Origin: Bryobacteraceae bacterium
Lineage (GTDB): Bacteria; Acidobacteriota; Terriglobia; Bryobacterales; Bryobacteraceae
Reading direction: 5' to 3'
Assembly: GCA_019187195.1 (NCBI GenBank)
Contig: JABAQT010000060.1
Span: 38,830 to 102,829, forward strand
DNA length: 64,000 bases
Below the pieces are notes generated by a model. That model was not told the DNA's origin. It ran no database searches and worked only from the letters and a program-made list of their open reading frames with translations. Below, piece after piece: positions 1 through 64,000 of the stretch. Each line of letters starts with the position of its first letter. Positions within the stretch are counted from its first letter, which is position 1. Both the position numbers and the translations under genes were made by a program.

Positions 1-86
1 AGCAGCCTGGCCAGCCGCTTGTACGCCTGCCGGATTTCCTCGACGGTGGCATTCGCGCTGATCCCGAGTTCTTCATAATAGGTCAT
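1..86 (-). CDS. J-domain (DnaJ-like) protein, N-terminal fragment
   Basis: The minus strand starts with ATG at 86 and stays open to the window edge. It encodes MTYYEELGISANATVEEIRQ followed by AYKRLARLL. This is the first helix and the start of helix II of a J-domain (YxxLGI, then I/V-x-x-AYR/K-x-LA). J-domains stimulate Hsp70 ATPases. The diagnostic HPD tripeptide would lie beyond the edge, so the rest of the protein and its class are unknown. Confidence 0.75.
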   Translation of the reverse strand, partial: MTYYEELGISANATVEEIRQAYKRLARL

Positions 87-90
87 GCAG

Positions 91-660
91 CGCGCCGGAC
101 TCACTCAGCTTCATCGACACGCGTATGAAGAAGGTTTAGAGCGCGGCAAGAGAACTCCGCGCATACAAACGTATGTCGCGGTCTATTCGTCCGCCACCCA
201 CGCCAATGCAGTCAATCGCATGGCGTCCGCCTGCAGCGTAGCGATGTTTTCCTCGGCATAGGCGGCATCGCGGCACTGCTTCCGCGTCCTGTCGATTTCC
301 CCGCGCCGGGCCGCGGTGCCAAGTCAGCCTCATCGACACTCGCATGAAGAAGGTCTTGAACCCGGCAAGAGAACTCCGCGCATACAAACGTATGTCGCGG
401 CCTTATTCGTCCGCCACCCACGCCAATGCAGTCAATCGCATGGCGTCCGCCTGCAGCGTGGCGATGTTTTCCTCGGCATAGGCGGCATCGCGGCACTGCT
501 TCCGCGTCCTGTCGATTTCCCCGCGCCGGGCCGCGGTGCCAAGTCAGCCTCATCGACACTCGCATGAAGAAGGTCTTGAACCCGGCAAGAGAACTCCGCG
601 CATACAAACGTATGTCGCGGCCTATTCGTCCGCCACCCACGCCAATGCAGTCAATCGCAC
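91..660. repeat. Tandem array of decayed copies of the neighbouring ATPase gene's 3' end
   Basis: Three similar units begin near 91, 302 and 522, with a 220 bp period between the last two; the first is about 9 bp shorter. Each carries the last ~36 bp of the ATPase gene (as at 625-660), a fragment matching 731-740, the segment matching about 782-850, and the same downstream spacer, including the landmark CATACAAACG near 162, 381 and 601. Relative to the gene, the extra copies lack about 661-730 and 741-781. The third unit runs directly into the intact gene. No plausible gene lies here beyond the J-domain start. Confidence 0.85.
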
Positions 661-2988
661 CGCAATCCCCGTCTTCTTAGGCCGGATTGTGACAATCTCG
701 AATTTCTCCGTCGCCGGGTTCACCGCCGCGATGGCGTCCGTTTCCGCTTTGATGGAAGCCTCGAGTTCTTCTTTCTGCGCCTGCAGCGTGGCGATGTTTT
801 CCTCGGCATAGGTGACATCGCCGGACTGCCTCCGCGCCCTGTCGATTCCCCGCACCGCGGTTGCCGCTTTGCCGGCCGCGGTGCTGAGTTTGCGGGAACC
901 GAACAGCGCCCCGAGCAGTCCCGCGCCAACGGACACCACGCCCTCTAGCACCGCGCTTTGCGATTCGGTCTTCTCCTTGTCCAGCTTCTGGTGCGCGCGG
1001 CGGATCTTTTCCTCGAGCGCCGCCATCCGCGGAGCGTAGCGGTCACGAATGGCCTGCATATCCGCGTCGCGGCGCTCGCGGGCGAGAATCTGCAGGCGCG
1101 CCCGGAAGTCCCGCTCCGATTCTTCCTGGTTCGACATCTCACTGGTGGACGGGCTCAGGTACAGATCGAGCTTCTGGTTCGAGAACAGCCAGTTGAGAAA
1201 CTCCTTGTTCCAGAGCGCATAGCTCTTCGCCTTGGCGGCGGCGGCGGGCAGGTCCGCAAACGTCGCTCCATCGGCGGGCGCGTTCTCGAGTTCATCGGCG
1301 GTGGTATCCGTTTCCGCGGCGTCCTCCCAACTCACAGGCGTCGCATCGGCCGTGATGGGAGCAAGAATGTTCACCGAACGCGTGAGATCAACGTTCCGCC
1401 GGGCATCGAGAAACTTCACTTCGGCCGAGCCGAACAGCCTGGGCTGATAAAGGGGGGAGGCAGACCGCGCGGGGACGAAATACTGCGGAATCTCGGGCGG
1501 CAGAACCGGGCGGGCGCCCGAGGTGACGCCCATAACGGACGCCGCGCCTGTCTTCGGAGCGCCGGCCGGAGCCGCGGCTTTGTCCCCCTCCATCAACAGC
1601 TTGATCTGGGCGCGCGTGAGCGGTCCGCGCAAATAAGACATCGCCCAGCGGGTCTGGAACACCACCGGCCCGCCGCGGTGTACATCGTTCATCAGAAACA
1701 CACGGTTGCTGAGGCTCGACAGCATGCGGTCCATCTCCGCGCGGTCGAATCCGCCTCCGCTTCCGGCTACACTCTCCAATCCGTCCAGCACGCGATTCTT
1801 GTCGCGCTCGGTTTGCAGCCTTCCGATGAACCACGTCCCCGCGTTCGACAATCCCTTGTAGTCGAGGTCCACGGGGTTCTGCGTGGCCAGCACCACCCCC
1901 ACCCCGAAGGCGCGCGCCTGCTTGAGCAGCGTGAGCAGCGGCCGCTTCGAGGGCGGCTCTCCCACCGGTGGAAAGTAGCCGAAAATCTCGTCCATGTAGA
2001 GTAAGGCGCGCAGACTGGTGGTTCCCGTCTGCCGGCGCATCCACGTTAGCGTCTGGTTGAGCAGCAGAGAGACGAAGAACATGCGCTCGGCGTCGCTCAG
2101 ATGAGCGATCGAGAAGATGCTCATCCGCGGCTTTCCCCGCGCCGTGAACAGCAGCGACTGGATGTCCAGCGGCTCTCCTTGCAGCCACACCTCGAAACCC
2201 GGCGAAGCGAGAAGATTGTTCATGGCCATCGCCAGCGCGAAGCGCTCCTTGGCGGGATAGAATCCCTCGATGTCCAATACGCCGATCTTCGTCAGAGGCG
2301 GGTTCTGCACCTGGTGGATGAGCCCCGCGATATCGAGGTTTGCTCCGTTGCGCCAGGCGTTGTCGAACAGGTTCGAGAGCAGTATGTGTTCCCGGCTCTG
2401 AATTGGATCGGCGTCGATTCCGAGCAGGCCGAGCAGCGCGGTGGCGGTGGCGCTCACAAGTTCGCGGAACATCTCGCGATCGTCGATGACCTCCCGCGGC
2501 GGAGCCTCGAAAGACCGCAGAATCGAGACAGGCAGCCCCGCATCGCTGCCCGGCGTGTAGATGGAAAAATCACAGTTCCGGCGCAGGTTGGCAATTCGCT
2601 CGCCGCTTTCTCCCCATTGGGCCAACCCGTCCCGCCACAACTCCGCCTGCTGTCTTGCGTACTCATCCGGATCGAGGTTCTTACGGCGCGCGTCGTCCTC
2701 GTTGATCCAGGGCCGGAACTGTTCGGGCTTCAACTCGGGGAAAGTCAGCAGCAGGTTCCCCAGGTCGCCCTTGGGATCGATGATGAGGGCGGGGATGCCG
2801 TCCATCGCCGCTTCCTCGAGGATGCTGAGGCAAAGTCCTGTCTTCCCGCTTCCCGTCATGCCGGCGCATACCGCATGCGTCACCAGGTCTCGCGACTCGT
2901 AAAGAAGCAGGTCGTCCTTGAGGGCGCGGGCGGCCGGGTCATACTGGCGCCCGAGATAGAATACACCAAGCTTTTCGAAATCCTGCAT
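622..2988 (-). CDS. HerA/VirB4-like ATP-binding protein (DUF87-type ATPase)
   Basis: A 788-residue P-loop ATPase of the HerA/FtsK-like superfamily. Walker A is GMTGSGKT (residues 43-50), followed by the typical LIIDPKGDLGNLLLTFP segment. Walker B is LLYMDEIFG near residue 330, and a sensor-like stretch VVLATQNPVDLDYKGLSNAG follows about 50 residues later. The C-terminal ~200 residues are charged and coiled-coil-like with a glycine-rich insert (VGAGLLGALFGS). The family is thought to move or remodel DNA or proteins, but its bacterial role is poorly defined. No NurA-type nuclease lies beside it. Its 3' end has been copied into the adjacent repeat array. Confidence 0.85.
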   Translation of the reverse strand: MQDFEKLGVFYLGRQYDPAARALKDDLLLYESRDLVTHAVCAGMTGSGKTGLCLSILEEAAMDGIPALIIDPKGDLGNLLLTFPELKPEQFRPWINEDDARRKNLDPDEYARQQAELWRDGLAQWGESGERIANLRRNCDFSIYTPGSDAGLPVSILRSFEAPPREVIDDREMFRELVSATATALLGLLGIDADPIQSREHILLSNLFDNAWRNGANLDIAGLIHQVQNPPLTKIGVLDIEGFYPAKERFALAMAMNNLLASPGFEVWLQGEPLDIQSLLFTARGKPRMSIFSIAHLSDAERMFFVSLLLNQTLTWMRRQTGTTSLRALLYMDEIFGYFPPVGEPPSKRPLLTLLKQARAFGVGVVLATQNPVDLDYKGLSNAGTWFIGRLQTERDKNRVLDGLESVAGSGGGFDRAEMDRMLSSLSNRVFLMNDVHRGGPVVFQTRWAMSYLRGPLTRAQIKLLMEGDKAAAPAGAPKTGAASVMGVTSGARPVLPPEIPQYFVPARSASPLYQPRLFGSAEVKFLDARRNVDLTRSVNILAPITADATPVSWEDAAETDTTADELENAPADGATFADLPAAAAKAKSYALWNKEFLNWLFSNQKLDLYLSPSTSEMSNQEESERDFRARLQILARERRDADMQAIRDRYAPRMAALEEKIRRAHQKLDKEKTESQSAVLEGVVSVGAGLLGALFGSRKLSTAAGKAATAVRGIDRARRQSGDVTYAEENIATLQAQKEELEASIKAETDAIAAVNPATEKFEIVTIRPKKTGIAVRLTALAWVADE

Positions 2989-3039
2989 GTCTCTTCAGGA
3001 TACACGGGCCATACCGGTGATTCCGGCGAAAACGGGAAG

Positions 3040-4308
3040 CTACTGGCCCGGCGGAATAATGAACTCGCCCTTTCTCACGCCATAATCCTTGGGCAGCGTC
3101 TTCCAGTCCACCCCCGCCCGCGCGTTCCAGTCGTAAACTATGGCGCCCGCCCGCAACGTCATCTCGCATTGCAGCCTCTGTCTGCCCCTCATCACCCCGC
3201 CCTCCTGGTCCGCGTAGCCGAAGTCCCCCTCCAGCACCCGGAACGCGGCCACGTCCGCCACGGCCCCCACGCTCAGGTGGCCCAACTCGGGATGGTGAAT
3301 CTCCCGCGCCGGGTTCCACGTCGAGCGCAGAATTACTTCCTTCAGCGGCATGCCGAGAATCAGCATCTTCGACATCGTCACCGGCATGTCGAACATCGGC
3401 CCGTTCATGCTGCCCGCGTGAAGGTCCGTCGAAATCGAATCCGGATAGAACCCCTGCGTGATCGCCGGTACGGCGTTGCGCCACACAAAACTCCCGCCGC
3501 CATGCCCCACGTCGAACTTCACTCCCCGCGCCCGCGCCTCCTTCAGATAGCCGTACAGCTTGCCATCCTCGCCGGTAAACGGAACCGGAGCCCGGAAGAA
3601 GTGGGTGCTGATGTCTCCGGGCCGCAACTTCTCCGTCACCAGCCGCCAGTAAGGACGCCCCTTCCGGAACCACCCGAAATCCACCATCACCGGGATATTC
3701 GCCAGCTTGCCCGCTTCCACCGCGCGCTCCACCGAAGTCCAATCTTCGCCTTCATAGTGCGCGGTCTTCACTCCCACCACCACATCCTTGTGTTTTCGCG
3801 CCATCCGCGCAACCTCCTCCGGCTGCATATCGGAGGTCGCCTGCTCGACGATGTTCGTCATCATCCCCAGTCCGGCAATGTTGAGGAAGGCGAATACACG
3901 CGTCTTCACGCGGTCGATCACCGTATGGCGGAAAGTCTCGAAGTTCCTCCACCCCGAACTCCCCGCATCGGCCATCGTGGTCACTCCCGTGCGGAAACTG
4001 AAGCTGTCCGGAGCCACGCTGTTGTCCCCCGCCCACGCATTCTCGACCCCCGTCGTGTGAAACACGTGAACGTGAATGTCCACCAGCCCCGGCGTCACAT
4101 ACAGGCCGCGCATGTCCACCACCTTGCGCGCCCGCGCCGCCGGAATCTCCGCCCCCGTCGCGGCGATCTTCCCCCCGCTGATGGCGATATCGCGCACGCC
4201 GTCGATGTTGTTCCGCGGATCGATGACATGCCCGCCCTTGAGCAGCAGGTCGTAATTCTGCGCGGCGGCGGGTAGCGCCAGCAGTACCGTCAGCGCCAGC
4301 CTATGCAT
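3040..4308 (-). CDS. Secreted amidohydrolase-superfamily metal hydrolase
   Basis: A 422-residue dihydroorotase-like amidohydrolase with a signal peptide ([17 protein letters not shown]). Metal-site motifs are visible: DIHVHVF (HxH), [11 protein letters not shown] (candidate carboxylated lysine), [10 protein letters not shown] (His) and STDLHAGS (Asp). It resembles the amidohydrolase/deacetylase group often placed near SelA-like PLP enzymes; the substrate is unknown. ATG 4308 is chosen because it gives the signal peptide and overlaps the stop of the upstream oxidoreductase (TAG at 4301-4303), implying translational coupling. An in-frame upstream extension would run further into that gene and is unlikely. 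Confidence 0.85.
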
Positions 4309-5518
4309 GAACCACGCGCTCCCTGGCCTTGTCCCACGCCAGGTACTTCCGCGTGCGGTACGACTCAACGCCCATTCTCGCCGCCACCACGCCGTAATAG
4401 CCCATCATGCAATCGCACTTCAGCGGCTCATTCTTCCGTATCGCGGCCTGAAGGTTCTTGTGATGCAGCGAAATGTCCTCGGCGCCCTTCTTTTCGTAGA
4501 CCACCGGCTTCACTTCGTTCTCATACAGCTTCTGCGGCGTGATCGTGAAACCCGTCCGCGTGAATTCCAACGTCGCCTTGTGCCCGCGCAGCAGGTGCCG
4601 CACCGGCGTGTCGTTCGCCATCGACGACACCAGTTGCACCGTCACGCCCTCCGGATAATCGAGCAGCATGTTGAAGGTGTCGGGAATCTCCGCCTTGCTC
4701 TCCGAAAACTCGAACTTCCCTCCCGTCGCCACCACCCGCTCGGGAAACGTCAGCCCCAGCGAGCGTATGATGCGCGTTACGCGGTGCACGAACAGGTCCG
4801 TCGCGATGCCGCCCGAATAATCCCAGAACCGCCGCCAGCTGAAGAACCGTTCCGCGTCATAGGGACGCTTCTTCGTGGGCAGCAGCCACGTGTTCCAATC
4901 GAGGTTCACGCCCGGCTTGGCGTCCGGGTCCTCTTCGTACAGCCAGAAATCTCCCTTGTGATTGCGCGAGTAGTCGATCTGCGCCAGCACCACCTTGCCC
5001 AGGTACCCTTCCTTTACATACTGGTTCGCCGTCTCGTACGATTCGTCCGACATGCCCTGCACGCCCACCTGCAGCTTGAGACCCGTGGCCTTCACCTTCG
5101 CCACCACCTTCTTCGCCTCTTCGATCGAATACGTCATCGGCTTCTCGCTGTAAAGGTGCTTGCCCGCCGAAAGCGCGTCCAGAATGACGCGCGCGTGCCA
5201 GTGCTCGGGCGTGGCGTTCAATACATAATCAACGTCCTTGTCGTCCAGGATCTGCTTATAGTCCTTCTGCATCTTGCCGCCCGTGAGCTGGCTCGCCTTC
5301 TCCAGCCGCTTCTCGTACAAATCGCTCACCGCGGCAATCTCCAGGTTCTCCGCCTCCCTCATCTTCACCAGCGCGTGCATGTGCCCCGTGGCCATGCCGC
5401 CGCAGCCGATCACGCCGATCCGGATGCGGTCGTTCGCCCCCACGATTCGCGTATACGCCTTGGCCGTCGACAGCGCCGCGCCGCCCGCGAGAAAAGTCCT
5501 TCGGGAAACTGAGTCCAT
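4301..5518 (-). CDS. TAT-exported Gfo/Idh/MocA-family oxidoreductase
   Basis: A 405-residue NAD(P)-dependent oxidoreductase. The N-terminus [16 protein letters not shown] is a twin-arginine signal, so it likely acts in the periplasm. The Rossmann motif is [14 protein letters not shown], and the catalytic-lysine region is [10 protein letters not shown]. Members oxidise or reduce sugars and related polyols; the substrate is not predictable here. It overlaps the downstream amidohydrolase by 8 bp, so the two probably work in one catabolic step sequence. ATG 5518 is supported by the TAT motif and by a -10-like TAAAAT seven nucleotides upstream; a longer reading lacks support. Confidence 0.88.
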
Positions 5519-5525
5519 AGGTGCT

Positions 5526-5531
5526 ATTTTA
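5526..5531 (-). promoter_or_regulatory. -10-like element immediately upstream of Gfo/Idh gene
   Basis: TAAAAT on the minus strand ends 7 nt before ATG 5518, with no Shine-Dalgarno between. A start of transcription at or next to the ATG is therefore plausible (leaderless). No convincing -35 is seen. The 38 bp to the divergent kinase gene are shared. Confidence 0.4.
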
Positions 5532-5556
5532 GGCGTATCGGAACAATTTTGCGATT

Positions 5557-8145
5557 GTGGCAGCGATGACGGGACCTCCTTCCACATCGATGATAGGCCG
5601 CCTGTTCGGCCCTTATGAAGTCACCCGCCTCATCGGCTCGGGCGGGATGGGCAGCGTCTACCAGGCCGCGCGCGTGGACGGACAGTTCAACAAGCAGGCC
5701 GCTCTCAAGGTGATCTCCCCCGATGCCGCCGGCCCGCACGCCATCGGACACTTTCTCCAGGAGCGCGAAACTCTCGCCGCTCTCGATCACCCCAACATCG
5801 TCAAACTCCTCGACGGAGGCGTCACCGCGGAAGGTCTCCCCTACTTTCTCATGGATTACGTCGAGGGGACGCCCATCGATGAATACTGCAACGCCCGCAA
5901 ACTCGGAATCGAGCAGCGTCTCCACCTTTTCCTTCAGGTCTGCGCCGCGGTCCAGTACGCCCACCGCGCCCTCATCGTGCACCGCGATATCAAGCCGCGC
6001 AACATCCTCGTCACCGCGGAAGGCGTCCCCAAACTGCTCGATTTCGGCATCGCGAAACTCATGCGGTCAGCCGCCGGCCACGGCCACACCCAGGCTTCCG
6101 AATTGACCCAGTCCTTCCGCACCTTCACCATCGAGTACGCCAGCCCGGAGCAGCTTCGCTCAGGCCCCATCACCATCGCCGTCGACATCTATGCCCTCGG
6201 TGTATTGCTCCATCAACTGCTCGCCGGCTGCTGGCCCTATGCCGTCGAAACCCCAAGCGAAGTTGCGCTCGCCTACGCCATCTGCGAACTGCCGCCCGAA
6301 AAGCCGAGTGATTCCGTGTTCCGCAAGGATCCCGCCGCCGTCGCCGCCCAGCGCTCCACTACGCCCGAAAAACTCCGCCAGCGCCTCGCCGGGGACCTCG
6401 ACGCCATCGTCCTCAAGGCCATCCGCAAGCAACCCGAACAGCGCTACTCCTCCTGCGCCGCCCTCGCCGCGGATATCGAACGCCACCTCGCCTCGAAGCC
6501 CGTCGAAGCCCGGCCATCCACTTTTCTCTATGTCCTTGGCAGATTCGCCCGCCGCAACCGCGCGGCCTTCGCCGCCGGCGCGCTGGCCGTGCTCATCCTC
6601 ATCGCCGGAGTTGCCGGCATCATCCGCCAGTCGCGTAAGGCGGAAACCCAGCGCGCGCTCGCCGAACGCCGCTTTAACGAATTGCGCGCCCTCCTTGGAA
6701 CCTTCCTCTTCGATGTCCACGACAGCATCCGCGACATGCCGGGTTCCGCCTATGCCCGCTCCCGCATCATCGCCAAGACCTCGGAATACCTCAGTTGGCT
6801 GGCCGCGGAATCGAGCACGAATACCGGCCTCCAACTCGATCTCGCCGACGCCTACATCAAACTCGCCGGAGCCCAGGGCAGCCCCTACGAAACCAACCTC
6901 GGAAACACCCGCCAGGCCCTCGACACCTACGCCAAGGCTCGCGCCGTCGCCGAGTCCGTCCTCCGCGCCCACCCCGGAAATCCCCGCGCCCGGCGCTACG
7001 TCGCGCTTGCCATCCTCCGGACGGCGGACATCGACGAGCAGCAGGGCAGGTTGCCCGAGGCCATCAACCGCGCCAAAACCGCCCTCAAGACCCTCCTCGA
7101 TCTGAGCCTCGCCCAGCCTGGCAGCATCGACGCCCATCAGGATCTCGCCTCCGCGCATGAGAGCCTCGGCGATTTCTCCTCCTCCAACGATCAGCGGGCT
7201 ATCGCCCTCGATCACTACCAGGCGTCCCTCGCCGAAAATCGCGCCGTGCTCGCCATCGATCCCGCGAACTTCCGCTCGCGCCGCGGCGTCGCCATCATGA
7301 AAATGAAAATCGGCGACATCCGCCGCGCCAACGGAGAAGTGTCGCTCGCTCTGGCCGAATACCAACTCGCCACCGAGGCCGTCGATTCACTCTATGCCGA
7401 AACCCATCGCGATGGCCTCAAGCGCCTGCGCGCCATGCTCATCGGCAAGACCGGCCACGTCCGGTTCGAAATGCTCGACTACAAGGGCGCGCTCGAACGC
7501 TACCAGGAACAGCGCTCCATCTATGAGGGACTCGCCCGCCTCGACCCCGGCGACAAACGCGCCCTGCTCGATATGGCCTCCACCTTGAAGAATGAATCCG
7601 ACGTCTACTGGCAGTTGGACAACATGCCCCAGGCGCTCGCCTCCACGCTGCGCTCGCTCGAGATCATGGACAAATTGGCCACGGGAGATCCCTCCAATGA
7701 GATCATCCACGAACGGCTGGCCCTGCTCGAAATCCTCGCCGGCGATTACTTCGTCGAACTCCACAATCCAACCGAAGCCCGCGCGCACACCAGCCGCGGC
7801 CTCGCCCTGCTGAAGGAGCTCGCCGCCGCCCCCGAAGCCCGGCCCGCCCTCATCCACTCCTACGCCAACGCCCTCCTCACGGCAAGACCCGAGGAACTCC
7901 GCAACCCCGCCCTCGCCCTTGAAATCGCCAAAATCGCCGCGCAAAAAACCAACCGCTCGGACCTCGTCTTCCTCGACACCCTCGCCCGCGCCTACCAGGC
8001 CAATGGCGATTCCCCCGCCGCCATCCAAACCATCGAGGAGGCCATCTCGAAACTCCCTCCATCCACTCAACCCTCGCACCTCAGGCAGGTGCTCGAAAAT
8101 CACCTCGCTCAATTCCGCGCGCAGACCCAACCCCTCACGCGGTAG
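5557..8145 (+). CDS. Membrane-anchored Ser/Thr protein kinase with TPR-like sensor region
   Basis: An 862-residue PknB-type kinase. The glycine-rich loop is [10 protein letters not shown] (26-35), the ATP-binding lysine is in ALKV (about 51), the catalytic loop is HRDIKPRN, and the DFG and SPEQ (APE-type) motifs are present, so it should be active. One membrane helix near residues 337-357 ([20 protein letters not shown]) separates the kinase from a ~500-residue alpha-helical region with TPR-like repeats (for example [20 protein letters not shown]). This is a common acidobacterial architecture. Start codons are GTG 5557, ATG 5566 or ATG 5590; none has a good ribosome site. It is divergent from the Gfo/Idh gene. 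Confidence 0.9.
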
Positions 8146-8147
8146 GT

Positions 8148-9350
8148 TTACTCCCCTTCCACTACCACCCTGTCGCGAACCAGTTCGTCAATCTCCGTAT
8201 CCTTCATCCCCAGCACCTCCCGCAACACCTCCCGCGTGTGCTGCCCCACAAGCGGCGCCGCCGATGCGACGCTCCCCGGCGTTTCGCTCAACTTCACCGG
8301 AACCCCGGTCACCCTCACCTCTCCCGCCGCCCGGTGGATCACCGCCGGAAACATATTCCGCTCCGCCGCCTGCGGATCTTCCGCCACTTCTTTCAGGTTC
8401 CGCACGGGAGTGCAGGGAATTCCGCGCCGTCGGAAAACTTCCTCCCACTCTTCCGCCGCCCGCCGTCCGAGCACCCCCGCAATCGCCGCCTCGAGAACGC
8501 CGCGGTGCCTCACCCTTTGGGAGTTCGTGGCGAACCGTTCATCCGTCATCCATTCGGGCTTCTCCACCGCCTCGCAAAACGCCGCCCACAATCTCTCGCT
8601 CGCTACCGCAATGGCGATCTCGCGATCCTTCGCCGGAAACGCCGCGTAAGGCACGATCGTCGGAAATGCCGTCCCGAGCGGCCGCGGAATATTTCCGCTC
8701 CCCAGGTGATAAGCGAAGTTCGACGCCATCGCCGAGATCATCGAATCGAACATCGAGACGTCCACAAACTGCCCCGCTCCCGTCCGCTCCCTTGACCTCA
8801 ACGCCATCAGCACCCCGATCAGCGCGAACATCCCCGCCGTAATATCGGCCACCGAATGCCCGCATCGGGCCACCCGCCCGTCCTCCGTTCCCGTCATGCT
8901 CATCAGCCCGCTCGATGCCTGCAGGATCAGATCCATCGCCGCCTTGTCGCGCGCCGGTCCGCTATGCCCATACCCAGAAATCGAACAGTAGATCAGCCGC
9001 GGATTCCGCGCCCTCGCCTCTTCCCATCCCAATCCGAGACGCGCCATCGCCCCCGGACGGAAGTTCTCGATCAACACGTCCACCTTTTCCGCCATCCGCA
9101 GACACACCTCGCGCCCCCGCTCATCCTTCAGATCCACCGAAACCGCCCGCTTGCCGCAATTCAGCCCCAGAAAATACGACGCTTCCCCACCTTGAAACGG
9201 CGGCCCCCACGTGCGTCCCATGTCGTGCGTGTCAACCCCTTCAACCTTGTAGACCTCAGCCCCGTAATCCGCCATCAGCATCGTGCAATACGGCCCCGCC
9301 AGCGCATGCGAAAAATCAAGCACCCGGATTCCATCCAGTGGTTTTGCCAT
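8148..9350 (-). CDS. CaiB/BaiF (family III) CoA-transferase
   Basis: A 400-residue family III CoA-transferase that moves CoA between acyl-CoA and a carboxylic acid through an aspartyl-CoA thioester. The N-terminus is typical (LDGIRVLDFSHALAGPYCTM). VLIENFRPGAMARLGLGW and the catalytic-Asp region DKAAMDLILQA are conserved. Substrates are not predictable, and no racemase or dehydrogenase partner is adjacent. ATG 9350 (MAKPLDG) fits the family start; a -10-like TACGAT lies 9 nt upstream. It converges with the kinase gene with a 2 bp gap. Confidence 0.9.
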   Translation of the reverse strand: MAKPLDGIRVLDFSHALAGPYCTMLMADYGAEVYKVEGVDTHDMGRTWGPPFQGGEASYFLGLNCGKRAVSVDLKDERGREVCLRMAEKVDVLIENFRPGAMARLGLGWEEARARNPRLIYCSISGYGHSGPARDKAAMDLILQASSGLMSMTGTEDGRVARCGHSVADITAGMFALIGVLMALRSRERTGAGQFVDVSMFDSMISAMASNFAYHLGSGNIPRPLGTAFPTIVPYAAFPAKDREIAIAVASERLWAAFCEAVEKPEWMTDERFATNSQRVRHRGVLEAAIAGVLGRRAAEEWEEVFRRRGIPCTPVRNLKEVAEDPQAAERNMFPAVIHRAAGEVRVTGVPVKLSETPGSVASAAPLVGQHTREVLREVLGMKDTEIDELVRDRVVVEGE

Positions 9351-9452
9351 GAACAGCCTATCGTAGCCCATATACAGAATTTTCAGTATTGGCACATGCG
9401 GCCCCAGGCCCTAACATCGAGAGAAAACCTATTGCCTCATCAACGGGGATGC

Positions 9453-9521
9453 GGTGGTGTCCGGCGGTCAGGGACGCGCGGTGGTGGTTGCAATTCCTCC
9501 TATCGCGCGTGGGACACCACC
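9453..9521. promoter_or_regulatory. Long inverted repeat in leader of the Cys-rich gene
   Basis: GGTGGTGTCC at 9453-9462 is exactly complementary to GGACACCACC at 9512-9521, with a 49-base loop that can fold further; a second small palindrome (CGCGTTTCGCG) follows at about 9530. The element lies some 80-150 bp before ATG 9604 and could be a structured leader or operator. Nothing else recognisable is seen in the 253 bp gap between the CoA-transferase and the Cys-rich gene. Confidence 0.3.
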
Positions 9522-9603
9522 CGCGGCTTTCGCGTTTCGCGAACATCCGCGAATGGCAACCGGCGTGCTTCAGTTTTTCCATCGAATATTTAGGGGGAAG
9601 AGG

Positions 9604-10017
9604 ATGTTCTCTGAAGCCGAAGTTGTGTCCCTGTTGCGTCTCGAACTCTGCACTCTCTGCGACGAGCGTAGGCCCGACGGTAGTTGTGGGCTCAAAGACC
9701 CCGCCTGCTGCCAGTTGAATCAGCGTCTGCCCCTGGTGGCGGCGATATTGACGAATGAGAAACGAGGATCCCCATCACACTTTCCCGCCATTCGCGAAGC
9801 GCTCTGTTCCACCTGCCCCCGCCCCGTGATCGAGGGCAGTTGCGCCATCCGCGAGCACGTCTCTTCCGAAGTTGTCATCGCCACTCTGCTGCAGCCCTTC
9901 TCCACACGCTATGTTCCCCTGGCCCCGGCGCCGGCGAGTCCCTCGATGGTGGTGGACGCTCTCGAGCGCGCCATCGACGCTGTCAGCCGCCGTATCGGTG
10001 CCGCTGCGGGAGAATAA
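9604..10017 (+). CDS. Cys-rich protein with duplicated CxxC-x8-C motif
   Basis: 137 residues, of no family I can name. Two similar segments carry the same spacing: C16-x2-C19-x8-C28 (LCTLCDERRPDGSC) and C68-x2-C71-x8-C80 (LCSTCPRPVIEGSC). Each is preceded by L/I-R-x-x-L and followed by G/A-L/I, so it looks like an internal duplication, plus a CC pair at 35-36. The pattern suggests two metal or Fe-S sites. ATG 9604 has a strong ribosome site (GGGGAAGAGG immediately upstream). The cNMP-binding gene follows after 13 bp, suggesting a two-gene redox or ligand-sensing unit. Confidence 0.7.
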   Translation: MFSEAEVVSLLRLELCTLCDERRPDGSCGLKDPACCQLNQRLPLVAAILTNEKRGSPSHFPAIREALCSTCPRPVIEGSCAIREHVSSEVVIATLLQPFSTRYVPLAPAPASPSMVVDALERAIDAVSRRIGAAAGE

Positions 10018-10030
10018 ATTGATCAGCACG

Positions 10031-10522
10031 ATGGCCAAAGTCAAGAGAATCGGTAAAGACCGCCTGCTCGAACTGCTCCGGTCGCACAACTTCACCCGTA
10101 AAATGCCGCGATCGCACCTCGCCGCTATCGCCGGCTTTGCTCAACTGGTTCATATCCGCCAGGATGAGCTGGTGTTCAGTTCGGGTGAACGGCCCCGCTT
10201 CTTCTACCTGCTCCTCTCGGGCACCGTCTTCCTCGAGATCCACACCCCCACCTACACTATTTGCATCGAGCGCCTGCACGCCGGCGAGGCATTTGGTTGG
10301 TCCGCGCTCGTCGATAATCCCTATCGCGCCTTCCAGATTCGCGCCCAGGAACCATGCGTGGCCGTGCGCATTCGCGCGGACCGCCTGCGCTCCGCCTGCC
10401 GTAAGAACAGCGAGTTGGGCGTCCATGTGTTTCAAATGATGGCGAATCTCATCGCCCGCCGGTTGCGCGCCACCGAGTTGCGCATGGTCGAGTTCATTGG
10501 TTCGCCCGTAAGGAAAAATTAA
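10031..10522 (+). CDS. Cyclic-nucleotide-binding-domain protein without HTH (Crp/Fnr-like effector domain)
   Basis: 163 residues. A CRP/FNR-type beta-roll covers about 20-125 (RQDELVFSSGERPRFFYLLLSG, then LHAGEAFGWSALVDNPYRAF), followed by the long dimerisation helix (HVFQMMANLIARRLRATELR). The chain stops where the DNA-binding winged helix should begin, so it cannot bind DNA the way Crp/Fnr does. It may dimerise with a full-length regulator or act through the upstream Cys-rich protein. It converges with the NnrS operon. Confidence 0.8.
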   Translation: MAKVKRIGKDRLLELLRSHNFTRKMPRSHLAAIAGFAQLVHIRQDELVFSSGERPRFFYLLLSGTVFLEIHTPTYTICIERLHAGEAFGWSALVDNPYRAFQIRAQEPCVAVRIRADRLRSACRKNSELGVHVFQMMANLIARRLRATELRMVEFIGSPVRKN

Positions 10523-10614
10523 CGGCCGCCCCACAATCACCCCCTGGTTGGGTGTGTGATATCACGAATCCGCGCCAATTCACCCAGATTCCATCACAGC
10601 CGGAATCCCCCTGC

Positions 10615-11457
10615 TCAATGCGTCATCGCGTAAATGACATAGTTCACCCCCAGCCGGATGCCCAGCGCCGAATACTTCTCCGGATAGTTCGGATCATCGG
10701 CGAACTCCCACGAATCTCCAATATCCGAGTTGAACAAGATCGCCACCATCACTCTCCCGCGGTCGTCATAGATGCCCCGCCAGTGCGGCGTCGAGCCGTC
10801 CTTGCGGTAGGTCGTCCCGCGCCGCAGCGCCCATTGTCCCGGTATCGTGTAACGTTCCTTCAACTCATAAACGCTGTGCAGAATCGGATCCGCGTCCTCC
10901 AGCTCCACCACCGGACGGTCGGGAAAGATCAGGTGCATGCTCTCGTCAAACCGGTCCCACTCCTCCGTCCCCCAAAAATCATCGAGCATCAGAAATCCGC
11001 CCCGCAGCAGGTACTCGCGCACGGTCCTCGCCTGCGCCGCCGTCAGCTTCCAATCCCCCATCTCGCCGGCGAACAACCAAGGCCAGTTATAGATGTCATC
11101 CTTGTCATCCGGATTCACCGGCTGTTCGGTGGATCGCGCGTGAATCCGTGTCAATCTCCGGATAGCCTGCGCAAAATGCCGGTCCGCCCGCGGGTAGTCC
11201 TGCGTCCAACTGGTTCCCCCCTCCCGCCAGTTCTGCTCCCCGCCCCACCGCGACCGCCGCCCGAACATTGCATTCGGATGCTCGGGATACATCAGGCGCC
11301 CGAACACCCACTCCGTGTGTTCCCCCCAGTCCCTGGGCACCGGAACATTGTCGTAGGGCTCGAGGCTCGGGTACACCCGGAACGCCTGCTGCCAGGCGAA
11401 CGCCGCGCAAGCGCCCGCCGCCAAACCCGCCAGCATCCAGCAAGCCTTCCGGGACAT
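10615..11457 (-). CDS. DUF4159 domain-containing secreted protein
   Basis: 280 residues with a hydrophobic N-terminal segment (CWMLAGLAAGACAAFAW). The DUF4159 hallmarks are present: YNWPWLFAGEMGDW, then REYLLRGGFLMLDDFWG, and near the end MVAILFNSDIGDSWEF and LGVNYVIYAMTH. The fold resembles glutamine-amidotransferase-like domains; its function is unknown. ATG 11457 starts at the signal sequence. It is the last gene of the minus-strand cytochrome/ASPIC/NnrS operon (35 bp after NnrS). Confidence 0.8.
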   Translation of the reverse strand: MSRKACWMLAGLAAGACAAFAWQQAFRVYPSLEPYDNVPVPRDWGEHTEWVFGRLMYPEHPNAMFGRRSRWGGEQNWREGGTSWTQDYPRADRHFAQAIRRLTRIHARSTEQPVNPDDKDDIYNWPWLFAGEMGDWKLTAAQARTVREYLLRGGFLMLDDFWGTEEWDRFDESMHLIFPDRPVVELEDADPILHSVYELKERYTIPGQWALRRGTTYRKDGSTPHWRGIYDDRGRVMVAILFNSDIGDSWEFADDPNYPEKYSALGIRLGVNYVIYAMTH

Positions 11458-11492
11458 TGCACTTCGAGCATAGCAGCGGGCAGGAAATCTGC

Positions 11493-12809
11493 TCAGGAAC
11501 CCTGCATCTGGGCCGCCCTTTGCTGATACCGCAAATGCGGAGGATCCTGCCCGAACGTGACGAACAGGTTGGCCGCGAACAGCGTCATCGCCGTCATCTC
11601 GATGATCGCTGAAACCGGCAGCACGGACCACAGCGCGGGCAGGTATCCCTCATACGCGCCGATCTCCGATCCGACCCGCAGAAAGCATCCGGCGTTCAGT
11701 GACGCCAGCGCCGCAAACATCAGAACCGGACTGAACAGGACGCGCATTCCGCAAAACGCCGGCAATACCCGCTGGCCGATGGCAAAAACCATCGTCGATA
11801 TGAACCCCACCGTCAGCGCGTGGCGCGACGCGCCCCACAAGCCGCCCGCCTTATCCCATACCGCCGCGCTCAACGAAATACAGGCCGCGATGAGCAGCCA
11901 GGCATAGGCGATGCGGACGAACAGCGGAAAAGTCGGATGCACTCCCACAATCTTCGGCGGCCGCTCCCCTCTCGAGAAAATCCGCAACCCCGCCGCCGCG
12001 GTAATCGAACCCGCCAGGAATAGCGTGGTCGCCGGCAGCCACCACGCGCCGAGCGCGCATGCCACCGCCGCCGTGTTGATAGCCAGCGCCGCTTTCAGAA
12101 GCCGGTCATCAGGTCTTGAAAGACCCAGAAACGTGGGCAGCCAGCGTGCGCTGAAACCCCAAATAGTGACCACCGGGAAAGCCCACGTGTACACCGCCAG
12201 CAGACGCGAGTTCAACCCCGGAGCCACCGCCGGACCCGCCCCCTCGAAAGCCGAATGGATGGCCGCTCCCAGGTTCGCCAGCAGACTGAGCAAAAAACCC
12301 ATCGTGCCCACTACGACAATCCCGATCCAGATGCGCGAACCCTGGCCCCCCTCGCTTGGACTCTTCTCGCCGCGATGCCCGCGAACCGTAAGGAAGAACA
12401 GAAGGAACGCCGCCAGTTCCAATACGCCCGAAACCGGCAAAGCCACCCGCCATTCCCACCGCCATAAATTCGTCGCCCACCGCAGCCCCACCCCGGCCGT
12501 CCACAAAGCCCAGCTCGTCCATGACCGGCTGATGGCGAATGGAGCCTGCCCCCGCATCTTCGAGAGCGAATAAAAGCCGATGCCCAGAATGAAGCAGCCG
12601 ATCCACCCAAAAATCTGCGCGTGCCCGTGCGCCTGAATCCATGCCGGATCCACGTGCGCCGCGCCGTGTTCGTCCGATATCGAGATAAGATTCCATGCTC
12701 CGAGAAACGTCCCCGGCAAAAGCATGAACAGCAGCCCTGTCACAATCCAGACTGTCGCCGACCGTTGTAACGCCGCTTCATGTTGTTTGATTGCTTCGAT
12801 GTCGCGCAT
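11493..12809 (-). CDS. nnrS: NnrS family haem/copper membrane protein (NO response)
   Basis: 438 residues and roughly twelve membrane helices. The family signature QAHGHAQIFGWIGCFILGIG is in the N-terminal third, with further conserved stretches AFPVVTIWGFSARWLPTFLG and SRHALTVGFISTMVFAIGQR. NnrS proteins are haem- and copper-containing inner-membrane proteins linked to tolerance of nitric oxide, usually under NO-sensing Crp/Fnr regulators. ATG 12809 is preferred over TTG 12815. It follows the ASPIC gene by 6 bp. Together with the CRP/FNR-type palindrome upstream of the operon, this points to nitrogen-oxide metabolism. Confidence 0.88.
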   Translation of the reverse strand: MRDIEAIKQHEAALQRSATVWIVTGLLFMLLPGTFLGAWNLISISDEHGAAHVDPAWIQAHGHAQIFGWIGCFILGIGFYSLSKMRGQAPFAISRSWTSWALWTAGVGLRWATNLWRWEWRVALPVSGVLELAAFLLFFLTVRGHRGEKSPSEGGQGSRIWIGIVVVGTMGFLLSLLANLGAAIHSAFEGAGPAVAPGLNSRLLAVYTWAFPVVTIWGFSARWLPTFLGLSRPDDRLLKAALAINTAAVACALGAWWLPATTLFLAGSITAAAGLRIFSRGERPPKIVGVHPTFPLFVRIAYAWLLIAACISLSAAVWDKAGGLWGASRHALTVGFISTMVFAIGQRVLPAFCGMRVLFSPVLMFAALASLNAGCFLRVGSEIGAYEGYLPALWSVLPVSAIIEMTAMTLFAANLFVTFGQDPPHLRYQQRAAQMQGS

Positions 12810-12815
12810 AGCCAA

Positions 12816-15437
12816 CTAGCGCCGGAAGCGGCGCAGGTACTCCTCCAATGGGGCATAAGCCCGGCCGGGAACCGCGCTCCCATCCCACTCCTCGGCAAAC
12901 ACGTTCAGAAAACCGGCTTCCTTGTACATGCTGCGTTTCACATCCCCCTCGAGCGCGGCGCCTCGAGGTTTCCAGTCCGGCCCCAATGCCTTCCTCGCGG
13001 CCGCGAGCATCGCCGCCGCCTCGCGTTCGTCCTTCCGCCGCCACGCGATATAGCCGCGAAGAAACCACGCGTTGGCGGCGCGCGCGTTGGCCTGGCAGGC
13101 GTGCGTGAACTGTTGGTCCGCCGTCCTCAGGTCGCCGAGCGCCAGATCCACTTCTCCCAACAGCACCAGCGTCCCGGTCTCCTCCGAATTCAGCCGCAGC
13201 GCGGCCTCGAGCGGAGCCCGGGCAGCCAGGAACTGCGCGCGCGACGTTGCCGATGACGCCAGCAACTCGCCCTTCCTTTGCAGCGCCCGGTGGCTTTGCG
13301 GATTCACTCGCGCCAGCTTCTCGAGTTCGGCAACCGCCCCGGCCGCGTCCCCTCCCGCCGCAAGGCAGTTCGCCAGGTAATAAAGCGAATCCTCGTGCCT
13401 CGGGTCCATTTCCAGCGCTTCCCGAAAAAGCCTCGCCGCCTTTGCCGGATCATGCTCGCGTTTCATTGCATCCATTGCTGCCCGCTGCTTCTCCCAGAAT
13501 CGCACTACCGGATGCTGGCCTGCCGGTCCCCGTGGCGCGAACTGGCGTGCTTCTCTCTCTCCCTCCGTGATCTCCCAAATGTGATTCGCCGCCAGATCCG
13601 TCCACGTTTCCACCCGCCCGTTCCCCCAACGCACCTCCAGCCGGTCGATCTTCGACGCCGCCCCCAGGCCGAAGTGCGCCCGCCGGCTGTCCTGTGACAG
13701 GTAGGACGCGCTGGTGATGGTGCGCCGCAAAGGAACCGCGCCCGCCCAGGCGGTCAACACCGCCCCATCCCCGAATCCCGATACCGCCCCCTTGCCGGTC
13801 CGGCTGTGAAGCCGTATCTCCGCCCAGTTCCCGTGCGGCATGTCATTGCGCAACAGCCGCACCCCCTCGCCGTGATCCACCATCGCGATGTCCATCGAGC
13901 CGTCGTTGTCGAAATCCGCAACCGCCAGCCCCCGGCTGACGTGCGGCTGCCCCAATGACTGGTTCCACGGAGCCAGGTCGTGAAAGAACTGCCCCCTCGC
14001 GTTCCAGAACAGAAACGACGGCATCGCCGCCAATTGCCGCCTGCTCTCCTTCACCTCGAAAGTGCTCCCGTTGGCCACCGCCAAATCCAGCCAGCCGTCG
14101 GAATCGAAATCGGCGAAACTCGCGCCCCATCCGATCATCTGCATCGACGGCTGCCCGATGCCGCGTACTTCCGATACGTCCGTGAAGTGCAGTTCCGTCT
14201 TCTCTCCCGCTTCCTTCTGCTCGGAGAGCAGGGATTGGTAGAGCGCATACTGCTGCGCAATCCAGTGGGAGATGAACAGGTCGTCGTCGCCATCCCTGTC
14301 GAAATCGCCCGCCGCCAGCCCCATCGACCCGCGGTACTCCTCCACCCACGCGCTGCGTCCCGAATCAACGAACTTTCCTCTCCGGTTCAAATACAGCCTG
14401 TTCTCTGAAATGTCGTTGGCAACGTAGAGGTCCAGCCAGCCGTCCCCGTCGAAATCGTGCCACAACCCGCTCAGGCTGCGTCCCTCCGCGTTCGCCACGC
14501 CCAGTTCCCGCGCCACCTCGGTGAACGATCCTCCGCCGTTGTTGCGGTACAGCAGGTTTCGTTCCGGCTCATACGACGCCGGGTTGAGCGTGAAGGGAAC
14601 CTCCTTGCCGAACTGCTGCGAGATGCTCGCCGCGTCCCCTTTCCCAACAACGTATTTTACGTACCCGCAGATGTAGAGATCGGGCAGCCCGTCCCGATTG
14701 TAATCGCCCCACGCCGCTCCCGACCAGAAGCCTTTGGGCGAAGGAAAGCGGGTGTCGCGAACAAAGCGGCCGCCATCGTTGCGAAACAGGAGAATCGTGT
14801 CGTATCCGGTCACGATCAGGTCCAGCCGGCCGTCATTGTTGTAGTCCCCCCAGGCGGCCGCCATCCCGCGAATCCGCGTCTCCGGAAAGCCTTGCTCCTC
14901 GAAACGCCCCTCTCCAACGTTGCGGTAAAGCTTCGAGGCCGCGAGTTGCCTGTCCGGCAGGTTCAGTCCCCCGCCCCCGCTCACCACAAACAGGTCGTCA
15001 TTGCCGTCGTTGTCAAAATCGCCCCACGCAAGCCCCGACCCCATGTCCTCCGGCAACTGTGACGTGCGCGCCCCCTCAAACTGCCGAAACCCTCCAAGAC
15101 CGGCCTCCTTCGTTACATCGGTGAACCGCGGAGCCGGCGCGCCGGCGGGCAGCGGCCGTCCCGCGTCGCGCAAGGCGTCGGCCTTCCGGGAACTCACCTC
15201 GGTGCGCGCCTGTTCCACCGCGCCGCCCCGCCTCCCCTGTTCACTGATCACCGACGTCACGTCCTCCGACGCTTCGCCTGGCGTATATTGCTCCGGCTCG
15301 TTGTCCTTGTGAATGCGCCACGCAACCAGCCCGCTGATCAGCACCAGCGCGGCGAGCGTCGACGCGGTCCATGCGATCCGCCGGTGGCGCCGGGAAACCG
15401 GCCTGCGTGGAGGCGGCGGCGGAACAGCAGCCTGCAC
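12816..15437 (-). CDS. ASPIC/UnbV protein with FG-GAP/VCBS repeats, TPR tail and membrane anchor
   Basis: 873 residues. One N-terminal membrane helix (STLAALVLISGLVAW, about 29-43) is followed by FG-GAP/VCBS repeats with Ca-binding-like D-x-D-x-D-G-x-x-D motifs (FDNDGNDD, YNNDGRLD, YNRDGLPD, FDGDGWLD, FDRDGDDD). Then comes the UnbV_ASPIC domain (RTITSASYLSQDSRRAHFGL) and a C-terminal TPR region from about 640. Such beta-propeller proteins are exported and often sit beside multihaem cytochromes. GTG 15437 has an AGGGGG ribosome site and begins 4 bp after the cytochrome gene. Confidence 0.88.
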   Translation of the reverse strand: MQAAVPPPPPRRPVSRRHRRIAWTASTLAALVLISGLVAWRIHKDNEPEQYTPGEASEDVTSVISEQGRRGGAVEQARTEVSSRKADALRDAGRPLPAGAPAPRFTDVTKEAGLGGFRQFEGARTSQLPEDMGSGLAWGDFDNDGNDDLFVVSGGGGLNLPDRQLAASKLYRNVGEGRFEEQGFPETRIRGMAAAWGDYNNDGRLDLIVTGYDTILLFRNDGGRFVRDTRFPSPKGFWSGAAWGDYNRDGLPDLYICGYVKYVVGKGDAASISQQFGKEVPFTLNPASYEPERNLLYRNNGGGSFTEVARELGVANAEGRSLSGLWHDFDGDGWLDLYVANDISENRLYLNRRGKFVDSGRSAWVEEYRGSMGLAAGDFDRDGDDDLFISHWIAQQYALYQSLLSEQKEAGEKTELHFTDVSEVRGIGQPSMQMIGWGASFADFDSDGWLDLAVANGSTFEVKESRRQLAAMPSFLFWNARGQFFHDLAPWNQSLGQPHVSRGLAVADFDNDGSMDIAMVDHGEGVRLLRNDMPHGNWAEIRLHSRTGKGAVSGFGDGAVLTAWAGAVPLRRTITSASYLSQDSRRAHFGLGAASKIDRLEVRWGNGRVETWTDLAANHIWEITEGEREARQFAPRGPAGQHPVVRFWEKQRAAMDAMKREHDPAKAARLFREALEMDPRHEDSLYYLANCLAAGGDAAGAVAELEKLARVNPQSHRALQRKGELLASSATSRAQFLAARAPLEAALRLNSEETGTLVLLGEVDLALGDLRTADQQFTHACQANARAANAWFLRGYIAWRRKDEREAAAMLAAARKALGPDWKPRGAALEGDVKRSMYKEAGFLNVFAEEWDGSAVPGRAYAPLEEYLRRFRR

Positions 15438-15441
15438 GATC

Positions 15442-17499
15442 TCATTTCCCCCTGGGAGCCACTGTGATCTCAGCCGACGCTTTCGCGATCTCCACCGCCG
15501 GAGATGTCAGACGCGCCTCTTCGCCCATCACGTAGTTCAGCAGAAACTGGTCGATCTTGCGGTAATGGAGCGTCGCCGTAACACGCATCTTCCCCGCCTT
15601 CTTCGCCCGGACTGAGAATTCCCGTGTATCGCCGCCCGCCTTCGTCTCAACCTGGGCCGCGCCCGATGGGCACACTACGTTGTATTCCACCGTATCCGAA
15701 TAACCGGGGAACAGCGAACGCCGGTACCGCACCCCCACCATCTCCCAAAGATTGTGGCGGTCGATCAGATTGCCGTACTGGTCCACCGGCTCCGCCTTGA
15801 ACAGGAACGTCCCCGGCCGCAGGAAGTTCCTTTCATCGCGCTCCCCGGAAACGAAAACCGCGCGCCCCGTCTCATCCTCGGCCCGCAACTCCACCCAGCT
15901 TTGAATCATGTCCAGCGGCCCGGTTGGATAGTCGTGCCCCACCTTGTTCGACACCAGCACCACCCGCACCGCCGCTTTCTCCCCCGGCGCCGCCGTCGGC
16001 GGAGCCTCGAGGCGCAACTTCACCACCGGTCCTTCCGCCCACTTGTTCCGTATCTCGGGAATGCTGATCTCCCCACGCAGCCACTGTTCCGTTAACTCCG
16101 TGTGTTTCGCCGCGCCTTCCAGCCGCAGCAGGCTGGGCACGAAATTGTTCGCCGCCAGAAACCGGTGGCTGCGGTGCTTGCGGTCCGCCGGGCTCCGGTT
16201 ATAGTCCGTCGAGTCGCCCGCGGCCGGATCCACCGACTCCACCAGCGGCATGTGACACTCCCGGCACTCGACGGTCGCCCGCGCGTCCCCCTTCTTGTTC
16301 CAGTGGCTCGCCGCCCAGTTGTCGTACTGGTTCTGTAGCTGAACCCATCCCACGCGGTTTACCTCCTGGTCGATGAACTGCTTGTGGCAGGCCGCGCAAT
16401 ACTCCGGCTTCTTGTACATCCGCCTGCTCAGCCGGTTGTGCTCGGCCGGCCAGACGCGGATCAGGAAATTGCGCGCCGCCGCGCCCGCCGTATGCGCGCC
16501 GCTCCATTGCCACAAATACTCGCCTGGCTGCGCGATCGTGTAGTTCGCGTTGCCCCGTATGTCGGTCTTCTGAATCGCGTGGCAGGCGACGCACGAGATG
16601 CCTTCGTTATATCCATCGAGACCCGTGAGGTTCTCCACGAAAATATTCTTCGTCCCGGAAAACAGCGAGATCGGGTCGTGGCACCCTCCGCAATAGCGCG
16701 TCGATTCCGGCCCGTTTTGCTTCGCCATGACGTTCTGGATGCCCTGAAAAACCGGATCCATGGCGGCATAACGGTGCGCGCTCGGCTGCCACTCTTCATA
16801 AATCTGCGTATGGCACCCGCTCGAACCGCACGTGGCCGACCCCGCCATCGACCGCGCATCGAAGGCGCCGTTGGTCGTCGTCCGCGCCAGGCTCGGAGCG
16901 AAGGGACGGTTTTTTCCGTACAGGTAATTGTAGTCGGGCGGAAACTCATTGCGGTACTTCATGCCCGAATAGGAGAGGGTCAGCATGGCCGTCGCGCACA
17001 CCCCCGCCAGACACCCCCCCGCGGCCATCGCAACCCATCCTCTTGCGGGCCGCGTGAATTCCGTCCGTCTCCGCCGCAGCCACGAGATGACGATGTGCGG
17101 AACCGAGGCGGCCACCGCCAGCAGCGCCGAGATGAGGTGCAGATACCGCAGCCACGGCGTCGTGCGCGCCGCAAACAGCCCCTGCCAGCTAACCACCGCC
17201 CCCGTCGCCACACAGACCGCCAGCGCCGCCAGCCCAACATAGCCAAGCAGCAGCACATCGGACATCGCCTGTCCGCCGTAGTCCTTCCAATGCCGCGCGA
17301 AGTACCACGCCATCGGAGCTATCGCCGCCACCCCGATCAGAGTATGCGCCAGCAAACCCCATTCAACAGCTGGATGAAACGGCCCGAACGTGATCGCCAG
17401 GCCGGAGACGAGTTCAAACAGGAGCAGCGCCGCCGTGACGCGGGCCAGAATCGAGGCCCACCCCGTGCGGAGAAGACGGCAGGAATGTCCGGATTGCAT
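15442..17499 (-). CDS. Membrane multihaem c-type cytochrome (cytochrome c554-like domain)
   Basis: 685 residues. The first ~180 form four or five membrane helices with conserved histidines, like a b-type di-haem domain. The periplasmic part has five c-type haem sites: CGSSGCH (a CX4CH variant, 224-230), CGGCH (270), CVACH (303), then CAACH and CRECH. Extra histidines such as SAHRYAAMD may be distal ligands. A beta-rich C-terminal domain follows. It probably passes electrons between the quinone pool and a periplasmic acceptor. ATG 17499 has GGAGGA upstream; GTG 17547 would leave almost no leader after the inferred promoter. It is first in an operon with ASPIC/TPR, NnrS and DUF4159. Confidence 0.87.
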   Translation of the reverse strand: MQSGHSCRLLRTGWASILARVTAALLLFELVSGLAITFGPFHPAVEWGLLAHTLIGVAAIAPMAWYFARHWKDYGGQAMSDVLLLGYVGLAALAVCVATGAVVSWQGLFAARTTPWLRYLHLISALLAVAASVPHIVISWLRRRRTEFTRPARGWVAMAAGGCLAGVCATAMLTLSYSGMKYRNEFPPDYNYLYGKNRPFAPSLARTTTNGAFDARSMAGSATCGSSGCHTQIYEEWQPSAHRYAAMDPVFQGIQNVMAKQNGPESTRYCGGCHDPISLFSGTKNIFVENLTGLDGYNEGISCVACHAIQKTDIRGNANYTIAQPGEYLWQWSGAHTAGAAARNFLIRVWPAEHNRLSRRMYKKPEYCAACHKQFIDQEVNRVGWVQLQNQYDNWAASHWNKKGDARATVECRECHMPLVESVDPAAGDSTDYNRSPADRKHRSHRFLAANNFVPSLLRLEGAAKHTELTEQWLRGEISIPEIRNKWAEGPVVKLRLEAPPTAAPGEKAAVRVVLVSNKVGHDYPTGPLDMIQSWVELRAEDETGRAVFVSGERDERNFLRPGTFLFKAEPVDQYGNLIDRHNLWEMVGVRYRRSLFPGYSDTVEYNVVCPSGAAQVETKAGGDTREFSVRAKKAGKMRVTATLHYRKIDQFLLNYVMGEEARLTSPAVEIAKASAEITVAPRGK

Positions 17500-17560
17500 G
17501 GGCGCCTGGATCCTCCACTTGCCAATCGATTTGACACGCTCCCTCACGCCCCGTTGATAG

Positions 17561-17603
17561 AGAATACGGTCGGCAATCCCGCCTTGCTGTGACTAAAGTC
17601 ACA
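17561..17603 (-). promoter_or_regulatory. CRP/FNR-family class II promoter of the cytochrome-NnrS operon
   Basis: TGTGACTAAAGTCACA at 17588-17603 is a perfect palindrome with the CRP form TGTGA-N6-TCACA; its core also matches the TGAC-N4-GTCA form of HcpR-like regulators. On the minus strand TATTCT at 17566-17561 is a -10 candidate. If transcription starts at 17554, this hexamer occupies -12 to -7 and the palindrome is centred exactly at -41.5, the class II activator position. The leader to ATG 17499 would be 55 nt. Confidence 0.65.
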
Positions 17604-17616
17604 ACCGGACCCGGCC

Positions 17617-18564
17617 TCACTCGGGCGGCTCGGTTTCCACGCAACTCACCGTGGCCCGCAGGCAGGCGACACCGGCGGTGTATCGCCCGTCGCACACCGT
17701 GAACGCAATGCCGTCTTCCACCCAGTCATGCCATACCCCATCCGGATCATGAGAAGCGGCCGTGAGCGTGTACTCATGCGGGCACAGGTGGCAGACAAAC
17801 GAGAAGGTCGCCTGTATCGTCTGCCCCGCCCGGCAGGGCCCGATCTTCACCTTCTCTAACTCGGTGTTCGTCCCATAGACTTCAAACCCGATGCGCGTGC
17901 GAATCAGAATACCGATTACCGGATCTTCCACCTCCCGCTCAAATCGGACGGTGACGCGGATTCCCGCCGCTTCCCCCGCTCGCCATGTAGCCGTCGGAAC
18001 CCCTTCTCCATCGAGCGTCTCGAGGGAAACAATGCGCGCCCGGCCATCGCCCCGGCGCATCGCCGGAGTGAGCGGAATCTGCGTCCCTCCCGCGCGCGAA
18101 CGCAGCCTCGCGGCCATGTGATGGCGGTAACGGTCCAGCACCTCCCGCGGGTCGCCCCTGGCCGCCAGGAGCCCTCCCTCGATCCACCACACCTCATCAG
18201 CCAGCCATTGAATCACGTCCGGTTCATGCGAGACGAGCAGGGCGGTCCCCCCTCGCCTGCGGAAAAGCTCCAGTTCGATGGCCGCCTGCGCGCGCGCCAG
18301 GCCATCCTTGAGCGCCAGCGTATGGTAGAGCGAAAGGGTTTGCGCCTTCCCGATCACCACCTCATCGAAAGGTCCGTGGTGGCGGTGCGGAGCCGTGGCC
18401 GTGACCGTCCCCGCCTCCGGCGCGAGGGTTCCGCTCGCCAGCCGCAACAGAATCTCCTTGCCCGCCCCGTCATCCCCCACCACTCCGATGACAAACCCCG
18501 AGGGAGCGGTGGCGGTGAACGCCCTTAACGGCGCGTGGGCGCAGCCTTCGAAAATAATGGACAT
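17617..18564 (-). CDS. Degenerate Wzt-like ABC ATPase with carbohydrate-binding-type C-terminal domain
   Basis: 315 residues. The Walker A region is GDDGAGKE (30-37), where Glu replaces the usual Ser/Thr. An H-loop (ALLVSHEPDVIQWLADEVWW) occurs only about 75 residues later. The signature motif and a clear Walker B are missing, so part of the nucleotide-binding domain appears deleted. The C-terminal ~170 residues resemble the Wzt C-terminal beta-sandwich that recognises O-antigen (for example FEREVEDPVIGILIRTRIGF). No permease or glycan genes are adjacent. It may be a non-hydrolysing remnant or a repurposed binding protein. Confidence 0.7.
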   Translation of the reverse strand: MSIIFEGCAHAPLRAFTATAPSGFVIGVVGDDGAGKEILLRLASGTLAPEAGTVTATAPHRHHGPFDEVVIGKAQTLSLYHTLALKDGLARAQAAIELELFRRRGGTALLVSHEPDVIQWLADEVWWIEGGLLAARGDPREVLDRYRHHMAARLRSRAGGTQIPLTPAMRRGDGRARIVSLETLDGEGVPTATWRAGEAAGIRVTVRFEREVEDPVIGILIRTRIGFEVYGTNTELEKVKIGPCRAGQTIQATFSFVCHLCPHEYTLTAASHDPDGVWHDWVEDGIAFTVCDGRYTAGVACLRATVSCVETEPPE

Positions 18565-18585
18565 CCGGATGTTAGTCTAGCGAAG

Positions 18586-19944
18586 GTGAAGTCAATTCGG
18601 ACGAGTGGACACTCCATCGCCGCCGCGCTCCTGGCCGCCTTCCTTTTCTGCGCCGGCTGCCGCAAGGAGTCAGGATTGCGAAGCGCTCTCGAACGGAAAA
18701 GCGGCGTCGTGGAACTGCCCTCGGGGGATACCGGCTTGTCGCGCCCTCTCGTCATTGAAGGAGCCCGCGACCTGACCATCCGCGGAACCGCGCGGAGCCG
18801 GTTGCGCATGAAATTCGACGGCCGCGCGGCATTGCTGATCCTGCGGTCGAAAAATGTGAAACTCGAGAATTTTGCCATCGAGGGAAACCGCGAATCCGCT
18901 GACCGCCGCCTTGCCCTTCCCCCCTCTGATCAGCCCATGGCGCGCTGGAATCCCAATAACGCCATCCTCGTCGAGGACTCGAGCGGGATTGCCATCACCG
19001 GTCTTTCCATTCGAAACGTGGTCAGTTATGCCGTATTGGTCAGCCGCTGCAAACAGGTTGTCATCGACCGGGTGTCCGTCGGAGACTCGGGCTCGCTCGA
19101 CGAAAACGGGTTCAATAATGCGACCGGCGGAATTCTCATCGAGGAGGGAACGCAACGGTTCACCGTCCGCAATTGCAAACTCCGCAATATCCGCGGCAAC
19201 GGCATCTGGACCCACTCCCTCTATCGCTCTCCGCGCAACCGCGACGGCGAATTCACCGGGAACGAATTGAACTACATCGGCCGCGACGCGCTACAGGCCG
19301 GACATGTGGTGGCGCTGAGGATTCAGGCGAACCACGGCGGATTCATCGGCTTTCCATCAGCGATCGTCGACGTGCTCCACGGCGCCGTGCCGGTGGCGAT
19401 CGATACCGCCGGCAATGTCGAGGATAGCGTCTATGCCGGCAACTCCTTCGAGGAGGTGAACGGCAAGTGCATCGACCTCGACGGCTTCCATGACGGCGCC
19501 GTGCGGGGCAACCAGTGTATCAACCGCCGCGATGCCGGCGCTTATCCCCACGGCCACTACGGAATCGTGCTCAACAACAGCAATCCCGATATGCAATCAA
19601 AAAATATAACAATTGATTCAAACATTATCACGGGATTTCGTTTCGGCGGCCTCTTCCTCATCGGCCGCGATCACATCGTGCGCGGAAATGTTTTCCGCAA
19701 CGTGAACACCGCTCATTGCAACGACAACCCCGCAATCGGCTGTCTCTATAAGAAGGATGAGCCGGACCTGCTTCGTGGCGGCATCTACCTCGGCAAAGGC
19801 GCCGAGCGCCCCGCCCCGGCCGCCCGCAACCTGGTCGAGAACAACACCGTCCAGGGTTACGGCATGTCGAAGTATTGCGTCGTCTTCGCCCCCGGCGTCA
19901 GGCGCGAGGCGAACACCATCCGCGGCAACAGGTGCGAGGAATGA
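18586..19944 (+). CDS. Right-handed parallel beta-helix lipoprotein
   Basis: About 452 residues from GTG 18586. An N-terminal hydrophobic segment ends in LFCAGC, a plausible lipobox, so it is likely a lipoprotein. The remainder is a series of beta-helix coils (VKLENFAIEGN, IAITGLSIRNVVSYAVLVS, ITIDSNIITGF, HIVRGNVFRNVN), similar to PbH1/pectate-lyase-like folds. Ligand or enzymatic activity cannot be assigned. A longer start (GTG 18535) would overlap the divergent ABC gene and is rejected. TGTTAGTCT, resembling an extended -10, ends 7 nt before the GTG. Confidence 0.8.
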   Translation: MKSIRTSGHSIAAALLAAFLFCAGCRKESGLRSALERKSGVVELPSGDTGLSRPLVIEGARDLTIRGTARSRLRMKFDGRAALLILRSKNVKLENFAIEGNRESADRRLALPPSDQPMARWNPNNAILVEDSSGIAITGLSIRNVVSYAVLVSRCKQVVIDRVSVGDSGSLDENGFNNATGGILIEEGTQRFTVRNCKLRNIRGNGIWTHSLYRSPRNRDGEFTGNELNYIGRDALQAGHVVALRIQANHGGFIGFPSAIVDVLHGAVPVAIDTAGNVEDSVYAGNSFEEVNGKCIDLDGFHDGAVRGNQCINRRDAGAYPHGHYGIVLNNSNPDMQSKNITIDSNIITGFRFGGLFLIGRDHIVRGNVFRNVNTAHCNDNPAIGCLYKKDEPDLLRGGIYLGKGAERPAPAARNLVENNTVQGYGMSKYCVVFAPGVRREANTIRGNRCEE

Positions 19945-19950
19945 TCCGCT

Positions 19951-21213
19951 CTATGCCTTGGCGTTCTTGCGCGCCGCGTTGAGCAGTTCCCGCAGGCGCT
20001 TGCCCACCACGAGTTCTTCTCCCGGCTCCATGGTCATCGAGATGATCTGCAGTTTGTTGTGCCGCGGCGTCTTCGGATCCCTCCCGCGCACCGCCGGAAC
20101 CAGGCTCGGATTCGAAGCCGTGAGCACTTCGATTCGCGGTTCGCCTTCCCGCAACTGCCGGTCGCAATCGGCCACCGTGTATTTCCACCCCGCCTCGTCC
20201 CAATTCACCGTCAGCGTCGGGTAGCGGTTTCCTCCCTCGGGAATCGAGATGTTGGTCGTGACCCCGGGAACCGTTTCCACCAGCTTGGCGATCCGCTCCA
20301 CCCGCTCCTTCCATTTCCGGTTCAGCGCCTCGAGATCCATCTTCGACCACGCCTCCACCGCCGCCAGCGCTCCCATCACCTCTTCCTTGCCCACTTTCAT
20401 GGGCCGGCACACCGCTCCCTCCCAGGGACTCGTGTTCGCCAGCGCCGCCTCGATCAGGTCCTTCCGCCCGAGCAGCAGGCCCGAGCACTGCGGTCCCGCG
20501 AGACCCTTTCCCCCGCTGAAACAGTAAAGATCAATCCCCATCTTCGCGTAGTTCTTCAGGTTGTCCACCGGCGGAATGCCCGCCGCGTCATCAAGCAGCA
20601 GCGGCACCTGGTGTTTCTTCGCGATCTCGTGAATCCTCTGCAGACGCTCGCCAAGCGATGTCGTGTAGATCATCGCCGTGTTCGAATTGATCGCCGCCTC
20701 CACGTCTTCCACCGAGCGCGCCACCACTAGCTTGGCCCCGGTAAGGCGAATCGCGCTGTCAAACGCGCTGCGCCCCCCGGCCATGATGACTTCTCCCTTC
20801 ATCCCTGTCGTGTCGGGAAGTTGCCATACCTTCGCGGGATCAGTCCCCGCCATGCACCCCGCCGCCGCCGACGCCATCGCCCCAGCCGCGCCCGACGTGA
20901 CCATTCCCGATTCGGCCCCCGACAGCTCCGCCAGCCGCTTGCCGGCCGCGCGCTGCAGCTCGAAGATGTCCACGAAATGCCTCGCGGCCTCCTGCTTGGC
21001 GGCCCGCACCTCCGGCAGTTCCAGCGAACCGCTCAGGTACGTCCATGTCCCTCGGGCGTTGATGAACGGACGCACCCCGATCCGCGTGTAAATGTTGCCG
21101 GATGCCTTGCTGCCCGCCGCCAGGGCCTTTTGCCGGATCGAGTCGAGCGCGATCGTGCCGAATAGCGGCAGAGCGCGGCTGTATTTGAGAAGAGTACGCC
21201 GGTTGATGTCCAT
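19951..21213 (-). CDS. SelA-like PLP-dependent enzyme (exported seryl-tRNA-Sec-synthase paralogue)
   Basis: 420 residues, fold type I PLP enzyme of the SelA/DgaE-like group. The PLP lysine lies in YCFSGGKGLAGPQCSG. It starts with a TAT-like signal (MDINRRTLLKYSRALPLFG), so it is likely periplasmic and unlikely to act on tRNA. Related proteins include D-glucosaminate-6-phosphate ammonia-lyases. ATG 21213 has an AGGAGAGG ribosome site. It converges with the beta-helix gene and lies downstream of ald on the same strand. It should not be taken as evidence for selenocysteine synthesis. Confidence 0.82.
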   Translation of the reverse strand: MDINRRTLLKYSRALPLFGTIALDSIRQKALAAGSKASGNIYTRIGVRPFINARGTWTYLSGSLELPEVRAAKQEAARHFVDIFELQRAAGKRLAELSGAESGMVTSGAAGAMASAAAGCMAGTDPAKVWQLPDTTGMKGEVIMAGGRSAFDSAIRLTGAKLVVARSVEDVEAAINSNTAMIYTTSLGERLQRIHEIAKKHQVPLLLDDAAGIPPVDNLKNYAKMGIDLYCFSGGKGLAGPQCSGLLLGRKDLIEAALANTSPWEGAVCRPMKVGKEEVMGALAAVEAWSKMDLEALNRKWKERVERIAKLVETVPGVTTNISIPEGGNRYPTLTVNWDEAGWKYTVADCDRQLREGEPRIEVLTASNPSLVPAVRGRDPKTPRHNKLQIISMTMEPGEELVVGKRLRELLNAARKNAKA

Positions 21214-21270
21214 GAGAGCCTCTCCTGTTAGAGTAGTTCGATCGCTCGCCCCTGGCAAGGCGATCCGCTC

Positions 21271-22380
21271 CTACATCACCGCGGACAGCTCGCGCCAGTC
21301 CCGTCCCTGGGATTCGGCCACCGCGCCGTGCACGATCTCCCCCTGGTATGTGTTCACTCCCTCCGCGATCGCCCGGTTGTGCTCGCAGGCATGCTCCAAC
21401 CCCTGCTCGGCAATCGTCAACAGGTAGGGCAGCGTCGCGTTCGTCAGCCCCGTGGTGGACGTTTGCGGCACCGCGGCGGGCATGTTGCTCACGCAGTAAT
21501 GAACCACTCCGTCCACAAAGTAAACAGGCTCGCTGTGCGTGGTGGGCCGCGAAGTCTCGAAACACCCTCCCTGGTCTATCGCCACATCCACCACCACGGA
21601 CCCCTTGCGCATCCTCGCGATCATCTCCCGCCGCACCAGTTTCGGAGCCGACGCGCCCGGAATCAGCACCGCGCCCACCACCAGGTCGGCCTTGCGGACG
21701 GCTTCCCCGATCGTCGACGAATTGGAAGCCATCGTCATCACGTGCCCGTTGAAAATGTCGTCAATCTCGCGCAGGCGCTCCAGGTTCTTATCAATCAGCG
21801 TTACTTCCGCCCCCATTCCCATCGCCACCTTGGCCGCGTTGTGCCCCACCACGCCTCCCCCCACAATGAGAACGTTCGCCGGAGCCACTCCCGGAATGCC
21901 TCCCAGCAGAATCCCCCTCCCCCCGTTTGGAGCCTCCAGGTACTGCGCCCCCACCTGCACCGACATGCGCCCCGCCACCTCGCTCATCGGCGTCAGCAGC
22001 GGCAGCGACCCGTCGGCCTCGCGAATGGTCTCATAGGCCACCGAGTTCACCCTCTTCTTCAACAACTCCGCTGTAAGCTCCGGCATCGGAGCCAGATGAA
22101 GATAGGTGAACAGAATCAGGCCGGGACGGAAGTACTGCGTTTCCGCCGGTTGCGGCTCCTTTACCTTCGCCACCAGATCCGCCCGTCCCCATACCTCCCC
22201 CGCCGGCAGAATCCGCGCGCCCGCCGCTATGTAGTCCTCATCGGGAATACTGCTGCCCGCCCCCGCGTTGGTCTCCACCAATACCGTGTGTCCGCGCTCC
22301 CGCAGCGCCGTCACGCCGCTCGGAGCCAGCCCCACCCTTGCCTCGTGATCCTTGATCTCCTTCGGAACCCCGATAATCAT
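21271..22380 (-). CDS. ald: Alanine dehydrogenase
   Basis: 369 residues, full length for the family, which interconverts L-alanine and pyruvate plus ammonia using NAD. The N-terminus [20 protein letters not shown] is diagnostic. The catalytic lysine lies in LVAKVKEPQ and the histidine in LFTYLHLAP. The NAD fold is [20 protein letters not shown], and the [21 protein letters not shown] signature is intact. Its ATG directly abuts the TAG of the preceding peptidoglycan-binding-like gene, indicating coupled translation. Confidence 0.97.
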
Positions 22381-22887
22381 CTATGGCCTCGCTTGCGCGC
22401 CGGCCGTCCGCCGCGGACCGAGACCCAGCGCGATCAGCGAGAGCGAATCCAACTGGCCGCTCGTCTCGATGTTCTGATCCTGCTGGAACCGCCGCATCGC
22501 GTCCACCGATTCAGCGTCCCACTTGCCGGAAGCTTCCCCCTTCAAGTACCCGCGCTCGATGAGCGCCTGCTGGATTTCCCGATACCGCTCCGGCGTGGGT
22601 GTCGTCTGCCCATAATTCCGCGCGGGTGCGGATCGCGCTGCCCGGCGGTTCCTGGAGCCCTTGGTTCTGGCGGTGGTCCGCGCTCGCGTGTACGCTTTGG
22701 CGCTGCCGGCGGTCTTCCTCGACGTCGCGCTGGTCCGTTTCTGGGCGCTCTTCACGGCCTTCTTCTGAACACTCGCGGGCTTGTGGGAAGTGGCTCCGCT
22801 CCGCTTCCTCGCCGCGGCCATCGCGGAGCCGGCGGTCCACAGCAGAACCAGCAAAGACATTACAGCGGCGGTATGTTTCACGCGCAT
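22381..22887 (-). CDS. Secreted basic protein with peptidoglycan-binding-like domain
   Basis: 168 residues: a signal peptide (MSLLVLLWTAGSAMAAA), a long Lys/Arg/Ser/Thr/Ala-rich linker (about 26-95), and a C-terminal PG_binding_1-like three-helix motif (YREIQQALIERGYLKGEASG, then VDAMRRFQQDQNIE). It probably attaches to the cell wall. The stop directly abuts the ald start codon. Confidence 0.8.
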   Translation of the reverse strand: MRVKHTAAVMSLLVLLWTAGSAMAAARKRSGATSHKPASVQKKAVKSAQKRTSATSRKTAGSAKAYTRARTTARTKGSRNRRAARSAPARNYGQTTPTPERYREIQQALIERGYLKGEASGKWDAESVDAMRRFQQDQNIETSGQLDSLSLIALGLGPRRTAGAQARP

Positions 22888-22904
22888 CTCCAGTATACGG
22901 CACT

Positions 22905-24203
22905 CTACTCAACCTCGAGGCGCACCGCCGGGTAGCGCTGGCGCCGCGCTGCCACCTCCAGCACATGCGTGCCGCGCCCGATGGTCTCATCCAACCGCAC
23001 AACCAGCTCGACGCGCGGCGTGCGGCGGCAGGACCAGTGCGCCATGCTCACCGCCGCCTCCCGGCCGTCAATCAGTATACGGACCTCCGCCGGATTCGTT
23101 AGCTCCTCCATCACCACCTTCACCGACCCCGACCGTATGCGCGGACCAAGCAACAGATCCGTCGCGTCGGCAACCGTCATCAGCCGCGGCACCTGCGGAC
23201 TCGCCGCCGTCACCCTCATGATCGCCTCCGGTCCCATCTGCCGCCCCAGCCACTCCAGCCTCACCGGAACCAGACCCGTCGGAGCCCCTTCCGGCAGCAG
23301 CACATTCATCTGCTGCTCTCCTCCCGCAAGCGGCGGCGCGATGTAGTTCGCCAAACCCCACCCATCCCCCATCCGGACCCTGACATGGTTCACCCCGCAC
23401 TCCGGATGCAGGTCGTCGATCCACAGCGAAGCGCACGCGAAACGGCCGCTTGATGGCACCACCGGCTCCGTCCCGTGCGGATTGACGATCTTTCGGATGC
23501 GCGCCGAAGTTGGGGGCGGCGACGCCGGAAGCTCAGCCCACCACCCCTTTGGGCGCTTCCGCAGGCTCGTCCACATGTATTGCGTATTCAAGCCTTCAAG
23601 CGTGTACATCTGAAAGTCGTTGCCGTTTGCGAAATCGGCGATCTCCTCCGCCCGGAACCGCGCCCCGCTCCAGGTGTCGGTGGGAGCGCCGCCCGCCGCG
23701 AGACCGTTCACCTGGAACCACAACAATCCCCCGGTCTTCAGCACCCTCCTCGCTTCCCTCAGGTAGCTGAGCGTCACGTCCTTGTCCGGAATGTGCTGGA
23801 ACACCGCATAGGAATACACCAGGTCGAAGGATTCATCGGCGAACTGGCGCAGGTCCGCGCCCGCGCTCAAGTGTGCATGCGCATGGGGAACATCCCGCAA
23901 ACGTTCCCTCGCCAGCCGCACCATCTCATCGGAAACATCCACTCCGTGGATCTCCCCGAAATGCCGGCTGAGTGGACGCATCAGGCGCGCCGGCCCGCAG
24001 CCGATCTCGAGCGCCCTCCACGCCCTCCTGTTCGCCTCCCGCGGAAACCGCCGCAGTTCATACTCGAGCCCGTGCACTACCTCATGGGCCGTCGCCTGAA
24101 ACTCGTCCTCATCCTGGTTGTGGCGGCCGAAGGCGACGTAATAATGCGCGTCCTCGAGCGCCCTCCGGTTCCAATCCTCCCGCATTCTCCCGGCTTCTTC
24201 CAT
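22905..24203 (-). CDS. SAM-dependent methyltransferase with C-terminal Ig-like modules
   Basis: 432 residues from ATG 24203. The class I SAM motif ALEIGCGPARLMRPLSRHFG lies near residue 65; HGVDVSDEMVRLARERL and the post-I motif SFDLVYSYAVFQHI follow, giving a Methyltransf_11/25 domain. After about residue 230 there is an extra ~200-residue beta-rich part (LWIDDLHPECGVNHVRVRMG, then VRILIDGREAAVSM) that resembles two Ig/TIG-like modules. The divergent neighbour carries a similar tail. The substrate is unknown. Longer starts would overlap that neighbour. Confidence 0.8.
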   Translation of the reverse strand: MEEAGRMREDWNRRALEDAHYYVAFGRHNQDEDEFQATAHEVVHGLEYELRRFPREANRRAWRALEIGCGPARLMRPLSRHFGEIHGVDVSDEMVRLARERLRDVPHAHAHLSAGADLRQFADESFDLVYSYAVFQHIPDKDVTLSYLREARRVLKTGGLLWFQVNGLAAGGAPTDTWSGARFRAEEIADFANGNDFQMYTLEGLNTQYMWTSLRKRPKGWWAELPASPPPTSARIRKIVNPHGTEPVVPSSGRFACASLWIDDLHPECGVNHVRVRMGDGWGLANYIAPPLAGGEQQMNVLLPEGAPTGLVPVRLEWLGRQMGPEAIMRVTAASPQVPRLMTVADATDLLLGPRIRSGSVKVVMEELTNPAEVRILIDGREAAVSMAHWSCRRTPRVELVVRLDETIGRGTHVLEVAARRQRYPAVRLEVE

Positions 24204-24239
24204 CAAGCGCGATTGTGGCACAGCCGGGCGCGCACCCGC

Positions 24240-25586
24240 ATGCCAGAATATAGAGCAATGCCCCATATTCGAGCCAATGATCCGGCCTGCGAAGCCTGGA
24301 ACAGGACCCTGATGGAAGACTTCATGCGCAAGGGGTTCTATCACAGCATCCCCTTGCCGGACGGACGTGTGCTCGAAGGCATCCTTCCCCTCGACGTGCT
24401 CAACGAAAGAGTGAGTGAATTCCCCATCCCCGCCTCCCTCGCCGGCAAGCGCGTGCTCGACATCGGAACCTGGGACGGCTTCTTCGCTTTCGAAATGGAG
24501 CGCCGCGGAGCCGGGGTCGTGGCCATCGACGCCACCGAAGTGGAAAACTTCTACGTGGCCCGCCAGTTGCTCGGCTCACGCGTCGAATATCACGTCCAGG
24601 ACGTCTATGACCTGAGCATCGCCCGCAACGGCGTCTTCGACATCGTGTTTTTCATGGGCGTGCTCTATCACCTCAAGCATCCGCTGCTCGGGCTCGAACG
24701 CGTCTGCGAGGTCACCCGCGATCTGGCCATCGTCGAGTCCTTCGTCACCAACGAATCTCTGAACGATGAGGTCCCCACCCTCCAGTTCTACGAAACAAGC
24801 GAGCTGTTAGGCCAGATCGATAACTGGTGCGGCCCCAATATCCAGTGCCTCCTCGCCTTCTGCCGCACCGCCGGATTCGCCCGCCCCCAATTGCTGCGCG
24901 TAAACCGCCAGCGCGCCCTCGTCGCCTGTTACCGCCACTGGCTGCCCGAGCCCGATCATCCCACCGCCCTCCCGCCCAATCTCCTCGCCACCACCCACTC
25001 CGGCAACTACGGAATCAACGTCAGCCCGAAATCAGATGATTTCCTCACCGCCTTCTTCAAATCCGGTGAACAATCCCTGACCCGCGACAATGTCTTCCCC
25101 GAAGTGGGCGGTTTCGGAGTGGCCCCGGTCGCTATCATCAACACCGGCGCCGACGGATGGCAGGCGAGCTTCCGCATCCCCCCCGGATTGGGCCCCGGCT
25201 GGCACGGCGTCCGCTTGCGAACAGCCAACAGCCGCTTCAGCCAGCCAACGCGCATCGCCATCGGCGTGCCGGCTCGTTGCGCCTCTCTCGAAATCACCGG
25301 CGTCTGCGATGCCGGTTCGTGGCGCCCCGGGGAAGTAGCGGCAGGCGATGATGCGTTCCTCTGCATCTGGGTAAAAGGCCTCCCCCTGAACGCGGATCGC
25401 GGAAACATCCGCGTCTCTCTCGGAGGAAAGAAACTGGCCGTCCACCAGGTGTCCCCCCATGACAGCGATGACGAGCCCCGCCAGGTAAACGCCAAACTGC
25501 CGCCGGACTTTCCAGCCGGGCGCTATGACCTCGTCGCGTCCCTCGGCGAAACGCGCTCCGCCCCGGTCTCCATCCGCGTCGTCTGA
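24240..25586 (+). CDS. CmoB/DUF1698-like methyltransferase with C-terminal Ig-like modules
   Basis: About 448 residues from ATG 24240; ATG 24258 is an alternative. The N-terminal domain is typical of DUF1698/CmoB-like methyltransferases: FYHSIPLPDGRVLEGIL, SAM motif VLDIGTWDGFFAFEMERRGA, then VFFMGVLYHLKHPLLGLE. Beyond about residue 260 come two beta-rich modules (PGLGPGWHGVRLRTANSRFS, ending FPAGRYDLVASLGETRSAP) that match the pattern of the tail on the divergent methyltransferase. The tails suggest a surface or glycan-related role rather than tRNA modification. The start-to-start gap is only 36 bp. Confidence 0.82.
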   Translation: MPEYRAMPHIRANDPACEAWNRTLMEDFMRKGFYHSIPLPDGRVLEGILPLDVLNERVSEFPIPASLAGKRVLDIGTWDGFFAFEMERRGAGVVAIDATEVENFYVARQLLGSRVEYHVQDVYDLSIARNGVFDIVFFMGVLYHLKHPLLGLERVCEVTRDLAIVESFVTNESLNDEVPTLQFYETSELLGQIDNWCGPNIQCLLAFCRTAGFARPQLLRVNRQRALVACYRHWLPEPDHPTALPPNLLATTHSGNYGINVSPKSDDFLTAFFKSGEQSLTRDNVFPEVGGFGVAPVAIINTGADGWQASFRIPPGLGPGWHGVRLRTANSRFSQPTRIAIGVPARCASLEITGVCDAGSWRPGEVAAGDDAFLCIWVKGLPLNADRGNIRVSLGGKKLAVHQVSPHDSDDEPRQVNAKLPPDFPAGRYDLVASLGETRSAPVSIRVV

Positions 25587-25653
25587 CTTCCCCCACTGCC
25601 CGAAAATGATAGAAAACCTTAACAACTTTGTCCGGTTTGCCGCACCCCTTTGC

Positions 25654-25659
25654 TACAAT
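25654..25659 (+). promoter_or_regulatory. Extended -10 promoter of bacterioferritin, leaderless-type
   Basis: TGCTACAAT (25651-25659) matches the extended -10 form TGnTATAAT at all but one base and ends 7 nt before ATG 25667, with no Shine-Dalgarno. Transcription probably starts at or beside the A of ATG. Confidence 0.55.
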
Positions 25660-25666
25660 CGGAACG

Positions 25667-26137
25667 ATGAAAGGCAACGATCAGGTCCTCGCATACCTCC
25701 AGGAAGCGCTCAAAGCCGAGCTTACCGCCATCAACCAGTACTTCCTTCACGCCGAGATGCTCGAAAACTGGCACTACAAGAAACTCGCCGCCCACACCCG
25801 CAAGGAATCCATCGATGAGATGCGCCACGCCGAGGCGATCCTCGAGCGTATGCTCTATCTCGATGGCTCCCCCAACATGAGCGAGCTCTTCCCCCTCCGA
25901 ATCGGACAGAATGTCCGCGCCCAGCTCGAAAATGATCTTGCCCTCGAATACGAAGCCGTCCCCCGCCTCAACAGAGCCATCAACTGCGCCGTCGAAGCAG
26001 GCGACAACGGCTCGCGGGAACTGTTCGAGAAAATCCTCATCGACGAGGAAGAGCACGTCGACTACCTCGAAGCCCAGCTCCACATGATCGAGGAAATGGG
26101 CTACGAAAACTACCTCGCCCAGCAGTTGGACGAATAA
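25667..26137 (+). CDS. bfr: Bacterioferritin
   Basis: 156 residues, the standard length; it forms 24-mer iron-storage shells. Numbering coincides with the E. coli protein. The ferroxidase ligands E18, E51, H54, E94, E127 and H130 are all present, Y25 is conserved, and M52 (the haem ligand at the dimer interface) is retained, so it should bind haem. No bacterioferritin-associated ferredoxin gene is adjacent. ATG 25667 follows an extended -10 element almost directly. Confidence 0.97.
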   Translation: MKGNDQVLAYLQEALKAELTAINQYFLHAEMLENWHYKKLAAHTRKESIDEMRHAEAILERMLYLDGSPNMSELFPLRIGQNVRAQLENDLALEYEAVPRLNRAINCAVEAGDNGSRELFEKILIDEEEHVDYLEAQLHMIEEMGYENYLAQQLDE

Positions 26138-26154
26138 CAGCTCAAGAGACCGGT

Positions 26155-28464
26155 TCAGCGGCCCCTGTCCATCAGCCCCAGCACGAACAGCGCCGAATCC
26201 GACGCCACCGCGATGTATTGCTTCCCGTCAACGGCAAAACTCATCGGCGATGACTTGATCTGCGCCCCCGTCTGGATATGCCACAGGTACTTCCCCGTGG
26301 CCGCGTCGAGAGCCGTCAGGTTCCCATCTCTTCCCGCCGAAAACACCAGCCCTCCGGCCGTGCTCAACACTCCCGCCGCGGAAGAGCCGAGATGCAGTGA
26401 GTAGTCCCATCGCCTCTCCCCCGTGAACGGATCGAGCGCCCGCACAAACCCCGGATCGCCGATGTCCGGATCCCCCTGCTGCCCGGTCCCCGTATATGGC
26501 AGACCCGGTACCGGCTCCTTCGTCACGCTCGAGTACACCGCGCACGTCTCGCGCACCGGCACATAGAACAGCTTCGTCAGCGGATTGTAGGAAGGCGCCG
26601 CCCAATTCGTAGCCCCGCCCGCGTCCGGACAGACGTACACGCCCTCCGGCGTCGGATCCGTGTTCGGCTTCACAATCGGCCGCCCCTTCTCATCCAGCCC
26701 CTCCGCCCACGTCTGCTTCGCAAATGCCTTGCCCAGCAGAAACTCGCCGTTGGTGCGATCGAGCACATAGTAAAACGCGTTGCGGTTCGCCATGATGAGC
26801 AGCTTTCGCTGCCGCCCCTTCACCACCCCGTCAATCAGCACCGGAGTCTCGTTTGCGTCCCAATCATGCGTGTCGTGCGGAGTGTACTGAAAGTGCCACT
26901 TGAGCTTCCCTGTCCGCGGATCGAGCGCCAGCACGCTGCACGTGTAAAGATTGTCCCCCAACCGCACCGTCCCGTCGTAGTCGGGCGATGGATTCCCCGT
27001 GGTCCAGAACAACGTATCCGTTTCCACGTCATAGGTGCCCGTCATCCACGTCGGCCCGCCGCCCGTCTCCGCCGATTTCCCCGACCACGTCGAGCGCGCC
27101 GGGTCCCCTGGCTGCGCAATCGCCCAATATCTCCACAATCGCTTTCCCGTCGCCGCATCGTAGGCGTCGACAAAACCGTTCAGCGCGCACTCGCCCGCCG
27201 TCACCCCCACTATGATCTTGCCGTTGATCGCCAGCGGCGCGTGCGTAATCGAGAAGCCTTTCTTGTAGTCGTCCACCTCCGTATCCCAAATCACGTTCCC
27301 CGTCTTCGCGTCCAGCGCCACCAGGTGCGTGTCGAGTGTCGCCAGGTACGCCCGGTCGCCCAACACCGCCACCCCGCGGTTCGTCATCACCGTGCAGTTC
27401 GCCGCCACCTGCGGCAATGGCCGGTGGTACTCCCAAATCGGCCGCCCGCTGCGCACGTCGAGCGCCGCCGCGTCACTCAGCGGCCCTGTCACGAACATCA
27501 GCCCGTCCGCCACAATCGGCGTCGTCTCGATGTTCGTCCCCTTGAACTGGTGGATCCACTTCACCGAAAGCCCCGATACATTCTCCTTGCGAATCTGCTC
27601 GAGCGCGCTGTAGTGCCTCCCCTGGTAGTCCCCCCAATACGTGAGCCAGTTGTGCGGCTCCCTCGATGCGTTGCTCAGCCGCTCGAAGGACACATTCCAG
27701 TCTCCCGGACGCCACTCGCCCGCCGTCACCGCCCGCCGGTCGCCCTTCACCAGAAACGCCACCACGTCCTCCACCTGCTCCTTCGAAAGCGAACTCCTCG
27801 GCATCAGCGACCGTTTCGGATGACGCACCTCCCGCAACTCGCGCTTGGCGAAAGAGTGCAGCCGCTCCCGCCGGTCCATCATCACCAGCGTGTGCGTGTC
27901 CTCGCTGCGCGCCACGCCCGTCAGCGTTTGCCCGCTGCTCGTCACCACCTCCACCGTTTCGAAGCGGTTGCTCAACTCCTTGCCCGGCTCCTCGATCGAA
28001 GCGCGCAACTCGGCCGCCCCGCGATCGCTCCACGCGTTGCTCAGGTCCGGCCCCAGCCGCCCCCCGCGTCCCCCCATCATGTGGCATCCGCTACACCCGC
28101 CGGAGCCGAAAAACAGAGCCTGCCCCTTGGCCGGATCTCCCGTGGTCTGCTGGTTGCCCGTGTATTTCCTCAGCGATCGCAGGAACATCACAATATCGTT
28201 CGCTTCTTCTTTCGAAACCGCAAACGCGGGCATCTGCGTCCCCGGTATTCCCTTGCGGATATTTCCCTCGATCGCCTCGTCCGATGCCCCGTATTTCAAC
28301 TGCCCCGTCAGGTCCGGAGCCCTCCCTCCCTTCGCATTCGCGCCATGACAGGCCGAGCATTGCTTCGAGAAAGACGCGCGCCCCCGGCTGATGCTGTCCG
28401 GATGCTGCGCCAGCGCCGTACTCGAAATCAGAATTGAGAGAAAGGGGAGTATTCGCAAGTTCAT
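26155..28464 (-). CDS. PQQ-dependent dehydrogenase with two N-terminal cytochrome c domains
   Basis: 769 residues with a signal peptide. Two c-type haem sites come first (CSACH 36-40, CSGCH 124-128), then an eight-bladed PQQ propeller with tryptophan-docking repeats (ALDVRSGRPIWEY, ALDAKTGNVIWD, ALDPRTGKLKWHF). The catalytic-Asp region is HDWDANETPVL. The vicinal Cys-Cys that sits over PQQ in methanol and ethanol dehydrogenases is replaced by Asn-Cys (VAANCTVMTNRGVAV). It probably oxidises an alcohol in the periplasm and passes electrons to its own haems, placed at the opposite end from the usual C-terminal cytochrome. Confidence 0.9.
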   Translation of the reverse strand: MNLRILPFLSILISSTALAQHPDSISRGRASFSKQCSACHGANAKGGRAPDLTGQLKYGASDEAIEGNIRKGIPGTQMPAFAVSKEEANDIVMFLRSLRKYTGNQQTTGDPAKGQALFFGSGGCSGCHMMGGRGGRLGPDLSNAWSDRGAAELRASIEEPGKELSNRFETVEVVTSSGQTLTGVARSEDTHTLVMMDRRERLHSFAKRELREVRHPKRSLMPRSSLSKEQVEDVVAFLVKGDRRAVTAGEWRPGDWNVSFERLSNASREPHNWLTYWGDYQGRHYSALEQIRKENVSGLSVKWIHQFKGTNIETTPIVADGLMFVTGPLSDAAALDVRSGRPIWEYHRPLPQVAANCTVMTNRGVAVLGDRAYLATLDTHLVALDAKTGNVIWDTEVDDYKKGFSITHAPLAINGKIIVGVTAGECALNGFVDAYDAATGKRLWRYWAIAQPGDPARSTWSGKSAETGGGPTWMTGTYDVETDTLFWTTGNPSPDYDGTVRLGDNLYTCSVLALDPRTGKLKWHFQYTPHDTHDWDANETPVLIDGVVKGRQRKLLIMANRNAFYYVLDRTNGEFLLGKAFAKQTWAEGLDEKGRPIVKPNTDPTPEGVYVCPDAGGATNWAAPSYNPLTKLFYVPVRETCAVYSSVTKEPVPGLPYTGTGQQGDPDIGDPGFVRALDPFTGERRWDYSLHLGSSAAGVLSTAGGLVFSAGRDGNLTALDAATGKYLWHIQTGAQIKSSPMSFAVDGKQYIAVASDSALFVLGLMDRGR

Positions 28465-28507
28465 CGTCTAACCCGACCCTGATTGTAACCGTCTTACACT
28501 GAAGAGT

Positions 28508-30127
28508 GTGAAGCCCCAGCCGCTGACCCCGATGGAAGAGCAATCCGCCAATCACATGCGCGCCCTGGTGGAAAAACTCCTCCCCCTGCAGGACCGCCTT
28601 CGCCAGGGTGGCGGAGCCGCCAGAATCGAAAAGCAGCATCGCGATGGAAAGCTCACCGCCCGCGAACGCATCGCCAGGCTGATCGATCCCGGCTCCATGT
28701 TCCTCGAGATCGGTCTTCTCATCGCCTACGACAAGTACGATGGCCAGGCCCCCGCCGCCGGCGTCGTCACCGGACTCGCCCGCATCGAAGGCCGCCCCGC
28801 CGTCCTCGTCGCCAACGACGCCACCGTCAAAGCCGGAGCCTGGTGGCCCGAAACCATCACCAAGATCCTTCGCGCCCAGGAAATCGCCATGCGCAACCGC
28901 ATCCCCATCGTCTACCTCGTGGATTCGGCCGGCGTCAATCTCCCCTTGCAGGACGGCATCTTTCCCGGCCAGTACGGAGCCGCGCGGATCTTCTATTACA
29001 ACTCGCTCATGCGCCGCCGCCTGCGCGTCCCCCAGATCTCCGCCGTCATGGGCCCCTGCATCGCCGGCGGAGCCTATCTGCCCGCGTTGAGCGACGTCAT
29101 CTTCATGGTCGAAAAGACCAGCTTCATGGGCCTCGGCGGACCGAACCTCGTGAAGGGAGCAACCGGCCAGGTGGTCGACGCCGAAACCCTCGGCGGAGCC
29201 GCCATGCATACCGCCACCAGCGGCGTCGCCCACTACAGCGCCGCCAGCGATGAAGAGTGCCTCCAGATGATCCGCCAGAAGTTCCGCGAGTTCAAACCCG
29301 CGCCCGAAAGTCCGAAAGGAACCCGCCCCCCGAAATCCACCGACGGGCTCTACGCCGTCCTCCCCGCCGATCACCGCTTGCCCTACCCCATCGAGGAGAT
29401 CCTCGAACGGCTCTTCGATGACACCGACTTCCTCGAATTTCAGCCAGCCCACGCCCCCGAAATGCTCTGCGCCACCGCCCGCCTCCACGGCCACCCCGTC
29501 GCGGTCATCGCCAACCGCCGCGGCTTCCTCAAAGCTGATGGCCGCCCCCGCATCGGCGGCATCGTCTATACCGAATCGGCGCGCAAAGTCGCCTACTTCG
29601 TCGAGACAGCCGAGCGCGCCGGCCTCCCCATCCTCTACCTCCAGGACGTGAGCGGATTCATGGTCGGCGTCGAAGCCGAATCCGAGGGCATCATCCGCGC
29701 CGGAGCGGAAATGGTCGAATCCATGGCCTGCGCCACGGTGCCGAAAATTCTCCTCGTCCTCAACCATGCCTCCGGGGCCGGCTACTACGCCATGGGCGGA
29801 CAAGGCTTCGACCCCCATTTCACCTTCTCCTGGCCCACCGCCCGCATCGCGGTCATGGAAGGTGATTCCGCCATCCAGGCCGTCTACGGGCCGGAACTCG
29901 ACAAGCTCAAAGCCTCGGGCAAGCCCGTTCCGCCGGACCTCGAAGCCCGCATCGCCAAAACCCGCGCCGACTACGAAAACTGGCTCGACGCCTGTTTCGC
30001 CGCCTCGCGCGGGCACTGCGACGCCATCCTCGATCCTCTCGCCACCCGCCGTACCCTCGCCTTCGTCCTCGATTGCATCAGCTACTCCGCGCACCGCGAA
30101 CACGTCGCCCTCGAGGTGTTGCGATGA
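28508..30127 (+). CDS. Acyl-CoA carboxylase, carboxyltransferase (beta) subunit
   Basis: 539 residues, full length for propionyl/methylcrotonyl/geranyl-CoA carboxylase beta subunits. It moves the carboxyl group from biotin to acyl-CoA. Both crotonase-like halves are present ([40 protein letters not shown], and [13 protein letters not shown] with [19 protein letters not shown]). No biotin carboxylase or biotin-carrier subunit lies in this window. GTG 28508 is preceded 7 nt upstream by a -10-like TACACT. It overlaps the AtuA gene through ATGA, so leucine or acyclic-terpenoid catabolism is likely. Confidence 0.92.
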
Positions 30128-31458
30128 TCCGCATCGCCAACGGCCAGGGCTTCTGGGGAGACTGGCTCGAAGCTCCCGTCCGCCTCATCGAGCAAGGCCC
30201 CATCGACTATCTCGCCCTCGACTACCTCGCCGAAATCACGATGTCCATCGTGCAGAAACAGAAACAGGCCGACCCCAACCTCGGCTACGCCCGCGATTTC
30301 CCCCCTCTCATCGGGCGCATCGCGGACCGCATCCGCGAACGCCGAGTGAAGGTCGTGGCCAACGCCGGCGGCGTCAATCCCATCGCCTGCGCCCGCGAAG
30401 TCCGGAGCCTCGCCCCGCATCTCAAAGTCGCGGTCGTTCTCGGCGATGACCTGTTTCACAGCCTTGACAGCCTGCTCGGCAAAGGCCACTCGCTTTCGAA
30501 CATGGAAACCGGCCAGCCTCTCGCCGCCATCCGCGATCGCATCCTCAGCGCCAACGCCTACATCGGAGCATTCCCCCTCGCCGAAGCCCTCTCGAGGGGA
30601 GCCGACGTCGTCATCGCGGGCCGCTGCACCGACACCGCTCTCACCCTCGCCCCCATGATCCATGCCTTCCGCTGGCGGCCGGACCAGTGGAATCTTCTCG
30701 CCGCCGGAACCATCGCCGGACACATCATCGAGTGCGGCGCGCAATGCACCGGCGGAAATTGCCAGGCCGGCTGGCAGTCCATTCCGGACATGGCCAACAT
30801 CGGTTACCCCATCGTCGAGGCCGAACCCGATGGCTCCTTCCACGTCACCAAACACCCCGGAACCGGAGGCAGAGTCAACACCGGCGTGGTCAAGGAACAA
30901 CTCCTCTACGAACTCGGCGACCCGCGCAACTACATCACCCCCGATTGCGTCGCCGATTTCACCTCCATCCGCATCTCGGATGCCGGCCCGGATCGCGTTC
31001 GCGTCCATGGCATTCAAGGCGGACCCCGCCCGCCCTCACTCAAAGTTTCCATCAGCTACTCCTGGGGCTACAAAGCCATCGGCTCCCTTGTCTATAGCTG
31101 GCCGGATGCGCTCGAAAAAGCGCGCGCCGCGGACCGCATCGTCCGCCGCCGCCTCGACCAATTGGATCTGCGCTTCGACGAAATCCACACCGAATTTCTC
31201 GGCGTCAACGCCTGCCACGGACCCGCCGCCCCACCCTCTCCCGACCCGCCGGAAGTGCAACTTCGCATCGGCGTCCGTGGAATGGAGCGCAAAGCCGTGG
31301 ACCGCTTCACCCGCGAACTCGTCCCCCTCGTATTGAATGGCCCGCCCACCGCCACCGGCTTCGGAGATGGCCGCCCGCCCGTCCGCGAAGTGGTAGCCTA
31401 CTGGCCCGCCCTTCTGCCCCGCGAGGAAGTCGCCACGCGCGTCGAGGTAATCGAATGA
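30124..31458 (+). CDS. Acyclic terpene utilisation AtuA-family protein (DUF1446)
   Basis: 444 residues covering the DUF1446/AtuA core: [11 protein letters not shown] at the start, [38 protein letters not shown], then [19 protein letters not shown] and [19 protein letters not shown]. AtuA is needed for citronellol/geraniol degradation with geranyl-CoA carboxylase, but its reaction is not established. The start overlaps the carboxyltransferase stop (ATGA) and its stop overlaps the next start (ATGA), giving a tightly coupled operon. Confidence 0.9.
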
Positions 31459-31772
31459 AAGCGCCCCTATCCCAAATCGCCCACACCCGCTCCGGCGACA
31501 AAGGCGATACCGTCAACATCGGTGTCATCGCCTACCATCCCGAAGACTACCCCGTGCTCCTGCGCGAGGTCACCCCCGATCGCGTCAAAGCCCACTTCGG
31601 CGACCTCGTAAAAGGCGAAGTCATCCGCTACGAACTGCCGAACCTCCTCGCCCTTAACTTCCTCCTCCATGAGGCGCTCGGCGGTGGAGGAACACTCTCC
31701 CTCCGCATCGACGCGCAGGGAAAAACCTTCGGCGCGGCGCTCCTGCGCATGGAGATCGAACTGGACCGCTAA
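31455..31772 (+). CDS. AtuA-associated C-terminal (ferredoxin-fold-like) domain protein
   Basis: 105 residues. It matches the small domain usually found at the C-terminus of AtuA proteins or encoded beside them ([20 protein letters not shown], then [20 protein letters not shown]). Here it is a separate gene overlapping the AtuA gene by 4 bp, so the two polypeptides probably form one complex. Function unknown. Confidence 0.88.
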
Positions 31773-31820
31773 TCCCCTTCATGCCGGAAACCCGGGTCGT
31801 GCGACGTGCAGGTCTCCACT

Positions 31821-32384
31821 CTAATCCTTCACAAACAGCGTCCCAACTTCCACCTGAAATCCCGGCAGCAAAGCCGTCGTCAATCGGTCCCCCTCATGCA
31901 GCACCACCTTCGATCGGAACCCGCCCGTCTTCGATGCCCTATGAACCTCCACGGTCCGCCCCTCCGGATCCATGATCCAATACTCGGAAACCCCGTTCTC
32001 GCTATACAACCGCCGCTTCACCTTGCGGTCGCGCTGCTCATTCTTCTGCCCCGGCGAGAGAACCTCCACCACAATCTCCGGAGCCCCGGTCAACTTCACC
32101 CCGCCTATCCTCTTCTTCCTCTCGTTTGAAAAGTAGACAAGATCCGGAATAACACCGTTGAACTCGTCGAAGATCACACCCACGCCGAACATCACCTGCC
32201 CGAGCGGCTGTTCCTGTAAGTAGATGAACATCCTGCCGAACAACTCTCCCAGGCAGTGCTGATGGTGATACGAAGGGGCTGTGGACACGTGCAAGTCTCC
32301 GTCTATAACCTCATACCGGTTGTCATCCTCCGGCATCAAATCGAGATCCGCCACCGTCAACATGATCTCCGCGCGCTGTTTCAT
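31821..32384 (-). CDS. Uma2 family endonuclease-like protein (DUF820)
   Basis: 187 residues. It has the restriction-endonuclease-like core of the Uma2 family: YEVIDGDLHV, PDLVYFSNERK, PEIVVEVLSPGQKNEQRDRK and VSEYWIMDPEGRTVEVH, giving the (E)-PD-(E)xV-K pattern. These proteins are abundant in cyanobacteria and acidobacteria and their target is unknown. A -10-like TAGAAT lies 9 nt upstream of the ATG. Confidence 0.9.
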   Translation of the reverse strand: MKQRAEIMLTVADLDLMPEDDNRYEVIDGDLHVSTAPSYHHQHCLGELFGRMFIYLQEQPLGQVMFGVGVIFDEFNGVIPDLVYFSNERKKRIGGVKLTGAPEIVVEVLSPGQKNEQRDRKVKRRLYSENGVSEYWIMDPEGRTVEVHRASKTGGFRSKVVLHEGDRLTTALLPGFQVEVGTLFVKD

Positions 32385-32435
32385 TGTTCTTTTATTCTAA
32401 ACCGCATTCCGGTGATACGATGAGGGAATCACCCC
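32385..32435. promoter_or_regulatory. Compact divergent promoter region (Uma2 / LRR)
   Basis: On the plus strand TGATACGAT (32413-32421) resembles an extended -10 for the LRR gene, 14 nt before ATG 32436. On the minus strand TAGAAT lies 9 nt before the Uma2 ATG. Both leaders would be very short. The whole divergent region is only 51 bp. Confidence 0.4.
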
Positions 32436-34424
32436 ATGGCTTGCCGTCCCATTGTCTTCTTCGCGCTCGCGCTCACAGCCTTCGCCGCGCCCCCGTCCGC
32501 CGATGATCACGATGCCGCCCGCTGGGTCATCCGCAGCCAGGGCCGCCTCCGCATCACCGGCAACCCCCATATCCTCACCTCGCTCGATCAGCTCCCCACA
32601 ACCCCCTTCCGCCTCGAGGCCGTCGACCTCGTCGGAGCCACCATCGAACCCTCGGAACTCAAGCACCTCGCCAACTGCGTCGAACTCCGCGAACTCCTCC
32701 TCCCCGGCCCCAGCTTCAATCCCGCGGCCGGCAGCCGCCTCGACGCCAACGAGGAATTGAAAAACCTCGCCAACCTCACCAAGCTCGAAAAGCTCCACTT
32801 CAGCCTCCATTTCCTCACCGAAATCAACGTCCAGGACAAGGGACTCACGTACCTCGGGAACCTCACATCCCTCCGCGAGCTGCGCCTCACCCAGACCCGC
32901 GTCAAGGGCCCCAGCCTCACCCCCTTCGTCAACCTCGAAAAACTCGATCTCAACTACTCCTCCTTCGGCGATGACGGCATGGCCGCCCTCGACAACCTCG
33001 GAAAGCTCAAAGTTCTGAACCTCCGCGACACCCTCGTCACCGACCGCGGCGCTCCCCATCTCGCCAACCTCCCCGCCCTCGAGGAACTCGATCTCTACGG
33101 AGCCAAGCTCACCGACTCCGGCATCCGTTATCTGTCCGGCGCCGTCAACCTCCGGAGCCTCAACCTGCTCGGTTCCCGGATCACGGATGAAGGCGTCGAA
33201 ATCCTCGCCCGCCTGCCCAATCTTCAGGAACTCGTGCTCTATCGCTCTCAAATCAGCAACACCGGGCTCGCCCGCCTCGCCACCCTCAAGAACCTCCAGC
33301 ACCTCGACCTCCGCTACACGCGCGTCTCCCGCGGCGGCATTGACAGCTTCCGCAAGACCCACCCTGACTGCCGCATCGAGTTTCAGGACACCACCCCGCA
33401 GTCCGCCTCCGCCGCCCTTCGTAACAGCAAGCCCGCTGATTCCTCGGTGAACGCCATCGCCGAATGGGTCCGGAAGATGGGAGGCCGCGCCGAATTCGCC
33501 GAAGGAACCCTGCGTGAAATCGACCTCTCCCGCACTCCCATAACCGACGCCCAACTGGCCGCCCTCGCCTCCCTTCCCGCCCTCAAGAAGCTCAGCCTCG
33601 AAACCACCGAGGCGGGCGATCTCGGCCTGCAATCCGTCGCCCGCCTTACCTCCCTCGAACAGTTGAACCTGAGCCACACTCTCGCAAGCGATAAGGGGCT
33701 CTCCCTTCTCGCCCCCCTTTCTCATCTCCGCCGCCTCTCCCTCAACAACACCCCCGTCGATGGAACCGGCCTCCCCCGCCTCCCGCAACTCGAGGATCTC
33801 GAGATGGACGGAACGAATCTTAACGACGCCGGGCTGGGGATAGTGAGTTCCTTCGCCGCCCTCCGTTCCCTCCGCGCCGCCTACACCAACATCTCCGACG
33901 ACGGCTTGAAACTCCTCGCCGCGCTTAAGAGCCTCCGCGCGCTCGACTTGACCTCCACCGATCTCACCGACACCGGCATGCCCCATCTCACCCCTCTCAC
34001 CTCGCTCGAGGAACTGAACCTCAGCTACTGCCGCTTCACCGATAAGGGACTCGCCGCCATCGCGGATCTCACCAACCTCAAGAGGCTCGAACTTGTCCGC
34101 ACGCGCGCCTCCGATGACTCCGCCCCAACACTCGCCCGCCTCGCCAACCTCCGCCTCCTCAACCTGAACTACACCAACTTCTCCGACAAGAGCATGGCCG
34201 TGCTCAAAGCCGGCCTCCCGAACATCCGCGAACTGCGCCTCGACACAGCCAACATCACCGACGCGGGCGCGGAAACCCTGGCCGGCATCACCGGCCTCAA
34301 GTACCTCAACCTCTATCACACGCTCGTCTCTGAAAAAGCGTATAACCAGCTTAAACAAGCGCTGCCCGATTGCCAGATCATCTATGACCCGGAATCCTCA
34401 CTCCCGAACCGCCGCAAGAGTTAG
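32436..34424 (+). CDS. Secreted leucine-rich-repeat protein, two repeat blocks
   Basis: 662 residues with a signal peptide (MACRPIVFFALALTAFA). About 20 LRRs of ~24 residues, of the bacterial 'L..L..L.L..T.ITD.GL..L' type. The chain has two blocks, each opened by a similar cap: AARWVIRSQGRLRITG near residue 28 and IAEWVRKMGGRAEFAEG near residue 340, indicating an internal duplication. It is presumably a binding scaffold in the cell envelope. It overlaps the next LRR gene by 41 bp in another frame. Confidence 0.87.
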   Translation: MACRPIVFFALALTAFAAPPSADDHDAARWVIRSQGRLRITGNPHILTSLDQLPTTPFRLEAVDLVGATIEPSELKHLANCVELRELLLPGPSFNPAAGSRLDANEELKNLANLTKLEKLHFSLHFLTEINVQDKGLTYLGNLTSLRELRLTQTRVKGPSLTPFVNLEKLDLNYSSFGDDGMAALDNLGKLKVLNLRDTLVTDRGAPHLANLPALEELDLYGAKLTDSGIRYLSGAVNLRSLNLLGSRITDEGVEILARLPNLQELVLYRSQISNTGLARLATLKNLQHLDLRYTRVSRGGIDSFRKTHPDCRIEFQDTTPQSASAALRNSKPADSSVNAIAEWVRKMGGRAEFAEGTLREIDLSRTPITDAQLAALASLPALKKLSLETTEAGDLGLQSVARLTSLEQLNLSHTLASDKGLSLLAPLSHLRRLSLNNTPVDGTGLPRLPQLEDLEMDGTNLNDAGLGIVSSFAALRSLRAAYTNISDDGLKLLAALKSLRALDLTSTDLTDTGMPHLTPLTSLEELNLSYCRFTDKGLAAIADLTNLKRLELVRTRASDDSAPTLARLANLRLLNLNYTNFSDKSMAVLKAGLPNIRELRLDTANITDAGAETLAGITGLKYLNLYHTLVSEKAYNQLKQALPDCQIIYDPESSLPNRRKS

Positions 34425-35376
34425 CATCGCCTTCCTCGCGGCCTGCTGCACCGCCGCTGCCGCCGTCGCCATCGGCCAGTTCGCCGCCGCCCTCGGTGGA
34501 ACCGCCTCGCGCAACGCCAGGGGCGAGATCACCGCCCTCAGCTTCCGCTCCACCTGGATTACCGACGGCGATCTCAAGACCCTCTCCACCCTCGCCACTC
34601 TCCGCGACCTCGACCTCTCCCACACCCGTATCACGGACCTCGGCTTCCAGAACCTTAAGGCGCTCCCCTCCGTCGAAAACGTGAACCTCTACTTCGCCGA
34701 ACAAATCGGCGACGGCGCGCTCGCCGTCATGAAAAACTGGAAGCATCTCAAGTCCGTTAATCTTCGCGGCACCAAAGTCACCGACCTCGGCATCGCGCAA
34801 CTCGCCAATCATCCCTCCCTCGAATCCATCGACGCCGGCTACTCCCTGTTCACCGACAACGGCTTCGAGTCACTCACAACCATCCCCAACCTCAAACGCG
34901 TCGCCATCGGAGGCAATAAACTCACCGACGTCGGCCTCAATCTCCTGCGCCTCATCCCCAACCTCACCGAACTCGACCTCGCCGGAGCCCAGCGCACCGA
35001 CTCCGGACTCTGGGCCGCCGCCGTCACCGACAAAGGCCTCGAAACCATCGGACAACTCCGCAAACTCCAGGTCCTCAACCTCCAGGCCGCCAAGATCACG
35101 GACTCGGGCATGCCCAAACTGTCCGCGCTGTCGGAGTTGAGGGACCTGAACCTCGCCCGCACCGCGCTCACCAGCCAGGGTGTCAAAGCTCTCGCCTCTC
35201 TCCCCCATCTCGAAAAACTCGTCCTCTGGAAGTGCGCCCGCATCGACGGCGATGCCGTCGCCACGCTTTCGCAAATGAAGAGCCTCCAATGGCTCGATAT
35301 CGAGGGAACGGGCATCTCCGGGGCGGCCGCGGCAACTCTGCAATCCGCCCTTCCGCGTTGCCGCCTTCTCAAATAA
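34384..35376 (+). CDS. Secreted leucine-rich-repeat protein
   Basis: 330 residues with an N-terminal export-like segment ([19 protein letters not shown]) and about 10 LRRs of the same kind as its upstream neighbour ([36 protein letters not shown]). The start lies inside the end of the larger LRR gene (41 bp overlap), so the two are co-transcribed and probably a duplicated pair. Function unknown. Confidence 0.85.
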
Positions 35377-35452
35377 ACCGCCGCGCCCGCATCCTCCTTG
35401 CGATCCGTTCCACTCTCCTCCTCCCAACACTGATAAAATTCTCTTTTGCCTT

Positions 35453-37354
<1,902 letters not shown>

Positions 37355-37381
<27 letters not shown>

Positions 37382-37780
37382 CGTAACTAGCTCACAGCCG
37401 CGCGCAATCGGCCCCGGGCCTCTCCTGTTCATCGGCCCGGTGGCCGTCCCTTCCCTGGCCCTCGGCTTTCTCCAGCACCGCTCGATCGGCGAGGTCAGCC
37501 GCGCCCGAGCCGAACGCCCGCGCGCCGGCCTCCACTCTGTCCTCCGCCGCCTCGCCACGCAACACCAGGAGGATTAAGCGTAACTACCTCCCCGCCGCGC
37601 GCATCTCTTACTCCAATGCGTGTCCCACGCAACCGGCCCCGGGCCCTCTCCTGGCTTTTCATCGGCCTGGTGGCCTCCCTTTCCCTGACCCTCGGTTTTC
37701 TCCAGTACCGCTGGATCAGCGAGGTCAGCCGCGCCGATGCCGAACGCATGCGCGCCGGCCTCCAGTCCGCGCTCCGCCGC
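37355..37780 (+). repeat. Tandem duplication across the acs / histidine-kinase junction
   Basis: CTCGCCACGCAACAC occurs at 37355 (end of acs) and 37551, and GGATTAA at 37375 and 37571, a 196 bp period. The copies then continue into histidine-kinase N-terminal coding sequence: GAGGTCAGCC at 37491 (copy A) and 37721 (copy B), an offset of 230. Copy A thus lost about 34 bp, including the kinase ATG. Copy B leads into the intact kinase gene. The 234 bp between acs and the kinase are explained entirely by this duplication. Confidence 0.88.
37413..37577 (+). pseudogene. Remnant kinase N-terminus fused to acs C-terminal codons
   Basis: One open frame reads LLFIGPVAVPSLALGFLQHR, then SIGEVSRARAERPRAGLHSV, then LRRLATQHQED and stop. 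The first part matches the kinase's first ~60 residues (LFIGLVASLSLTLGFLQYRW); the end matches the acs C-terminus (LATQHEED). There is no start codon in this frame. It is a by-product of the tandem duplication and is probably untranslated. Confidence 0.75.
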
Positions 37781-39391
37781 GTCACCCTCGATTTCAACTC
37801 CGAACTCGCCGCCGCCTGTTCCGCCCTCCTCCCCGACCCATACTCCACGGAAAATCCCGGTGATGAAAAAGCGTATGAACTCCGCTACGCAAAGTGGCGC
37901 GATGCCGGCCGCTTCAAGGGATTCTTCCGCCGCATCGCCCTTGCCACACCCGCCAACGGAAACCTCACCCTCCGCCTGCTCGACCTCGACAAGGGCGTTT
38001 TCCAGGATGCTCCTTGGCCTGACACATGGCAAGCCTCGAAAACCCGTCTCGAGGCGAGACTCGCTTCCCGCCCTCACCCTCCATCACGTTTCGCCGAGGA
38101 TTCGCTCGTCCTCGATATCCCCCGCTTTCTCTTCCCTGACGGACCCCACCCTCGCTTCCGCTGGGATCGGCCCGCGCCACCTGCCCGAAACGGCGCCCCG
38201 ATGCGCCGTCAGGAATTGGAGTGGCTGCTCGTCGAACCCGACCCGGATTACATCGGGGCCACGGTGATTCCCCAACTTCTTAAGCACTTCCTCGGAGCCC
38301 GCGGCGATTTGGATTACGACATCGAAATCGTTGCCCGCAACAACCCGTCCCATATCCTCTACTCCAGGAACTCCACCCCCATCGGCGCCTCCGCCGACGC
38401 TTCCTCGAGTCTCTTTGATGTCTCTTATGAGCAACTCCTGCGCCGCGGACCATGGTTCCGCCCCGGAGCCGAACGGATGCGCGCCGCTCCGCCCTTCCGC
38501 GGCCGCTGGTCCCTCCTCGTTCGCAATCGCGCGGGCTCCCTCGGAGTCGTGGTCGAGCGCGCCCGCTTCCGCAACCTCGCCGTCACCACCGCCATCCTCC
38601 TGCTGATGCTCTCCGCCATCGCCATGCTCGTCTACACCACCCGCAAAGCCCAACGCCTCGCCGGGCTCCAAATGGAGTTTGTCGCCGGCGTATCTCACGA
38701 ACTGCGTACCCCGCTTACCGTCATTCGCACGGCCGGCCATAACCTCTCCGCCGGCCTCATCAGCGGAGCCTCCCAAGTCGCCCGCTACGGTGCGCTCATT
38801 GAAGCCGAATCCGAAAAACTCCAGGCCATTGTCGAACAGGTCCTGCGCTTTTCCAGCGCCGAAGCCGGCCGCGTTGTCCGGATTCGCGAACCCGTCAGCC
38901 CCGCGGCCCTCATCGAGGACGCCCTCCGCGCCTGCTCCTCCGCCCTGCGTGAATCCAAGTGCGAGGTCGAACGCAACGTGGATCCCCATCTCCCGCGCGT
39001 CCCCGGCGATCCCACCGCTCTCCTCCACGCGCTGCAGAATCTCGTGACCAATGCCGCTAAGTATGGCCGCGAAGGCCGCTGGATCGGCGTCGCCGCCGCT
39101 TCCTCCACTCACGATGGCAAGCCCGCCGTCGAAATCCGCGTTGCCGACCGCGGCCCCGGCATCCCCCCCGATGAGCGGAACAACATCTTCGATCCCTTCT
39201 ATCGCGGCCGCCGCGCCCTTGACGGTCAGATCCACGGCACGGGCCTCGGCCTCAGCCTCGTCAGGCGCATCGTCGAAGCCCACGGCGGAGCCGTTTCGGT
39301 CAATAGCCGGCCCGGAATCCTCACCGAATTCGTCATGCGGATTCCGGCATCCATGGAGCCAATGAATGGGTTCACAAATTCTACTGGTTGA
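37616..39391 (+). CDS. Sensor histidine kinase
   Basis: 591 residues: TM1 (LFIGLVASLSLTLGFL, about 14-29), a ~290-residue periplasmic region without a recognised domain, TM2 (TTAILLLMLSAIAMLVYT, about 325), then HisKA with FVAGVSHELRTPLTVIR, an N-box (NLVTNAAKYG), G1 (VADRGPGIPPDE) and G2 (HGTGLGLSLVRRIVEAHGG). All catalytic boxes are intact. Its stop overlaps the response-regulator start by 26 bp. Its 5' end lies in the second copy of a tandem duplication, so control by the original upstream sequence may have changed. Confidence 0.93.
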   Translation: MRVPRNRPRALSWLFIGLVASLSLTLGFLQYRWISEVSRADAERMRAGLQSALRRVTLDFNSELAAACSALLPDPYSTENPGDEKAYELRYAKWRDAGRFKGFFRRIALATPANGNLTLRLLDLDKGVFQDAPWPDTWQASKTRLEARLASRPHPPSRFAEDSLVLDIPRFLFPDGPHPRFRWDRPAPPARNGAPMRRQELEWLLVEPDPDYIGATVIPQLLKHFLGARGDLDYDIEIVARNNPSHILYSRNSTPIGASADASSSLFDVSYEQLLRRGPWFRPGAERMRAAPPFRGRWSLLVRNRAGSLGVVVERARFRNLAVTTAILLLMLSAIAMLVYTTRKAQRLAGLQMEFVAGVSHELRTPLTVIRTAGHNLSAGLISGASQVARYGALIEAESEKLQAIVEQVLRFSSAEAGRVVRIREPVSPAALIEDALRACSSALRESKCEVERNVDPHLPRVPGDPTALLHALQNLVTNAAKYGREGRWIGVAAASSTHDGKPAVEIRVADRGPGIPPDERNNIFDPFYRGRRALDGQIHGTGLGLSLVRRIVEAHGGAVSVNSRPGILTEFVMRIPASMEPMNGFTNSTG

Positions 39392-40052
39392 GGATGAGCC
39401 GGGTCTCGTCCTCACCCTCACTGACCTGCTCGCCTCGGAAGGCTACCAGGCCGACACCGCCTCCGACGGCCCCTCCGGCCTCGAAAAAGCCGCCGGCGGA
39501 TCCTATCGCCTCATCATCCTCGACGTCATGCTCCCCGGCAAGAGCGGGCTCGAAGTCTGCCGCGAACTTCGCCAGCAGGGCCTCGATACCGCCATCCTCA
39601 TGCTCACCGCCAGGACTCAGGTGCATGACCGCGTCGCCGGACTCAGGAACGGAGCCGACGACTACCTCACCAAGCCATTCCACCCCTCCGAACTACTGGC
39701 CCGCGTCGATGCCCTCATGCGGCGCGTGCACAAGGAAAAGCTGCTGCCTGTCCACCGCTTTGAATTCGGAGCCATCGAGGTGGATTTCGAGCGATCCCAG
39801 GTTCGCAAGGGCCGCACCCCCCTCAGCCTCGCGGGCAAGGAGTTGCAGTTGCTGCGCTACCTCATCGACCGCCGCGGTAAAGTCGTCTCTCGCGATGAGC
39901 TGCTCAGAAACGTCTGGGAATACCAGTCCGGCATCTCCACCCGCACCGTCGATGTCCACGTAGCCTGGCTACGCCAGAAGCTCGAGGAGAATCCACAGAA
40001 TCCCCGCCACATCCTCACCGTTCGCGGAGCCGGATACCGCTTCGTGCAGTGA
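39366..40052 (+). CDS. OmpR/PhoB-family response regulator
   Basis: 228 residues. The receiver domain has the acidic pair in LLVEDEPG, phospho-acceptor Asp in LIILDVMLPGKSG, T in MLTARTQ and K in DDYLTKPFHP. The C-terminal winged helix is typical (KELQLLRYLIDRRGKVVSRD, then RTVDVHVAWLRQKLEENP and TVRGAGYRF). It is translationally coupled to the upstream kinase, so they form a two-component system; the regulon is unknown. Confidence 0.95.
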   Translation: MGSQILLVEDEPGLVLTLTDLLASEGYQADTASDGPSGLEKAAGGSYRLIILDVMLPGKSGLEVCRELRQQGLDTAILMLTARTQVHDRVAGLRNGADDYLTKPFHPSELLARVDALMRRVHKEKLLPVHRFEFGAIEVDFERSQVRKGRTPLSLAGKELQLLRYLIDRRGKVVSRDELLRNVWEYQSGISTRTVDVHVAWLRQKLEENPQNPRHILTVRGAGYRFVQ

Positions 40053-40108
40053 CATCACCCTCCGAAAAAACGCTCCGTTTCTCTCATTTGCCGGTATCAT
40101 GTCTGTTG

Positions 40109-40759
40109 ATGCCGTACATCAAACACCGGATGCGCCCCCTCCTTGCCGCCTTCCTCGTTCTGTCTGCCGCTTTCTCCGCCGAGCCGGACATGAAATCCAT
40201 CCCCGCTCCCCGCTCCGCGGCCGAAAAGCAGGTCATCACAGTCTTACAGGATATGGCCCGCAACGGAGGAACCTATCTCAGCGTCCCTAACCAGGATGCC
40301 CGCTGGCTGCGCTTCCTCACCGAAGCAGCCTCCGCCAAACAGGTCATCGAGATCGGCTCTTCCACCGGCTACTCCGGCCTCTGGTTCAGCCTCGCCCTGC
40401 TCCGCACCGGCGGCCGCCTCACCACCATGGAACTCGACCCCGGCCGCGCCGCCGCCGCGCGGTCCCACTTCTCCCGCGCCGGAGTGGATCACATCGTCAC
40501 CCTCATCCAAGGCAACGCCCATGAGGAACTCCGCAAATGGAAGGGCCCCATCGACGTCGTCTTCATCGACGCCGAAAAAAGCGGTTACGTCGACTATCTC
40601 AACAAAGTCCTCCCCTTCGTCCGCCCCGGAGGCTTCATCCTCGCCCACAACATCGAAATGACGCCCGATTACGTCAAGGCCGTCTCCGCCAACCCGGACC
40701 TCGAAACCGTCTACTACATGGAGGGAGCCGGCCTCGGCATCTCGAGAAAAATCCGCTGA
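40109..40759 (+). CDS. Exported O-methyltransferase (class I, COMT-like)
   Basis: 216 residues from ATG 40109 (or 209 from ATG 40130). A hydrophobic N-terminus (RPLLAAFLVLSAAFSAEPD) precedes a Methyltransf_3/24 domain: VIEIGSSTGYSGLWFSLAL, TMELDPGRAAAARSHF, VDVVFIDAEKSGYVDYLN. SAM in the periplasm is unusual, so the N-terminus may be a membrane anchor or the protein may be inactive after export. A -10-like TATCAT lies 8 nt before ATG 40109. It converges with the beta-helix locus. Confidence 0.85.
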   Translation: MPYIKHRMRPLLAAFLVLSAAFSAEPDMKSIPAPRSAAEKQVITVLQDMARNGGTYLSVPNQDARWLRFLTEAASAKQVIEIGSSTGYSGLWFSLALLRTGGRLTTMELDPGRAAAARSHFSRAGVDHIVTLIQGNAHEELRKWKGPIDVVFIDAEKSGYVDYLNKVLPFVRPGGFILAHNIEMTPDYVKAVSANPDLETVYYMEGAGLGISRKIR

Positions 40760-40768
40760 CGCCCTTTC

Positions 40769-41908
40769 CTATTCGAATCGGATCGTAATCGTTGCTAACG
40801 TATTTGCCCGCGTCAGCGGTTTGCCGCCGCTCACGTCCTGCAGGAAGAACATCATCCCATCGTTCACCCAGGTCCCGGTCTTTGCCGATCCCCGGGGGCC
40901 CCCCGACGCGAACAGAGCGCCGTCCGGCTTTCCCACCCGAACCTCCACGCTCTCCAGTCCCGGAACATTCCAACTGATGGTGGTCATCCTCGGCGCTCCG
41001 GCCGCAACGGGTATCGGGTTGGGAAACGCCGCGAACGACCGCTCCACCGCCGGACAGGGCGCGTTCAGCCCCGTCAGGCACACGTTCCCGTCAAACACGT
41101 TCGCCCCCTCGGCCGACAGGTTCACAATATCGTAACCCTGAGGCGCCGGAAGACTCACCGACATCTGTACCGCCGGGTTCCCCATCACCACGTTCTTACG
41201 AAACACGTTCTTCTCGGTTCCGGCCTCCAATCTGATTCCATGCGCATTGCCTACAATCGTGTTTTGTTCAACAAGATTCTCCTGTACCGCCGCTGCAATA
41301 AATCCAATTCCAAAATTGTTTCCTGGAGCCACAAAACCATTTCCACTGATCCGGTTCTCACGGAGCCGGTTCCGGCGGCTGCCGCCGTTCACTCATATCC
41401 CTCCGCACGGAAACGTCATGTTCCCGTTGCGAACCGAGACGTTTCCTTCCAACTCGTACTCGGACGCGGCGTTCAGGTAAAACCCCGCAAAGCAGTTGGT
41501 CGACGCCGTAACGCCGGTGATCTTGCCGCCGCTGCTGTTGTTCACCCGGATACCGAAACTGCGCATTTGCCGGATAACTCCTGGTCCTCGGATGACCGCT
41601 CCGTTCTGTCCGTTTACGTCAATCCCGATCTCCGTTCCCACGCCCCCGCCCGAACAGGCGGCCTCCGCATCCGCTTGACCCGTGATGGCATAACCATCAA
41701 GGTCGAGCGTAATATTTGGCGCGCCAACAACGATACAGGGCGCGCTCTCGACCGCGCACGTCACGTCCTCTACCAGGACGCTGTTTTCCTCGATTCTCAA
41801 CGTCGTGTTGATGGTGCCTCCGATCTCCTTGGCCGGGATCGGCTGTGATAACCACGCGAGGCTCACCATGACGCTGCTAAGCCGGAACAGCATTCTATCG
41901 GGTTTCAT
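40769..41908 (-). pseudogene. Secreted parallel beta-helix protein interrupted by an in-frame TGA
   Basis: From ATG 41908 (signal peptide MLFRLSSVMVSLAWLSQPIPA) the frame runs 171 codons to TGA at 41395-41393 and continues in the same frame from GTG 41392 for another 207 codons. The coil pattern continues across the stop: NMTFPCGGI, stop, VNGGSRRNRLRENRISGNG. So this is one gene with a nonsense codon; CGA-to-TGA or TGG-to-TGA is the simplest origin. Reinitiation at the adjoining GTG is possible. It is the third gene of the MerT/HMA operon, overlapping the HMA gene by 14 bp. No good SECIS-like hairpin follows this TGA. Confidence 0.75.
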
Positions 41909-42404
41909 TTCGTTTGCCGCCTTTCTCGGCATTCCTGATCCGTCCAACCTTGCATTCCACGGTTTCTCCGCTCCCCAGAATCAGCCCCTCCACCAGCAGT
42001 TGCGCCCCCGGTTCGATCGTCCCCGCCCCCGCGCCCAGCCGTACGGGAATTCGATTCCTTCCCGCCACCAGCAGCATCTTCCCGTCACCCCCCGTTTCCA
42101 ATCGTCCCCGGGCTTCCATTCGCATGCGCAGAACGTGGACTCCCAGCGGTCTGAGAACTTCCTCGATCTCCTTCGCCGAGAACCGCGCGTCAGGCTTGTA
42201 GTGAAGCGTGATAGTCTCCTTCGCCGAGCTGATGTCCACCTTCCCGATGCCTTCCATTCGCCGGAATCGGACCTCGCTCACCACCGCGCATACGCCGCAT
42301 GAGATGCCGCTCGTCAAAATCTCCACGTTGTCCACCTGCGCGAGTCCGGCAACCTCCACCCCCACAAGCATCGCTGCCGCCATCAATGATTTCGCCATGC
42401 GCAT
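41895..42404 (-). CDS. Secreted heavy-metal-associated (HMA, MerP-like) domain protein
   Basis: 169 residues. A signal peptide (about 1-22) is followed by an HMA ferredoxin-like domain with the metal motif GISCGVCA (C36, C39), then VRFRRMEGIGKVDISSAKET and FSAKEIEEVLRPLGVHVL. A ~75-residue beta-rich C-terminal extension is unusual for MerP-like proteins. It should bind a soft metal in the periplasm and hand it to a membrane partner. It begins 6 bp after the MerT-like gene (ribosome site GAGGAT), the same order as merT-merP. Confidence 0.87.
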   Translation of the reverse strand: MRMAKSLMAAAMLVGVEVAGLAQVDNVEILTSGISCGVCAVVSEVRFRRMEGIGKVDISSAKETITLHYKPDARFSAKEIEEVLRPLGVHVLRMRMEARGRLETGGDGKMLLVAGRNRIPVRLGAGAGTIEPGAQLLVEGLILGSGETVECKVGRIRNAEKGGKRNETR

Positions 42405-42410
42405 ATATCC

Positions 42411-42764
42411 TCACCGGTAACGAAACCAAAGAAAAACCCACGTTGCCGCCACGATTCCATTGACGCCCAGGCTGACCGCGAGCATTGCCCGGATGCTCCG
42501 GGACCGCATCGCGCCGCCCCGGCCGCGCACCAGCCACATCTCATATGCCAGGGCGGCCACGGCCAGACCGAAAAACACCGGCCGCAAACGCTCCAGCCGG
42601 TAGAAACACCCCGCGCCAACCATCGAGAACACGCCAAGTCCTGCCAGGACTTGCGGCAACACTCATCAGCTTGGCGTAAGCAGAGCCGCGAGTATGGACA
42701 CCCCGGCCGCCAGTCTCGGGCCTAAGTGAAAACCGCGCGTCATCACACTTCGCCCATGTTTCAT
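42411..42764 (-). CDS. MerT-like membrane transporter with tandem in-frame TGA (candidate Sec-Sec) replacing Cys-Cys
   Basis: ATG 42764 opens a frame of 117 codons ending at TGA 42413-42411 if two consecutive TGA codons (42668-42663, positions 33-34) are read through. The conceptual sequence is MKHGRSVMTRGFHLGPRL, AAGVSILAALLTPS, U-U, VLPQVLAGLGVFSMVGAG, and onward. Length (MerT is about 116 residues), three membrane helices, LRPVFFGLAVAALAYEMW in helix 2, and the U-U position in helix 1, where MerT has its metal-binding Cys-Cys, all fit a MerT fold. A SECIS-like hairpin follows. It has an AGG ribosome site, a strong promoter, and an HMA partner downstream. Conventional calling would see only 83 codons from GTG 42662. 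The alternative is a pseudogene. Confidence 0.72.
42633..42657 (-). promoter_or_regulatory. Candidate bacterial SECIS hairpin
   Basis: On the minus strand GCC-(GC bulge)-AAGTCCT pairs with AGGACTT-GGC: ten base pairs, a 2-nt bulge, and an apical loop GGC at 42645-42643. The loop begins 17 nt after the second TGA (20 after the first) and its first two bases are G. The accepted bacterial SECIS form is a stem-loop about 16-37 nt downstream of the UGA with a G in the first two loop positions. It lies inside the coding sequence, as bacterial SECIS elements do. Confidence 0.6.
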
Positions 42765-42785
42765 CTAAGCCTGTTTTCAGCCCGG

Positions 42786-42814
42786 AGTATAACTGGAAAA
42801 TAACTCGCAGTCAA
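42786..42814 (-). promoter_or_regulatory. Strong sigma70-type promoter of the MerT-like operon
   Basis: On the minus strand TTGACT (42814-42809) and TATACT (42791-42786) are separated by exactly 17 nt: near-consensus -35 and -10 boxes. The -10 ends 21 nt before ATG 42764. This is the best sigma70-type promoter I see in the window. Confidence 0.75.
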
Positions 42815-42840
42815 TTATATTTCACACATAAATTTGACTG
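42808..42840. promoter_or_regulatory. Operator-like inverted repeat over the -35 box
   Basis: CAGTCAA (42808-42814) and TTGACTG (42834-42840) are perfect inverted repeats separated by 19 AT-rich bases, and one arm contains the -35 hexamer. The arrangement suggests repression or metal-dependent control. No regulator gene is adjacent. The rest of the 238 bp gap up to 43002 shows nothing further. Confidence 0.5.
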
Positions 42841-43002
42841 TAAATGTACTTTCCAGAACTGTATCTTCTGATGATCTTAGTCCGGACTTACAACCGGACC
42901 GCGGCGCCTCCCGCATCCGGAATTGCCTTCGCCGGCGCCCCCTCGATCACGCCGTCATTCCGGAAGAATGATCCCGCTGCCTCACGAAAGAACGCGCCTC
43001 CG

Positions 43003-44373
43003 CTACCTCGGGCCCGCGCCCAGCCACCCGAGAATCGTGTCCGTCCCCACGTAGGCAAGCTCTTCATAGCGGTCCGGCTTCCACCACCCCTGAATCGTCC
43101 GCACCTCGCCCACCGTGTTCGCCTTCATCATGCGGATCAGGCGCCGCGCATTGTTCAGCAAAGCCTGCAGCGCCTGCCCGTAAAGCTTCGCCAGTTGCTG
43201 GTTATTCTGCTGCACCGCTTTGTCGTAGTTTGCCTTCACCGTATTGTAATTGGCCCGGTACCCCGCTCCCTGCGCATTCGTCTGAAACCACTGCACCACG
43301 GCGCTGTCGCTCTGAAATCCCTTCATGTATTCATCAATCAGGTCGATCTCCGCCTGCGAATAGGAACTCGAAGCGTTCGTGAACGTCCAGCCCACGTCGC
43401 GCTTGAAGTACATCTTCCTGTTCTCGTTCAAGTGGATCTCCGCGCCCATCCCCGCGCCTCCGTCCACCGTCGAGTACGTCTCCCCCGTGATCCCCACAAT
43501 GATGCCCACATGGCCCGCCAGCGCTCCCTGCCCGCGCATCAGAAACTTGTGCGCGCCGTCGCCGTCCACAAGATATATATCGCCGAGTTCCAGCCGCGGC
43601 CGCACGTCTTCATGGTTCTCATCGAACCCCCCTTTGAACTCCACCCGGTCGGAACGCTCCACCGTAACCACCGGGTTCGTTACCTCTTTCCAAATGCCGT
43701 CCTTCTTCACCGTACTCGTCTTCACCGACGGCACTCCCAGCTCCACGTTCATCCCGAGCGGCGTATTCACCGTTGGAACACGCTGGCCGATCATCTTCGC
43801 TCCGGCCGCATGATAAATCGCCCGCGCCGTCATGATGCACGTCGTCCCGCCCGACCCGGTCACCTTCACCGCCCCCTCGGACGTCTTCTTGTCGAAGTAG
43901 CCGCCCAGGGAATACAGACACGTAAGCTCATCGTTCTTCGGGCCCATCCCGGCATGCGCCCGCGCAATCGCCGCCACTCGCGGCCGGATTCCGTTCAAGG
44001 CGATCGTAAGAAACTCCGGGTAGAAGATGTACTTCGTCGAGTTCTCCTTCAGCTTCCCGTTGATCTCCGCGCACCCGAGCATCGCCTTGCGCAGTTTGTG
44101 CAGAAACGGGTTCACTTTGTACGCCCCCGCATCCCCGGGCATGAGATACTTGCTCCCCGCCACCACCGCGAACATCCCCGCCGCAAGCACGTTGATCGCC
44201 CGGCAATCACTCTCCTTGCCGCTTCGCAGCATCGTCTGGAACGACTCCCGCATATCCGGATCCGAAGCGTTCGCCGCTACTTTCACCAAATACTTCCGTA
44301 TCTCGTCTTCCGTCGAGCTCGAAGTGATCTTTTCCCGGATCTCATCAGCTATGGTTTCCACCGCGGTTGGCAT
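43003..44373 (-). CDS. Uncharacterised protein with NlpC/P60- or CHAP-like Cys/His features
   Basis: 456 residues, no signal peptide, no family I can name. The middle has features of a papain-like hydrolase: a candidate nucleophile in GSGGTTCIMTARAIYHAAG (about 170-190) and, about 110 residues on, LELGDIYLVDGDGAHKFLM and ALAGHVGIIVGITGETYSTV, typical of the His strand of NlpC/P60-like folds. The N-terminal 100 and C-terminal 110 residues look helical (QQNNQQLAKLYGQALQALLN). ATG 44373 has GAGGAGC upstream. It precedes the MerT-like operon on the same strand, but a separate promoter divides them. Confidence 0.6.
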   Translation of the reverse strand: MPTAVETIADEIREKITSSSTEDEIRKYLVKVAANASDPDMRESFQTMLRSGKESDCRAINVLAAGMFAVVAGSKYLMPGDAGAYKVNPFLHKLRKAMLGCAEINGKLKENSTKYIFYPEFLTIALNGIRPRVAAIARAHAGMGPKNDELTCLYSLGGYFDKKTSEGAVKVTGSGGTTCIMTARAIYHAAGAKMIGQRVPTVNTPLGMNVELGVPSVKTSTVKKDGIWKEVTNPVVTVERSDRVEFKGGFDENHEDVRPRLELGDIYLVDGDGAHKFLMRGQGALAGHVGIIVGITGETYSTVDGGAGMGAEIHLNENRKMYFKRDVGWTFTNASSSYSQAEIDLIDEYMKGFQSDSAVVQWFQTNAQGAGYRANYNTVKANYDKAVQQNNQQLAKLYGQALQALLNNARRLIRMMKANTVGEVRTIQGWWKPDRYEELAYVGTDTILGWLGAGPR

Positions 44374-44508
44374 CTGTGTTGCTCCTCATCCTGGTCATGC
44401 GTAAACACGCCCCCGTCTCTCTCACCACTCTCCGAAAAGCGAACGAAAATGCCGCCAGTCTAAGGTGTTACCCTCAAAGAAGCCCCGTCCTCGAGAGGAG
44501 ATGACAAG

Positions 44509-45048
44509 ATGACGAAATCCGTATTCCTGGCTGCCGCCACCCTCGCCGCCTCCACCATCGTATTTGCTCAAGGAAAGAAAAAACCGCTCAGCCCTCCCGC
44601 CGAAACCTCCGTCACCATCGGCGGCAAGACACTCTCCGTCAAGTACTCCGCTCCCTCCATGCGCGGAAGAAAAATCTTCGGCGATGGCGGAGTCGTGAGC
44701 CACGATTCCACCTACCCCGTCTGGCGCGCCGGTGCCAACGCCGCCACCGCGTTTCACACCGATGCCGATCTCGACATCGCCGGCCTCTCCGTCCCGAAAG
44801 GCGACTACACCCTCTTCGTCCTCGTTAACACCGATCCCTGGCAGTTGATCATCAGCAAACAGACCGGAGAGTGGGGTCTCGCCTACAAGCAGGATATGGA
44901 CCTCGGCCGCGTCAGAATGACCATGGCCAAGCCGTCCTCTCCAATCGAAACCTATAAGATTACCCTCTCGAGCGCCGGCGGAAAGTCCGGCAAGCTGCAG
45001 CTCGAGTGGGAAAACGTCATCGCCTCAGTCCCCATCACCGTGAAGTAA
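44509..45048 (+). CDS. DUF2911 secreted protein
   Basis: 179 residues with a signal peptide (MTKSVFLAAATLAASTIVFA). The DUF2911 pattern is clear: VTIGGKTLSVKYSAPSMRGR, VWRAGANAATAFHTDADLDI, LSVPKGDYTLFVLVN, and WQLIISKQTGEWG. Function unknown; common in Bacteroidetes and Acidobacteria. A strong ribosome site (GAGAGGAG) precedes ATG 44509. It is divergent from the Cys/His protein gene. Confidence 0.92.
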   Translation: MTKSVFLAAATLAASTIVFAQGKKKPLSPPAETSVTIGGKTLSVKYSAPSMRGRKIFGDGGVVSHDSTYPVWRAGANAATAFHTDADLDIAGLSVPKGDYTLFVLVNTDPWQLIISKQTGEWGLAYKQDMDLGRVRMTMAKPSSPIETYKITLSSAGGKSGKLQLEWENVIASVPITVK

Positions 45049-45242
45049 CACCGCCGGCGGACTGCACCTTAGCGGCCAGCGCTGTGCGTTTTCAGGCAGC
45101 CGGCCTTCAGAGCGCCGCTCCGCGCGCCTCCTGTTTCCGCCCCTAAGTGCCTTCCTTTCAGAGGGGAGCGCCCCCTGCTCCCTCCGTGGCCACCCGCGTG
45201 CACATACCGTGCTCGAACGTAATAATTCCCAAGGAGCTCAGT

Positions 45243-45455
45243 GTGACGCCAACAGTTGCTTCCAACACCCCCAGACAGGAGGATCCCCGTTACCTTTCCC
45301 CCGCGCAGCTTGCCCAATTCGGCGTGTCGAGGTTGAACCGCTACGGCATCCTGCTTCAGTGCAGGATGTGTAACGCAACCTGGTCTCCCAAACTCAGCGC
45401 GGATGGATCGCTCCCGCCAGGCTATTGGCAATGCCCCAATAAGTGCAACCTGTAG
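45243..45455 (+). CDS. Small zinc-ribbon-like protein
   Basis: 70 residues from GTG 45243, which has AAGGAG six nucleotides upstream. The second half has LLQCRMCNATWSPKL and then GYWQCPNKCNL, a CxxC...CxxxC zinc-ribbon pattern ending at the stop. The first half is polar. A TAATAAT box sits about 20 nt upstream. A GC-rich hairpin (45161-45184) lies in the preceding 190 bp gap. Function unknown. Confidence 0.65.
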   Translation: MTPTVASNTPRQEDPRYLSPAQLAQFGVSRLNRYGILLQCRMCNATWSPKLSADGSLPPGYWQCPNKCNL

Positions 45456-45477
45456 CCCTCCGCTACGGTTGCGCCGC

Positions 45478-46233
45478 TCACGGCGAAACCGCCCACAGAT
45501 ACATCGCTGCATACGCCCGGAACGGCCGCCATCGCTCCGCCATCCGCGACAACTCCGCCGCGCTCCCCGCGCCGCTCGCCCGCAGCAGCCCCAAATCCGT
45601 CGCCGGAAACGCATCCGTGTCCCGTCCCAGCCGCACCGCCAGGTACTCGATCGTCCACGCCCCCACACCCCGTATCGCCGCCAACCCTTCAGCCGTCTCC
45701 GCCCAATCAACCCCCTCCAGCCGCAGCCGCCCGCCCGCCGCCGCTTCCGCCAGCGCTCGTAAACTCCGCACCCGTCCACCCGTGAGCCCCAACCCGCTCA
45801 AGTCCGCCTCCGCCACTCTCTCCGCATCCACCCCTCCGCACCGCGCCGCCAGGCGCCCCATCAGCGTGTGCGCCGCCTTCACGCTCACCTGCTGCCCCAA
45901 TACCACTCGCACGCACAATTCGAACCCATCCCAGCAGCCCGGAATCCGCAGCCCCGGAGCCTTCTTCACCCGTTCCCTGAGAATCGTACACATCCCCAGC
46001 ACCCGCCTCACCGCCGCCGGATCACAGCCCGCGTCAAACATCCGCCCCACTCGATCCGCCTCCCCCGGGCGCGACACGCAAAGTCCACCCGTCCCGTACC
46101 CCACCGTCACCACTTCCTCCCCTACCCGCCGCCGGTACACCCCCTCTCCAATCTCCTCCACCCCCGGCGTGTACCGCCACGACAAGTACTCGAGCACCCG
46201 GTCCCATGCGTACGGAGCCCTCACCGCAATCAC
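45478..46233 (-). CDS. alkA: DNA-3-methyladenine glycosylase II
   Basis: 251 residues. An AlkA N-terminal domain (APYAWDRVLEYLSWRYTPGV) is followed by HhH-GPD: GCWDGFELCVRVVLGQQVSV, the hairpin LAAIRGVGAWTIEYLAVRLG, and the catalytic Asp in AFPATDLGLL. It excises alkylated bases. The start is GTG 46233, overlapping the TGA of the 2OG oxygenase gene (GTGA), so the two are co-translated. Confidence 0.9.
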   Translation of the reverse strand: MIAVRAPYAWDRVLEYLSWRYTPGVEEIGEGVYRRRVGEEVVTVGYGTGGLCVSRPGEADRVGRMFDAGCDPAAVRRVLGMCTILRERVKKAPGLRIPGCWDGFELCVRVVLGQQVSVKAAHTLMGRLAARCGGVDAERVAEADLSGLGLTGGRVRSLRALAEAAAGGRLRLEGVDWAETAEGLAAIRGVGAWTIEYLAVRLGRDTDAFPATDLGLLRASGAGSAAELSRMAERWRPFRAYAAMYLWAVSP

Positions 46234-46928
46234 TTCGCGTTGTGAAAGATGATCCCCAGCGTCCACCGCTCCCCCTCCGTCACCGGACTCACTCCGTGCC
46301 GCACATTTACCTTGTAATAACCCCGCTTGCCTTGCACCGGCCGGTGCCGCGTCGTGATCACCAGACCGTCCCCCTGCCTCAACCGCAACGCCCTCCCCAT
46401 CGCCTGCGCCCGCGGAGCCTGCTCCACCAGCAGAAACTCCCCGCCCTTGTAATCCCTCCCCGGCTCGGAAAGAAAACACACCACCTGGAACGGAAACGCG
46501 ACCTCCCCATATAAATCCTGGTGCAGGCAGTTGTAATCTCCCGCGCGGTATCGCAGCAGCAGGGGAGTCGGACGCGTCTGTCCGTGCTCCCGGCACTCCT
46601 CGATCAGCCCATCCATATCAAGCGGAAAGACCCGCGACCCGAGCATCTCCGCCCAATCGTTCGCAACCGGAACCAGCCTCCGGTACAGCGCATCCCGCAA
46701 ATCCCGCACCAGCCCCGGCAGCGGATCCCGAAAGTACTGATACTCCCCCCGTCCGAACCTGTACTGCGCCATATCGATGCGGCTGCGAAACAACTCCCGT
46801 TCTTCATACAACCCGGCCGCCCACTCGCATTCTTCCCGCCCAAGCAGACCCGGCAGCTCCACGTAGCCGCGTTGAGCCAGTTCGATCGCCGCGCCTTCAC
46901 TCCAGTTGACCTTCATACGCATCCCCAT
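46230..46928 (-). CDS. 2OG-Fe(II) oxygenase, DNA-alkylation-repair type (PF09859-like)
   Basis: 232 residues. The iron and 2-oxoglutarate site is visible: HxD in YNCLHQDLYGEVAFPFQVVC, and the distal His and Arg region NVRHGVSPVTEGERWTLGII. The family is described as oxygenases acting on damaged DNA and often lies with alkA or ada. Here it precedes alkA with a 4 bp overlap, a compact alkylation-repair operon. Start choice among ATG 46928, 46922 and 46916 is uncertain; 46928 has GGGAG at 8 nt. Confidence 0.85.
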   Translation of the reverse strand: MGMRMKVNWSEGAAIELAQRGYVELPGLLGREECEWAAGLYEERELFRSRIDMAQYRFGRGEYQYFRDPLPGLVRDLRDALYRRLVPVANDWAEMLGSRVFPLDMDGLIEECREHGQTRPTPLLLRYRAGDYNCLHQDLYGEVAFPFQVVCFLSEPGRDYKGGEFLLVEQAPRAQAMGRALRLRQGDGLVITTRHRPVQGKRGYYKVNVRHGVSPVTEGERWTLGIIFHNAK

Positions 46929-47022
46929 CTTGCCAACTCCCGCCCCGCTCCGCAATCCGTTTCTTGCGCCGCAATCCGTGGCCCCTCACATGCATCTAAA
47001 TATGACGAAGGAGGAAATCTCC

Positions 47023-47493
47023 ATGATCACTCCGCGTTTACAGGAATTCCTGGATGAACAAAAGGCCATCTATACTCACGCCACCCACCGCCTCACCTAC
47101 ACCGCGAAAGACCTCGCCGAGGCCGATCACGTTCCGCCTTGGGAAGTCGCCAAGACCGTAGTGTTCGTCGGCGATGGAGCCTTCGCCATGGCCGTTCTCC
47201 CGGCCAGCGAGCGTATCGACCTCGAAACGCTCCGCCACCAACTCGGCCTCCGTACCCTACGCCTGGCCGGCGAAGAGGAACTTGCCAGCCTCTTCCCAGA
47301 CGTCGAACTCGGAGCCATGCCGCCCTTCGGCAACCTTTACAACAATCTCCCCGTCTACGTCGATTCCACCCTCGCCGCCGAGGAGACTATCGCTTTCAAC
47401 GCGGGCACCCATCGCGACGTCGTGCATATGAAGTTCAAGGACTTCAAACACTTCGTCCACCCCATCGTTCTCTCGTTCGCGTTTCCCGCGTAA
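47023..47493 (+). CDS. YbaK/EbsC-type aminoacyl-tRNA deacylase-like protein
   Basis: 156 residues. YbaK-domain motifs: the conserved Lys in WEVAKTVVFVGDG, LGAMPPFGNLYNNLPVYVD, and ETIAFNAGTHRDVVHMKFKD. The family hydrolyses mischarged aminoacyl-tRNAs such as Cys- or Ala-tRNAPro; specificity here is unknown. ATG 47023 has a strong AAGGAGG ribosome site 8 nt upstream. It is divergent from the 2OG oxygenase/alkA operon. Confidence 0.9.
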   Translation: MITPRLQEFLDEQKAIYTHATHRLTYTAKDLAEADHVPPWEVAKTVVFVGDGAFAMAVLPASERIDLETLRHQLGLRTLRLAGEEELASLFPDVELGAMPPFGNLYNNLPVYVDSTLAAEETIAFNAGTHRDVVHMKFKDFKHFVHPIVLSFAFPA

Positions 47494-47596
47494 CCGGCCC
47501 GCTGCGCCATGGCGCGCACCTCATGGCAGGGTCTTTTCGCGCTTTCCCGGGCGCTCCCGGTCACCAGGACGAGGAACAAGGATAGCCGCGCCCGAT

Positions 47597-47633
47597 GACC
47601 AACGCCTCGCGACGCTCCCGCGATGCGTTGGTC
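47597..47633. terminator. Strong imperfect palindrome between convergent genes
   Basis: GACCAACGC (47597-47605) pairs with GCGTTGGTC (47625-47633); inside, TCGCG pairs with CGCGA around a 7-nt loop, separated by one C/T mismatch. Outside, GATG pairs with CATC across a bulged base. It starts 2 bp from the DUF1501 stop and lies 104 bp after YbaK. No T-run follows on either strand, so it may be a Rho-independent-like bidirectional terminator or a REP-type element. Confidence 0.4.
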
Positions 47634-47635
47634 CA

Positions 47636-49072
47636 TCAGGCAAGCGCCTTCTTCACCACTTCCCCGCCCACGTCCGTCAACCGGAAATGGCGCCCCTGAT
47701 ACTTGAACGTCAGCCGCTTATGATCAATCCCCAGCGTGTGCAAAATCGTCGCCTGTAGATCATGCACGTGCACGCCGTCCGAGACGATGTTGTAGCAGAA
47801 CTCATCCGTCTCCCCTAACGTCAGCCCGCGCTTCATCCCTCCCCCGGCCAGCCACATCGTGAAGCACCGTCCGTGATGATCGCGCCCGTAATTCGCCTCC
47901 GTCAGCTTCCCCTGGCAGTAAACCGTCCGCCCGAACTCGCCGCCCCATACAATCAGCGTCTGGTCGAGCAGACCGCGCTGCTTCAAGTCCGCCACCAGCG
48001 CCGCCGATGCCTGGTCCGTCCCCTTGCACTGCAGCGCCAGGTCGCGCGGCAGATCGTTATGCTGGTCCCACCCCCGGTGGTACAACTGCACGAAACGCAC
48101 CCCCCGCTCCACCAGCTTCCTCGCCAGCAGGCAATTCGCCGCGTAGGTCCCGGGCTTGCGCGAATCCGCGCCGTACATCTCGAACGTCGCCGCCGGCTCC
48201 TTCGACAGGTCCATCAACTCCGGCACCGAGGTCTGCATCCGGTACGCCATCTCATATTGAGAGATCCGGGTCTCAATCTCCGGATCATGAAACGCGCTCT
48301 CCCGGATCTGGTTGATCTTCCCGATCACGTCCAGCATGTTGCGCCGCGTATCTCTCGAAATCCCCGGCGGATTGTCCAGGTACAGTACCGGCTCCGCCCC
48401 GCCCCGGAACCTCACCCCCTGGTGGTTCGAAGGCAGAAACCCGTTCCCCCAAAGCCGCGAAAACAACGGCTGATCCACGTTCAGCGCGTTCGCCTGCGAC
48501 AGCATCACCACGAATGCCGGCAGGTTCTCGTTGTCGCTCCCCAGCCCGTAGCTGACCCACGCCCCCATGCTCGGCCGCCCCGGCTGCTGGCTCCCGCTCT
48601 GAATGAACGTGATCGCCGGATCATGATTGATCGCGTCCGTGTTCACCGTCCGGATTATCGTCAGATCGTCGGCCACCTTCGCCGTATGCGGCAGCAGTTC
48701 GCTCATCCATGCCCCCGCCTGCCCGTGCTGCGCGAAGCGGAACATCGACGACGCCACCGGCAGCGTCGACTGGCCCGATGTCATCCCCGTAATCCGCTGC
48801 CCCATGCGCACGCTCGCCGGCAGTTCCGTCCCCTGCAGCTTCTTCAGCGCCGGCTTCGGGTCGAACAGGTCCATCTGCGATGGTCCGCCCGACTGATGCA
48901 GGTAGATCACATGCTTCGCCGTCGGCGGAAAGTGCGGCAGCCCGCTCAACGTCCGCGCCGATGCGGGCTCGCCCATCAGCGTGGCCAGCGCCGCCGCGCC
49001 CAAACCCGTGCTCGTCAGCCCGAAAAAATGCCGCCTCGTCAATGCCAGCTTCAACTCATCATGCGGATTCAT
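47636..49072 (-). CDS. DUF1501 (sulfatase-like) secreted protein
   Basis: 478 residues. A TAT-like signal ([20 protein letters not shown]) is followed by the DUF1501 alkaline-phosphatase-superfamily fold: [56 protein letters not shown] and [19 protein letters not shown]. Almost always encoded beside a DUF1549/DUF1553 cytochrome protein, as here (6 bp downstream of it). Function unproven; the pair is common in Planctomycetes and Solibacter relatives. Confidence 0.93.
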
Positions 49073-49078
49073 CGCCGG

Positions 49079-52000
49079 TTACTCCTTCGTAATCACTTCA
49101 TCCAGATTCAGAATGGCGCTCGCCACCGTGGTCCACGCCGCCAGTTCCGCCGCATTGCCGCTTGCTCTCGATTCACCCACCTCGAGGAGTTTCTTCGCCT
49201 CCTCCGGATTCCGCTGGAATGTCTCTTCCTCTTTCTTCGCCAGGCCCGCCAGCAGCTTCACTTCCTGCGTACCCGGCGTCCGCGCCGCCGCCATCTCGAA
49301 CGCCATCCTCACGCGCGACGCCGCGTCGCGCTTCCCCTGCGCAATCACCTTCTCCGCCAGCGCCCGCGCCGCTTCAATATACGTCGGATCATTCATCAGC
49401 ACCAGGGCCTGCAGCGGCGTGTTCGTCCGCGTCCGCCGCGCGATGCACTTCTCCCGGTCCGGCGCGTCGAATGTCGAAAGCTGCGCCGGCGGAACCGTCC
49501 GCTTCCAGAACGTGTACATGCTGCGCCGGTAAAGATCCTTCCCGTGGCTCGGCGTGTAGGTCTGCGCGCTGAACACGTCCCCGTAGGCTAGCTCTTCCCA
49601 CAAACCCGCGGGTTGATACGGAAACACGCTCTTCCCCCCGATCTGCCCGTTCAACAGCCCGCTCACCGCCAGCGCGTTGTCTCTCACAAACTCCGCCGCC
49701 AGCCGGAATCGCGACATCCGCGCCAGCAGCCTGTTCTGCGGATCGCGCTCCATCAACTCCGGCGTCGCCTTCGAACTCTGCCTGTACGTCGCGCTCATCA
49801 CGATCAGCTTCTGCATCGCCTTCACATCCCAATGCCTCCCGCTGAACTCCGTCGCCAGCCAGTCGAGCAGTTGCGGATGCGTCGGCGGCGAACCCTGTGA
49901 TCCGAAATCCTCCGCCGTCTCCACAATCCCGTTCCCGAAATAGATCTGCCAGAACCGGTTCACCGCCACGCGCGACGTCAGCGGATGCGTGGGATCGATC
50001 AGCCACTCCGCCAGCCCCAGCCGGTTTGCCGGAGCCCCGTGCGGCAGCGGAGGCAGGCTCGCCGGCACCCCCGCGCTCACCTTCTCCCCGTGATTGCGAT
50101 AGTCCCCCCTACCCAGAACGAACGTGTCGCGCGCCTGGGGCAATTCGTTCATCACCATCACCGTCGTAATCTGCTTGTCCAGCTTCTCCCTGCTCGCCCG
50201 CAATTCCTTCAACTCCGCCCACGCCTTGCGCTCCTCCTGCCCCGCCGCATACGTCAGGTAGTAATCGTGAACCCGCTCCTTCTGCTCCTTTGACCATCTC
50301 CCTTCCGGCCCGTTCAGAATGCCCCGCACCGGCGCGTCCACCGCCAGTTGCCGCGCCTCGTCCGCCGTCAGCGCCCGCGCATAAAAGCGTACATCGTCCA
50401 ACTGCGAACGCAGCGGCTTGTCGATCGTCTTGTTCCCCGTGCTCCATGGCGCGCTGTTCCCCACCCCGCCGCTCAGCCTGTCCGCCACCACGTTCAACCC
50501 GGTCGGCTCGCCATTCAGGTAGACGCGCACGCCCGCCGCCTTCCCCGTTCCGTCGTAGCTCACCACCACCTGCGTCCATTCGCCCTGCACCACATACTTC
50601 TTCGTGCTGACTTCCGCGCCCCCCTGCCCCATCAGCCGCACGTGCAGGTGCGCGCCCCGCTTCAAGTCCCCAATCGACACCGCCTCATCGGTGCGAATCA
50701 GCGCGCCTTTCCCACTCTCAACCTTGTGCAGAATCGCCTGCTCCAGCTTGTTGTTCAGCCGGAACCAGAACGCCGCGCTGAACGCCTCGCCCCGCGCCGC
50801 CGCCCAGTCCACCTGCGTCTCCCCGTCAAAAGCAACCGCTTGCCCCGCCGCCCCGCTCGAAAAAGTCGGATTCCCCGCCACCACCCGCGCCGGTTTGTAG
50901 TGCCCGCTCGCATCGGAAAAACTTCCGTCCAGTTCAAAGTGCGCCACCGCGTCCGCCGGCCCGTACGGTGGCTCCGCGCTCCGCATCCACGCCTCCACCT
51001 GCTCCCCCACCTTCTTTTCCGGCAGCGCCTTCTCCCGCGCCTCGATCGCCGCATCGAGCTCCTTCACCCGCGCCGCCTGCCCCTCATCCGGCAGCGCCAG
51101 CACCGGCTGCGCGTTCCCCGCTTTCCCGTCCAGCCCCTTCTCGTCAATATTATGGAAAAAGGCCATGAAACGGTAAAAATCCCGCTGGCTGATGGGATCG
51201 TACTTGTGGTCGTGGCAGCGCGCGCACCCCATCGTCATCCCCATCCACGTCACCGACGTCGCCTCCACTCTGTCCACGTTGTACTCCACCATGTACTCTT
51301 CCGGAATCGCCCCGCCCTCGAAATTGATCATGTGATTGCGGTTGAACCCCGTCGCCAGAATCTGCTCCCGCGTCGGATTGGGAAGCAGATCCCCCGCCAG
51401 TTGCCACAACGTGAACTTGTCATAGGGCATGTTCGTGTTGAACGCCTGGATCACCCAGTCCCGCCACGGCCACATGTCCCTGTGGCTGTCAATGTGGTAG
51501 CCGTGTGTATCCGCATACCGCGCCAGGTCGAGCCACTGCATCGCCATCCGTTCCCCATAGTGCGGCGACTCGAGCAGCCGGTCCACCTGCTTCTCATATG
51601 CATTCGCCGACTTGTCCGCCAGAAACGCCCGCACCTCCTCGCGCGATGGCGGCAGCCCCGTCAGATCCAGGCTCAGCCGCCGCAGCAGCGTCACCCTGTC
51701 CGCCTCCGGCGATGGCTTCAAACCCTCCTTCTCAAGCCGCGCCAGCACGAAGCTGTCTATCGGATTCCGCACCCATGCCTTGTTTGAAACCTCCGGAACC
51801 GCCGGCCTCACCGGAGCCGTGTACGCCCAGTGCGTATGCCACTCCGCCCCCTGGTCGATCCATTTCCCGATCAGTTCCACCTGCTCCTTCGTTAGCGTCT
51901 GCTCCGCCCCCGGCGGCGGCATCCGCCGTTTCGCGTCCGCCTGGCTCACCCGCTGATACAATCTGCTCTCGCCGCGTTTTCCCGCTACAACCACCCGCAT

Positions 52001-52201
52001 CGCGCTGTCCTTCTGGTCCAGACGCAGCCCCGCCATCCGGTGCTTTGAATCCGGCCCGTGGCAGGCAAAACATTTATCGGAAAAAATCGGCCGGATCTGG
52101 CGGTTGAAATCCACCTTGCCGGCCACGCCCGTCTGCGCGTAACTAAGTACAGCGCTCACCGACACTGCCAGCGGAAGCAGAAACGAACAGGTGTGTCCCA
52201 T
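49079..52201 (-). CDS. DUF1549/DUF1553 protein with N-terminal cytochrome and LamG domain
   Basis: 1040 residues. A signal peptide is followed by a planctomycete-type cytochrome c domain (FSDKCFACHGPDSKHRMAGL), then DUF1549 (NPIDSFVLARLEKEGLKPSP, WLDLARYADTHGYHIDSHRD), an inserted LamG/concanavalin-like module (about 430-590, AVAFDGETQVDWAAARGEAF), and DUF1553 (TSRVAVNRFWQIYFGNGIVE, ending TNTPLQALVLMNDPTYIEAA). The LamG insert suggests polysaccharide binding. ATG 52201 has AAGGAAG upstream. It is transcribed together with the DUF1501 gene. Confidence 0.93.
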   Translation of the reverse strand: MGHTCSFLLPLAVSVSAVLSYAQTGVAGKVDFNRQIRPIFSDKCFACHGPDSKHRMAGLRLDQKDSAMRVVVAGKRGESRLYQRVSQADAKRRMPPPGAEQTLTKEQVELIGKWIDQGAEWHTHWAYTAPVRPAVPEVSNKAWVRNPIDSFVLARLEKEGLKPSPEADRVTLLRRLSLDLTGLPPSREEVRAFLADKSANAYEKQVDRLLESPHYGERMAMQWLDLARYADTHGYHIDSHRDMWPWRDWVIQAFNTNMPYDKFTLWQLAGDLLPNPTREQILATGFNRNHMINFEGGAIPEEYMVEYNVDRVEATSVTWMGMTMGCARCHDHKYDPISQRDFYRFMAFFHNIDEKGLDGKAGNAQPVLALPDEGQAARVKELDAAIEAREKALPEKKVGEQVEAWMRSAEPPYGPADAVAHFELDGSFSDASGHYKPARVVAGNPTFSSGAAGQAVAFDGETQVDWAAARGEAFSAAFWFRLNNKLEQAILHKVESGKGALIRTDEAVSIGDLKRGAHLHVRLMGQGGAEVSTKKYVVQGEWTQVVVSYDGTGKAAGVRVYLNGEPTGLNVVADRLSGGVGNSAPWSTGNKTIDKPLRSQLDDVRFYARALTADEARQLAVDAPVRGILNGPEGRWSKEQKERVHDYYLTYAAGQEERKAWAELKELRASREKLDKQITTVMVMNELPQARDTFVLGRGDYRNHGEKVSAGVPASLPPLPHGAPANRLGLAEWLIDPTHPLTSRVAVNRFWQIYFGNGIVETAEDFGSQGSPPTHPQLLDWLATEFSGRHWDVKAMQKLIVMSATYRQSSKATPELMERDPQNRLLARMSRFRLAAEFVRDNALAVSGLLNGQIGGKSVFPYQPAGLWEELAYGDVFSAQTYTPSHGKDLYRRSMYTFWKRTVPPAQLSTFDAPDREKCIARRTRTNTPLQALVLMNDPTYIEAARALAEKVIAQGKRDAASRVRMAFEMAAARTPGTQEVKLLAGLAKKEEETFQRNPEEAKKLLEVGESRASGNAAELAAWTTVASAILNLDEVITKE

Positions 52202-52333
52202 GAGAATACTTCCTTTGTATCACCTCCTGGAACCGGTTGCTCCGGCCTCCGCTCCGGCGATTAGCCTACAATCAAAGCACGGGGACACTCAAGCCCCGTC
52301 CGTAAACCCGGTGATCAACAGGAGGCCGTTCCC

Positions 52334-53182
52334 ATGCCCCGCTTCTGTACACACTGCGGCGCCCCGCAATCCGAGAGTGCCTCGTTCTGCCAAGGCTGCG
52401 GCAAGCCCCTGCAGCCCCAGTCCGCCGCTCCCGCCTCCGCTCCATCCGCCCCCGTGAAACCCGCCAGCAGCTCTCTCCTCAAGTTCGTCCTCGTCGCCTT
52501 CGCCGTCATCGCCATCCTCGGCATGATCTCCGTCGCCGGAGTCATCTACGCCGGCTACCGCGTCAAGAACAAAGTCGAGCAGAGCGCCAAAGATCACGGA
52601 ATCAACCTCCACGACCTGACCTCCCCCTCGAACGCCGCCGCCCGCCATCTCGATCCCTGCTCTCTTCTCACAAAGGAAGAAGCCGGACAGATCCTCAACA
52701 CTCCCATCATCCGCGCCGAAAGCTCGGGCGAGGCCTGCAACTACTACGCTAAACCCCTCTCCGTCGAGGAACGCGAAGCCAACGTCCGCAAGGCTTTCGA
52801 GGAAGTAGGGAAGAAGGCCCCCATTGCCGATTCCGCCCCCTCCAGCGAAAAAGTCCGCGAGTCCGGCATCGGCGACCTCGCCCGCCAGATCGTCGGATCC
52901 GCCAATGACGGCTCCGCGCCCCTCTTCACCATCACCTACTCGCAGGACGGCAAGCAACAGATCGCCGCCATGAAGATCGCCATCGGAGCCGTGGGCGGCA
53001 ATCTCGCCTCGGGTTCTCTCGATGAACTCCGCGGAATCGGCGACCAGGCCCTCCTCGGCCCCCTCGACAGCATGCTCGTCGTTGAAAAGAACGGAGCCGG
53101 CGTCACCATCGATCTGCGCCAGCTCCCCAAAGCCAAACAACTCGCCATCGCCATGGCGCGCCGAATCGTCCCCAGAATGTAG
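52334..53182 (+). CDS. Zinc-ribbon membrane protein
   Basis: 282 residues. An N-terminal double-CxxC ribbon (FCTHCGAPQSESASFCQGCG), a Pro/Ala/Ser linker, one membrane helix (FVLVAFAVIAILGMISVAGV, about 51-70), and a ~190-residue exported domain with two Cys (LDPCSLLTKEEAGQIL and GEACNYYAKPL), resembling DUF3558-like lipoprotein domains. Function unknown. AGGAGG precedes ATG 52334. It is divergent from the DUF1549 gene. Confidence 0.85.
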   Translation: MPRFCTHCGAPQSESASFCQGCGKPLQPQSAAPASAPSAPVKPASSSLLKFVLVAFAVIAILGMISVAGVIYAGYRVKNKVEQSAKDHGINLHDLTSPSNAAARHLDPCSLLTKEEAGQILNTPIIRAESSGEACNYYAKPLSVEEREANVRKAFEEVGKKAPIADSAPSSEKVRESGIGDLARQIVGSANDGSAPLFTITYSQDGKQQIAAMKIAIGAVGGNLASGSLDELRGIGDQALLGPLDSMLVVEKNGAGVTIDLRQLPKAKQLAIAMARRIVPRM

Positions 53183-53399
53183 TTGCCGTTACATGCGCGG
53201 GCCGTCCGGCCACTGACACGCGGATCTGCTGAAGCATCTCGTGCACGGAACTCCAAATCCGCATGGATTCGCGGCCCGGCTGCAAGCATCAGCGCTGATC
53301 CCGCAGTACGGAAATCAGGCTCCACCTCGACCGCGGCGCGAAGTCAGTCAGCCGCTCAACACCCGTACCTCGCCGCCATTCTGACTCCTGCCTCCTGCC

Positions 53400-55847
53400 T
53401 CAACTCCCCACAATTGCCCCGGCCTGCTCGGCAACCTCGATCGCATGCTTGTGCTTGCACTCCGGATTCGGACACTGCGCCACCGGCCCCGCTTTCAGCC
53501 ACTTCTCGATCATGTACTCGCCGCCGCATTCCGGGCACTTTTCATTGAGCGGCTTGCCCCACGCCACGAAGTCACACTCCGGATACCGGTTGCACCCATA
53601 GAACGTCTTGCCCCGCTTCGAGCGCCGTTCAATAATGTCCCCCTCGTGGCACTTCGGACACCGCACACCGATCGTCTTCTGCTTTACGTACTTGCAGGTG
53701 GGGTAGTTGCTGCACGCCGTGAACTCTCCGAAACGCCCGTATTTCAGCGCCAGATGGTTCCCGCAAACCGGACACTTCTCCTCGAGCGGCACATCCGCCT
53801 TCTTCTGCTCCTTATCCCCGATCCGCTTCGTCGTCTTGCAATCGGGATAGCCCGAGCACGCGTAAAACGTGCCGAACCGCCCCTTCTTCAAAACCATCGG
53901 ACGCCCGCAGTTCTCGCAGTACTCCTCGTCGCCCTGCTCGGTGAACCCCACCTTGTCCACATCCGGCAGATCCACCGTCAGCTCGCGCGTGTTCGTGCAC
54001 TCCGGATAACCCGTGCAGGCGATGAAGCTCCCGTGCCGCCCCCACTTGATCACCATCGGCTTGCCGCACTTGTCGCAAACCAGGTCCGTCGGCTTCTCCA
54101 TGCGCTTGATATCGGTCATGTTCCGCTCGGCGTGTTCCAGATCCTTCTCGAACTTGCCGTAGAACTCCGTCAGCGCTTCCCGCCAGTCGATCTTCCCGTC
54201 CTCGATCTCGTCCAACTCCTCTTCCATCCGCGCCGTGTAGCGGACATCGAAGATATCGTCGAAACTCTCCACCAGCAGGTCCGTCACCACCATCCCCAGT
54301 TCGGTCGGAACGAAACGCCCGCCTTCCTTCTTCACGTACTCCCGCTCCTGGATCGTCGAGAGTATCGATGCGTACGTCGACGGCCGCCCAACGCCATCCG
54401 ACTCCAGTTCCTTCACCAGCGTCGCTTCGTTGAACCGCGGCGGCGGCTCCGTGAAATGCTGCTCCGGTTCGATCGAGCGGAACTTGAGCGTCTCCCCTGG
54501 TTCCACCTGCGGCAGGCGGTTCTTCAGTTCCTCGTCCTCGTCGTCCTTCTGGTCCTTCCCCTCTTCATACACCGCCAGAAAGCCGTCGAACTTCGGTACG
54601 CTTCCCGTGGCCCGGAACAGATACCGGTTGCCGTCGCTTCCCTCGGCCCTCACCTCGATCGTCGTCTGGTCGAACACGGCCGGCATCATCTGTGACGCCA
54701 CAAACCGCATCCAGATCAGCCGGTACAGCTTCCATTCATCCTCGGCCAGCAGTCCCTGCAACTCGTCCGGCGCGCGATGCGCATACGTCGGCCGGATCGC
54801 TTCGTGCGCGTCCTGCGCGTCCTTCTTGCTCCGGTAAAAATTCGGCGACGAAGGCAGGTACTCCGCTCCGTAGCGTTTCCCGATCACCTCCCGCGCTTCC
54901 GCCAGCGCTTCCGCCGAAACCCGCGTCGAGTCCGTTCGCATGTAGGTGATCAGACCCACCGAGCCCTCGCCCGGCAGTTCGATCCCCTCATACAGCCGCT
55001 GCGCCAGCATCATCGTCCGCTTCACCGAAAACCGCAGCTTCCGCGCCGCCTCCTGCTGCAGCGTCGAGGTGATGAATGGAGGAACCGCGTTGCGCCTCTT
55101 CTCCTTCGTCACCACCGAATCGGTAACGTAGGACGCGCCGTCAAGCGCCGCTACTATCGCGTCCGCCTCGCCCTGGTTCCCAATCTCCACGTTGCCGTCG
55201 TTGCGTTTGACAAGCCTCGTGTGCAAAACCGGCGGCTTCTTCCCGTTCAACTGGACATCGATCGTCCAGTACTCTTCCTTCTCGAATGCCCGGATTACCC
55301 TCTCGCGCTCCACAATCAGCCGCAGAGCCACTGTTTGCACGCGCCCCGCCGACAACCCGCGCCGCACCTTGTCCCACAGCAGCGGGCTGATCTTGTAGCC
55401 CACCAGCCGGTCCAGCACGCGCCGCGCCTGCTGCGCGTTCACCAGGTTCGCGTTCACCTCCGCCGGCTTCTCGAAAGCCCTCTCGATCGCCGCTGGCGTA
55501 ATCTCGTTGAACCGCACCCGGTAGATGGGCGGCCCGTTCTTCCCCCGCGCCTCCAACTCCTCCCTCAGGTGATAGCAGATCGCCTCCCCTTCCCTGTCAG
55601 GGTCAGCCGCCAGATAGACGCTCTCCGCTCCCTTGGCCGCCGCCTTCAACTCACCAATGAGCTTCTTCTTCCCTTCAATAACGATGTACTTTGGTTCGAA
55701 GTCGCGATCCGTGGCGACCGCGAGATCGTTCTTGGGCAGATCCTTGATGTGGCCCAATGATGCCTTGACGACAAAATTCTTGCCAAGATATTTGCCAATC
55801 GTCTTCGCCTTTGTCGGCGATTCAACGATGACCAGAGACTTTGCCAT
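53400..55847 (-). CDS. topA: DNA topoisomerase I
   Basis: 815 residues, type IA. It starts MAKSLVIVESPTKAKTIGKY; the TOPRIM acidic motif is YLAADPDREGEAICYHLREE; the active-site Tyr lies in GLITYMRTDSTRVS. The C-terminus has five tetracysteine zinc ribbons, the last beginning KCPECGGEYM. It relaxes negative supercoils. It sits 21 bp after dprA on the same strand, a common bacterial pairing. Confidence 0.98.
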   Translation of the reverse strand: MAKSLVIVESPTKAKTIGKYLGKNFVVKASLGHIKDLPKNDLAVATDRDFEPKYIVIEGKKKLIGELKAAAKGAESVYLAADPDREGEAICYHLREELEARGKNGPPIYRVRFNEITPAAIERAFEKPAEVNANLVNAQQARRVLDRLVGYKISPLLWDKVRRGLSAGRVQTVALRLIVERERVIRAFEKEEYWTIDVQLNGKKPPVLHTRLVKRNDGNVEIGNQGEADAIVAALDGASYVTDSVVTKEKRRNAVPPFITSTLQQEAARKLRFSVKRTMMLAQRLYEGIELPGEGSVGLITYMRTDSTRVSAEALAEAREVIGKRYGAEYLPSSPNFYRSKKDAQDAHEAIRPTYAHRAPDELQGLLAEDEWKLYRLIWMRFVASQMMPAVFDQTTIEVRAEGSDGNRYLFRATGSVPKFDGFLAVYEEGKDQKDDEDEELKNRLPQVEPGETLKFRSIEPEQHFTEPPPRFNEATLVKELESDGVGRPSTYASILSTIQEREYVKKEGGRFVPTELGMVVTDLLVESFDDIFDVRYTARMEEELDEIEDGKIDWREALTEFYGKFEKDLEHAERNMTDIKRMEKPTDLVCDKCGKPMVIKWGRHGSFIACTGYPECTNTRELTVDLPDVDKVGFTEQGDEEYCENCGRPMVLKKGRFGTFYACSGYPDCKTTKRIGDKEQKKADVPLEEKCPVCGNHLALKYGRFGEFTACSNYPTCKYVKQKTIGVRCPKCHEGDIIERRSKRGKTFYGCNRYPECDFVAWGKPLNEKCPECGGEYMIEKWLKAGPVAQCPNPECKHKHAIEVAEQAGAIVGS

Positions 55848-55868
55848 AACTACCTGTGAAAAAACCTC

Positions 55869-57011
55869 TTACCAGACCTTTATGAACTGCTTCCCGGCAA
55901 GTTGCCGGACCAGCCCGAGCATCTCGAGCTCGAAAAGAGCCGCAATCAGCTCCGACGATGAATACTGTGGCAGATTTTCCAATATAACGTCAACGTGCAG
56001 CGCCTCGTCCACCGCCAGCAATTCCAGCAGCGAACGCCCCGCCGCCGATTCTATTTCCGGCGTAAGACTCTGCTGCTCAGCAACTTGCCGCCCTCCCTTC
56101 ATTGCCCCTAGCCGCCGCCGGTCCCCTGCCGAAAGTTCGCTCAGCACATCTTCCGCCTCCTGCACCAGCTTCGCCCCCTGCTTAATTAACAAATTCGGAC
56201 TCCAACTCATTTTTGACGTGATGTTCCCTGGCACCGCAAACAACTCCCTCCCCTGCTCCACCGCCAGACGCGCCGTTATCGCCGACCCCGAATACTTCGC
56301 CCCTTCCACCACCACGATTCCAACCCCCAACCCGCTCACCACCCGGTTCCGCACCGGAAAATTCTGCGGATACGGCGGCGTCCCCATCGGAAACTCCGAC
56401 ACCAGTAACCCCTTCGCCCCTATCTCCTCGGCCAACTTCCGGTTCTCGGCTGGATACACCATGTCCACCCCGCACCCCAACACCGCTACCGTCCCGCCGC
56501 CAACCTCGAGCGCCGCCTTGTGGGCCGCCGTATCAATCCCCCTCGCCATCCCGCTCACCACCGTCAGGCCCGTCATTGCAAGCTCACGCGATAACCGGTC
56601 GCTCGCCGCCATCCCATATGCCGTCGGACGCCTCGTCCCCACCACGCCGATCATCACACTATCCAGTAATTCGATGCGTCCGCGGCAAAAAAGTAGCGGA
56701 GGGGGGTCGAAGATCGACCGTAGCCGCTTCGGATACCGCCCCTCGAGCAGCGGAATCATCACCGCCCCGCACCGCAGCATCTTCTCCTGCTGCGTCGCCG
56801 CATCCTCGAATGTGCACCCGCTCAGGATGCTCCGCGCCGTCGCGGCCGCCAGTCCCAGGGACTCGAGTTCGGACAGGCTCGATCGGAAAACCTCCCGCGG
56901 ACCTTGGAACTGCTCGATCAGTTGCCCTGCCTTGCGGCTTCCAAGCCCCGGCACCAGTTGCAGCGCCAGCCAATAAAGTTGTTCATCTTGGGTAGTCTGG
57001 ATAGCGGACAT
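55869..57011 (-). CDS. dprA: DNA-processing protein DprA
   Basis: 380 residues. The N-terminal HhH-like region LQLVPGLGSRKAGQLIEQF, the Rossmann-like core (MIGVVGTRRPTAYGMAAS, GLTVVSGMARGIDTAAHKAA, TVAVLGCGVDMVYPAENRKL, VVVEGAKYSGSAITARLAVE), and a C-terminal winged helix are present. DprA loads RecA on incoming single-stranded DNA during transformation. ATG 57011 is chosen; a GTG at 57068 would add an implausible tail. Confidence 0.95.
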   Translation of the reverse strand: MSAIQTTQDEQLYWLALQLVPGLGSRKAGQLIEQFQGPREVFRSSLSELESLGLAAATARSILSGCTFEDAATQQEKMLRCGAVMIPLLEGRYPKRLRSIFDPPPLLFCRGRIELLDSVMIGVVGTRRPTAYGMAASDRLSRELAMTGLTVVSGMARGIDTAAHKAALEVGGGTVAVLGCGVDMVYPAENRKLAEEIGAKGLLVSEFPMGTPPYPQNFPVRNRVVSGLGVGIVVVEGAKYSGSAITARLAVEQGRELFAVPGNITSKMSWSPNLLIKQGAKLVQEAEDVLSELSAGDRRRLGAMKGGRQVAEQQSLTPEIESAAGRSLLELLAVDEALHVDVILENLPQYSSSELIAALFELEMLGLVRQLAGKQFIKVW

Positions 57012-57097
57012 AAACAGGAGTGGCACGGGGAACGCCGGAATCTCACCACGGCTCGGCCACCCCTCCACCTCCGCCCGCGGAACAGGTATCTTCAGAC

Positions 57098-58990
57098 ATG
57101 CTCATCTATCTTATACTTCTGCTTTCTCTCATCCTTCCGCCCGCCGGAGCCGCCGAGTTCCACGTCGCAACCAACGGCGACGACGCCAACAACGGAACCC
57201 GTCAATCACCTCTGCGCACCATCTCCGCCGCGGCGCGCCTGGCGCAACCCGGAGATACCGTCACCGTCCACGCGGGCACATACCGCGAGCGCGTCACCCC
57301 GCCTCGTGGAGGAACCCTCCAAGCCCGAATCACCTACCAGGCCGCTCCCGGCGAGGAGGTCTTCCTCAAGGGATCCGAAATGGCGCGCGGCTGGAAGCTC
57401 TATCGCGGCAACGTCTGGGCGCTCACCCTCCCGAATGCGTTCTTCAAAGGCTACAACCCCTACACGGACACGATCACCGGTGACTGGTTCACGGACAAGG
57501 GCCGTCCCCACCACACCGGAGAAGTCTACCTCAACGGCAAGGCATTGCTTGAAGCCGCCTCGCTCGAACACACCCTTCACCCCCAACCCCTGCCCGGAGC
57601 CCGCGACCAGGAGGCTTCCACCTGGGTGTGGTTCCCCTCGATCGACGAAACCTCCACCACAATTTACGCCAACTTCCACGGCAGGGACCCCAACAAGGAA
57701 ACCGTCGAGATCAACGTTCGCGACAGCGTCTTTTATCCCAACCGCCCCGGCATCAACTACATCACCGTCCGCGGTTTCCATATGAGCCATGCCGCCACGC
57801 AGTGGGCCGCCCCCACGGCCGAACAAATCGGCCTCATCGGAACTCACTGGAGCAAAGGCTGGATCATCGAGAACAACATCATCAGTGACTCCAAGTGCTC
57901 CTGCGTCACGCTCGGCAAGGACCGCGCCACCGGCTATAACGTCTGGATGAACAACCCGAAAAAGGATGGAGCCACCCACTATAACGAAGTGATCCTCCGC
58001 GCCCTCCATGCCGGATGGTCCCGCGAGAACATCGGCTCCCACATCGTTCGCGGCAACACTATCTTCAATTGTGAACAGGCAGGCATCGCCGGCAGTATGG
58101 GAGCCGTCTTCAGCCGCATCACCGGCAACCACATCCACAACGTCTGGGCCAAACGCCAGTTCACCGGAGCCGAAATGGCAGGCATCAAGCTCCACGGAGC
58201 CATCGATGTCCTAATTGCGAACAACCGCATCCACAACGCCGGACGCGGCCTTTGGATGGACTGGATGGCCCAGGGAACCCGCATCAGTTCCAACCTCCTC
58301 TACGACAACACCACCGACGACCTCTTTGTCGAAGTCGACCACGGCCCCTTCCTCGTTGACAACAACCTCTTCCTCTCCTCCGTCAGCCTCCTCGACATGT
58401 CCGAGGGCGGAGCCTACGCTCACAACCTGTTCGCCGGCCGCCTCGTAAGCCGCCCCGAACTCAAGCGCTGGACTCCCTACCACCTGCCCCATTCGACGGC
58501 CCTCGCCGGCGTCACCCTCACCAACGGCGGCGATAACCGTTTCTACAACAACATTTTCATCGGCCGCCCCGTCGAGCCGGCCCTCCGCAACCCCGGCGAC
58601 CTCACCATGTCCGGTTATGGCCTCTGGATCTACAACCCTCGTGCCTACCCCTCCACCGCCGCCGGCAATGTCTACCTCAACGGAGCCCTCCCCTACATGT
58701 CCGAACAGGGGCCCCTTCATCTGAGCAACGTGCCCGAACCCGCGCTCGAAGAGACGGGAAAAGAGGTCCGCCTCCGCCTCTCTCTCCCACCTCTTGGGGA
58801 CGCCGCCACCCAACTCGTCACCTCGGCGCTCCTTGGTACAACCGTTATCGCCGAAACCGGCTACACCGAACCCGGCGGCGAACCGCTGGCGATCGGCAAG
58901 GACTACTTCGGAAAACCCCGAAACCAGGGAAAACCTCATCCCGGACCCTTCGCCTCCCATCTCCCTGGCGCAACAATCCGCGTCTGGTGA
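57098..58990 (+). CDS. Large secreted parallel beta-helix protein (DUF1565-type)
   Basis: 630 residues. A signal peptide (MLIYLILLLSLILPPAGAAE) precedes the DUF1565-like entry motif FHVATNGDDANNGTRQSPLR and TVHAGTYRERV. Beta-helix coils follow (WIIENNIISDSKCSCVTLG, SHIVRGNTIFNCEQAGIAG, VLIANNRIHNAGRGLWMDW). The fold and acidic loops resemble polysaccharide lyases and GH families with beta-helices, but no active site can be assigned. A small beta domain ends the chain. Confidence 0.88.
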   Translation: MLIYLILLLSLILPPAGAAEFHVATNGDDANNGTRQSPLRTISAAARLAQPGDTVTVHAGTYRERVTPPRGGTLQARITYQAAPGEEVFLKGSEMARGWKLYRGNVWALTLPNAFFKGYNPYTDTITGDWFTDKGRPHHTGEVYLNGKALLEAASLEHTLHPQPLPGARDQEASTWVWFPSIDETSTTIYANFHGRDPNKETVEINVRDSVFYPNRPGINYITVRGFHMSHAATQWAAPTAEQIGLIGTHWSKGWIIENNIISDSKCSCVTLGKDRATGYNVWMNNPKKDGATHYNEVILRALHAGWSRENIGSHIVRGNTIFNCEQAGIAGSMGAVFSRITGNHIHNVWAKRQFTGAEMAGIKLHGAIDVLIANNRIHNAGRGLWMDWMAQGTRISSNLLYDNTTDDLFVEVDHGPFLVDNNLFLSSVSLLDMSEGGAYAHNLFAGRLVSRPELKRWTPYHLPHSTALAGVTLTNGGDNRFYNNIFIGRPVEPALRNPGDLTMSGYGLWIYNPRAYPSTAAGNVYLNGALPYMSEQGPLHLSNVPEPALEETGKEVRLRLSLPPLGDAATQLVTSALLGTTVIAETGYTEPGGEPLAIGKDYFGKPRNQGKPHPGPFASHLPGATIRVW

Positions 58991-59113
58991 TTACATCCCT
59001 CCGTTCAGCCGGCATCGAGTCACACCCCTCGAAAAAAGTTCCGTGTTGAACCCAAAAGACTTACCACGCGCTCTGCCGTATTTCTCAATCCGCCATGCTA
59101 GCTTCGGGCCAGC

Positions 59114-59761
59114 ATGGACGATACGCTCTACGCCGGCCTCAGCCCCGCCCAGGCTCGAGTAGCCCTCTCCCTCGCCTCGGGAGCCTCCCTCTCCCACGCC
59201 GCCAGATCCTCCGGCGTCGGCCGCACCACCATCTACGCCTGGCTCAAGGACAACCCCCACTTCTCCGCCGCCATCGAACACGCCAAAATGGAATACATCG
59301 CCACCCTCCGCGACCGCGTCCGCGACCTCTCCGCCAAAGCCCTCGACACCCTCGACGCCATCCTCGACGATCCCTCCGTTCACCCCTCCGTCCGCCTCAA
59401 AGCCGCCCTCGCCGTCCTGAACCGCCCCCACTTCCCTGACCAGGGCTGGCACCTTCCGGAAAAGACCAACCACCCCGGCGACGAGCAGGCCCTCGAAACT
59501 CTCGCCCAACTCGAGTTCTCCCACCGCCAGGCCCGCTACGCCCAAACCGTCCTCGATCACATCGTCGAGGCCGGACTTGCCCACCCCCCCACCTCCCCCG
59601 AGCCCCGAACACATCCGGACACTTCCGAACAGCAAACACAGCCTGTCCGTCCCACCCCGCGCCCCTCGCGCAACGAACCCTGCCCCTGTGGCTCCGGACT
59701 CAAGTTCAAGCGCTGTTGCCTCAACAAACCCCGCCCCTCCTCCGAAAGATCATCCGGATGA
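59114..59761 (+). CDS. HTH protein with C-terminal SEC-C zinc motif
   Basis: 215 residues. The N-terminal helix-turn-helix (ALSLASGASLSHAARSSGVG then RTTIYAWLKDNPHFSAAIEH) resembles phage terminase small-subunit or transposase-type HTH domains, followed by a helical region and a Pro-rich linker. It ends in a textbook SEC-C motif (RNEPCPCGSGLKFKRCC). The combination suggests a DNA-binding protein with a SecA-type zinc tail. Codon use and GC match the neighbours, and there are no phage genes nearby. Confidence 0.8.
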   Translation: MDDTLYAGLSPAQARVALSLASGASLSHAARSSGVGRTTIYAWLKDNPHFSAAIEHAKMEYIATLRDRVRDLSAKALDTLDAILDDPSVHPSVRLKAALAVLNRPHFPDQGWHLPEKTNHPGDEQALETLAQLEFSHRQARYAQTVLDHIVEAGLAHPPTSPEPRTHPDTSEQQTQPVRPTPRPSRNEPCPCGSGLKFKRCCLNKPRPSSERSSG

Positions 59762-59816
59762 AGCACCGGCCACTTCTCCTGAGAACGCACGGCCTTTGCG
59801 GCCACATTCTCTTACA

Positions 59817-60587
59817 GTGCTCCCTTGGATCTTCTTCTTTCTCGCCTACTGCTGCGGCGAACGCTTCGCCCCCCAATATTCAGCCGCCACGGTCGTGCAT
59901 GCCGCCACCGCCCTCCCCATCCTCGCCCCCAACGCCTTCGCCTCCATCTACGGAAAGGATCTGGCCTACACCACACGCGCCATCGCCTCGACCGACCTCG
60001 CCGGCGGCCTGCTTCCCACTGTCCTTCCCTCGACCGGAGTCCGCGTTCTCGTCGACGGCCTCGCCGCTCCCATCTGGTATGTCTCCCCCACCCAGATCAA
60101 CTTCCTCATGCCCGGCATCCTCGGAAACAATCCCAGGGTCAGAATTCTCGTCACCCTCGATGGCAAAGCCGGCCCGGAAGTCGAGTGCCGGCTCGTTCCC
60201 CTCGCCCCCGGCCTGTTTGCCCTCGACCCGGAAACCGTCATCGCCACCCGCCTCGACGGCGCCCTCATCCGCGATTCCTCCCCTTCCGCCCCCGGAATGG
60301 ACATCGTCCTCTATGCCACCGGACTCGGCCCCACCATCCCCGATACTCCCTACCGCCAACTCGCCCCCTCCGCCGCCCCGCTCCTTTACCGCCCCTCCTT
60401 CGAGGTCCTTCTCAACGGAACACCCGTCCCCGGCAACCGCATCCGCTATGCCGGCGCCGCCCCCGGCTTCGCCGGACTCTACCAGATCAATCTCTGGCTT
60501 CCCGATAACACTCCCGCCAATCCGGAAATCCAACTCCGGATCAGCGGCGTGCTGAGTCCGCCCGGCCTCCATCTCCCGCTGCGGTAA
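59817..60587 (+). CDS. TIGR03437-family secreted protein (Solibacter type)
   Basis: 256 residues from GTG 59817, giving a signal-like N-terminus (VLPWIFFFLAYCCGERFAP). The TIGR03437 domain follows: APNAFASIYGKDLA, VRVLVDGLAAPIWYVSPTQI, NFLMPGILGNNPRVRILVTL, VLYATGLGP and GFAGLYQINLWLPD. This domain is greatly expanded in Solibacter and its relatives, normally as a C-terminal module; here it makes up almost the whole protein. Function unknown. The start lies 55 bp after the HTH/SEC-C gene stop. Confidence 0.88.
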   Translation: MLPWIFFFLAYCCGERFAPQYSAATVVHAATALPILAPNAFASIYGKDLAYTTRAIASTDLAGGLLPTVLPSTGVRVLVDGLAAPIWYVSPTQINFLMPGILGNNPRVRILVTLDGKAGPEVECRLVPLAPGLFALDPETVIATRLDGALIRDSSPSAPGMDIVLYATGLGPTIPDTPYRQLAPSAAPLLYRPSFEVLLNGTPVPGNRIRYAGAAPGFAGLYQINLWLPDNTPANPEIQLRISGVLSPPGLHLPLR

Positions 60588-60590
60588 ACC

Positions 60591-61220
60591 CTACCGCACT
60601 CTCAGAATCTCACCCCACATGATCGTAAAGGCTTCCACGTCGCCTTCAAACGTCTTTCCCGCCCGCACCTGAACCGGCCGCCCCATGGGCATCGCCTGCC
60701 TCATGTCCGGTAGCCCCGAACCGATATAGCGCGTGTCCTGCCGCAGTTGTATCACCTGCCGGACTCCGGAACGATTGCGCAGCACAATGGACCCCTCCTC
60801 CACGCGTAGGATGATCCCCGTAAACAGCAGGTTCCCCCGCGGAGCGAACGATTCCGTCGGACTGTAGGCGGTCTGCGCATGAGGGTGAGGCCGCGGCGCG
60901 CGCTGCTTCCCATCCGCCACCACCCGCACGATCAGCGCCCTGCAACGCGGCGGCTCCGCCGTCCGCTCGGAGAGAATCTCCAGGTTCTCCCCCTTGGCGA
61001 TCCCGCTTACATACGTGCGCCGGTGATCCTGCTCGAAATACGTCTTGCTCGTGAACCGGCACCGGTGCTCCTGAAGATCGGCCGTATGAAATCGGAATGT
61101 CCCGTTCTCTTCGGCCCCCACCCAGTCCTGAAAAACTCCACGCACAAGGGGAGCAGGCGGACGGTCCTGGGCAAGACCGCACCCCGCCGCCATGAACAGC
61201 CCGAATAGCTGCCTCCACAT
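60591..61220 (-). CDS. Secreted hypothetical protein (OB/DUF5666-like)
   Basis: 209 residues with a signal peptide (MWRQLFGLFMAAGCGLAQ). The rest is beta-rich, with stretches such as LLFTGIILRVEEGSIVLRNR and MPMGRPVQVRAGKTFEGDVE that resemble small OB-like DUF5666 domains. No function is recognised. It converges with the TIGR03437 gene (3 bp gap). Confidence 0.75.
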   Translation of the reverse strand: MWRQLFGLFMAAGCGLAQDRPPAPLVRGVFQDWVGAEENGTFRFHTADLQEHRCRFTSKTYFEQDHRRTYVSGIAKGENLEILSERTAEPPRCRALIVRVVADGKQRAPRPHPHAQTAYSPTESFAPRGNLLFTGIILRVEEGSIVLRNRSGVRQVIQLRQDTRYIGSGLPDMRQAMPMGRPVQVRAGKTFEGDVEAFTIMWGEILRVR

Positions 61221-61273
61221 TCCCAATCGGCGCCTCTGCTGATCATCTTACACAAACCCGCCCCGCGACGCCG

Positions 61274-62128
61274 TCAAAAGAACGCCCGCATCGCCCCGAA
61301 CTCGTTCTGAAACTCCAAGAGGATTCGCCCCGCTTCCTCCTTCAACCCCGCCTCGGCCAACACCTCCTCCGCCGTCCCCTCCGTCAGGGAAGCGCACGCC
61401 GGTATCATCACGCCCAGCCGGTTTACCACCTTGTGCGCCACCAGAAGCAGTCCGCCGAGATCCATCTCCCCGTCTTCCTCCCCGCTCCCGCCACTCTGGT
61501 TCCCTACCGCCCTCTGAATATCAGCCGGCAGCTTCCACTCCCCCAAGGCAGCCGCCCCCAGTTCCGTATGCCGGCATCCGATGTGGAAGTACTCCGCCTC
61601 CTCCATCGTCAGCTCGCTCGAACCCTGATATGTGGCCAGGATCATGTCATAATGTTCCGGCAGCCCGATGGCGATCATCAACTTCCCCACCGCATGCAGC
61701 AATCCCGCCGTGAAAGCACCCTCCGGATACCGTACTCTCACCCGCTGCGCAAGCTGATCCGCCATCACCGCCGTCGCCACCGAGTGCAGGTTGAACGCCC
61801 CCTGCGGCCACGTCTTCGGCGTCTTCACCATCTTCCACATCCGCGCCACCGACAAACTCAATGCCACGTTCCGCAACTTGTTCAGCCCCAGTATCGAAAC
61901 CGCGTGCCGCACCGAATTGATCGTCCCGCTGCGCGCGTAAAGCGCCGAATTCACCAGCTTCAATACATGACCCGTCAGCACCGTGTCTTTCTCGATAATC
62001 GTGGCTATCTCCTTCAGGAATACGTCCTCCTTCGCCAGACTCGCCAGCAGCCGGCTCAGCGTCGGCGAAAACGGCGGCAGTTGGTTCAGTGTCCGAAAAG
62101 CCCGCTCACGCAGGTCCTGTTTGCTCAT
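61274..62128 (-). CDS. HDOD-domain signalling protein
   Basis: 284 residues. HDOD pattern: LNQLPPFSPTLSRLLASLAK, ATIIEKDTVLTGHVLKLVNS, SVRHAVSILGLNKLRNVALS, and GAFTAGLLHAVGKLMIAIGL, where the HD-type metal ligands are changed, as is normal for HDOD. These proteins take part in second-messenger or motility signalling, usually without catalysis. ATG 62128 is preferred; ATG 62224 would overlap the neighbouring promoter region. Confidence 0.9.
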   Translation of the reverse strand: MSKQDLRERAFRTLNQLPPFSPTLSRLLASLAKEDVFLKEIATIIEKDTVLTGHVLKLVNSALYARSGTINSVRHAVSILGLNKLRNVALSLSVARMWKMVKTPKTWPQGAFNLHSVATAVMADQLAQRVRVRYPEGAFTAGLLHAVGKLMIAIGLPEHYDMILATYQGSSELTMEEAEYFHIGCRHTELGAAALGEWKLPADIQRAVGNQSGGSGEEDGEMDLGGLLLVAHKVVNRLGVMIPACASLTEGTAEEVLAEAGLKEEAGRILLEFQNEFGAMRAFF

Positions 62129-62245
62129 TGGCGGCGCTGTCACAATCCCCTCATCGGCCACGCCCTGCCTCACACCCGCACGAAGATAAAAAAATGACGG
62201 ATTCCATCTTTCCGCCACCTTCATGAAGAGACCTTCACAAAACCC

Positions 62246-62274
62246 AAGACATCACCGCTTCCGTACCGTACACT
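62246..62274 (+). promoter_or_regulatory. Putative promoter of the TonB-type gene, leaderless-type
   Basis: AAGACA (62246-62251), 17 nt spacer, TACACT (62269-62274), then 6 nt to ATG 62281. No Shine-Dalgarno is present, so transcription may begin at or beside the ATG. Confidence 0.45.
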
Positions 62275-62280
62275 GGTACT

Positions 62281-64000
62281 ATGAGCGCTTCGCGGTGGAT
62301 AGCGCTCCTCACCTGGGCATGGGTGGCGCAGGCTCAAACCAAGACCTCGCCCGAGTTGCAGAAGGCGATCGACGAGTTCCGTCTGCAGACTCGAAACCTC
62401 GGCCTTCGAGAGGATTCGGCGGTGAAAACCAACGGCAACGGGTCGAAAAAACCCCGCTGGCACGGGAGAGTTTTCGAAAATTTCCGCAACGATTTTCTCG
62501 ACGCCGTCCCCCACGAAGTCGCCCAGCGTGGCGGCCGCAAGAATATCCTCCGCCGCAGCCAGTTCGGCTTCAATGTCGCCGGACCCGTGGTGCTGCCCCG
62601 TATCTATGACGGCAGCAACTCCACCTTCTTCACCTTCACCTTCGAGGGCATGCGCGAGAAGATCGGCCGCTCTCACCTCTTCACCATTCCCACTCTGGGT
62701 GAACGCGCCGGAGATTGGTCGGCCACCGTCGACGCCGCCGGCAATCCGCTCCCCATCTTCGACCCTCGCACCACCACCCCCAACCCCCGCTACAATCCCG
62801 CCCAACCCGTCTCCACCGCCAACCTGCAATACAACCGCGAGCCCTTCCCCGGCAACGTCATGCCCCAATCGCAATTGGACCCCGTCGCCCAGGAAGCCTT
62901 GCGGCTGTACCCCGCCCCCAATACCGATGTCGGCCCCTTCTTCCGCAATAACTATTTCATCTTCACCCCCGAAATCAACTCCGCCAACGGCGTCATCACG
63001 CGCGTCGACCACAATATCCGCCAGCGCCACCGCCTCGGCATTGGCATCAACTACTCCAAGGGCCAGGATGGAGCCGCGCCCTACTTCACCACCCTCGCCA
63101 ACTCCGGAGGCGTCGTCCGCGACCGCCACAACCGCCGCGCCTCCGTCGAACATGTCTTTACCGCTTCGCCTCAGGCCGTCAACACGCTCACCTTCGACCT
63201 CGCCTCCGACAAGATCGACTCCCTCCCGGAAACGGACGCTGACGGCAAGGTGTTTCCCAAGTACCGCTTCTCGCCCTATCTCTCCATGGGCCACTCCACC
63301 CCCGAGTTCCGTACCGCCCGTCACTCCTTCGCCCTCACCGATGGCTTCTCCTGGCGCCGCGGAGCCCACCGCCTCCGCTTCACCGGCCAGGTGGTTCGTG
63401 AAAGGGTCAACGTCTTCGCTCCCCAATACCCCGAAGGGGCCTTCACCTTCAGCGAGGGACTCACCAGTCTGCCCGGCATCGTCAACACCGGCCATGCCTT
63501 CGCCAGCTTCGTCCTCGGCCAGTCGGAGTTCGCCGAGCAGAGCCTCGTCGCCTCCCCTTCCTACTTCCGGCGCACCTACTATCGCGCCTCCGCCTCCGAC
63601 CAGTGGGAGCTTCGCAAGGGCCTCACCTTCGGCATCAGCCTCGGCTTGAACATGAGCACCCCGCGCGTCGAGAAATACGACCGTCAATCCACCGTCTCCC
63701 TCACCGCCATCAACCCCCAGAACAACCTCCCCGGCGCCCTCATCGTCGCCGGCCTCAACGGCCAGGGACGCGCGTTTCAACCCTTCCTCGTCAAGGCGGA
63801 ACCGAGCGCCAGCCTCGCCTGGAACGTCCGCGGCAGCACCAAAACCGTCGTCCGCCTCGGCTACTCCCGCGGCTACTCCACCATTCCCATCTATTCCGCC
63901 CAGTGGGGCACACAAGCCTTCAACGGCATCCCTACCTGGATCTCCCCCAATCCCCAATTGATGCCCGCCGCCGTGCTCTCCCAAGGTCTGCCCCCCACCG
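62281..64000 (+). CDS. Acidobacterial TonB-dependent (Oar-like) outer-membrane protein, N-terminal part
   Basis: Open from ATG 62281 to the window end (573 codons, no stop). A signal peptide (MSASRWIALLTWAWVAQAQ) leads almost directly into barrel-type sequence: SQFGFNVAGPVVLPRIYDGS, STFFTFTFEGMREKIGRSHL, AGDWSATVDAAGNPLPIFDP, GVITRVDHNIRQRHRLGIGI. These match the large acidobacterial TonB-dependent receptors, but the carboxypeptidase-regulatory and plug domains that normally come first are absent. The C-terminus is beyond the window. Confidence 0.85.
   Translation, partial: MSASRWIALLTWAWVAQAQTKTSPELQKAIDEFRLQTRNLGLREDSAVKTNGNGSKKPRWHGRVFENFRNDFLDAVPHEVAQRGGRKNILRRSQFGFNVAGPVVLPRIYDGSNSTFFTFTFEGMREKIGRSHLFTIPTLGERAGDWSATVDAAGNPLPIFDPRTTTPNPRYNPAQPVSTANLQYNREPFPGNVMPQSQLDPVAQEALRLYPAPNTDVGPFFRNNYFIFTPEINSANGVITRVDHNIRQRHRLGIGINYSKGQDGAAPYFTTLANSGGVVRDRHNRRASVEHVFTASPQAVNTLTFDLASDKIDSLPETDADGKVFPKYRFSPYLSMGHSTPEFRTARHSFALTDGFSWRRGAHRLRFTGQVVRERVNVFAPQYPEGAFTFSEGLTSLPGIVNTGHAFASFVLGQSEFAEQSLVASPSYFRRTYYRASASDQWELRKGLTFGISLGLNMSTPRVEKYDRQSTVSLTAINPQNNLPGALIVAGLNGQGRAFQPFLVKAEPSASLAWNVRGSTKTVVRLGYSRGYSTIPIYSAQWGTQAFNGIPTWISPNPQLMPAAVLSQGLPPT

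Follow-up and report, generated by a model that had tools for sequence, protein, structure and literature searches.

We found strong support, drawn from sequence comparison and without protein-level proof of selenocysteine (Sec), for the conclusion that a small MerT-like gene in a Bryobacteraceae genome encodes a putative selenoprotein with two adjacent selenocysteines (UU). The gene lies in the window, by which we mean the whole 64,000-nucleotide stretch of DNA that was analysed, and the features on which the argument turns are the following.

42786 to 42814, minus strand: promoter-like site of sigma-70 type, TTGACT-17-TATACT, recognised as a sequence pattern
42411 to 42743, minus strand: putative gene for a MerT-like selenoprotein, probably starting at ATG 42743, 110 codons plus a TGA stop, three predicted membrane helices
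42663 to 42668 (42668-42666 and 42665-42663), minus strand: tandem in-frame TGA pair at the site of the MerT Cys-Cys, a proposed Sec-Sec
42635 to 42653, minus strand: SECIS hairpin CAAGUCCU-GGC-AGGACUUG, 8 bp, loop GGC, -9.2 kcal/mol
41895 to 42404, minus strand: MerP/CopZ-like metal-binding protein with a signal-peptide-like start and a GISCGVC motif, the operon partner

The minus-strand frame at 42411-42764 comprises 117 codons and is open except for TGA-TGA at codons 33-34, with a further TGA as terminator (translation MKHGRSVMTRGFHLGPRLAAGVSILAALLTPS-UU-VLPQVLAGLG...WFRYR-stop). The sequence-only reading had described this open frame correctly, but its start at ATG 42764 and its length of 117 codons need correcting: because homologues start close to the codon corresponding to Met8, the start is probably ATG 42743 and the protein 110 codons long. 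The promoter-like sequence it had noted upstream is present (TTGACT-N17-TATACT at 42814-42786), and similar sites (TTGAC, a 17-18 nt spacer, TATA) precede the gene in four related loci (L062, L065, L072 and L077).

Translated with read-through, the protein matched the Pfam MerT family (PF02411) over residues 23-80 (E 2.2e-5), although its 24.9 bits did not reach the gathering score of 32.9 bits; the NCBIfam MerT models also matched with scores under their curated cut-offs, and 11 of 12 UU-MerT members matched PF02411 at E <0.01. When Cys-type MerT homologues were aligned, their invariant CC fell exactly on the UU of the window protein, bearing out the earlier claim that the tandem TGA occupies the MerT Cys-Cys site. 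A structure model of low confidence (pLDDT 63) placed helices at residues 9-34, 40-74 and 82-109, and the MerT criterion of a vicinal pair in helix 1 together with three helices is met by the alignment and this model. No close solved structure was found for the window protein, and none of the aligned UU members has the second MerT cysteine pair, that of the helix 2-3 loop.

We surveyed 237 genomes from the family to which the window belongs, 396 sampled from the phylum and 398 from the class (strong matches defined as E <1e-20), and scanned 84,980 species with a DNA pattern. A close homologue was present in six of the 237 family genomes (the window's own included), each with two TGA codons at the same place, while the weaker matches there were ordinary Cys-Cys MerT proteins without stops. 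One further UU gene came from the phylum sample and nine from the class sample, four of them new; the pattern scan returned 17 stretches, 12 of which were true UU-MerT genes. Altogether 17 distinct UU genes were found in various soil bacteria, mostly in Acidobacteriota (Bryobacterales, other Terriglobia, 'gp5' and other members of the phylum, plus one metagenome-assembled genome, or MAG, outside it). TGA-TGA was conserved in all 17, and their final stops were mixed (7 TAA, 6 TGA, 4 TAG). Among the strong matches of the three genome surveys, neither a single TGA nor a CC was found at this position, and the Cys-type proteins were all distant (22-28% identity to the window protein). Conservation of the reading frame extends to either side of the pair, where synonymous variation is frequent and of an ordinary kind. 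Homologues lacking a conserved Cys or TGA at codons 33-34 would have refuted the original proposal; the pair is instead strictly conserved there and aligned to the CC of ordinary MerT.

No UU copy was found on viral contigs or plasmids. The sole UU-MerT gene outside Acidobacteriota (L062, VBKX01000270.1) belongs to a MAG filed as Deltaproteobacteria/Myxococcota, a placement that could reflect horizontal transfer or a mis-binned contig. The valine codon GTG directly after TGATGA (42660-42662 in the window) is invariant in 17/17 genes and the next codon varies freely; this GTG could be part of the SECIS context or a restart codon. Five stretches from the pattern scan (L063, L067, L075, L076 and L078) were not recognisable as members of the UU-MerT family. 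One of them (L063:4129-4157, Chloroflexi MAG JADFNQ010000127.1) lies in a different membrane-protein frame, in which an in-frame TGA-TGA is followed by ILPAVLAGLGG and then by a strong hairpin (z -3.4). This frame had no Pfam match and no relative in 15 genomes, and no selB over the cut-off was found in the MAG, which is small; this could be another UU protein or a product of chance.

The hairpin downstream of the pair has its base 12 nt from the first UGA and 9 nt from the second, and its loop 20 and 17 nt from them, respectively. The bacterial SECIS model asks for a loop of 3-9 nt, a stem of 4-16 bp and a G in the first two loop positions, and further for a distance of 16-37 nt from the UGA and an MFE of -7.5 or lower (PMC13188914), and all of these are met by the window hairpin whichever UGA is counted from. 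The six codons over the hairpin core showed a synonymous difference of 0.00, compared with 0.56 on average for 84 columns elsewhere, among the 13 genes first compared (protein identity median 60%, minimum 49%). Outside the hairpin, none of the 16 degenerate columns with an invariant amino acid was also codon-invariant. In three loci (L097, L099 and L100) the segment reads UUVIxPVLAGLG, compared with UUVLPQVLAGLG elsewhere: CAA is replaced by CCG and the facing Leu codon changes silently from CTT to CTG, so that the stem keeps 8/8 pairs, with one A-U becoming C-G through change on both sides and one pair becoming G-U. Since these three loci cluster in the tree (support 87/92), the compensatory change was probably one event. 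The SECIS-like hairpin suspected at the outset is thus real, with its position corrected to 42653-42635. Longer stretches around it did not fold clearly better than shuffled sequences (z -0.5 to -1.5), and the argument for a SECIS therefore rests on the isolated hairpin, its conservation and the covariation; an Rfam scan of the window at gathering cut-offs gave no match.

The absence of Sec genes would also have spoken against the proposal, and selA, selB, selC and selD are all encoded in the genome that carries the window (5.8 Mb, 98% complete). We detected tRNA-Sec (selC) with a UCA anticodon (78.6 bits), selB (371 bits against a cut-off of 242) and selA (473 bits), and selD (L019:1501-2511) itself has an in-frame TGA followed, 20 nt on, by a GGU-loop hairpin, so a second gene of this genome also appears to use Sec. 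selB was over the cut-off in 13/13 carrier genomes tested; because it is common also in relatives without the UU-MerT gene, it is necessary rather than diagnostic. ARAGORN called tRNA-Sec in 10 of 13 carriers. In another (G168) a covariance model matched at 58.5 bits, but ARAGORN called tRNA-Ile, and in the two MAGs G061 and G630 no tRNA-Sec was found.

The downstream partner (41895-42404) matched HMA and MerP/UxxU_metal_bind models, all under their cut-offs, and a MerP-like gene lies downstream of every UU-MerT copy except L100, where none is shown; the operon partner that had been proposed is accordingly conserved among homologous loci. In four loci (L062, L065, L077 and L098) the partner's CxxC is UxxC, with TGA at the first Cys (GITU..C) and its own hairpin after the TGA in all three that were folded, and here the partner is likely a second selenoprotein of the same operon. 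Two adjoining operon genes thus show Cys-to-Sec replacement at metal ligands. The other neighbours differ among loci; close to the window gene they include a NosD/beta-helix-like protein, a two-component system and an O-methyltransferase. We saw neither a merA-type active-site motif nor a MerR-type pattern in the window or near the homologues, and the genomic context therefore gives no indication of mercury.

Two adjacent minus-strand frames at 40769-41947 of the window, both with NosD/Beta_helix matches, look like one interrupted gene, and in a relative (L032) the start of a downstream protein resembles these frames. In one genome only, an iron-dependent repressor of DtxR/MntR type with an FeoA domain (L064:1272-1970) sits beside the UU-MerT operon, a possible metal link.

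Two stops inside a small gene invite the suspicion of a decaying pseudogene or a sequencing error. The same two codons, however, recur in 17 independently assembled and otherwise open genes with the MerP partner intact, and these conserved copies refute that explanation, leaving it practically no chance; decay, which the sequence-only reading had found hard to accept, and misreading of the DNA can both be excluded. A change of code, with TGA read as sense genome-wide, is ruled out as well: TGA ends this gene and several relatives, and the tRNA with the UCA anticodon is tRNA-Sec. Ribosomes might alternatively terminate at TGATGA after a leader of 25-32 residues and reinitiate at the overlapping ATG or at the GTG that follows, in which case the shortened product would lack the metal pair. 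TGATG overlaps are common translational coupling signals, and the GTG straight after TGATGA in 17/17 genes would suit such a restart. We nonetheless consider it highly improbable: a single conserved frame runs across the pair, with frequent synonymous change on both sides, the pair aligns with the CC of MerT and never contains a stop other than TGA, the Sec machinery is present, the SECIS hairpin shows compensatory change, and there is no purine-rich ribosome site just 5' of the GTG.

Less readily set aside, though unlikely, is that in each passage efficient Sec insertion is confined to one UGA, the other being decoded by a near-cognate tRNA or mostly causing termination, which would yield a mixture of Sec-X and X-Sec. 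A single hairpin is seen for the two codons, and recoding in E. coli is already partial at one UGA (PMC4513850). A position not read as Sec would be expected to drift to TGY, TGG or another sense codon, yet both codons are TGA in 17/17, and the spacings of 17 and 20 nt both fall inside the published 16-37 nt range. A Sec-Sec protein with another role, in redox sensing or in selenium or organometal handling at the membrane, would be compatible with the tandem reading and has some claim to consideration, though a lesser one than metal import: no merA motif or MerR pattern lies nearby, neighbours vary, and a DtxR/MntR-type repressor is found near one copy only (L064). Metal handling is favoured over such a role by the resemblance to MerT, whose CC occupies the corresponding site, and by the constant MerP-like partner.

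We therefore return to the Sec-Sec metal carrier, and regard it as very likely that the two genes form a metal-uptake or metal-handling operon in which both Sec residues of the UU MerT-type protein are inserted through one hairpin, decoding and transport being inferred. The host would be a Bryobacterales-like acidobacterium, and the first operon gene would specify a small three-helix MerT-type protein in which the helix-1 Cys pair has become a Sec pair. At the first UGA, SelB and Sec-tRNA would bind the hairpin 12 nt downstream and Sec would be inserted; one codon on, with its base at 9 nt and its loop at 17 nt, that hairpin would serve the second UGA as well; and the UGA at the gene end, having no such SECIS, would terminate translation. 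In MerT, the Cys-Cys pair receives metal from MerP, and the Sec-Sec pair may likewise take a soft, Hg(II)-like metal ion from the secreted MerP-like partner. A soft-metal carrier with a vicinal diselenol, its two UGAs relying on a single SECIS, is thus probable, but insertion at both UGAs by a single hairpin, like metal transport, is deduced from the genomic data, and we could cite no bacterial precedent for one hairpin serving two UGAs. Recoding of UGA in bacteria is inefficient (30-40% in vivo at one UGA; PMC4513850), so the full-length yield could be low. With somewhat less assurance, we think it likely that such Sec-Sec membrane metal carriers, one SECIS serving two UGAs, occur across the Acidobacteriota, with MerP sometimes a selenoprotein too.

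Comparison with known systems sets the limits of what is new. With MerT (PF02411; NCBIfam NF010314 and NF033560) the window protein shares three predicted helices, a vicinal pair in helix 1, an LExxRPxF-like motif at the start of helix 2 and a MerP-type partner downstream, whereas it has UU in place of CC, sub-cut-off scores and no cysteines in the helix 2-3 loop, and neither a merA motif nor a MerR pattern was seen near its gene. A putative mercuric transport selenoprotein (PF02411, motif C/SxxU, one Sec; Zhang and Gladyshev 2007) is listed in Table 1 of PMC13188914; it is a MerT-family protein with Sec presumably at a metal-binding cysteine, with one Sec as against two here. NCBIfam NF045683 (MerT/CopZ fusion-like heavy metal transport selenoprotein) is likewise of MerT type, but is a 235-position fusion model to which the window protein scores only 11 bits against a cut-off of 375. 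NF041115, a UxxU metal-binding (seleno)protein, describes a small metal-binding domain like the MerP partner (UxxC in four operons), although the window's partner has CxxC and reaches 29.7 bits against a cut-off of 95. The only report of consecutive Sec residues that we found is an algal PDI_e with a GUGUU motif, presented in 2020 as the first protein with Sec-Sec (PMC7539508); it is eukaryotic, with a PDI-like thioredoxin fold and a SECIS in the 3' UTR, and is no transporter, whereas here the SECIS lies beside the UGAs. The UU motif is absent from the 119 prokaryotic selenoprotein families of a 2026 inventory (PMC13188914). Because a single-Sec MerT and a MerT/CopZ selenoprotein are already listed, the MerT kind of selenoprotein is known, and it is the tandem Sec that appears new; our literature search was incomplete, and we cannot exclude that UU had been reported before.

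Automatic annotation would probably miss this gene or call an 83-residue fragment from the GTG. If the interpretation is true, the window protein would, going by the 2026 inventory, be the first from a prokaryote with a Sec-Sec pair, and its gene would offer a natural system for testing whether a single SECIS can serve two consecutive UGAs. It would also represent selenium acting as a metal ligand in a transporter and not in a redox enzyme, in a phylum with little-studied selenoproteins.

Follow-up and report, generated by a model that had tools for sequence, protein, structure and literature searches.

Bacterial SECIS elements (bSECIS) are a known kind of element, and the published rules describe them by an apical loop of 3-9 nt with a G in the first two positions, an upper stem of 4-16 bp, a UGA-to-loop spacing of 16-37 nt and a minimum free energy of -7.5 kcal/mol or lower (PMC13188914). 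In MerT, Cys24-Cys25 of the first membrane helix takes Hg(II) from periplasmic MerP (PMC5715351). MerT proteins with a single selenocysteine (Sec) have already appeared in reviews (PMC9312934, PMC13188914), and the putative mercuric transport selenoprotein of family PF02411 (ABB16073.1) is listed with a single Sec, which belongs to a C/SxxU motif (PMC13188914). The metal-binding protein NF041115 has two Sec, arranged as UxxU (PMC13188914). We found no record of adjacent Sec in MerT, or of two consecutive UGAs served by a single bacterial SECIS, in the literature searched, which covered few subscription papers.

We analyzed a stretch of 64,000 nt (the window), which carries on its minus strand a MerT-like gene with two adjacent in-frame TGA codons, followed by a hairpin. 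Like the canonical MerT of Tn501/Tn21, the locus has a vicinal pair in helix 1 and a MerT-MerP gene pair; unlike it, the predicted product has Sec-Sec in place of Cys24-Cys25 and no second cytoplasmic Cys pair, and neither merR nor merA was found among the neighboring genes examined. ABB16073.1 and NCBIfam NF045683 (MerT/CopZ fusion-like selenoprotein) share with this putative selenoprotein the membership in the MerT family; however, two adjacent Sec would replace the helix-1 Cys pair here, compared to one Sec in ABB16073.1, and there is no fusion, as opposed to NF045683. Matches to the latter model (MerT_CopZ_Se) were weak (best E 0.004, 3/7 members scanned, short of the cut-off of 375 bits); in a set of 297 genomes from the phylum, this cut-off was never reached, and the NF045683-like genes translated from the phylum keep Cys-Cys. 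NF041115 likewise combines two Sec in one metal-binding protein, in a different family and with the Sec two residues apart.

The MerT-like gene, its partner and their relatives

The features of the locus are as follows.

42411..42743, minus strand: merT-like gene interrupted by two TGA codons in frame (Pfam MerT and NCBIfam MerT models; the same two TGAs in 14 relatives)
42663..42668, minus strand: tandem TGA TGA, probably read as Sec-Sec, where helix 1 of MerT has its vicinal Cys-Cys
42660..42662, minus strand: GTG codon directly 3' of the tandem TGA, identical in 14/14 relatives
42635..42653, minus strand: putative SECIS hairpin of 8 bp (5' arm 42653-42646, loop GGC 42645-42643, 3' arm 42642-42635), from comparative evidence and folding
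42633..42657, minus strand: the hairpin as first drawn, 10 bp with a 2-nt bulge; its three extra lower pairs and the bulge are not conserved
41895..42404, minus strand: partner gene, next in the cassette, for a secreted HMA (MerP-like) protein with an SCGVC metal site (Pfam HMA, E 4e-4, below the curated cut-off)

Between 42764 and the stop codon 42413-42411, the reading frame is interrupted solely by TGA TGA, in the minus-strand context ...CCA AGC TGA TGA GTG TTG CCG CAA GTC CTG GCA GGA CTT GGC...; the gene has 110 codons plus the stop if the ATG at 42743 is the start, although the exact start is uncertain. With TGA written as Cys, the product matched Pfam MerT (PF02411) with an E value of 2e-5 and 24.9 bits, below the curated cut-off of 32.9, and it also matched the NCBIfam MerT models, again with scores below the curated cut-offs. 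For this reason, we infer the transport function, and by its sequence the product is a distant PF02411 relative, hence "MerT-like". The UGA-UGA pair aligns with the Cys-Cys of MerT homologues, a vicinal pair that is essential in MerT. An AlphaFold model of low confidence (pLDDT 60, pTM 0.38), in which several helices are hinted at and the UGA pair coincides with a break, was not used as evidence.

Relatives were sought among close relatives, in the class, in the phylum and in a genome contig collection, yielding 14 distinct sequences, the window included. All 14 carry the tandem TGA and come from Acidobacteriota (Bryobacterales, gp5, Luteitalea and others); they span several families and at least two classes, with identity down to about 48%. 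Every recognisable member of the subfamily has TGA TGA, and none has a single TGA, Cys, Trp or any other codon, whereas more distant MerTs of the same phylum have Cys-Cys at this position. Because independent genomes carry the same two TGAs, a sequencing error or a decaying gene is ruled out. The plasmid and viral collections searched contained no relative. The family is likely to have been missed in annotation, since gene callers split or truncate such genes.

The gene for a MerP-like HMA protein lies downstream of the merT-like gene in 13/14 loci. In four of the loci (L023, L024, L038 and L065), the HMA protein itself has an in-frame TGA replacing the first metal-binding Cys (GITUxxCA), and its gene contains its own 7-bp hairpin, with the loop NUGGA 18 nt past the TGA and stem letters that differ among the four; this is likely a second SECIS. 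Given that no merR or merA was present among the neighboring genes examined, mercury is a presumed substrate, and the metal would be Hg(II) or another soft metal.

Geometry of the hairpin and probable decoding of the two UGAs

The hairpin reads CAAGUCCU-GGC-AGGACUUG (42653-42635, minus strand) and forms eight continuous Watson-Crick pairs, from C42653-G42635 to T42646-A42642. The earlier note had reported these letters correctly downstream of the tandem TGA, and had drawn them as a 10-bp stem with a 2-nt bulge and the loop GGC. Such a structure can indeed be drawn in the window, with GCC 42657-42655 paired to GGC 42635-42633 around a GC bulge and the upper seven pairs the same as in the 8-bp stem; its loop stands, but the lower three pairs are not conserved, the lowest being broken in 11/14 relatives, the next in 3/14 and the third in 1/14. 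We therefore use the 8-bp stem, which is the longest uninterrupted, most economical and best conserved one. Similarly, the distance of 17 nt given in that note holds between the second TGA and the loop, but not between the second TGA and the hairpin, the stem of which begins after 9 nt. The loop lies 20 nt past the first TGA.

All four published bSECIS rules agree with this 8-bp hairpin, as had been claimed for the distance, stem length and loop G of the 10-bp form. The loop has 3 nt (5 if the U-A pair opens) and the stem 8 bp in 14/14 sequences, the loop begins with GG in 14/14, the spacing is in range for both UGAs, and the free energy is about -10.5 kcal/mol in the window and -10.5 to -12.4 kcal/mol in the relatives. 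By these sequence criteria, the merT hairpin is a good member of the class, from the consensus of which (PMC13188914; E. coli fdhF type) it differs in that one hairpin follows two adjacent UGAs. In two of the carrier genomes, FdhA has one in-frame TGA and a hairpin whose loop, GGUCU, starts 18 nt after it; the geometry of the merT hairpin is thus that of a SECIS which these cells also use, although its own loop is GGC with a closing U-A pair. In the genome of the window, no FdhA was found. The SECIS of E. coli fdhF has a bulged U, which is lacking in the merT hairpin.

With a probability of about 0.9, we read the hairpin as a bacterial SECIS that lies within the coding sequence for a MerT-like selenoprotein, serves both UGAs and gives Sec-Sec in the first membrane helix. 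SelB carrying Sec-tRNA(Sec) would bind the apical loop, which starts with GG and caps the 8-bp stem, and would bring selenocysteine to the UGA that occupies the A site of the ribosome, for both codons; the one hairpin could serve them in succession because 20 nt and 17 nt are both within the accepted 16-37 nt. The product would carry two adjacent selenocysteines where MerT of the Cys type has Cys24-Cys25. It is also quite probable, albeit somewhat less so than the SECIS reading as such, that delivery by SelB to two successive A-site codons creates a metal site of two vicinal Sec within a membrane helix of the transporter, which in some lineages is paired with a Sec-using periplasmic carrier. 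The two genes would then make up a cassette for soft-metal transfer, in which Sec would have replaced both Cys of the transporter pair and, in some lineages, one Cys of the carrier as well.

The alternative that retains the most weight, which we still consider improbable, accepts the hairpin as a true SECIS and assumes that Sec is inserted at one UGA alone, while a near-cognate tRNA reads the other or translation mostly terminates there. Under the two-Sec reading, SelB would need to work on two A-site codons in succession, and the 2026 selenoproteome review contains neither adjacent Sec codons or a Sec-Sec pair nor a single hairpin for two adjacent UGAs, which is compatible with the decoding of only one of them. 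Nevertheless, both TGAs are kept in 14/14 sequences without a single replacement by Cys, Trp or another codon, and both are within the known range of spacing. Two UGAs in a row are costly because Sec insertion competes with termination; as both are kept in every member, the family must gain from a Sec-Sec site, and the presumed gain is very tight or fast handling of soft metals. The locus, with one hairpin at 17 and 20 nt from two adjacent UGAs, is a compact natural system for asking whether one SECIS acts on successive codons.

Sec machinery and probable translation across the UGA pair

The host genome encodes SelA (474 bits), SelB (372 bits) and a tRNA-Sec with the UCA anticodon. SelB is present in all 14 genomes checked that carry the UGA-UGA MerT (a count that leaves out the genome of L038), compared to 25/40 for other genomes from the phylum. 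In one carrier genome (G085, the genome of L023), two SelB genes score above the family cut-off.

Even less probable is an explanation in which the first UGA ends the gene and translation restarts at the invariant GTG to make a shorter MerT, so that the hairpin would aid stop-start coupling and not Sec insertion. A GTG codon is able to start translation, and the arrangement TGATGA-GTG is invariant (14/14), which speaks for a restart. Several observations are opposed to it. Upstream of the TGAs, this half of the gene shows selection on the protein in the same frame (pS 0.70, pN 0.18), and its peptide matches the first half of MerT helix 1. The UGAs are exactly on the Cys-Cys position, such that a restarted protein would be devoid of the metal-binding pair, and a stem so near to the start would hinder initiation. 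The presence of SelB in all carrier genomes tested is a further argument against a restart.

Evidence for the hairpin at the RNA level

We compared the hairpin to synonymous-codon resamplings that encode the same peptide. A Watson-Crick hairpin of 8 bp with SECIS spacing and the loop G appeared in 0.04% of the draws, and at exactly this place in 0.02%; when G-U pairs were allowed, 13% of the draws gave a stem of at least 8 pairs, so that the single sequence is suggestive, not conclusive. In the window, 3 of 1,655 TGA triplets on both strands are followed by such a hairpin. Folding of 60 nt that include the UGAs went against the hairpin: another structure was preferred, with a stability no better than that of shuffles (z 0.18). 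The hairpin forms if the fold starts just past the second UGA; in L036, it is predicted to be a minority state in free RNA.

The strong evidence for the hairpin is comparative. The 8-bp stem is paired in 112/112 cells across the 14 relatives, compared to 21-63% for slid controls; the earlier note had named TGA-TGA homologues lacking the pairing as a refutation of the SECIS reading, and there are none among the 14. By contrast, the 8-bp stem is found at this place in 0/39 Cys-Cys MerT homologues (41 listed minus two spurious frames), with 5 bp in one of the 39; the difference is significant (Fisher p 4e-13), with the caveat that this statistic ignores shared ancestry.

The frequency of synonymous change points in the same direction, pS being 0.12 in the six stem-loop codons versus 0.70 upstream of them and 0.66 downstream. 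Of all runs of six codons in the gene, the one that begins exactly at the stem-loop has the lowest pS. Synonymous change is thus strongly suppressed over the hairpin, which is indicative of selection at the RNA level. The hairpin codons GTC, CTG and GGA are identical in 14/14 sequences, whereas codons for Val, Leu and Gly vary freely elsewhere. Covariation, a check suggested in the same note, was found in L047-L049, where the hairpin is CCGGUCCU-GGC-AGGACUGG and the stem is kept through the changes A-U to C-G and A-U to G-U; these are two changed pairs in one clade, perhaps one event each. In L038, the loop is GGU (Ala to Val) and the stem is intact. Because most of the stem never varies and covariation alone is weak, the case rests on the suppression at synonymous sites, on the control with Cys-type genes and on the persistence of the stem. 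As to the description of LPQVLAGLG as conserved MerT residues, it did not hold, since the Pro and the final Gly are all that is shared with Cys-type MerTs in this region; the remaining residues seem to be held by the hairpin.

That the hairpin arose by chance, simply from the need to encode the conserved peptide LPQVLAGLG, is very improbable: the 13% obtained with G-U pairs would be in its favor, but Watson-Crick stems of this length are very rare among the draws, synonymous sites are frozen over the hairpin only, and the stem stays when the peptide changes (VIAPVLAGLG, VLPQVLVGLG).

No Rfam family above threshold matched the hairpin. A search of the relatives with an RNA model gave good scores for merT loci only, and no other gene was seen to share the element; weak matches (E 0.05-0.1), among them one in a frame for an ABC transporter and one in a frame resembling a membrane glycosyltransferase, were unconvincing.

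Two further invariant codons should be noted. The GTG at 42660-42662 is the same in 14/14 sequences despite its position outside the hairpin, which may be a context effect on recoding. A single Cys (42606-42608, minus strand), 19 residues past the UGA pair, is invariant as well (14/14) and may be a third metal ligand.
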